A DNA stretch of 30,073 nucleotides from a virus. Under the pieces are notes generated by a model. It was not told the origin of the DNA, did no database searches, and saw only the letters and a program-made list of their open reading frames with translations. Location: the IMG/VR virus record IMGVR_UViG_3300025647_000180, positions 1 to 30,073 of that record, one strand, 5' to 3'. Below, piece after piece: positions 1-30,073 of this stretch (positions are counted from its first letter, which is position 1; each line of letters begins with the position of its first letter). The translations under genes and the position numbers were made by a program.

Positions 1-102
1 AAACAACTAACCCTTCAAAACATAGGTGTGCTATTACAAGAAGATTTATTTGATTTAGAACAAGAAGACGGAAGTAAAATTTTAATAACAGGATATGCCT
101 AA
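1..102 (+). CDS. 3' end of an unidentified gene (partial)
   Basis: Open from the first base of the window to a TAA at 100-102, giving 33 residues and ending in ILITGYA. The next gene starts at 95 inside this one, an 8-base overlap that suggests the two are translated together. The fragment is acidic (repeated Glu-Asp) and has no motif I recognise. By position upstream of a fibre-like gene it may belong to a tail or fibre protein, but this is a guess. Confidence 0.6.
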   Translation, partial: KQLTLQNIGVLLQEDLFDLEQEDGSKILITGYA

Positions 103-871
103 TTTACCAATTTCAGGATTACCAGCAGCTAGTACTTTAGACGGCTCAGAATTATTTGCCGCAGTACAAAGTGGTGTAACAACCTATACTACATTAGATG
201 ATATTTCTAATTATGTAACTAGTTCAATTTCTACAATTGACACCGGCTCACTTATGGTTACAGGTTCTATTTCCGGTCAAACACTTACATTTACAAAAGG
301 GGATGGAAGTACATTTAATTTATACCTCACCCCAGGTGGTGCTTTTCCAATAAATTATGGTTTATTTAACCAAACAGGTTCATCATCACCTGTATCAGGT
401 AGCACTCATATTTCAGGTAGTTTAATTGGAGGAGGAGTTGGGTCATTATCAGTTCCAGCTAATAATTTTGTTCAAGGAGATGCATATCAAGCTACTTTTT
501 CAGGAGTAGTAAATGCTGAAAATAATAAAACACTTCAAATTACAATTAAATCTGACAGTGTAGTTTTAGCAGACACTGGAGTAATATCTATGCCTGGGAT
601 TACTGGCGATAAAAGATGGAGAATGGATATTGATTTCTCTATTAGAGAAGTTGGTGGGACTGGAACCGCTGAAATTGCAACAGCAGGTACAATACAATTT
701 AGAACAGATTCATCAGGTGATGTTATAACTGAAATTTTTAGTGATGTTAATAATACAACTTTTGATACTACAATAAGTAATACTTTAACAGTTGAAGCAG
801 AATGGGGTAGTGGTCCAAGTGATTTAAGTTCTATTTATTCTAAGTTATTTACTTTACTAAAAACTTACTAA
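95..871 (+). CDS. Tail-fibre/adhesin-like structural protein
   Basis: 258 aa, rich in Ser, Thr, Gly and Asn with few charges, typical of beta-structured phage fibre proteins. The N-terminus (PISGLPAASTLDGSELFAAV, then VTTYTTLDDI) matches a pattern seen at the start of many phage fibre and appendage proteins, where a 'LPAAS-LDG-EL-VQ-G-T--TT--DI' block precedes the shaft. The middle is a run of short beta-strand-like segments (TGSISGQTLTFTKGDGSTFN). There is no signal peptide, membrane segment or catalytic motif. It overlaps the upstream partial gene, and its stop TAA shares a base with the next ATG (TAATG). The fibre role rests on composition and the N-terminal pattern; which fibre it belongs to is unknown. 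Confidence 0.6.
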   Translation: MPNLPISGLPAASTLDGSELFAAVQSGVTTYTTLDDISNYVTSSISTIDTGSLMVTGSISGQTLTFTKGDGSTFNLYLTPGGAFPINYGLFNQTGSSSPVSGSTHISGSLIGGGVGSLSVPANNFVQGDAYQATFSGVVNAENNKTLQITIKSDSVVLADTGVISMPGITGDKRWRMDIDFSIREVGGTGTAEIATAGTIQFRTDSSGDVITEIFSDVNNTTFDTTISNTLTVEAEWGSGPSDLSSIYSKLFTLLKTY

Positions 872-1170
872 TGCAGCCATACACTGACATAGAAGTCAAC
901 AACAAATACATCATTAGAGAATTTTCTCAAGATATTGACCCAATCGAGTTAATGTGGCATCGTGATGATGAAGACAGAGCAATTGAGGTTTTAGAATGTG
1001 GTGAAGGTTGGAAATTTCAATACGAAGATGATTTACCTTTAGACTTGGAACCCCAAACCACAATATTTATATTACGTCATCAATGGCACCGAGTCTGGAA
1101 AGGCGAAGGAAATTTGAAGATAAAAATCTGGGTTGAATTTGAGCCCTGGGTAGAAGAACATTTAGGATAG
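871..1170 (+). CDS. Small cupin-like protein of unknown function
   Basis: 99 aa, rich in acidic and aromatic residues. Around residues 29-34 it has WHRDDED, then GEGWKFQ at 45-50, then IFILRHQWHRVWKG at 65-78. This His...Glu/Asp followed by a second His after a beta-strand is what a one-domain cupin barrel shows, with H30 and H73 as possible metal ligands. Small proteins of this layout are common in T4-like marine phages, but I know of no tested function. It starts on the last base of the preceding stop codon (TAATG), so translation is probably coupled, and it is the last gene before the terminator at 1218-1254. Cupin fold moderately likely; substrate unknown. Confidence 0.55.
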   Translation: MQPYTDIEVNNKYIIREFSQDIDPIELMWHRDDEDRAIEVLECGEGWKFQYEDDLPLDLEPQTTIFILRHQWHRVWKGEGNLKIKIWVEFEPWVEEHLG

Positions 1171-1217
1171 TTTCATAGCCTGTCCGCTCGTAAGAGAAAG
1201 AAAACACTATGACAGCT

Positions 1218-1254
1218 GTGGCGTCACCAAATTTGGAGACGCCACTCTTTTTTT
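1218..1254 (+). terminator. Rho-independent terminator
   Basis: An 8-bp stem GTGGCGTC/GACGCCAC (1218-1225 with 1238-1245) encloses a loop that is itself palindromic (CCAAATTTGG), followed by an almost unbroken T run to 1254. It closes the fibre/cupin unit and separates it from the dehydrogenase gene. Confidence 0.85.
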
Positions 1255-1255
1255 G

Positions 1256-1267
1256 TATATTTAATAA
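1256..1267 (+). promoter_or_regulatory. Weak variant of the TAATATTTATAA motif
   Basis: TATATTTAATAA directly follows a terminator and lies 20 bases before the ATG at 1288, the same context as the better copies elsewhere in the window. The match is imperfect, so it is a weak candidate promoter. Confidence 0.3.
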
Positions 1268-1287
1268 TTAAAAATAAAGGGAAACAA

Positions 1288-2676
1288 ATGGAAAAATTAG
1301 TAATCGTAGGAGCAGGAGTAGCAGGTGTTAACGCAGCTACTAAACTTGTAGACAATGGTTATCCTGGTGAACTTATCACCATTATTGATATGGGTAAATC
1401 ACCTTACGAACGCCTTCCGGCAGAAGTAATGACTGGATTTTTAGGTGCTGGTGGTTGGAGTGATGGTAAACTCACTTACCATACTGCAATTGGAGGACAT
1501 ATGTCTAAGTATTGTGGTGAAGAAAAAGCTATGGAGTTGATGGATCAGGTAATCAACAATTTCAAACGTTTCCATCCCAAACCAGAAGAAGTTCAATGTT
1601 CAAACCCTGAAGCTGAACCAGATTTCATTAAACCCTATTTCGGTTTACGTTTGTTCCCAGTATGGCACGTTGGTACAGATTATCTACATGAGATTGGTAA
1701 AAATTGGTACGATTACCTAGTGTCTAAAGGTGTTAATTTTATTTGGGAAACTAAAGTTACAGATATTCATTTTAAAAAAAATACATTAGAATATTCTCAT
1801 ATTCCTATTAAATTAGGTAAATTAAAAGTTCTAGAATATGATACACTTATTTTTGGTGTTGGTAAATCAGGTATCGACTTTGCTCAAGAATTAGCCAACC
1901 AATATGAACTACCAGACGAACCTAAATCAGTTCAAATTGGTGTTCGATTTGAAGCACCACAGAAACACTTCCAAAAATTGATTGATATTTCATACGACTT
2001 TAAGTTGTATCGTAAGTTTGAAGATGAAGGTGTTTCACTTCGTTCATTCTGTACAAATAATAATGCTGCTTATGTTGCTGTAGAGGAAACATATGGTGAT
2101 CACAGCTACAATGGTCACGCTAAAAAGGACATGCGTTACCGAAATGATATGACTAACTTTGGTATCTTGATGGAAATTAATGGTATTGAAGATCCATTTG
2201 CTTGGTCACGTGAAGTTGTAAACAAAGTACAAGCAAACGGAACTGGTTTATATTATAGTCCATCTCGTAAACCATCAACAACATCTGAAGGTAATAATGT
2301 AACTGCTACTCAAATTAGTTTAGATACACTTACTCATGTTGTAGAACCAGCAATGGAAGGTTATTTTAGTTATATTATGGATTTTATCGAGGATATGAAA
2401 AAAGTATTCCCAACCCTACAAGATGATTGGGGTATGTATATTCCTGAAGTAAAATATCTTTCACCTGAACCACTTGTAAACTATAATAATTTAAGTTTAA
2501 CCAAATATAATAATGTTCACTTTGTAGGTGATGCTTTATCAGCTCGTGGTATTACAGTTTCAGGTGCTCAAGGTACGTATGTAGCAGAAAATATTCTAGA
2601 ACAATTTTGCAAAGTAAAAAATGGTTCGTATATTTGCGAATGGGATAACGTTAATGGAGACGTTATTAATTGGTAA
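1288..2676 (+). CDS. FAD-dependent dehydrogenase, COG2509-like
   Basis: 462 aa. The N-terminus KLVIVGAGVAGVNAA is a dinucleotide-binding Rossmann motif (GxGxxG, residues 8-13). GFLGAGGWSDGKLT (50-63) corresponds to the hallmark G-GGAG-FSDGKL block of the uncharacterised FAD-dependent dehydrogenases of COG2509. IGVRFE (217-222) and LRSFC (251-255) also fit that family, and VGDALSARGITVSGAQG (from 413) is the usual C-terminal FAD-contact segment. Bacterial members have a Cys-rich block after the R-F-C position; only one Cys remains here, so the active site may differ. The substrate is unknown even for the bacterial family. It leads a four-gene non-structural cassette behind a terminator, consistent with an auxiliary metabolic or nucleic-acid-modifying role. 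The start ATG has a weak upstream AGGGAAA. Confidence 0.75.
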   Translation: MEKLVIVGAGVAGVNAATKLVDNGYPGELITIIDMGKSPYERLPAEVMTGFLGAGGWSDGKLTYHTAIGGHMSKYCGEEKAMELMDQVINNFKRFHPKPEEVQCSNPEAEPDFIKPYFGLRLFPVWHVGTDYLHEIGKNWYDYLVSKGVNFIWETKVTDIHFKKNTLEYSHIPIKLGKLKVLEYDTLIFGVGKSGIDFAQELANQYELPDEPKSVQIGVRFEAPQKHFQKLIDISYDFKLYRKFEDEGVSLRSFCTNNNAAYVAVEETYGDHSYNGHAKKDMRYRNDMTNFGILMEINGIEDPFAWSREVVNKVQANGTGLYYSPSRKPSTTSEGNNVTATQISLDTLTHVVEPAMEGYFSYIMDFIEDMKKVFPTLQDDWGMYIPEVKYLSPEPLVNYNNLSLTKYNNVHFVGDALSARGITVSGAQGTYVAENILEQFCKVKNGSYICEWDNVNGDVINW

Positions 2677-2682
2677 AAAGTT

Positions 2683-2961
2683 ATGGCAAGAGAAAAATTA
2701 TACGAGTATAAAGAAATTAACTCAAGAGGAGCAATTATGCATCTTATTAGGATGCAAGGTGAAGAACATTGGAAATTCCATCGTTGGGATGGCCCAGCAG
2801 TTGAACCCTATGATTCAGAATCAGAATTTAGAAAATCATACTACCTACATGGTATCCAGTATGATGAAGAATCATATAATGAAATTATGCAAGAGCGTGA
2901 AGGATTACCTTGGTATAAAAACGCTTCAATGAAAAACTTATTATCAGATTATAGAAATTAA
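2683..2961 (+). CDS. Small 'HRWDGPA' protein of unknown function
   Basis: 92 aa. Contains FHRWDGPAVEPYDSESEF and then SYYLHGIQYDEESYNE. This pairing (H-R--DGPA followed by a W/Y-Y-L-G motif) is a recurrent module in small phage and bacterial proteins, sometimes tandemly repeated. Its role is not known to me. It starts 6 bases after the dehydrogenase stop and ends 1 base before the cupin start, so it is surely in the same operon. A second reading frame open over 2621-2932 is not favoured because it lacks these conserved motifs and does not fit the gene spacing. Confidence 0.7.
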   Translation: MAREKLYEYKEINSRGAIMHLIRMQGEEHWKFHRWDGPAVEPYDSESEFRKSYYLHGIQYDEESYNEIMQEREGLPWYKNASMKNLLSDYRN

Positions 2962-2962
2962 T

Positions 2963-3346
2963 ATGGGACACAAATATCAACCTATTCCTCGTAAAGGGGA
3001 TATTCACGAAAAAGCTTGGGGACACGAGCTTTGGATTGCAAACCACGAACTATATTGTGGTAAACTTCTTGTATTTGAAAAAGGCAAGAAATTCTCAATG
3101 CACTATCATTTGATTAAAGAAGAATCTTGGTATGTATCTGAAGGAGAATTTGAATATAGTTGGATTGATACTGAAAAAGCTGAGGTTCAATCAACTGTGA
3201 TTCGTCAAGGAGATGTCGTAGATTTGGAGGTTGGACAACCACACCAATTGAGGGCACTTACTCAAGGTGCTACAATTTTTGAGGTATCTACTAAACATTA
3301 TGAAGAAGATAGTTATAGAGTATTCCCAGGAGATTCACAACAATGA
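2963..3346 (+). CDS. Cupin, mannose-6-phosphate-isomerase-like
   Basis: 127 aa, a single-domain cupin. Motif 1 is GKKFSMHYHLIKEESWYVSEG (about residues 41-61), with likely metal ligands H47, H49 and E53/E54. Motif 2 is QGDVVDLEVGQPHQL (82-96) with H94. The start WGHELWIANHELYCGKLL and the end EVSTKHYEEDSYRVFPGDSQ are typical of the small cupins annotated as mannose-6-phosphate-isomerase-like or D-lyxose-isomerase-like, including phage copies. Such a protein could alter a sugar used in glycan or nucleotide-sugar metabolism; the actual substrate is not visible. Its stop overlaps the next start (ATGA), so the P-loop protein is translationally coupled to it. Confidence 0.75.
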   Translation: MGHKYQPIPRKGDIHEKAWGHELWIANHELYCGKLLVFEKGKKFSMHYHLIKEESWYVSEGEFEYSWIDTEKAEVQSTVIRQGDVVDLEVGQPHQLRALTQGATIFEVSTKHYEEDSYRVFPGDSQQ

Positions 3347-3873
3347 AAATAGGATTATGTGGTACAATGAGTGTAGGTAAAACTACACTTGTAAATGCTT
3401 TAAAAGACTTACCTGAATTTAAGGATTATACAACTAGAACAGAACGTTCTAAGGAACTAATGGCGATAGGTATTCCATTAAATACTGATTCAACATTTTT
3501 AGGCCAAACAGTTTTTATGGCTGAGAGAGCAAGTGAGTTACTAATTGACAACATTATTACAGATCGTACTATTATTGATGTAATGGCTTTTGCCCAAGCC
3601 TCCAAATCAATAGATTGGACAGATAAAGAAGCATTTTACCAATATGCTATTCGTTTGATTAGAGAATACGATTACATCTTTTATGTCTCACCAGAAGGTG
3701 TAGAAATTGAGGATAATGGTATTAGAGAAACTAATGCTGATTATAGAGAAGAAATTGACATTATTATTCGTCATATTCTAAGCCAACAAAAACATAGAAT
3801 CAAAAACTACGGCATTCTTGAAGGACCTACCGAACAACGTATTGAACAATTGAAATTTCAACTAGGGTTATAA
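3343..3873 (+). CDS. P-loop ATPase/kinase-like protein (AAA_28, NadR-kinase type)
   Basis: 176 aa. GTMSVGKTT at residues 7-15 is a Walker A motif with K13. IITDRTIIDV near residue 70 fits the D-R-(T/S) element of nucleoside or ribosylnicotinamide kinase-like P-loop proteins. The size and the KIGLCGTMSVGKTTL start match the AAA_28 family, whose phage members are common and mostly uncharacterised. A small-molecule kinase role is likelier than a mechanical ATPase because no second ATPase subdomain is present. It overlaps the cupin gene by four bases, and its stop TAA forms the first bases of a candidate promoter motif. Confidence 0.7.
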   Translation: MKIGLCGTMSVGKTTLVNALKDLPEFKDYTTRTERSKELMAIGIPLNTDSTFLGQTVFMAERASELLIDNIITDRTIIDVMAFAQASKSIDWTDKEAFYQYAIRLIREYDYIFYVSPEGVEIEDNGIRETNADYREEIDIIIRHILSQQKHRIKNYGILEGPTEQRIEQLKFQLGL

Positions 3874-3882
3874 TATTTATAA
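3871..3882 (+). promoter_or_regulatory. Candidate late promoter, TAATATTTATAA
   Basis: Perfect copy of the window's recurrent motif, in the gap before the gene at 3905 and 22 bases upstream of its ATG. It overlaps the stop codon of the preceding gene. Confidence 0.55.
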
Positions 3883-3904
3883 CAAAACCTATTATCTTTC
3901 TAAA

Positions 3905-4669
3905 ATGAAAAAATCAGAATTAAAAGCTTCAATTCGTGAAATGATCGTAAACGAACTACTAGAAGCTGAAAACCCAGACCCAAAGGTAGCTCAAGAATTT
4001 GCTGATGAAATGGGTCGTGCTGCTGATGAAGCTGAGCGCATGCAAGATGCTCTTAAAGAAGAAGAACAAATTGATGAAATGGCCAAAATTGCAGGCGACT
4101 TAAAATCTGCAATTGAAAAAGTAATCGAAAAAAATAAAGAAGCTGAAAAAAAAGACGTTCGTAAAGCTATTAAAGCTGATGATGAAGTTCAAGCTGCTTT
4201 AGGTGATGGAGATTTATTTGATAACCAACTTAATAAATTCATCGATTTAGTAAGAGGTGAAAGAGAAGTAGGTCAACGTGGTCGTAAAGCATCATCTGAA
4301 CCTAAAGAGAAAAAAGAAAAAGGAACACGTGGTCGCCCAAAATCAGCTACTCCTGCTGCTAAAAAGAAAGACGAAAAAGTAAAAACTTTCTCTATCGGTG
4401 GTGATAAAAAATATTACGCTGATGACGAAGAAGGACCATCAGATGCTGAATTACGTAAACTAGCCCGTTCAGGTGGTAAGTTCGACAAATCTAAATTAAG
4501 CCAACTCCGTCAACAAGAAAAAACCAAAATGATCAAAAATTGGTTAAAAGATATGAGAGATAAAGGTATCGTAGATGATGCTAACCGTATCTTAGATAAA
4601 GACGCTTATGCTAAAGAGTGGGCAGATGCTAAAGTAGATATTGAAGCAAGAGTAGCTGCTATTAGTTAA
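3905..4669 (+). CDS. Highly charged protein of unknown function
   Basis: 254 aa, dominated by Lys, Glu, Asp and Ala and predicted to be helical. The N-terminus KKSELKASIREMIVNELLE is an amphipathic 'SELK--IRE-I' tag that recurs at the start of many T4-like phage virion or head-core proteins. The middle (about 125-155) is a Lys/Arg/Pro-rich tract with two copies of RGR(K/P) resembling AT-hook-like DNA-binding tails. FSIGGDKKYYADDEEGPSDA (from about 164) precedes a charged C-terminal helix region. DNA binding or packaging inside the head is a reasonable guess but not shown. It has its own candidate promoter and its stop shares a base with the next ATG (TAATG). Confidence 0.7.
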   Translation: MKKSELKASIREMIVNELLEAENPDPKVAQEFADEMGRAADEAERMQDALKEEEQIDEMAKIAGDLKSAIEKVIEKNKEAEKKDVRKAIKADDEVQAALGDGDLFDNQLNKFIDLVRGEREVGQRGRKASSEPKEKKEKGTRGRPKSATPAAKKKDEKVKTFSIGGDKKYYADDEEGPSDAELRKLARSGGKFDKSKLSQLRQQEKTKMIKNWLKDMRDKGIVDDANRILDKDAYAKEWADAKVDIEARVAAIS

Positions 4670-5247
4670 TGAAAAAATATTTTAATAGTATTCAATCACT
4701 GCTTATTGCAGTATTGGTGGTTGTGATTCTCCTAATGAGACAGTGTTCAGGTCAGGCTACACCTACTGAACCTCAAATCATTAGGGATACTATTATTGAA
4801 TATGTGACAATTGAAAAAGAATACCCTGTATATGTACCTAAAATAAAATACATTACTAAGGTAGATATTGATACATTTACAACACCAATTGATACATCAG
4901 CCATTCTAGCAGATTATTATGCTATTAGAACATACGAGGATACACAAGTATTAGATAGTTTAGATTTAACAATCACTGATACAGTATCCCAAAACCAAAT
5001 CTTAGGTAGAAAAATTGCTTACAATTTTACTTACCCAAGAAAAACTATTAAAGAAACTATTATTTTAAATAAAAGAGAATTATACTTCGGAGTTGGAGTA
5101 ACAGGTAATTTAGATCAATTACAGTACTTAGGAGGAGAAATGGTTTTTAGAAATAAAAAAAGACAAGCATACGGCTTGGGAGTTGGTGTTGATCAAAATC
5201 TAGTTCCAGTAATCTCAGCCCGTATGTACTGGAAACTAGGAAAATGA
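4669..5247 (+). CDS. Membrane-anchored protein; spanin/envelope candidate
   Basis: 192 aa. One hydrophobic segment at about residues 9-23 (SLLIAVLVVVILLM) is followed by RQCSGQ and then a Pro/Thr-rich linker, so it would have a short cytoplasmic tail and a long periplasmic part. C26 follows the segment, but residues -1 to -3 do not make a good lipobox. Residues 38-140 alternate polar and aliphatic residues (beta-rich). The end, FGVGVTGN... to GLGVGVDQN...ISARMYWKLGK, looks like amphipathic strands of a small outer-membrane-type barrel. One inner-membrane anchor plus an outer-membrane-like end would suit a one-component spanin-like lysis protein, but no family match is certain. It lies directly before terminase, overlapping its start by four bases (ATGA). 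Confidence 0.55.
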   Translation: MKKYFNSIQSLLIAVLVVVILLMRQCSGQATPTEPQIIRDTIIEYVTIEKEYPVYVPKIKYITKVDIDTFTTPIDTSAILADYYAIRTYEDTQVLDSLDLTITDTVSQNQILGRKIAYNFTYPRKTIKETIILNKRELYFGVGVTGNLDQLQYLGGEMVFRNKKRQAYGLGVGVDQNLVPVISARMYWKLGK

Positions 5248-6818
5248 GTGAACCGAATTTAAGACAAATAATTCAACAAGAATATATAAAGTGTGCTCAA
5301 GACCCAGCTCACTTTATGAAAAAGTACTGTTTTATTCAACACCCACAACGCGGTAGAATCCCATTCCATTTATTCCCATTCCAAGAAAAAGTTCTCCACT
5401 TATGGAGAGACAACCCCTATTCAGTTATCCTTAAATCCCGTCAGTTAGGTATCTCAACCCTATCAGCAGGATTCTCTTTATGGTTAATGTTATTCCATAA
5501 AGACAAAAACGTACTCTGTATCGCTACAAAACAAGAAACAGCTAAAAACATGGTAACAAAAGTTCGATTCATGTTCGAAAGTTTACCAAGTTGGCTTAAA
5601 ATTGATACAGCAGAAAATAACCGATTATCACTACGATTAACAAATGGATCTCAAATTAAAGCAGTAGCAGCGAGTAGTGACGCAGGTCGATCAGAAGCAG
5701 TTTCTCTTCTATTAATAGATGAGGCAGCATTCATTGAACAAATTGGTGAGATTTGGGCCTCAGCACAACAAACACTTGCTACTGGTGGTGGCGCTATTGT
5801 ATTATCTACTCCTTATGGTACAGGTAACTGGTTTCACCAAACCTGGGTTAGAGCAGAAAGTGGTGAAAGCGATTTTTTACCAATCAAATTACCTTGGTAT
5901 GTTCACCCTGAACGTGACCAAACGTGGAGGGATAGGCAAAATGAATTACTAGGTGACCCTCGATTAGCAGCACAAGAATGTGATTGTGACTTCGCATCCT
6001 CAGGTGATGTTGTATTCTATAATGAATACTTAGAATTTTATGAAAAAACCTATATTAAAGACCCACTTGAAAAACGTGGTGCTGACCAAAATTTATGGAT
6101 TTGGGAACCCGCTGATTATTCAAGAACCTACCTTGTTGTTGCTGATGTTGCTCGTGGAGACGGTAAAGATTACTCGGCGTTTCATATTATCGATATTGAA
6201 ACAAATACACAGGTAGCTGAATATAAAGGTCAAATTGGCACCAAAGAATATGGTCATTTATTAGTAGGTATAGCTACTGAATATAATGAAGCATTGCTTG
6301 TAGTAGAAAATGCTTCAATTGGTTGGGCTACTATTCAAACTATTATTGAAAGGGGCTATACTAACCTATTTTATTCACCTAAGAGTGATGTTACACTTTC
6401 TGATTCGTATTTTGACAAATATATGGATACAAGTAAAATGGTACCTGGTTTTAGTATGACATCTAAGGTTAGACCTATGATTATTGGTAAACTCCAAGAA
6501 TACATTTCAGACCAAAGTGTTATAATTCAATCTAAACGTTTACTAGAAGAAATGAAAGTATTCATTTGGAAAAATGGACGCGCAGAAGCTCAACAAGGAT
6601 ACAACGATGACTTGGTTATGTCATTTGGGATTGCTATGTTTATGAGAGATACATCTTACAAATATAGACAACAACATTTAGATATGAGTAAAGCAGCTTT
6701 AAGTTCAATTTCTACTAATAGAGTAGGCTGGTCAGGAGTTTATAACTCTAACCAAGTTCAAAACCCCTATAAACACCAACTTGGGGGGCATGAAGAGGAT
6801 ATTAGCTGGTTACTCTAA
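5244..6818 (+). CDS. 17: Terminase large subunit (T4 gp17-like)
   Basis: 524 aa, the ATP-driven DNA-packaging motor and headful nuclease that docks on the portal. Domains in order: N-terminal ATPase with the deviant Walker A KSRQLGIS (64-71), Walker B LLLIDEAA (155-162, catalytic E160) and coupling motif STP (188-190). The C-terminal RNase H-like nuclease has VVADVARGDGKDYSA (D301), LLVVENASIG (E355) and GYNDDLVMS (D455/D456), an Asp-Glu-Asp set equivalent to that of T4 gp17. Length is slightly below T4 gp17 (610 aa). It overlaps the upstream membrane protein gene by ATGA and is followed after 26 bases by the portal. In T4 the sheath and tube genes lie between these two; here they are absent. 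Confidence 0.96.
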   Translation: MSEPNLRQIIQQEYIKCAQDPAHFMKKYCFIQHPQRGRIPFHLFPFQEKVLHLWRDNPYSVILKSRQLGISTLSAGFSLWLMLFHKDKNVLCIATKQETAKNMVTKVRFMFESLPSWLKIDTAENNRLSLRLTNGSQIKAVAASSDAGRSEAVSLLLIDEAAFIEQIGEIWASAQQTLATGGGAIVLSTPYGTGNWFHQTWVRAESGESDFLPIKLPWYVHPERDQTWRDRQNELLGDPRLAAQECDCDFASSGDVVFYNEYLEFYEKTYIKDPLEKRGADQNLWIWEPADYSRTYLVVADVARGDGKDYSAFHIIDIETNTQVAEYKGQIGTKEYGHLLVGIATEYNEALLVVENASIGWATIQTIIERGYTNLFYSPKSDVTLSDSYFDKYMDTSKMVPGFSMTSKVRPMIIGKLQEYISDQSVIIQSKRLLEEMKVFIWKNGRAEAQQGYNDDLVMSFGIAMFMRDTSYKYRQQHLDMSKAALSSISTNRVGWSGVYNSNQVQNPYKHQLGGHEEDISWLL

Positions 6819-6819
6819 T

Positions 6820-6829
6820 ATATTTATAA
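6820..6829 (+). promoter_or_regulatory. Candidate late promoter, ATATTTATAA
   Basis: Copy of the recurrent motif in the 26-base gap between terminase and portal, ending 15 bases before the portal ATG. Flanking bases are also A/T only. Confidence 0.5.
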
Positions 6830-6844
6830 TAATAACATACTATT

Positions 6845-8680
6845 ATGGCTGATACTAGCTTATTTAGAAGACTACAAAGATTATTTTCAACGGATGTTGT
6901 AATCCGTAATGTAGGGGGCGACCAACTTCGAGTAATGGATACAGACAGGATCCAAACAACAGGTGAGTTTGCTACTAATGCTTTAATGAACAGGTTCCAA
7001 GGCATTTATCAAAACCCTAATTCAACTTCTTTATATGGAGCCCAATTTAATCTTAACTATCAATACTTAAGAACCCAATTATATTCAGATTATGATTCAA
7101 TGGACACAGATGCTATTATTGCTTCTGCTCTTGATATTATAGCTGATGAATGTTCATTAAAAAATGAACAAGGTGAAGTACTCCAAATTAGAAGTAGTGA
7201 TGAAAATATTCAAAAAATTCTTTATAATTTATTCTACGACGTATTAAATATTGAGTTTAATTTATGGTCGTGGACTCGTCAAATGTGTAAATACGGTGAT
7301 TTCTTCCTTAAACTAGAAATTTCAGAAAAATTTGGTGTATTTAACGTTATCCCTTATTCAGCATACCACATTGAAAGAAAAGAAAATTTTGATAAAGATA
7401 ATCCTTCTAAAGTAGTATTTGTATACAATCCTGAAGGTTTCTTTGGAGGAATTTCATCTGGATATTATTATACTCCTAACCAAACAAATGCTAATAATAT
7501 TACTTTTGATAATTACGAGATAGCTCACTTTAGATTAATTTCTGATATGAATTATCTTCCTTACGGACGTTCATATCTTGAACCTGCTCGTAAACTATTT
7601 AAACAATATACGTTAATGGAAGACGCTATGTTAATCCATAGAATTGTTCGCGCCCCAGAAAAACGTGTATTTAAAATTAATGTTGGTTCTATCCCACCTA
7701 ATGAAGTAGAAAACTTCATGCAGAAAACTATTTCAACTCTTAAACGTACTCCTTATATGAACCAAGAAACTGGTGAGTACAATTTGAAATATAATATGCA
7801 AAACCTACTTGAAGATTTCTATATCCCAGTTAGAGGTAATGACCAAGCAACCCAAATTGATACTTTAGGTGGTTTAGAGTGGTCAGGTATTGAAGACGTA
7901 GCTTACTTAAGAGAAAAATTATTTGCTGCTCTTAAAGTACCTAAAGCATTTATGGGCTACGATGAAAATCTTCAAGGTAAAGCTACACTAGCAGCTGAAG
8001 ATATTCGTTTCGGTCGTACAATTGATCGCATTCAACGTATTTTACTCTCAGAACTATATAAAATTGCTTTAGTTCACTTATATGCTCAAGGGTACGAGGG
8101 TGAACAAATGACTAATTTTGAATTAGGTTTAACTACTCCTTCAATTATTTACGATCAAGAGCGTATTGCCTTAATGAAAGAAAAAGTAGATTTGGCTGCT
8201 CAAATTATGGAGAATAAATTACTCCCAACTGACTGGATTTACGATAATGTCTTCCACATGAGTGAAGATGAGTATGAAGAGTACAGAGACCTTATTGTAC
8301 AAGATCAAAAACGCAGATTCCGTCTTTCTCAAATTGAAAACGAAGGAAATGACCCAGTTACTACAGGACGTTCATATGGTACACCTCATGATCTAGCTTC
8401 ACTATATGGTAAAGGAAGAATGGAAACTGACCCAGGTAATGTACCTGATGGTTATGATGAAAAACGTCCTTTAGGTCGTCCTGAAGAGAAAGCATCTAAT
8501 ATTAATACCCAAAATAATGCTTTTGGACGTGATCGTTTAGGTAGAAAAGATATGAAACGTGATGATCAACCTGGATTAAAAGAAGATGCTAAAATTGCAT
8601 TTTCTAAAAATCAAGCATTATTAGAATCTTTAGGAAAACGTAAAGAATCACTATTAGACGAATCAAGAATTAAAGAATAA
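6845..8680 (+). CDS. 20: Portal vertex protein (T4 gp20-like)
   Basis: 611 aa; forms the dodecameric ring through which DNA enters and to which the neck attaches. The block YDSMDTDAIIASALDIIADECS (near 93-115) is characteristic of gp20 portals, as are the wing-region segment RQMCKYGDFFLKLE, the RIVRAPEKRVFKI segment near 270-285 and GKATLAAEDIRFGRTIDRIQ near 380-400. The C-terminal 110 residues are Lys/Arg/Asp-rich and low in complexity (GRPEEKA, GRDRLGRKDMKRDD), which makes it longer than T4 gp20 (524 aa). No Shine-Dalgarno precedes the ATG. It starts the portal-to-protease block. Confidence 0.95.
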   Translation: MADTSLFRRLQRLFSTDVVIRNVGGDQLRVMDTDRIQTTGEFATNALMNRFQGIYQNPNSTSLYGAQFNLNYQYLRTQLYSDYDSMDTDAIIASALDIIADECSLKNEQGEVLQIRSSDENIQKILYNLFYDVLNIEFNLWSWTRQMCKYGDFFLKLEISEKFGVFNVIPYSAYHIERKENFDKDNPSKVVFVYNPEGFFGGISSGYYYTPNQTNANNITFDNYEIAHFRLISDMNYLPYGRSYLEPARKLFKQYTLMEDAMLIHRIVRAPEKRVFKINVGSIPPNEVENFMQKTISTLKRTPYMNQETGEYNLKYNMQNLLEDFYIPVRGNDQATQIDTLGGLEWSGIEDVAYLREKLFAALKVPKAFMGYDENLQGKATLAAEDIRFGRTIDRIQRILLSELYKIALVHLYAQGYEGEQMTNFELGLTTPSIIYDQERIALMKEKVDLAAQIMENKLLPTDWIYDNVFHMSEDEYEEYRDLIVQDQKRRFRLSQIENEGNDPVTTGRSYGTPHDLASLYGKGRMETDPGNVPDGYDEKRPLGRPEEKASNINTQNNAFGRDRLGRKDMKRDDQPGLKEDAKIAFSKNQALLESLGKRKESLLDESRIKE

Positions 8681-8691
8681 TATATCCTCAT

Positions 8692-8701
8692 ATATTTATA
8701 A
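8692..8701 (+). promoter_or_regulatory. Candidate late promoter, ATATTTATAA
   Basis: Copy of the recurrent motif in the 36-base gap after the portal gene, ending 15 bases before the next ATG, the same spacing as at the portal. Confidence 0.5.
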
Positions 8702-8716
8702 TAAATCCTAGGCGGA

Positions 8717-9583
8717 ATGAACATTAAACATTCAAAGTATAAAAATACTGGTATTCTTTTTGAGTTACTCGTACGTCAAGTAACTTCTGATACACTTAAT
8801 GGGGAACACTCTCCTGCATTAGGCATTATTCAAAAATTTTTCATTAAATCTGAGTTAGGAAAAGAATACAAACTTTATGAAGCTTTATCTAAAAATACTG
8901 CTTTAACAGAAGGTAGGGCTAATGTAATGATCCAAACATTACTTGAAACTTCTAAAAAGTTAAATAGAGGAGTATTAAAAAGAGAAAAGTATAATCTTAT
9001 TAACGAAATTAGAAAGCATTATAACTTAGAGGAGTTTTTTAAAACTAAATTACCTCACTACAAAACATTTGCTGCTTTTTATACTTTAACTGAGGTTCAA
9101 AATACGGATGCTTTAGTAGATACTAATATTATTGTTAATAATAAAATGACTATTCTAGAGCATCTTTCTACTTCTAATATTAAAGAAGAAAAAGTTGAAG
9201 CTGACGTACTAAAAGAATTCCAATCATTTGATAAAGATACTCGTATGTTAACATATCGTATCTTAATGGAAAACTTTAATGGTAAATACAGTGATTTACA
9301 TCCTAGCCAAAAAGAAATTTTACGCCAATACATCAATTCAGTTGACTCAACTCCTGTATTAAAAGAGTTCTATAATTCTAAAGTAACTGAAGTTAAAAAT
9401 GCATTAACTGAATTAAATTCAAAGGTTACTGATAAAGCTGTTCAAATTAAAATTAATGAAGTTGTTAGTTTAATTAAGGAGTTAGATAAAAATGCTAAAG
9501 TATCAAGTGATGATATAGTAAATATCCTCCAATACTTTGAACTTTACGAAGAATTAAAATCAGCCAATGGAATCCCAAAATGA
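8717..9583 (+). CDS. Conserved head-module protein, function unknown
   Basis: 288 aa, mostly alpha-helical, Lys- and Leu-rich, with no membrane segment. The N-terminus KHSKYKNTGILFELLVRQVT resembles a conserved protein I associate with the portal/protease region of T4-like and other large myophages, but I cannot name an assigned role. T4 has the small core genes 67 and 68 at this place; this protein is much larger and no homology to them is visible. The last 17 bases overlap the next gene, indicating co-translation. A structural, prohead-core or chaperone function is inferred from position only. Confidence 0.75.
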   Translation: MNIKHSKYKNTGILFELLVRQVTSDTLNGEHSPALGIIQKFFIKSELGKEYKLYEALSKNTALTEGRANVMIQTLLETSKKLNRGVLKREKYNLINEIRKHYNLEEFFKTKLPHYKTFAAFYTLTEVQNTDALVDTNIIVNNKMTILEHLSTSNIKEEKVEADVLKEFQSFDKDTRMLTYRILMENFNGKYSDLHPSQKEILRQYINSVDSTPVLKEFYNSKVTEVKNALTELNSKVTDKAVQIKINEVVSLIKELDKNAKVSSDDIVNILQYFELYEELKSANGIPK

Positions 9584-10169
9584 AGCTAAAGTAGGAGACG
9601 TTAGAGTCCAGGGTGGAATTAAAACTACAATAACCGATATTGATCCTAATTCAGGAGCAATTACTTGGGACGTTGAATACGCGGCTGATTATCTTAAATT
9701 ATACCAACAAGTTCAGCAATTATTTGCAACTGTAGAAAAAGCTTCTAGACAATCAAACGCAGAACCTTTTATTAAGGATTGGGGTAAAGAAGTTCGTCAA
9801 TTAAGAAATTCACTTCGTACTTATTTACGTAATAATAAAGCTGAAGAATACGCTAAAGTTAAAAACGTAAAAGAAACTACTACTACTGGTGGTAGTGCTT
9901 CATTTTCATCTAATGTAGGTACCGGAGCACAATATGCTACTCCAAATGCATTTGGGAAAAAACCTAAAAATTATTACTATAAATTAGGTTTTAAACCTGT
10001 TAATGAAGATACCCCTGGAGCAACTTTAGGACCTGGTCCTAAAGCAAGCGAAAATGGAGTAAAAGATAACTATTATACCAAAAATTTTGGATATAAATTA
10101 GTAGACCCAGTTAAATTAGCTAAAAATGCTAAGGGTATAGAAACTAAATACCTCTGGGGAAAACCATAA
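9567..10169 (+). CDS. Head-module protein with capsid-like SASFSSNVGTG motif
   Basis: 200 aa. Residues 15-60 look beta then helical (GGIKTTITDIDPNSGAITWD). Residues 60-95 form a charged helix. At 101-126 it reads NVKETTTTGGSASFSSNVGT followed by GAQYAT. The major capsid protein has a closely similar stretch (AAGSAAFSANVGTGEQWAG) after a comparable V-x-E/Thr step, which in the capsid is the likely prohead-protease cleavage zone. The C-terminus is basic and Tyr-rich (PKNYYYKLGFKP, DNYYTKNFGYKL). The shared motif suggests a virion protein processed or recruited in the prohead. Family not identified. The start overlaps the preceding gene by 17 bases. Confidence 0.7.
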   Translation: MESQNEAKVGDVRVQGGIKTTITDIDPNSGAITWDVEYAADYLKLYQQVQQLFATVEKASRQSNAEPFIKDWGKEVRQLRNSLRTYLRNNKAEEYAKVKNVKETTTTGGSASFSSNVGTGAQYATPNAFGKKPKNYYYKLGFKPVNEDTPGATLGPGPKASENGVKDNYYTKNFGYKLVDPVKLAKNAKGIETKYLWGKP

Positions 10170-10178
10170 TATTTATAA
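10169..10178 (+). promoter_or_regulatory. Candidate late-promoter motif abutting a start codon
   Basis: ATATTTATAA overlaps the stop of the preceding gene and ends 2 bases before the ATG at 10181. If it were a -10-like box, transcription would begin at or after that ATG. Either the message for this gene comes from upstream, or the motif serves the genes further downstream. Confidence 0.4.
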
Positions 10179-10180
10179 TT

Positions 10181-10429
10181 ATGAAGTATAGGTATAAATT
10201 AAAATTAAAAGAAGCTGATCCTGGACGTGCTCAATTCCAAGAAAAGCGTATTCAAGCTTTTAAAGAAATTGAAGCTAGAATTAATAATTTATATCCCTTA
10301 TTAGATAATGCTATGGATGAAACCATAAATTACTATAAAGAAAAACCAGAATCATATGCTGTTGTATATCCTACAGATTTGGTTCTTGAATATATTAAGG
10401 ATATTGAAGATTTATTAAAACAAGAATAA
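10181..10429 (+). CDS. Small charged helical protein, unknown
   Basis: 82 aa, rich in Lys, Glu and Tyr and likely a helical hairpin (QEKRIQAFKEIEARINNLYP, then NAMDETINYYKEKPES). No recognised domain. By size and position between portal and protease it could be an equivalent of the small T4 prohead core proteins (genes 67, 68), but sequence support is lacking. Its stop TAA shares its last base with the next ATG. A candidate promoter motif lies almost on its start. Confidence 0.6.
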   Translation: MKYRYKLKLKEADPGRAQFQEKRIQAFKEIEARINNLYPLLDNAMDETINYYKEKPESYAVVYPTDLVLEYIKDIEDLLKQE

Positions 10430-11490
10430 TGAAAACCTTACAAGAAGAATATAATTTAATTAAAGAAGGTAAAGGTCGCAAAGACTTGTTTATGAAACAA
10501 GCCTTAAGACAATTTCCTCAATTCATTACTAAGTTTAATACTTTTGAAGAAGTATCTTCTATCCTTAAAGGTAAACAAGTTATTTCTGAAGGTATTGGAG
10601 GTATTGCTACTGGTCGTCCTAATCCATTTTTAAGTTGGGAAAAGTTTTTAAATGAAGAAGCTAAAGCAGTAGAAAAAAATCCTACTAAAGAAGTTACTAG
10701 CATGGAAACTAGAGGCTTTGATTATAAAGATAAGAAAAATATTGATAATCTTTATGGTCAAGAATTTTTAGAAGGTTACTATGCAGAAATGAATGACCCT
10801 AAAAATGCTGATAAAACTGTAGCTCAATTAAAAGATATTGTAGCTAAAAACCTAGCCAAAGACTCTACTTACTATACTACTAACCAGGCTTTTGGTATTA
10901 AAGGTATTGGATACACTAGTGACTTACCAGGTATTCGTGCTTCTAAAACCGACCAAATGACTCCTGTAAAATTAAAAGAAGGCATGATTAAATTAACCGA
11001 CTTATTAAACGAGAACCTTTCGGGATATATGGATCTCCAACCATTTAATGTTCCTGCCCCTTCTTTAAATGAAGAAGATAAAGAAGAAGAAGAGGATCGT
11101 ATGCGTGACGCTGAAAAAGACGACGCTGCTCATATCGAAGATTTAGAAAAAGATATGAAAGACGATAAGAAAAAAGATGAAAAAATTAAAAAAGAAGATC
11201 TTTCTTCTCGTTTAAGTCAAATTGAAACCGCTGGTAACGTAGCTGCTTTAGAAGCTAAAATGAATGCTATTGATGAAGAAGTAATGAATCGTCAGGCTAA
11301 ATTAGATATGGTAGCTGAAAATGAAGCACTAGCTGAGTTTATCAACCCAACTCGCGTTAAAGAAATTAATCGCGAAATTAAAGAATTAGAAAAAGCAAAA
11401 GCTAAATACAGCAAATTATACGAAAAAGTAGCTGGTAAAGCTTATGTTAAAAAAGAAGTTGTAGACGAAACTGACGAGTTAGAATACTAA
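10429..11490 (+). CDS. Probable prohead core-type protein, unknown
   Basis: 353 aa. The N-terminal 45 residues (EEYNLIKEGKGRKDLFMKQA, RQFPQFITKF) are a helical segment of a kind I have seen at the start of several T4-like virion proteins. The centre is Gly/Asn-rich with a cluster of Asp/Glu/Lys (about 215-255, EEDKEEEEDRMRDAEKDD). The C-terminus (about 258-340) is a long predicted coiled coil (SSRLSQIETAGNVAALEAKM, KEINREIKELEKAKAKYSK). The acidic, helical composition and location immediately before the protease suggest a scaffold-associated or core role. This is inference; no family was recognised. It is separated from the protease gene by one base. Confidence 0.65.
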   Translation: MKTLQEEYNLIKEGKGRKDLFMKQALRQFPQFITKFNTFEEVSSILKGKQVISEGIGGIATGRPNPFLSWEKFLNEEAKAVEKNPTKEVTSMETRGFDYKDKKNIDNLYGQEFLEGYYAEMNDPKNADKTVAQLKDIVAKNLAKDSTYYTTNQAFGIKGIGYTSDLPGIRASKTDQMTPVKLKEGMIKLTDLLNENLSGYMDLQPFNVPAPSLNEEDKEEEEDRMRDAEKDDAAHIEDLEKDMKDDKKKDEKIKKEDLSSRLSQIETAGNVAALEAKMNAIDEEVMNRQAKLDMVAENEALAEFINPTRVKEINREIKELEKAKAKYSKLYEKVAGKAYVKKEVVDETDELEY

Positions 11491-11491
11491 G

Positions 11492-12100
11492 ATGAAGCAA
11501 ATACTTATTGAAACTCAACTCTTTAAAGTAAACCCTGTGTCATTGACAGAGGGTAAACTTTCTGAAAGAGGTAACCCCATTGTAGAAGGTATTTTAGCTA
11601 CTGCCGAAGTTAAAAACGGTAATGGTCGTTATTATGCTAAAGAGTTATGGGAAAGAGAAATCGATAAGTATTGGGATTCTGTAAAACAAAATCGCGCATT
11701 AGGTGAATTAGACCACCCAGAATCTTCTATCGTTAACTTAAAAAACGTTTCTCATAACATTAAAGATATGTGGTGGGATGGAGATCACGTAATTGGTAAA
11801 ATTGAAATTTTACCTACTCCAAGTGGTAATATCTTAAAAGCACTTATTGATAGTGGAATTCAAGTCGGCGTATCTTCTCGCGGTATGGGTTCTCTCAAGC
11901 AAATGGGTGAAGTAATGGAGGTCCAAGATGATTTCGAGTTACTTTGCTGGGATTTTGTATCAACCCCATCTAACCCAGGTTCGTATATGCACTTAGTAAA
12001 AGAAGGATTAGATTTATCTTCACAACAAAATTATGGTAAAGTAAATAGTATTGTAAGAGAAATTTTATGTGCTAATACTTGCACCTGCTATTTAGATTAA
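11492..12100 (+). CDS. 21: Prohead core protease (T4 gp21-like)
   Basis: 202 aa, the serine protease that cleaves scaffold and capsid proteins during prohead maturation. NGNGRYY (42-48), GELDHPE with catalytic H75, VGVSSRGMG with catalytic Ser at 128/129, and LLCWDFVSTPSNPGSY (150-165) with the acidic residue D154 follow the His-Ser layout of T4 gp21 and the herpes-type assembly protease fold. Length is close to T4 gp21 (212 aa). The C-terminus ends in a short Cys-rich tail (C193, C197, C199) that I do not expect in the family. It lies one base after the preceding gene and directly before the scaffold, as in T4. A terminator follows. Confidence 0.93.
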   Translation: MKQILIETQLFKVNPVSLTEGKLSERGNPIVEGILATAEVKNGNGRYYAKELWEREIDKYWDSVKQNRALGELDHPESSIVNLKNVSHNIKDMWWDGDHVIGKIEILPTPSGNILKALIDSGIQVGVSSRGMGSLKQMGEVMEVQDDFELLCWDFVSTPSNPGSYMHLVKEGLDLSSQQNYGKVNSIVREILCANTCTCYLD

Positions 12101-12157
12101 CTTATTTAAGACGTCTGCTACCTTAGACATTCCCCTTAGGATTCTATTCCTTTGGTC

Positions 12158-12184
12158 AAGCCCTCGAAAGAGGGCTTTTTTTTT
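12158..12184 (+). terminator. Rho-independent terminator
   Basis: An 8-bp stem AAGCCCTC/GAGGGCTT (12158-12165 with 12170-12177) with a GAAA tetraloop is followed by a run of T to 12184. It separates the protease unit from the scaffold-capsid unit. Confidence 0.9.
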
Positions 12185-12210
12185 AAAAGAATGTAATTTT
12201 TATATCTCTT

Positions 12211-12221
12211 TATATATGTAT
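12211..12221 (+). promoter_or_regulatory. Candidate promoter, TATATATGTAT variant
   Basis: The T-to-G variant of the recurrent motif, also seen after the terminators at 15147 and 28903. It lies 98 bases before the scaffold ATG, so the scaffold/capsid message would have the longest leader in the window. Confidence 0.4.
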
Positions 12222-12230
12222 CACTGTAAT

Positions 12231-12291
12231 ATGCTATCTATTATATAGCATTCATATAAGTATAATTCTTATTACGTCTCCTAATAGACGT
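12231..12291 (+). promoter_or_regulatory. Structured leader of the scaffold gene
   Basis: Two perfect inverted repeats lie between the candidate promoter and the scaffold start: ATGCTAT/ATAGCAT (12231-12237 with 12245-12251) and ACGTCT/AGACGT (12274-12279 with 12286-12291). Neither is followed by a T run, so they are not terminators. They may stabilise the leader or control translation. A clear GAGGT Shine-Dalgarno sits 4 bases before the ATG at 12320, unlike most genes here. Confidence 0.4.
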
Positions 12292-12319
12292 ACTCCCCAA
12301 ACAAAAATTTTGAGGTAAA

Positions 12320-13462
12320 ATGGCAAACAGAGATCTGCTTAAAGAAGCAATCGCTGACGCAAAAGCACTTAAAGAAACTGCTATTGCTAACGCGAAAGCT
12401 GCTCTCGAAGAGGCCTTCGAACCAAAATTGAAGTCAATGCTTTCAGCAAAGCTTCAAGAAATGGAAGAAGACGAACTCGATGAAGTAGTAACGACAGAAG
12501 CTAAAGAAGAAGTTGAGGAAGCCAGAGCCGAAGATAAGGAAACTAAGCGTACAGAAAAAATGAAGTACGGTAAAGACCTTGCTGAAGGTGATGACGAAAT
12601 GGACTTAGACGAAATCTTAGCTGAACTTGATGAAGCTATGGAGGACAAAGAAGACATGAACGAAGAAGAAGATGTTGATGTTGACGTTGACGTTGACGAC
12701 GAAGAAGTCGAAGGCGAAGATGAAGACGAAGATATCGACCTTGAGGAAATGTCTGAAGATGACCTTAAAGCATTCATTGAAGACGTAATCGCTGATATGG
12801 TTGCTGCTGGTGAATTAGAAGCTGGTGAAGAATTTGAAGCTGAAGACGACGAAGACGTTGAAGACGAAGATATCGACATCGATGTAGAAGATGAAACAGA
12901 AGAAATCATGGAAGGTGAAAAAGAAGAAATGGAAGAAGGTATGATGGACAAGCTTAAAGCTGTTTATAACGATCCTGAGGTACTTGGTAAACTTATTACT
13001 GTAGACGGTAAGAAAATGTCATTGAAAGATTTCTTAGCAATGGCTGCTTCTGGTGCATCTACAGGTATGAAAAAATCAGGTGCAGGTGAAGGCCCATTCC
13101 AAACTGAGGCTAAAGAAGAAATGGACGAAATGAAGAAAGAACTTGATGAATTAAGATCTGAACTTCACGAAGTTAATCTTTTAAACGCTAAACTTCTTTA
13201 TACAAATAAAATCTTTAGAGCTAAAAATTTAAAAGAAGCTCAAAAGGTAAAAGTTTTAGAAGCATTTGACAAGGCGTCAAATGTAAAAGAAGTAAAACTT
13301 GTATATGAAACTTTAAACGAAGGTATTAAGGAAACTCCTAGAACTACCATTAAAGAATCATTAAGCTTTGCTTCAAAACCAGCTGGTGTAGCTACTAAAG
13401 CTCCTATTATGGATATTGATCCACAGGTAGCAAGATGGCAAAAATTAGCTGGGATTAAATAA
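12320..13462 (+). CDS. 22: Prohead core scaffold protein (T4 gp22-like)
   Basis: 380 aa, the internal scaffold on which the capsid shell assembles and which is later degraded by the prohead protease. An N-terminal helical part (1-60) is followed by an extremely acidic region (about 90-208, with DVDVDVDVDDEEVEGEDEDE). After a short ordered part (LITVDGKKMSLKDFLAM, 225-241) comes a coiled coil with NLLNAKLLYTNKIFRAKNLK (286-305), typical of gp22-type scaffolds, and the end QVARWQKLAGIK. It is longer than T4 gp22 (269 aa) because of the acidic insert. Position between protease and capsid is exactly as in T4. Start chosen at the ATG preceded by GAGGT. Confidence 0.88.
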   Translation: MANRDLLKEAIADAKALKETAIANAKAALEEAFEPKLKSMLSAKLQEMEEDELDEVVTTEAKEEVEEARAEDKETKRTEKMKYGKDLAEGDDEMDLDEILAELDEAMEDKEDMNEEEDVDVDVDVDDEEVEGEDEDEDIDLEEMSEDDLKAFIEDVIADMVAAGELEAGEEFEAEDDEDVEDEDIDIDVEDETEEIMEGEKEEMEEGMMDKLKAVYNDPEVLGKLITVDGKKMSLKDFLAMAASGASTGMKKSGAGEGPFQTEAKEEMDEMKKELDELRSELHEVNLLNAKLLYTNKIFRAKNLKEAQKVKVLEAFDKASNVKEVKLVYETLNEGIKETPRTTIKESLSFASKPAGVATKAPIMDIDPQVARWQKLAGIK

Positions 13463-13491
13463 ATTAATAATTTTAAATTTAGATTAAACAA

Positions 13492-15123
13492 ATGTCACAA
13501 GTTCAATCACTTTTAGAAAGCGCTGCTCAAGGTTGGAAAAGCCTTCAGTCTGACGCTGCTAAATTAGCTTCTAAGTGGGAAAAGACAGGTTTGTTAGAAG
13601 GTCTTAACGAGGCTGAGAAAAACAACATGTCTATGATCCTCGAAAACCAAGCTAAACAATTGGTAGTTGAAACTTCAGCAAACGGTGGTGCACCTGCTGC
13701 TGCTGGTTCTGCTGCTTTTTCTGCTAACGTAGGTACTGGTGAGCAATGGGCTGGTATCGCTCTTCCTTTAGTACGTAAGGTATTTGGCCAAATCGCTGCT
13801 AAAGAATTCGTTTCTGTTCAACCAATGAACCTTCCTTCAGGTCTTGTATTCTACTTAGACTTCCAGTACGGTTCAACTAAGAACAGCGACACTGGTACTT
13901 CACCTGAAAGCTTTACTCAAGGTAACTCACTTTACGGTGGTTCAGGTACTCCTTTCTCTACTAATGCTAACGCTGGTCAAGGTCTTTACGGTCCTGGTAG
14001 ATTTGGATACTCTATTCCTTCTCAATCAGATGGTACTATCGTATTTACTGCTGCTTCTGCTTCTTGGAAAGATGTAGGTTTCGATTCTGACCTTTCAGCT
14101 TCTGTAGCTGCTGGTGAAGTAGTTAAACTTACTATGGGTACTATTACTTCACAGTTAGTTCAACCTGATCTTGAGTCAGTAAGAGGATGGGCTTTCGTTT
14201 CTGAATCAGCTGTTGTTTCACAAGTAAACGCTTACAACACTGTTTCTGGTACTACTGTTACTATGTATGTATCTGCTTCTGAAGGCGCTATCGCTAACGG
14301 TTCAACTGCTACATTGTACTACGGCCGTCAGCCAGAAGATAACACTCGTGGTGACTTCGAAAACAGCACTTCAATTCCTGAGATCAACATCGGTATGCGT
14401 TCTGAAGCTATCGTTGCTAAGACTCGTAAGTTAAAGGCTGTTTGGACTCCTGAGTTCGCACAAGACCTTAACGCTTACCAAGCTCTTGATGCTGAAGCTG
14501 AAGTAACTAACATCATGTCTGAGTACATTTCATTGGAAATTGATGCTGAGATTCTTGCTATGTTGATTCAAGATGCTTCTGCTGGTACAGAGTACTGGTC
14601 AGCTGTTAACAACAAGTACTACTCTACAGGTGACGATTTCAACACAGACTTAGGTTTCTTCAATACTCAAGGTCAGTGGTTCCAAACTTTAGGTACTAAA
14701 GTAAACAAGTTGAGCAACGAGATCCACAGATTAACTCTCCGTGGTGGTGCTAACTTTATGGTAGTATCTCCTAAAGTTTCTACTATTCTTGAGTCTATTC
14801 CTGGATTCGCAGCTGATAACACTGATGCTGAGAAAATGGAATACGCTTTCGGTATCCAGAAAGCTGGTCAGTTCAACGGTCGCTACAAAGTGTACAAGAA
14901 CCCTTACATGATTGAAAACACAGTATTGTTAGGTTACAGAGGTTCACAATTCTTGGAGTCTGGTGCTGTATTTGCTCCTTACATTCCATTAATCATGACT
15001 CCTCTTGTATACGACCCTGATACATTCGTACCAAGAAAAGGTCTCTTAACTCGCTACGCTAAGAAGATGTTGAGACCTGAATTCTACGCTAAGATCTACA
15101 TCAACGGTTTGAACACCCTTTAA
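13492..15123 (+). CDS. 23: Major capsid protein (T4 gp23-like)
   Basis: 543 aa, HK97-fold shell protein. The N-terminal region (1-60, ending LENQAKQLVVE) matches the prohead-specific leader of gp23, which T4 cleaves after Glu65; VVE60/T61 is the likely equivalent site. AAGSAAFSANVGTGEQWAG (71-89) begins the mature chain. VSVQPMNLPSGLVFYLDFQYG (107-127) is diagnostic for gp23. TRKLKAVWTPEFAQDLNAY and the later RGGANFMVVSPKV also fit. Codon use is more biased than in its neighbours (few rare codons, many GCT/GGT/AAC), as expected for the most abundant protein. There is no Shine-Dalgarno; the 29-base leader is A/T only and holds no copy of the promoter motif, so it is probably co-transcribed with the scaffold. 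Confidence 0.97.
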   Translation: MSQVQSLLESAAQGWKSLQSDAAKLASKWEKTGLLEGLNEAEKNNMSMILENQAKQLVVETSANGGAPAAAGSAAFSANVGTGEQWAGIALPLVRKVFGQIAAKEFVSVQPMNLPSGLVFYLDFQYGSTKNSDTGTSPESFTQGNSLYGGSGTPFSTNANAGQGLYGPGRFGYSIPSQSDGTIVFTAASASWKDVGFDSDLSASVAAGEVVKLTMGTITSQLVQPDLESVRGWAFVSESAVVSQVNAYNTVSGTTVTMYVSASEGAIANGSTATLYYGRQPEDNTRGDFENSTSIPEINIGMRSEAIVAKTRKLKAVWTPEFAQDLNAYQALDAEAEVTNIMSEYISLEIDAEILAMLIQDASAGTEYWSAVNNKYYSTGDDFNTDLGFFNTQGQWFQTLGTKVNKLSNEIHRLTLRGGANFMVVSPKVSTILESIPGFAADNTDAEKMEYAFGIQKAGQFNGRYKVYKNPYMIENTVLLGYRGSQFLESGAVFAPYIPLIMTPLVYDPDTFVPRKGLLTRYAKKMLRPEFYAKIYINGLNTL

Positions 15124-15146
15124 TAGTAGTTTAGAATAGAAAATTT

Positions 15147-15175
15147 GAGCCCTGCGAAAGCAGGGCTCTTTTTTT
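15147..15175 (+). terminator. Rho-independent terminator after the capsid gene
   Basis: A 9-bp stem GAGCCCTGC/GCAGGGCTC (15147-15155 with 15160-15168), GAAA tetraloop, and T7 run. It closes the scaffold-capsid transcript. Confidence 0.93.
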
Positions 15176-15183
15176 ATATGTAT
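15175..15183 (+). promoter_or_regulatory. Candidate promoter, TATATGTAT variant
   Basis: Begins inside the terminator's T run and ends 27 bases before the ATG at 15211. This argues that the real start of the PhoH gene is 15211 rather than the ATGs at 15178 or 15184, which lie within or directly after the motif. Confidence 0.4.
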
Positions 15184-15210
15184 ATGAAACAATTAAATCG
15201 TTCTTACCTT

Positions 15211-15942
15211 ATGGCTTCAAATCATTACGAAGATGAGGTCTTCCAACAAAAGAGAAGGCCTAAAAATCCAATTAAATTTAAAATTTCATTAAATGAAGAA
15301 CAAAAAGAAGCAAAAGCAAAAATACTAGAAAGTACAGTTACAATATTAGCCGGTTCGGCAGGTTCAGGAAAGACACTATTAGCGTGTCAAATCGCTCTTG
15401 AAAAATTATTCATGAGAGAAATCGATAAAATTATTATTACACGACCTACGGTGAGTAAGGAGGAAATCGGCTTTTTACCGGGTGATCTCCGCGAAAAAAT
15501 GGACCCATGGGTACAGCCCATATACCAAAACATGTATACATTATACGATAAAGAAAAAATTGAAAAATTTATTCAAGACGGGCAAATTGAAATCGTACCT
15601 GTTTCATTTATGCGTGGTAGAACATTTCTAGATTCAGTAGTAATTGTAGACGAAGCTCAAAACGTTACACATGAACAAATGGAAATGATTGTTACTCGTA
15701 TTGGTTTACGTAGTAAAATGATTATTTGTGGAGATGATAATCAAGTAGATTTAAAATCAAAACGTGAATCTGGTTTTAGATTTTTATATACTGCTGCTCG
15801 TAGAATTAAAAATATGTGTTCTATTTCTCTTAAAACTAACCATAGAGACCCTATTGTAGAAGACTTAATTAGTTTATATGAAGAAGCTGCTGAACACGGT
15901 ATATCTTTAGGTACAGCGGGTTCTAGCGGAAAACGTAAATAA
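15211..15942 (+). CDS. phoH: PhoH-like P-loop ATPase
   Basis: 243 aa from the chosen start (MASNHYEDEV). Walker A is GSAGSGKT (48-55), followed by ITRPTVSKEEIGFLPGDLRE (76-95), the RP--S-E-GFLPG signature of PhoH proteins. Walker B is VVIVDEAQ (143-150) and the sensor-like CGDDNQ is at 173-178. PhoH-like proteins are frequent in T4-like and marine phages; bacterial members are linked to RNA metabolism, but the phage role is not settled. The open frame extends back to a TTG at 15145, but that would run through the capsid terminator, so 15211 is preferred (15184 is possible). It sits between the capsid and neck genes with its own terminator-promoter boundary. Confidence 0.93.
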   Translation: MASNHYEDEVFQQKRRPKNPIKFKISLNEEQKEAKAKILESTVTILAGSAGSGKTLLACQIALEKLFMREIDKIIITRPTVSKEEIGFLPGDLREKMDPWVQPIYQNMYTLYDKEKIEKFIQDGQIEIVPVSFMRGRTFLDSVVIVDEAQNVTHEQMEMIVTRIGLRSKMIICGDDNQVDLKSKRESGFRFLYTAARRIKNMCSISLKTNHRDPIVEDLISLYEEAAEHGISLGTAGSSGKRK

Positions 15943-15954
15943 GCCAAAGTTTTT

Positions 15955-15966
15955 TAATATTTATAA
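15955..15966 (+). promoter_or_regulatory. Candidate late promoter, TAATATTTATAA
   Basis: Perfect copy in the 36-base gap before the neck genes, ending 12 bases before the ATG at 15979. The following ACAAAAC is shared with the copy at 3871. Confidence 0.55.
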
Positions 15967-15978
15967 CAAAACTATATA

Positions 15979-17160
15979 ATGGCAAATATTCCTATATATG
16001 ATGGTAGCCCAACATGGGACGCAACTGCTCTCCCATTTGGGTTCTATAATTCTGATGCTCAATTCCAAACGGACGCAATTAAAGTAGCTAAGTTTTGTGC
16101 TGTTCGTTTAGGTTACCCTATCGAAAATGTTGAATTATCTTCTGGGTCATTCTTTACAGCGTTTGAGCAAGCAGTAACAGTATACGGGAATGAATTATAT
16201 GCTTATAAACAACGCGAAGATTATTTATCATTAGAAGGAGCTAATTACTCATATTCTGCTTCTGTAGCAGCTGGTACTACATTTGAAAATACTTTAGTTA
16301 CTCCTAATTTAGGCCCTGTAATTAGATTATCTCAACAATATGGTACTGAAGCTGGAGTAGGGGGAAATGTAAATTATTATAGTGGTTCTATAGCTTTAAC
16401 TTCTAGTGTTCAAGATTATGATTTAAACCAATGGGCTTTAGATCAAGGATACGATAACAATGATATTGAAATTAAACGAATCTTCTTCCAAACAATCCCA
16501 GCTTCATTCCAATTTTTAGGAGCTTTAGGATACACTGGTACCGCTATTGCTATGTTTGGAGATAATGCTGGTTTAACTGCTTATGGTGGTAATAGTTTCT
16601 TAATGATGCCCTTAAGCTTTGACTTACAGGCTATTCAACAAGTTGAAATGTATAGAGATGTTTTATTCTCTAACTATACTTTTGAATTAGTAAATAATAA
16701 ATTAAGAATATTCCCTATTCCTAATGACGATGATGATAGATATAGAAGCCAAATTTGGTTCCAATATTTGCTCAAATCAGAAAGAATAGCTGATAGCTTA
16801 ACCTCAGGTAGTAGTCAAGTTAACAACATTTCACAATATCCTTACAACAATCCAGTTTATCATACTATTAATTCAGTGGGTAGAAGTTGGATATTTGAGT
16901 ATACTTTAGCTTTATGTAAAGAAATGTTAGGATATGTTAGAGGTAAATACTCAACAGTTCCTATCCCAGGTGCTGAAGTAACTTTAAACCAAGGAGATTT
17001 AATTGCTTCAGCTAATTCTGAAAAAGAAGCTTTAGTAACTAAACTAAGAGATTATTTTGATCAAACCTCTCGTCAGTCATTACTTGAAAGACGTAATGCT
17101 GAATCAGCAGCTCGTCAAAGTGAATTAGATAAAGTACCAATGACTATATTTGTAGGATAA
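15979..17160 (+). CDS. 13: Neck protein (T4 gp13-like head completion)
   Basis: 393 aa. The N-terminus PIYDGSPTWDATALPFGFYN, the segment KVAKFCAVRLGYPIENVELS, and GTEAGVGGNVNYYSGSIALT followed by VQDYDL match my memory of the gp13 neck proteins of cyanophage-type T4 relatives; the NNKLRIFPIPNDD segment near 250 also fits. gp13 and gp14 form the connector that closes the filled head and receives the tail. It is longer than T4 gp13 (309 aa). The stop shares its last base with the next gene's ATG (TAATG), and gp14-like follows directly, as in T4. Assignment is by remembered family features, not a search. Confidence 0.75.
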   Translation: MANIPIYDGSPTWDATALPFGFYNSDAQFQTDAIKVAKFCAVRLGYPIENVELSSGSFFTAFEQAVTVYGNELYAYKQREDYLSLEGANYSYSASVAAGTTFENTLVTPNLGPVIRLSQQYGTEAGVGGNVNYYSGSIALTSSVQDYDLNQWALDQGYDNNDIEIKRIFFQTIPASFQFLGALGYTGTAIAMFGDNAGLTAYGGNSFLMMPLSFDLQAIQQVEMYRDVLFSNYTFELVNNKLRIFPIPNDDDDRYRSQIWFQYLLKSERIADSLTSGSSQVNNISQYPYNNPVYHTINSVGRSWIFEYTLALCKEMLGYVRGKYSTVPIPGAEVTLNQGDLIASANSEKEALVTKLRDYFDQTSRQSLLERRNAESAARQSELDKVPMTIFVG

Positions 17161-17738
17161 TGGCATTATACGGAGAGGCAAGAGATATTAGTTTTTTTAG
17201 ACACATTAATCGTGAATTAATGGCTAACATTATTTCACAACAATGTGTTTACTATAAATTTGACTTAGGTGAAACTAAAGTTAACATTTATGGTGAAGCA
17301 TCAGGTGGTAAGTATTACCACCCTCCTGTATTGTTAAATTGTTTAATCGAAAGAACCAATCAAGAATACCCAGAAAGTGATTTAGGTGTTAATTTTGCTT
17401 GGGGTATTACGTTTAAATTTTTAAGAGATGATTTATTAGACCGTAATAAAGATTTTAATAAAGATTGGCAATTTGCTAACACATACGGTGCTAATCTAGT
17501 ACCTGAAGTAGGTGATATTATTATGTATAATCAAGGATATTACGAAGTAGACAGTACAAATGCTAACCAATACTTTGTAGGTAAAAACCCAGCGTACGAT
17601 TACAAAGATAGTACGGGTACTAATATATTAAATGAAACAGATTTAGCCGATTTTGGTTCAAATATCTCAATTATTTGTAATACTCATTATGTACCAGCAG
17701 ATAAATTAGCATTATCACCATTTAAAGAAAGAATGTAA
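17160..17738 (+). CDS. 14: Neck protein (T4 gp14-like)
   Basis: 192 aa. The start ALYGEARDISFFRHINRELM, then TKVNIYGEASGGKYYHPPVL, VPEVGDIIMYNQGYYEVDST and NTHYVPADKLAL form the pattern of gp14-type neck proteins in marine T4-like phages. It is shorter than T4 gp14 (256 aa), as in those relatives. Both ends are coupled: it starts on the last base of the gp13-like stop and its own stop shares a base with the next ATG. Role: head-to-tail connector with gp13. Confidence 0.75.
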   Translation: MALYGEARDISFFRHINRELMANIISQQCVYYKFDLGETKVNIYGEASGGKYYHPPVLLNCLIERTNQEYPESDLGVNFAWGITFKFLRDDLLDRNKDFNKDWQFANTYGANLVPEVGDIIMYNQGYYEVDSTNANQYFVGKNPAYDYKDSTGTNILNETDLADFGSNISIICNTHYVPADKLALSPFKERM

Positions 17739-18712
17739 TGCCACAGAATAGAAAACCAGTACCAAAGTCTCAAAAAGAGATAAGTGAAGGATTAAATACT
17801 CCGTATGATTCTACAGTAGGTAACCCAAACGGTGCTAATCAATACTCTGTAGATCCGGATATTAATCAGGCTGGTATTCCTTTTAATCGCTCAGAAAAAT
17901 TATCTCAAAAAGGAGATACTTATAAACAATTTACAGTTGGTTTAGAAGATATAGATGAATCTATATTTTACTACTTTAACAATGTAATTAAACCATTTGT
18001 ATTTCAAAACGGAGAAAGAATTCCTGTACCTATTATTTATGGTAACCCTGAAAGATGGAACAACTTCCAAAAAGATGGATATTATAGAGATAAATCAGGA
18101 GCAATTATGATGCCTATTATCGTAATTAAAAGGGATTCAATTACTAGAAATAGAAGTCTTTCTAATAAATTAGATGCTAATATGCCTAATTTATATACTT
18201 CTTGGCAAAAACAATACAATAGTAAAAATTTTTACTCTAATTTTAACTTATTAAATAATAGAGTACAAACTAAACAATTTATAGCTAATGTTGTTCCTGA
18301 TTATGTAACACTTCAATATAGTGTTATTATACAAACTTATTACATGGATCAACTAAACAAAATAGTTGAAGCCATTAATTACGCCTCAGATGCATATTGG
18401 GGTAACCCAGAGCGTTTTAAATTTAAAGCGATGATTGATGGTTTTACCAATGCAAATGAACTTGCGATAGGACAAGAAAGAGTAGTGAGGAGTAACTTTA
18501 CTGTTAATATGTATGGATATATAATTCCTGACGTTGTCCAAAAAGATGTTGCTGCTGTAAAGAAATATAACTCTAAATCTAAAGTTATTTTCTCTATGGA
18601 AACCACATCAAATCCTGAGGTATTTAACCCAAATCCACAGGAAACAACAGACGGTAGAAATCGTTTAAATGAAAATGTTAACACTCGTAAGAGAATAAGC
18701 ACTACAGAATGA
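17738..18712 (+). CDS. Virion structural protein, possible tail completion (gp15-like)
   Basis: 324 aa, soluble, mixed alpha/beta. Key segments are FTVGLEDIDESIFYYFNNVI, KPFVFQNGERIPVPIIYGNP and ERWNNFQKDGYYRDKSGAIM, then VVPDYVTLQYSVIIQTYYMD and INYASDAYWGNPERFKF. I recognise this as a conserved structural protein that follows gp14 in marine T4-like phages. In T4 the gene after 14 is 15, the tail terminator and sheath stabiliser, so that role is plausible but rests mainly on position. The last 50 residues are Asn/Glu/Arg-rich and probably disordered. Its stop overlaps the next start (ATGA). Confidence 0.6.
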   Translation: MPQNRKPVPKSQKEISEGLNTPYDSTVGNPNGANQYSVDPDINQAGIPFNRSEKLSQKGDTYKQFTVGLEDIDESIFYYFNNVIKPFVFQNGERIPVPIIYGNPERWNNFQKDGYYRDKSGAIMMPIIVIKRDSITRNRSLSNKLDANMPNLYTSWQKQYNSKNFYSNFNLLNNRVQTKQFIANVVPDYVTLQYSVIIQTYYMDQLNKIVEAINYASDAYWGNPERFKFKAMIDGFTNANELAIGQERVVRSNFTVNMYGYIIPDVVQKDVAAVKKYNSKSKVIFSMETTSNPEVFNPNPQETTDGRNRLNENVNTRKRISTTE

Positions 18713-19014
18713 GCAATATTAGATTTTTAGATAATGTAGCTGTAACAGCTTTTAGTGATTCACAAGTAGTAGGCTCTAATTTTCCTAGAGTAGTATTTGC
18801 AGGAGAAACAAGAATTGTTTCTACTAACACTAACTCATATGCTTATGAAATCTTTAACTTAGGTGTTATCAACATTAATGGTGGTATTGCCGTAGAAATA
18901 GGCGGTGAAACTGTATTTTCTCATGGACTACTTAGAGCAGAAAATAAGTATGTAAATGAGGGCACAATAAATATTAACGGCATTTTCGAAGTTGGTGATG
19001 TTTTTTCAAATTAA
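18709..19014 (+). CDS. Small beta-repeat structural protein
   Basis: 101 aa, almost entirely predicted beta-strand. It contains two similar turns, GVININGGIAVEIGG and GTININGIFEVGDVF, about 40 residues apart, suggesting a small beta-solenoid or trimeric spike-like fold. Few charges, no Cys, no signal peptide. It overlaps the preceding gene by four bases (ATGA) and precedes the fibre genes, so a tail or fibre accessory role is likely. No named family recognised. Confidence 0.65.
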   Translation: MSNIRFLDNVAVTAFSDSQVVGSNFPRVVFAGETRIVSTNTNSYAYEIFNLGVININGGIAVEIGGETVFSHGLLRAENKYVNEGTININGIFEVGDVFSN

Positions 19015-19027
19015 ACAAAAAAGACCA

Positions 19028-19037
19028 ATATTTATAA
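19028..19037 (+). promoter_or_regulatory. Candidate late promoter, ATATTTATAA
   Basis: Copy of the recurrent motif in the 39-base gap before the collagen-like gene, ending 16 bases upstream of its GTG start and followed by TAAAAC, as in other copies. Confidence 0.5.
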
Positions 19038-19053
19038 TAAAACTTGATTTGTA

Positions 19054-20763
19054 GTGGCTCAAATTAATATTGCACAAACCGGAACCTCAGGCATCGAATC
19101 CCCACAAGCAGGGGTTGTTGCTATCTTCTCCAATAGCGCTGATAGCGGTAAATTATATTATAAATTCTCAGATGGCTCTACAGCCCCGGTAGATACAGGA
19201 GGTACCTCAGGTGGTGGTACCGCTTTAACTGTAACTGATGGTTCAACTACAGTCAATAACGTAGATACAATTACATTCTCTGGAGCAGCTGTAACCGATG
19301 ATGGCTCAGGTGATGTAACTGTTACCGTTAGTGGTGGTTCAGGATCATCAGGTACTTCAGGTGATGGTACTTCTGGTACTTCTGGTAGTGGTACTTCAGG
19401 TACATCAGGAACTGGATCCGGAGAATCAGGCACAGACGGTACTTCAGGTACAGCTGGTGAAGATGGTTTAGACGGTACTTCAGGTACTTCAGGTACAGGT
19501 TCAGGTCAATCTGGCACAAATGGTACCTCAGGTACACAAGGTGAATCAGGTACAGATGGTACTTCAGGTACAACCGGTTCTTCCGGTACTTCAGGTACTG
19601 ATGGTTCTTCAGGTACTTCAGGAGAAAACGGAACATCTGGTACAGATGGCTCTTCAGGTACTTCAGGTACTAATGGCTCTTCAGGTACTTCAGGTGAACA
19701 AGGCCCACAGGGTGAAGCCGGTACTTCAGGTACTAATGGCTCTTCAGGTACTTCAGGTGAACAAGGCCCACAGGGTGAAGCCGGTACTTCAGGTACTAAT
19801 GGTGAAGCTGGTACTTCAGGTACTGACGGTACTACTTTTGTAACTGGTACTTCAGGTACTGACGGTGAATCAGGTACTTCAGGTACAGCAGGTGAACAAG
19901 GTCCACAGGGTGAAGCTGGTACTTCAGGTACTGATGGTACTACTCTTATAGTGGGAACTTCAGGTACTGATGGTGACTCTGGTACTTCAGGTACTGCTGG
20001 TGATTCTGGAACAAGTGGAACAGCTGGCTCAGGTACTTCAGGTACTTCAGGACAACAAGGTCCTCAAGGTGATCCTGGTACTCCAGGTTCATCAGGTACT
20101 TCAGGTGCTGCAGGTGCCCCAGGTTCATCAGGTACTTCAGGTGCTGCAGGTGCTTCAGGTTCAGCTGGAACATCAGGTACATCAGGTGCTGGAGGCGGAG
20201 CTGCTTTAACAGTTAGAGATGGTTCAACAACAGTTTCAAATGTTGAAGATATTGTATTTAGTGGTGGTACTGTAACAACAGGTACTTCAGGTGTTGCTCA
20301 AGTAACTATCTCCGGAGGTGGAGGTGGTGGTACAGCATATGCTGTAAGATTTGATTACCCTGATGATAACAACTTAGTATCCGCTGGTGCTACTTCAGCC
20401 CAAATTACAACATCTCCATTTAGTAGTAATACGGTAAACGTATCTATTAATGCAACCAATGATGTTGTATTTGACTTCCCATCTGAAACCGGACCTCCTA
20501 CTAATGTATTTTTATACATGTATAATGGTCCTAATGATGAATATAAAATTTCAACATTCGGTTTAGGTAGTGTTGGATATTCTGTAGGTCAAGGATTTAC
20601 TTCTACGATTTCAAGTAAAATAGCAACTAACGATTTCTTTACAGCTTTTAGCAATAATGAAATTAAATTAGATCTCTCAGTAGGTAATTATGGTGGTTCT
20701 AGAAAAACTGTACCACCACCAATCGTAAACATTCACTGTTACGTTGTGTTTATGTTTGTGTAA
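19054..20763 (+). CDS. Collagen-like fibre protein
   Basis: 569 aa, starting at GTG, the only sensible start after the promoter motif. Residues 1-93 are a globular N-terminal part. About 94-382 are Gly-X-Y repeats, mainly GTS with inserts such as GEQGPQGEAGTSG that are true collagen-like triplets. About 384-569 form a globular C-terminal head (FDYPDDNNLVSAGATSAQIT). A module ALTVTDGSTTVNNVDTITFS at 57-76 recurs as ALTVRDGSTTVSNVEDIVFS at 384-403, so the repeat shaft is bracketed by two copies of the same domain. Expected to be a trimeric fibre shaft with a receptor-binding or trimerisation end. A terminator follows. Confidence 0.85.
   Translation: MAQINIAQTGTSGIESPQAGVVAIFSNSADSGKLYYKFSDGSTAPVDTGGTSGGGTALTVTDGSTTVNNVDTITFSGAAVTDDGSGDVTVTVSGGSGSSGTSGDGTSGTSGSGTSGTSGTGSGESGTDGTSGTAGEDGLDGTSGTSGTGSGQSGTNGTSGTQGESGTDGTSGTTGSSGTSGTDGSSGTSGENGTSGTDGSSGTSGTNGSSGTSGEQGPQGEAGTSGTNGSSGTSGEQGPQGEAGTSGTNGEAGTSGTDGTTFVTGTSGTDGESGTSGTAGEQGPQGEAGTSGTDGTTLIVGTSGTDGDSGTSGTAGDSGTSGTAGSGTSGTSGQQGPQGDPGTPGSSGTSGAAGAPGSSGTSGAAGASGSAGTSGTSGAGGGAALTVRDGSTTVSNVEDIVFSGGTVTTGTSGVAQVTISGGGGGGTAYAVRFDYPDDNNLVSAGATSAQITTSPFSSNTVNVSINATNDVVFDFPSETGPPTNVFLYMYNGPNDEYKISTFGLGSVGYSVGQGFTSTISSKIATNDFFTAFSNNEIKLDLSVGNYGGSRKTVPPPIVNIHCYVVFMFV
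19666..19791 (+). repeat. Two perfect 63-bp tandem repeats in the collagen-like gene
   Basis: Units 19666-19728 and 19729-19791 are identical base for base and encode GTNGSSGTSGEQGPQGEAGTS; a third partial unit starts at 19792. Identity at third codon positions points to a recent duplication, in contrast to the codon-scrambled repeats of the next gene. Confidence 0.9.
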
Positions 20764-20785
20764 AATTTCTACATAGAATTTTAAG

Positions 20786-20811
20786 AGCCCCTCATTTGAG
20801 GGGCTTTTTTT
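20786..20811 (+). terminator. Rho-independent terminator
   Basis: An 8-bp stem AGCCCCTC/GAGGGGCT (20786-20793 with 20798-20805), ATTT loop, and T run to 20811. It ends the neck/collagen-like unit. Confidence 0.93.
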
Positions 20812-20820
20812 AATATTTAT
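20811..20820 (+). promoter_or_regulatory. Candidate late promoter, TAATATTTAT
   Basis: Starts on the last T of the preceding terminator and lies 72 bases before the ATG of the giant fibre gene. The last two consensus bases (AA) are CG here. Confidence 0.5.
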
Positions 20821-20853
20821 CGCTGACTAGTCGTTTGGAAAGTGAAAAACAAC

Positions 20854-20882
20854 TATTACTTAATTTTTTTAATAAAGTAATA
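20854..20882 (+). promoter_or_regulatory. AT-only hairpin in the leader of the giant fibre gene
   Basis: TATTACTT (20854-20861) pairs perfectly with AAGTAATA (20875-20882) around a T-rich loop. It ends 10 bases before the ATG at 20893, so it would cover the ribosome approach zone. It could be a translation control element; it is not a typical terminator because no T run follows. Confidence 0.4.
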
Positions 20883-20892
20883 ATAATATATA

Positions 20893-23800
20893 ATGGCCGA
20901 ATATAATCCGGAACAACCCGCGTTAACTCTGTATGGTACTATACAAGCTAACGCTGTAGGTAAAGATAAATACGGGATAAGTGATGAAACTGGTTTAGGA
21001 CCCAATGGTGCTGACAAGTATATTTCATATGATATCATAATTTCTAACATTTCAGCTCAACCTGTTGGTGATGCTAGTGTTAGAGACTCTTCAGGTTTAC
21101 TAGTAGGAGGTTCATACGATGGTATTGACATTAAAGTAGGAGACTGGGTTTCTGACGTAGAAGGTCTTCGTACCTTTAAAATTACAGCTATTTCCGAAAA
21201 AACTAATAGCTACATATCATGTTCAGTAGAAGACGTAGGTATGAACGTTGCTCGTACTCGAGCAGATAGAGTTAACTCCTACTCTAGTGGTCAAGCTGTT
21301 GTTGTATTTGAAACTAGTGATAATAACCAACCTTTATTAGCCCCAAACCAATTTGGCAATTTAGGTGATGCTCGAGCCGTTGATGGTATCCAAACCTATT
21401 TTAATGTTTACGAACCTTTCCAAAGATTTACTCTTTACCCTGATATTACGGGTAGTGTATCAATTGGTGATTTAGTAACAATTACAGGCTCAGTAGGTGG
21501 ATCTCCTGTTACCCCCTATCGATTAATCCCAGCTGAAGAAGGAGATACGGTAATTGGGGTTGTTTCCGACATTTACGGTGGAAATAACGTTAATGTTCGC
21601 CCTTACAACAAAATCATAACCAATTTTTCAGCACCTGAATTATTAACTTCAGGCTCAATTGGTTCAACATGGTATTTAAGTGGTAGTGGTGCTTATACTA
21701 CAAGTAGTGATTTAGGAGGGGATCCTAAATTCTTCCAATTATCACTTCCAATTAAAGGAGCAGTAACAGGTAGTATTGACGGAACTGATTTTGATGAAAC
21801 TCAATATAACCTTGTAATTAATAATGTTGAAGTTATTGCTCAAAATGCAGGAGGTAGTACTTTAACCTTATCACAAATCGTAAGCGCAGTTAATACTTAC
21901 GAAAATCAAACATACGTTTCTGCTTCTATTTATCAAACAGGAGGAGGAAACGCTACTATAACTACTGGAGATAGTGGAGCTAGCTTAGCAGACCCTGCAT
22001 TCTTAGGAATGTATTTAGATTTAAACCCAGGAAGCCCAGGTTCATATCCTTCAGCTCCAGGTGAATTTACTATTACAGCAGGTGCTACTTCTTTTAATGT
22101 AAAACCTACTACAGCCGACGTTTCTCAGTATACTTATCCTGCAGCTTCAATTGATCAAATTAAATTAGATATTGAAGCAGCAGCTTTATCAGCGGGTGTT
22201 AGCATTACAGTAACTAAAAATAGTGCTACAAGTTTAACTATTGAAGAAACTACAGGTGCTAACTTAACACTTACCCAAGTTGCACAAGATGCATTTGGTC
22301 AAAACCTTTTTGGAGGTGGATCAGCTTTAGGTTGGCCTGCAGGAACTGTATCTCCACCCGCATTAGAACAATATTTAAGTTTAGAAAGACTCGATGGTGG
22401 TGATATTTTACTACAAGGTAGTTGGTTAACTTCTCCTAGTGGTTCCGGAATATATAGCGTATCAGGTACCCCACCATTCCTTTTAATGGTCGAAGCCGCC
22501 GGTGGTGGTGAAACCGGTACCTCAGGAACCTCTTCAACTGCAGGTACTTCGGGTACTGGCATTTCGGGCACAGCAGGTACTTCAGGAACTGGAATTACAG
22601 GTACAGCTGGTACTTCAGGTACAACAATAGTAGGTACAGCCGGTACTTCTGGTTTAGAAGGTACCTCAGGTACACAAGGTACTTCTGGTACTTCTCCTGG
22701 TGATGGTACAGCAGGTACTTCATTAGGTTCTGGTACTTCAGGTACAGCTGGTACAGCCGGTACTTCTGGTTCAGGAGGAACGGGCACTTCAGGTACTTCA
22801 GTTAATGGTACAGGTGGTACTTCAGGTACTTCAGCAGATACCGGAACTCATGGTACTTCAGGTACAGCTGCTGATTCAGGTACTTCAGGTACTTCGTTTG
22901 ATTCAGGTACAGCAGGTACTGCTGGTACTTCAGGTACAAATGGAAATGATGGTACTTCAGGTACTACAGGCTTAGATGGTACTTCAGGAACTAATGGTGA
23001 ATCTGGTACAACGGGTACAGCAGGTACTTCAGGTACTTCAGGTGAAGGAACAGGAACATCAGGTACAAACGGTACTGCTGGTACAGCTGGTACTTCAGGC
23101 GATTCTGCTTCAGCGGGTACAGCAGGTACTTCAGGAAATTCAGGTACTACAGGTACAGACGGTACTTCAGGTACTGCTGGTGATTCAGGTACTAGTGGTA
23201 CAGCTAGTGATAATGGTACTTCAGGTACATCTACAAATTCAGGAACTGTAGGTACAACTGGTACTTCAGGTACAGGAGGTATTGATGGCACATCAGGTAC
23301 TGCTGGTGGTAATGGTACATCAGGTACTTCAGATACTTCAGGCACAACAGGTTCAGCTGGTACCTCAGGTACTTCAGGCGATAATGAATCTGCAACTTCA
23401 GGTACAGCAGGTGAATCAGGTACTTCAGGTACATCTGGAGGAAGCTCAACTTCAGGTACAACGGGATCATCAGGTACTTCAGGTACTGATGGTGAATCTG
23501 GAACATCTGGTACAGCAGGTGATTCAGGTACTTCAGGAACTAGTGATACTTCAGGTACAACAGGTAATAACGGAACTTCAGGTACTACAGGTCTAGACGG
23601 CACTTCAGGTACAGCCGGAGAATCAGGTACAGCAGGTACTTCCGATACTTCAGGTACAACAGGTAGTGCTGGTACTTCTGGTACTTCAGGTGATAACGAA
23701 AGCGCTACTTCAGGTACAGCAGGTGAGTCAGGTACTTCAGGTACATCCGGAGGAAGTTCTACTTCAGGAACAGCAGGTACAGGTGGTACTTCTGGAACTG

Positions 23801-26800
23801 ATGGGGAATCAGGTACTACTGGTACAGCTGGTAGTTCAGGTACTTCAGGTACAAGCGATACTTCAGGTACTTCGGGTAATAATGGTACTTCAGGTACAGA
23901 CGGTAATAATGGTACTTCAGGTACAGTAGGTGCTTCTGGCACTTCAGGTACTTCAGATACAAGTGGTACAACAGGTTCAGCTGGTACCTCAGGTACTTCA
24001 GGCGATAATGAAAGCGCTACTTCTGGTACTGCTGGTGAATCAGGAACTTCAGGAACTTCAGGTGCTTCAAGCACTTCAGGTACAGCAGGTTCTTCAGGAA
24101 CATCTGGTTCAGATGGTACATCTGCTACAGCTGGTACAGCAGGTAGCTCAGGTACTTCAGATACTTCAGGTACAACTGGTTCAGCAGGTACTTCAGGTAC
24201 TACAGGTTTAGACGGCACTTCAGGTACAGTAGGTGAAAGCGGAACTTCAGGTACTTCTGACACTTCAGGTACAACTGGTTCAGCAGGTACTTCAGGTACT
24301 TCGGGCGATAACGAATCAGCTACTTCAGGTACACAAGGTGAATCAGGAACTTCAGGTACTTCAGGTGCTTCAAGCACTTCGGGTACAGCAGGCTCTTCAG
24401 GTACTTCAGGTTCAGATGGTACTTCAGCAACTGCAGGTACTGCAGGTTCAAGCGGTACAAGCGACACTTCCGGTACAACAGGTACTTCAGGTAGTTCAGG
24501 TACAACTGGAGACGATGGTACTTCAGGTACAGTAGGTGAAAGTGGAACTTCAGGAACTAGTGATACTTCAGGTACAACAGGTAGTGCTGGTACTTCAGGT
24601 ACTTCAGGTGATAACGAAAGTGCTACCTCAGGTACAGGTGGTATATCTGGAACTTCAGGAACATCAGGTGCTTCAAGCACTTCAGGCACAGCAGGTTCAA
24701 GCGGTACTTCAGGTTCAGATGGTACTTCAGCCACAGCTGGTACTGCTGGTTCATCAGGTACTTCAGATACATCAGGAACAACAGGTTCAGCCGGTACATC
24801 TGGTACTACAGGAGATGATGGTACTTCAGGTACAGTAGGTGAAAGTGGAACTTCAGGTACCTCAGATACTTCAGGTACAACTGGTTCAGCAGGTACTTCT
24901 GGTACCTCAGGCGATAACGAAAGTGCTACCTCAGGTACAGGTGGTGTGTCAGGTACTTCAGGAACTTCAGGTGCTTCTAGTACTTCAGGTACAGCTGGTT
25001 CTTCAGGAACTTCGGGTTCAGATGGTACTTCAGCAACTGCAGGTACTGCAGGTAGTTCAGGTACTAGTGATACATCAGGTACTTCAGGTACAGTAGGTAG
25101 TTCTGGTACAACTGGTAACGATGGTACTTCAGGTACAGTAGGAGAATCAGGTACATCAGGTACTTCAGATACAAGTGGTACTACAGGTTCAGCTGGTACC
25201 TCAGGTACAAGTGGTGATAACGAGTCAGCTACTTCAGGTACACAAGGTGTAAGCGGAACTTCAGGAACATCAGGTGCTTCAAGCACTTCAGGCACAGCAG
25301 GTAGTTCAGGAACCTCAGGTTCAGATGGTACATCTGCTACTGCTGGTACTGCGGGTTCGTCTGGAACAAGTGATACATCAGGTACTTCAGGAACCGCTGG
25401 TTCTTCAGGTACTACAGGTTTAGATGGCACTTCAGGTACTGTAGGTGAATCTGGAACTTCAGGAACTTCAGATACTTCAGGTACTACAGGTTCAGCAGGT
25501 ACTTCTGGTACATCAGGCGACAATGAATCAGCCACTTCAGGTACAGCTGGTGTAAGTGGTACTTCAGGTACTTCAGGTGCTTCAAGCACTTCAGGTACAG
25601 CAGGTAGTTCAGGAACAAGCGGTTCAGATGGTACTTCAGCAACAGCTGGTACTGCGGGTTCAAGCGGTACTTCAGATACTTCAGGTACTTCAGGAACAGC
25701 TGGCTCTTCAGGTACTACAGGAGACGACGGTACTTCAGGTACAGTTGGTGAATCTGGAACTTCAGGTACAAGTGATACTTCGGGCACTACAGGTTCAGCT
25801 GGTACTTCTGGTACTTCGGGTGCTACTGATGTTGGAACCTCTGGTACTGCTGGTGTAAGTAGTACTTCAGGTACATCAGGTGCTTCTAGTACTTCAGGTA
25901 CAGCAGGTTCTTCAGGTACAAGCGGTTCAGACGGTACTTCAGCTACTGCTGGTACTGCGGGTTCAAGCGGTACTTCAGATACTTCAGGTACTTCAGGTAC
26001 AAATGGTAGTTCAGGTACAACAGGTAACGATGGAACTTCTGGTACAGTAGGTGAAAGCGGTACTTCAGGTACAAGTGATACATCAGGTACAACAGGTTCA
26101 GCTGGTACTTCAGGTACTTCAGGTGATAACGAAAGTGCTACCTCAGGTACACAAGGTGTAAGCGGAACTTCAGGTACTTCAGGTGCTTCAAGCACTTCAG
26201 GAACAGCAGGTTCATCAGGAACTTCAGGTTCAAATGGTACTTCAGCTACAGCGGGTACTGCAGGTTCTAGTGGTACAAGTGATACTTCAGGTACAATGGG
26301 TACTGCTGGTTCTTCAGGTACTACAGGAGACGACGGTACTTCAGGTACAGTTGGTGAATCTGGAACTTCAGGAACAAGTGATACTTCGGGCACCACAGGT
26401 TCAGCAGGTACAAGCGGTACCTCAGGTGCTACTAATATAGGAACTTCAGGTACAGCTGGTATAAGCAGTACTTCAGGAACTTCAGGTGCTTCAAGCACTT
26501 CAGGAACAGCTGGTTCATCTGGTACTTCAGGCTCAGATGGTACTTCAGCAACTGCTGGTACTGCAGGTTCTAGTGGTACAAGTGATACCTCAGGTACATC
26601 TGGTACTTCAGGTTCAACAGGAACCTCAGGCTCGGATGGTACTTCATCAACAGCAGGTACAGCAGGTAGTTCAGGTACAGCAGGTACTTCAGATACTTCA
26701 GGTACTACAGGTAGTGCAGGTACTTCAGGTACAAGTGGTGATAATGCTAGCTCCACTTCAGGTACACAAGGTGTAAGCGGAACTTCAGGAACTTCGGGTG

Positions 26801-28881
26801 CTTCTAGCACTTCGGGTACAGCAGGTTCTTCAGGAACAAGTGGTTCAAACGGAACTTCAGGCACAGCTGGTACAGCAGGCTCAAGTGGTACATCAGATAC
26901 ATCAGGAACAACAGGTACAAATGGTAGCTCAGGTACAACAGGTAATGACGGAACTTCGGGTACTGTAGGTACTGCTGGTTCTTCAGGTACATCTGATACT
27001 TCAGGTACAACAGGTTCAGCAGGTACTTCAGGTACAAGTGGTGACAACGAGTCAGCTACTTCAGGTACTGCGGGTGTAAGTGGTACTTCAGGTACTTCAG
27101 GTGCTTCTAGTACTTCAGGTACAGCAGGTTCTTCAGGTACTTCAGGTTCAAATGGTACTTCTGGAACAGCTGGTACAGCAGGTTCAAGTGGTACATCAGA
27201 TACTTCAGGAACAAGTGGAACTTCAGGTTCAGCAGGAACCTCAGGCTCGGATGGTACTTCATCAACAGCAGGTACAGCAGGTAGTTCAGGTACAGCAGGT
27301 ACTTCAGATACTTCAGGTACAACCGGTTCAGCTGGTACTTCAGGTACTTCTGGAGACAATGCTAGTGCTACTTCAGGTACACAAGGTGTAAGCGGAACTT
27401 CAGGAACTTCAGGTGCTTCAAGTACTTCAGGAACAGCTGGTTCTTCAGGAACAAGTGGTTCAAACGGAACTTCAGGCACAGCAGGTACTGCGGGTTCTAG
27501 TGGTACTTCAGATACTTCAGGAACTTCGGGTTCTACAGGTACAAGTGGTACTACCGGAGATAGTAAAACTTCAGGTACAGTAGGTACAGCAGGTTCAAGC
27601 GGTACTTCAGATACTTCGGGTACAACAGGTTCAGCCGGTACCTCAGGTACCTCAGGTGATAATGCAAGTGCTACTTCAGGTACTGCTGGTGTAAGTGGAA
27701 CTTCAGGAACATCAGGCGCTTCAAGTACTTCAGGAACAACCGGTTCTTCAGGTACAAGCGGCTCAAATGGTACTGCAGGTTCTAGTGGTACATCAGGTGC
27801 ATCAAATACATCTGCTACTTCAGGTTCTTCAGGAACAAGCGGTTCATCTGGTACAGCGGGTTCAGCCGGTACAGGTGGTACTTCAGGTGGAAGTGGTGCA
27901 GCTAATAGTTCAGGTACTTCATCTACTTCAGGTACAGCTGGTTCATCTGGTACAACAGGATCTGCAGGTACTTCAGGTTCAGCCGGTACTAGTAACTCAT
28001 CAGGTACTTCAATTTCAAGTGGTACCTCAGGTACTACAGGTACAGCAGGTACAACAGGTAATGCTGGTACTTCAGGAGACTCTACTGGATCTGGTACTTC
28101 AGGTACATCTGCAACATCTGGTTCAAGTGGTACTTCAGGATCATCTGGTACAAGTGGCTCATCTGGAACCTCAGGTTCACAAGGTACAGCAGGTACTTCA
28201 CCTGATAGTGGTACTTCTGGTACATCAAGCTCTTCAGGTACTAGTGGTTCAAACGGCACTTCAGGAAGTTCAGGTACAAGTGGTTCAAACGGCACTTCAG
28301 GAAGTTCAGGTACAAGTGGTTCAAGCGGTACTTCAGGTTCATCTGGTACAAGTGGTTCAAGCGGTACTTCAGGAAGTTCAGGTACAAGTGGTTCAGCAGG
28401 TACATCTGGTGTAGGGTTAATATTTAATGATAATAACAATTATGTATTAACTGCTACAGGAACCTCAGGTGTAATCCAAGGTGAACAAAACCTCCAGTTC
28501 AATGGTAGTTACTTAACTCTAAACCAAGGAGTTAGAATGTACTATAAAACAGCATCAATTGCTGCTAATACTACAACTACTTTATTAACAGGATCTCAAG
28601 CTGTAAACGTTCAACAAGGCTTTAATATAGACTACATGATCTACGATTCAGGTTTAGCAAATGGATTTAGACAAGGTCAATTTATGGCAACTACAGATGA
28701 TGCTTCTATCGGTACAGGTGCTGTAATGTACGCTGAAACTTCAACAATAGATACTAACCAAGCTGCTAACGTAGAATTGATAGCTATAAACACTTCAGAT
28801 AAGTTAACAGTTCAAGCAGTAAATACTAATGCAATTGAAGATTTTACAATCCAGATGTATATTAGAGAATTTAACGCTTAA
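20893..28881 (+). CDS. Giant Gly-Thr-Ser repeat fibre protein (2662 aa)
   Basis: Three parts. Residues 1-536 are a beta-rich globular N-terminus (GVVSDIYGGNNVNVRPYNK, SISIGDL-type turns), presumably the virion attachment part. Residues 537-2506 are about 1970 residues of Gly-X-Y triplets dominated by GTS, GTA, GSS and GSD, almost free of Pro. Residues 2507-2662 are a globular C-terminus (VRMYYKTASIAANTTTTLLT, then FTIQMYIREFNA), a likely trimerisation or receptor-binding tip. Within the repeat part a higher-order unit of 101 or 104 residues recurs 15 times, each carrying an 8-residue Gly-phase break such as GDNESATS. Lack of Pro leaves open whether it forms a collagen triple helix or polyglycine-II-type bundles. 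It is transcribed alone between two terminators. Confidence 0.88.
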   Translation: MAEYNPEQPALTLYGTIQANAVGKDKYGISDETGLGPNGADKYISYDIIISNISAQPVGDASVRDSSGLLVGGSYDGIDIKVGDWVSDVEGLRTFKITAISEKTNSYISCSVEDVGMNVARTRADRVNSYSSGQAVVVFETSDNNQPLLAPNQFGNLGDARAVDGIQTYFNVYEPFQRFTLYPDITGSVSIGDLVTITGSVGGSPVTPYRLIPAEEGDTVIGVVSDIYGGNNVNVRPYNKIITNFSAPELLTSGSIGSTWYLSGSGAYTTSSDLGGDPKFFQLSLPIKGAVTGSIDGTDFDETQYNLVINNVEVIAQNAGGSTLTLSQIVSAVNTYENQTYVSASIYQTGGGNATITTGDSGASLADPAFLGMYLDLNPGSPGSYPSAPGEFTITAGATSFNVKPTTADVSQYTYPAASIDQIKLDIEAAALSAGVSITVTKNSATSLTIEETTGANLTLTQVAQDAFGQNLFGGGSALGWPAGTVSPPALEQYLSLERLDGGDILLQGSWLTSPSGSGIYSVSGTPPFLLMVEAAGGGETGTSGTSSTAGTSGTGISGTAGTSGTGITGTAGTSGTTIVGTAGTSGLEGTSGTQGTSGTSPGDGTAGTSLGSGTSGTAGTAGTSGSGGTGTSGTSVNGTGGTSGTSADTGTHGTSGTAADSGTSGTSFDSGTAGTAGTSGTNGNDGTSGTTGLDGTSGTNGESGTTGTAGTSGTSGEGTGTSGTNGTAGTAGTSGDSASAGTAGTSGNSGTTGTDGTSGTAGDSGTSGTASDNGTSGTSTNSGTVGTTGTSGTGGIDGTSGTAGGNGTSGTSDTSGTTGSAGTSGTSGDNESATSGTAGESGTSGTSGGSSTSGTTGSSGTSGTDGESGTSGTAGDSGTSGTSDTSGTTGNNGTSGTTGLDGTSGTAGESGTAGTSDTSGTTGSAGTSGTSGDNESATSGTAGESGTSGTSGGSSTSGTAGTGGTSGTDGESGTTGTAGSSGTSGTSDTSGTSGNNGTSGTDGNNGTSGTVGASGTSGTSDTSGTTGSAGTSGTSGDNESATSGTAGESGTSGTSGASSTSGTAGSSGTSGSDGTSATAGTAGSSGTSDTSGTTGSAGTSGTTGLDGTSGTVGESGTSGTSDTSGTTGSAGTSGTSGDNESATSGTQGESGTSGTSGASSTSGTAGSSGTSGSDGTSATAGTAGSSGTSDTSGTTGTSGSSGTTGDDGTSGTVGESGTSGTSDTSGTTGSAGTSGTSGDNESATSGTGGISGTSGTSGASSTSGTAGSSGTSGSDGTSATAGTAGSSGTSDTSGTTGSAGTSGTTGDDGTSGTVGESGTSGTSDTSGTTGSAGTSGTSGDNESATSGTGGVSGTSGTSGASSTSGTAGSSGTSGSDGTSATAGTAGSSGTSDTSGTSGTVGSSGTTGNDGTSGTVGESGTSGTSDTSGTTGSAGTSGTSGDNESATSGTQGVSGTSGTSGASSTSGTAGSSGTSGSDGTSATAGTAGSSGTSDTSGTSGTAGSSGTTGLDGTSGTVGESGTSGTSDTSGTTGSAGTSGTSGDNESATSGTAGVSGTSGTSGASSTSGTAGSSGTSGSDGTSATAGTAGSSGTSDTSGTSGTAGSSGTTGDDGTSGTVGESGTSGTSDTSGTTGSAGTSGTSGATDVGTSGTAGVSSTSGTSGASSTSGTAGSSGTSGSDGTSATAGTAGSSGTSDTSGTSGTNGSSGTTGNDGTSGTVGESGTSGTSDTSGTTGSAGTSGTSGDNESATSGTQGVSGTSGTSGASSTSGTAGSSGTSGSNGTSATAGTAGSSGTSDTSGTMGTAGSSGTTGDDGTSGTVGESGTSGTSDTSGTTGSAGTSGTSGATNIGTSGTAGISSTSGTSGASSTSGTAGSSGTSGSDGTSATAGTAGSSGTSDTSGTSGTSGSTGTSGSDGTSSTAGTAGSSGTAGTSDTSGTTGSAGTSGTSGDNASSTSGTQGVSGTSGTSGASSTSGTAGSSGTSGSNGTSGTAGTAGSSGTSDTSGTTGTNGSSGTTGNDGTSGTVGTAGSSGTSDTSGTTGSAGTSGTSGDNESATSGTAGVSGTSGTSGASSTSGTAGSSGTSGSNGTSGTAGTAGSSGTSDTSGTSGTSGSAGTSGSDGTSSTAGTAGSSGTAGTSDTSGTTGSAGTSGTSGDNASATSGTQGVSGTSGTSGASSTSGTAGSSGTSGSNGTSGTAGTAGSSGTSDTSGTSGSTGTSGTTGDSKTSGTVGTAGSSGTSDTSGTTGSAGTSGTSGDNASATSGTAGVSGTSGTSGASSTSGTTGSSGTSGSNGTAGSSGTSGASNTSATSGSSGTSGSSGTAGSAGTGGTSGGSGAANSSGTSSTSGTAGSSGTTGSAGTSGSAGTSNSSGTSISSGTSGTTGTAGTTGNAGTSGDSTGSGTSGTSATSGSSGTSGSSGTSGSSGTSGSQGTAGTSPDSGTSGTSSSSGTSGSNGTSGSSGTSGSNGTSGSSGTSGSSGTSGSSGTSGSSGTSGSSGTSGSAGTSGVGLIFNDNNNYVLTATGTSGVIQGEQNLQFNGSYLTLNQGVRMYYKTASIAANTTTTLLTGSQAVNVQQGFNIDYMIYDSGLANGFRQGQFMATTDDASIGTGAVMYAETSTIDTNQAANVELIAINTSDKLTVQAVNTNAIEDFTIQMYIREFNA
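23329..27780 (+). repeat. Higher-order repeat array, 15 units of 303/312 bp
   Basis: Taking the codon after the Gly that opens each phase break as anchor, units start at 23380, 23692, 24004, 24307, 24610, 24913, 25216, 25519, 25822, 26125, 26428, 26740, 27043, 27355 and 27658. Steps are 312, 312, then 303 eight times, then 312, 303, 312, 303. The 9-base difference is one Gly-X-Y triplet plus zero frame change. Most units read DNESATSG at the anchor, three read DNASATSG or DNASSTSG, and two (25822, 26428) read ATDVGTSG or ATNIGTSG. Codons for the same residues differ between units. Confidence 0.92.
28246..28400 (+). repeat. 36-bp minisatellite at the end of the Gly-X-Y region
   Basis: GGTTCA followed by AACGGC or AGCGGT starts at 28246, 28282, 28318 and 28354, with a degenerate fifth start at 28390, a period of exactly 36 bp (12 residues, GSNGTSGSSGTS). 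The first two units are identical at the base level, so this end of the gene looks recently expanded. Confidence 0.85.
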
Positions 28882-28902
28882 AGTTAATTAAATATTAAAT
28901 TT

Positions 28903-28934
28903 AGAGGTGCCCTTTACATGGGCACTTCTTTTTT
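28903..28934 (+). terminator. Rho-independent terminator
   Basis: AGAGGTGCCC (28903-28912) pairs with GGGCACTTCT (28920-28929) with one G-U pair and a 7-base loop, followed by T5 to 28934. It ends the giant fibre transcript. Confidence 0.88.
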
Positions 28935-28943
28935 AATATGTAT
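28934..28943 (+). promoter_or_regulatory. Candidate late promoter, TAATATGTAT variant
   Basis: Follows the terminator T run directly and ends 23 bases before the ATG at 28967. Same T-to-G variant as at 12211 and 15175. Confidence 0.45.
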
Positions 28944-28966
28944 GACAAACATTTGGATAGTGAAAA

Positions 28967-29956
28967 ATGGCTAATGAATTTAAAGTAAGAAACGGACTTA
29001 TCGTTTCAGGATCATCGTGGTTTAATGAAGACATGTTTGCTGTCAATCTTCCTTCAGAAGCCAGCCCAAACTATTACATAACTTGGAGACAATCAGATGG
29101 TAGATTTGAAGTTTCTCCTGCAGGAGCTTCAGGAGCAGTTAATGCTATCGGTTGTTGGGATTATTCAGGATATATCGTTACTCCTACTAGTGGTGAATTT
29201 ACTCTTAGAGGAAATGGTACTAGTATATTAGATTCTGGTGTATCTGTTCTTCAATTTAACAAATTTGATAATAATGGAGTTGATCAAAGTTCATTTTTTA
29301 ACAACATAGGAGTTGGTTCAGTACTAACTCTTACTACAGGAGGAGTAACTATTAAATACGCCGTTACAGGATTTAATATTCAAGGAAATGTTTATTGGTT
29401 TTGGATTAATCTCCTTTCAGGAGGACCCTCAGCTACATTATCTGTAGGAACAGAAGTTTGTTTAACATTAACAGCAGTAACTGCAGGAGGGGGTTCATCT
29501 ACAGGCACTACTTCAGGCACAAGTGGTGGTGGTGGTGGAACTATATCATCATGTAATTGTATTACATTTAACATGGATGATAACTTTTCAGATGTCAATG
29601 GTAATTCAAAAACAGCTATTTTTAATATCTCACCAGGTTGGGCTCAACCTTTTGGTCAAATTGGATCATCAACTATAGGAATGTACGCTTCTCAAGATCA
29701 AGTAGCAGGATGTTATATGTCTACAGTATATTTTGGGATAGTAGCAGGTGCCACTGTAGGAAGTCCTAAATTATTTGAACTTTCATATTTAAACTTAAAA
29801 ACTAATTTTTTAATTAGTATAGCTTTAGGTACTTCTCCTGGAGGTGGTAATTTAGGTACCACAGCCAGTACTATTTATTTAGATATGCAATACGTGTCTG
29901 GGGATACCGGATATACAATCCCTACTGGAGCTTCTTTTACTCTTTGTAAAATATAA
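28967..29956 (+). CDS. Tail fibre protein with N-terminal attachment tag
   Basis: 329 aa. The N-terminus MANEFKVRNGLIVSGSSWF is the 'EF-V-NGL-VSGS' tag common at the start of T4-like phage fibre proteins. Residues 20-170 are beta-rich (YITWRQSDGRFEVSPAG). A flexible Gly/Ser/Thr linker (GGGSSTGTTSGTSGGGGG, about 174-191) joins a C-terminal domain that contains SCNCITFNMDDNF and ends in GASFTLCKI. The linker uses the same GTSG vocabulary as the giant neighbour. It is followed by a second gene with nearly the same N-terminus, so the two are tandem paralogues or alternative fibre subunits. Receptor unknown. Confidence 0.75.
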   Translation: MANEFKVRNGLIVSGSSWFNEDMFAVNLPSEASPNYYITWRQSDGRFEVSPAGASGAVNAIGCWDYSGYIVTPTSGEFTLRGNGTSILDSGVSVLQFNKFDNNGVDQSSFFNNIGVGSVLTLTTGGVTIKYAVTGFNIQGNVYWFWINLLSGGPSATLSVGTEVCLTLTAVTAGGGSSTGTTSGTSGGGGGTISSCNCITFNMDDNFSDVNGNSKTAIFNISPGWAQPFGQIGSSTIGMYASQDQVAGCYMSTVYFGIVAGATVGSPKLFELSYLNLKTNFLISIALGTSPGGGNLGTTASTIYLDMQYVSGDTGYTIPTGASFTLCKI

Positions 29957-29965
29957 TAAAAACTT

Positions 29966-29977
29966 TAATATTTATAT
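29966..29977 (+). promoter_or_regulatory. Candidate late promoter, TAATATTTATAT
   Basis: Copy of the recurrent motif in the 39-base gap between the two tandem fibre genes, ending 18 bases before the ATG at 29996. No terminator separates the two genes here. Confidence 0.5.
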
Positions 29978-29995
29978 TAGAATATATTCTAAATA

Positions 29996-30073
29996 ATGGC
30001 TAACGAATTTAAAGTAAGAAACGGACTTATCGTCTCAGGATCATCATATTTTGATGAAGACATGTTTGCTGTC
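29996..30073 (+). CDS. Second tail fibre gene, 5' part only (cut by window end)
   Basis: 26 codons to the end of the window: MANEFKVRNGLIVSGSSYFD then EDMFAV. Apart from Tyr for Trp and Asp for Asn it is identical in protein to the start of the gene at 28967, and the DNA is nearly identical too, so it is a recent tandem paralogue of at least the attachment tag. What follows the tag lies outside the window. Confidence 0.85.
   Translation, partial: MANEFKVRNGLIVSGSSYFDEDMFAV

Follow-up and report, generated by a model that had tools for sequence, protein, structure and literature searches.

A virus record of 30,073 bases in IMG/VR, referred to here in its entirety as the window, contains one gene in which glycine, threonine, and serine are repeated over nearly two thousand residues, almost without proline. 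The locus raises the question of what such a protein is, whether its length is maintained, and whether it is peculiar to this phage. On balance, the gene probably encodes a virion fibre of a far-T4-type phage, composed of a docking domain, a long trimeric collagen-like shaft, and a C-terminal tip.

The fibre gene and its setting

The gene occupies positions 20893..28881 of the plus strand and encodes 2662 amino acids from an ATG start. Its frame is open, its N-terminal domain is conserved in four other IMG/VR contigs, and terminator-like hairpins flank it on the plus strand, one lying between the two fibre genes of the window (20783..20808) and one 3' of the gene itself (28903..28929); the presence of a hairpin on either side suggests that the gene forms its own transcription unit. 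Within it, a 536-aa N-terminal domain (20893..22500, plus strand), probably a virion-attachment domain, is followed by a Gly-X-Y shaft (22507..28413, plus strand; residues 539-2507) and by a C-terminal domain of about 157 aa (28408..28881, plus strand), a probable tip or trimerisation domain.

The surrounding genes are, in order, terminase, portal, prohead protease, scaffold-like protein, major capsid protein, PhoH-like protein, head-tail adaptor, and fibre genes, an arrangement that, judged by sequence, marks a T4-type structural region; the names scaffold-like and PhoH-like come from reading the translations and from the equivalent arrangement in relatives that carry annotation. For the major capsid protein, the nearest counterparts are those of Flavobacterium phage immuto (53%) and Microcystis phage Mel-JY01 (47%). 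The fibre gene thus lies downstream of the capsid and head-tail connector genes, and it does so in L003 and L005 as well, a location in keeping with a virion fibre.

A more direct link to the virion is provided by the N-terminal domain, which matches the EST35_0303 protein of Pseudomonas phage PA5oct both by tblastn (E=1e-6) and by profile comparison (E=6e-16, whereas 0 of 900 shuffled sequences were reported). According to its annotation, EST35_0303 was recorded as structural by ESI-MS/MS, and its neighbour, EST35_0302, has tail-fibre matches. As far as sequence homology can indicate, this places a domain like the N-terminus of the fibre in virions, with tail, baseplate, and neck being possible alike. 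The homology covers most of the domain in EST35_0303 and part of it in SCTP-2 gp16 and Phosso 204; however, identity is about 23-27%, and all three proteins are without the repeat shaft. The N-terminal domain would probably dock the fibre to the virion, in the tail or neck region, and the C-terminal domain would form an exchangeable tip, probably in contact with the host surface. AlphaFold gave no usable model of either the N-terminal domain (five sequences, pLDDT 38.5) or the C-terminal domain (single sequence, pLDDT 37.9), and for the latter no match was found in cultured phages, in IMG/VR by a pattern method, or among PDB sequences.

The four relatives, L002-L005, were found in IMG/VR with the N-terminal domain, which is about 59-65% identical across them (62% in L003 and 59% in L005). 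Beyond this shared domain the proteins vary, in keeping with a virion fibre. L003 has a similar distal part, its C-terminal domain being 46% identical over 96 aa, and L005 has a different C-terminal domain. L004 has retained the N-terminal domain but continues into a different, non-repetitive C-terminal part without a shaft. In L002, the contig end cuts the gene off.

Several features of the neighbourhood may be recorded here. Upstream lies a second, shorter collagen-like fibre gene (19054..20763, plus strand; 569 aa, GTG start), with a Pfam Collagen match of 3.5e-31 and PHROG tail fibre matches; its array is stricter, with Gly at 85 of 87 Gly positions, and contains some Pro. The motif TATTTATA (usually AATATTTATA) occurs at window positions 1064, 3874, 6821, 8693, 10170, 15958, 19029, and 29969. 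All eight occurrences have a single orientation and are intergenic, upstream of plus-strand genes, compared with 3.7 expected on both strands. The motif is also present in L002-L005 and in immuto and is possibly a late promoter; a near-match to AATATTTATA, AATATTTATC, precedes the long fibre gene (20812..20821, plus strand). Downstream, two successive genes at 28967 and about 30012 have nearly identical starts coding for MANEFKVRNGL, suggestive of fibre-type proteins duplicated in tandem. Ahead of the structural genes, 1288-2676 and 3343-3873 encode proteins resembling a pyridine nucleotide-disulphide oxidoreductase and an AAA-type P-loop protein.

The Gly-Thr-Ser array and its 101-residue unit

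Translated in the frame of the gene, positions 22501-28410 give 1970 residues, among them 573 Gly, 533 Ser, 499 Thr, 154 Ala, 85 Asp, 45 Asn, 29 Glu, and 25 Val, with two Pro and a single Lys. Register analysis gives the Gly-X-Y region a length of about 1969 residues; it is 29% Gly, 27% Ser, 25% Thr, 8% Ala, and 0.1% Pro, and carries a net charge of -113. Successive Gly residues lie exactly 3 apart in 449 cases; 500 shuffled versions gave 83 on average and never more than 104. The initial annotation had pointed to a huge, nearly Pro-free Gly-Thr-Ser repeat in one fibre gene, and these figures bear it out. Thr fills X in 445 triplets and Y in only 52; Ser fills Y in 406. The shaft also matches the Pfam Collagen family (PF01391) in 33 stretches with E=1e-158 and 515.7 bits, the curated cut-off being 27.2. 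Sequence matches in the PDB are to animal collagens, and these reflect the Gly periodicity rather than demonstrated homology. The same periodicity accounts for a match to chain X of PDB entries 8zxl / 9ius (spindlefibril/axialfibril), a 780-residue collagen-like (GAPGSQGAPGLQ)n protein.

The periodicity is imperfect, and its imperfections are themselves regular. Gly occupies 556 of 646 Gly positions (86%), the remaining 14% being mainly Asp, Ser, or Ala, and the register shifts once per about 101 residues. Both features belong to a higher-order repeat (23344..27621, plus strand), which consists of 15 anchor intervals, mostly 101 residues (303 bp) long; each unit has its conserved Gly interruptions and a single shift of register. 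Of the 27 Gly-Gly spacings in the unit consensus, 22 are 3, four are 6, where a Gly is replaced in register by D, S, or A, and one is 8, which is the register shift; these replacements, together with the shift, explain the 14% non-Gly at the Gly positions of the shaft. When the units of the window are compared column by column, Gly is the most conserved position (entropy 0.03, versus 0.23 for X and 0.27 for Y).

The same unit, with an almost identical consensus, recurs in L003 (19 intervals) and L005 (20 intervals). Nearly all intervals in the three phages span 101-110 residues; in the window, one 104-residue stretch was divided in two by the anchor chosen. In IMG/VR, a DNA pattern written for interruptions of the GDNES type matched only the L003 and L005 contigs. 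This repeat anatomy, common to three phages, is new here.

Fold of the shaft

Several collagen-like phage proteins are available for comparison. Those of E. coli prophages are trimers with a triple-helical domain, in which the rise is about 0.29 nm per residue (PMC3368898), and FibU of phage 80alpha is a collagen-like fibre protein (PMC7048315). Like FibU and EPclA/EPclB of E. coli O157 prophages, the present protein has a Gly-X-Y domain beside non-collagen domains and is encoded among phage structural genes. However, the collagen domain of EPclA has 111 residues and is rich in Pro and charge (PMC3368898), whereas the window's fibre has about 1969, only 0.1% Pro, one Lys, a 101-residue repeat, and regular Gly interruptions. 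Among tabulated viral and bacterial collagens, Pro makes up 22-31% of X; at Y, Arg and Lys together reach 38% in viral collagens, and Thr reaches 48% in those of Gram-positive bacteria (PMC3368898). Bacillus BclA and other Gram-positive collagen-like proteins also combine a Thr-rich Gly-X-Y region with end domains, but their Thr is mostly at Y and their Pro at X (PMC3368898, Table 4; PMC8968730), whereas here Thr is at X, Ser is at Y, and Pro is virtually missing.

Closer counterparts are found among uncultured phages. An IMG/VR scan for (Gly-Thr-Ser)4 codons returned at least 120 stretches, and among the matches listed, 95 loci (L003 and L005 included) are arrays with at least 100 in-register residues. 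Like the window's shaft, these GTS/GSS arrays, and that of Mel-JY01, are poor in Pro, with Thr or Ser at X and Ser at Y, and some are as long or longer: among the matches listed, 28 of the 95 reach 1000 residues and three reach 1969. Less than 1% Pro and less than 1% Lys+Arg are found in 73 of the listed loci, although the GTS search pattern biases such composition figures towards GTS. They differ from the window's interrupted array in that most keep a strict register; residues other than Gly take up more than 5% of the Gly positions in just 13 of the 95 listed. The longest among the matches listed, L074 on a 270-kb contig, holds one register throughout its 3057 residues, and 0.2% of its Gly positions are non-Gly. 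The suggestion that the appendage would be exceptional is therefore not supported, since many uncultured phages have comparable arrays and at least one has a longer one. GTS repeats are also numerous in bacterial genomes, across many phyla. A tblastn search of the repeat against cultured phages returned nothing, probably because of low-complexity masking, which makes this absence uninformative, and no relevant description of GTS repeats in phages was found in the literature searched.

In the favoured model, three chains would come together through the Gly-X-Y array as a thin collagen-like shaft some 0.55 micrometre in length; a fully extended triple helix is computed at about 563 nm, taking 0.286 nm per residue. 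The 101-residue repeats would make up semi-rigid segments of about 29 nm, able to flex where the conserved Gly interruptions lie, and shaft length would probably evolve as whole 303-bp units are duplicated or lost. The strict conservation of Gly in this class of arrays argues for a fold that requires Gly at each third residue, and strictly regular relatives such as L074 suggest selection for it. Against a triple-helical shaft are the scarcity of Pro and of Lys/Arg, the 14% non-Gly, the register shift in each unit, and the fact that GTS is a weak triple-helix triplet in host-guest peptide work. With two Pro and one Lys in 1969 residues, the shaft lacks the imino acids and X-Y charge pairs that would stabilise the helix of a collagen-like protein, so that neither imino-acid nor salt-bridge stabilisation is available to it. 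Whether the shaft is a triple helix or another fold is thus not settled.

The main rival is a disordered polar tether or brush, perhaps glycosylated, belonging to the same fibre. Such a tether would account for the missing Pro, the lack of a hydrophobic core, the net charge, the Gly interruptions, and the register shifts, and the Ser/Thr-rich composition would suit O-glycosylation. A disordered chain, however, has no need to keep Gly more strictly than X or Y, or to do so over more than 3000 residues, as in L074. We consider the tether unlikely, yet the most serious of the alternatives. If it were correct, the phage could reach its host from afar, at several times the length of its tail.

A second possibility, which we regard as improbable, is that the repeat folds into polyglycine-II helices bundled into a compact or thick structure, as in S16-type adhesins. 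Gly-X-X without Pro is suitable for such helices, and the conserved interruptions could be turns. Salmonella phage S16 gp38 is also Gly-rich and acts in host recognition. The gp38 adhesin, in which Gly-rich motifs are accompanied by variable loops, nevertheless shows no detected sequence relation to the long regular arrays considered here, and no polyglycine-II adhesin was named among the Pfam, PHROG, or PDB sequence matches, those from PHROG concerning the end domains and the shorter fibre rather than the long repeat. In addition, the runs between interruptions in the shaft are uneven in length, and the arrays of relatives can run for hundreds to thousands of residues without a break, leaving no turns. 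A bundle had been proposed in the initial annotation, and because relatives keep Gly at every third residue without a turn, the necessary fold-back appears to fit poorly.

Returning to the triple-helical shaft, a broader and more tentative proposal can be made, to which we would give somewhat less than even weight: that these arrays represent a widespread class of phage fibres, 0.5-0.9 micrometre long, in which GTS/GSS triplets form a triple helix without Pro, hydroxyproline, or charge pairs, built in the present case from kinked segments of 101 residues. If so, collagen-like rods would be possible without proline or salt bridges, a previously undescribed way to stabilise, or extend, a triple helix that would bear on collagen stability and the design of biomaterials.

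Maintenance of the frame and the coding strand

Frameshifts in independent phages would have indicated that the long frame is not maintained. In L003 and L005, the frame runs uninterrupted across about 2320 and about 2420 repeat residues, respectively, and continues to the contig end, and to this extent the check raised by the initial annotation came out in favour of maintenance. The exception is L012 (3-4386), a related contig, also among the listed arrays, whose GTS fibre gene has a different N-terminus and is split by an apparent frameshift; apparently, not all database copies of such genes are intact. It might be argued from L012, from the absence of the repeat in L004, and from the reading of copy number from one metagenomic contig, which leaves the exact number of units uncertain, that the great length reflects a decaying or artefactual expansion rather than a maintained structure. 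This is very improbable, given the more than 2300 open repeat residues with the same 101-residue unit in both L003 and L005 and the constraint on nonsynonymous change among unit copies (pS 0.40-0.46 versus pN 0.12-0.17). Furthermore, exact repeats within the array reach 88 bp at most, and no 101-mer occurs more than once, which makes a gross short-read assembly artefact unlikely.

The pattern of substitution also indicates which strand is read. Column entropy is lowest in the sense frame (0.29 bits), higher in the open antisense frame (0.57), and about 1.23-1.34 in the other frames. Moreover, TCN and AGY codons occur together in 19 of the 23 columns where Ser is invariant, a change that is silent in sense and alters the residue in antisense. 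Together with the excess of pS over pN, these observations imply that the sense protein is the selected product. The idea that the true gene is instead the 1863-aa Pro-Glu-Val-rich ORF on the opposite strand (22848..28439, minus strand), which stays open over the greater part of the array in the window and over much of it in L003 and L005, and whose equivalent strand is annotated in Mel-JY01, can hardly be entertained and was rejected on the entropy and Ser-codon evidence; moreover, it is the sense frame that links two non-repeat domains. The ORF is better regarded as a by-product, its codons sharing the degenerate positions of the sense codons and its openness following, we reason, from the rarity of the sense Tyr, Gln, and His codons needed for antisense stops.

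An antisense reading of this kind stands in the annotation of a cultured relative. In Mel-JY01 (L257 1-3052, PP395634.1), the plus strand carries a GTS collagen-like frame of 1016 residues, Arg among them, over which the record annotates two minus-strand Pro-Glu-Val hypothetical proteins; this array is annotated on the wrong strand, and such calling may hide this class in databases. Arrays of this class are frequent in environmental phages, and the cultured Mel-JY01 makes a laboratory test possible.
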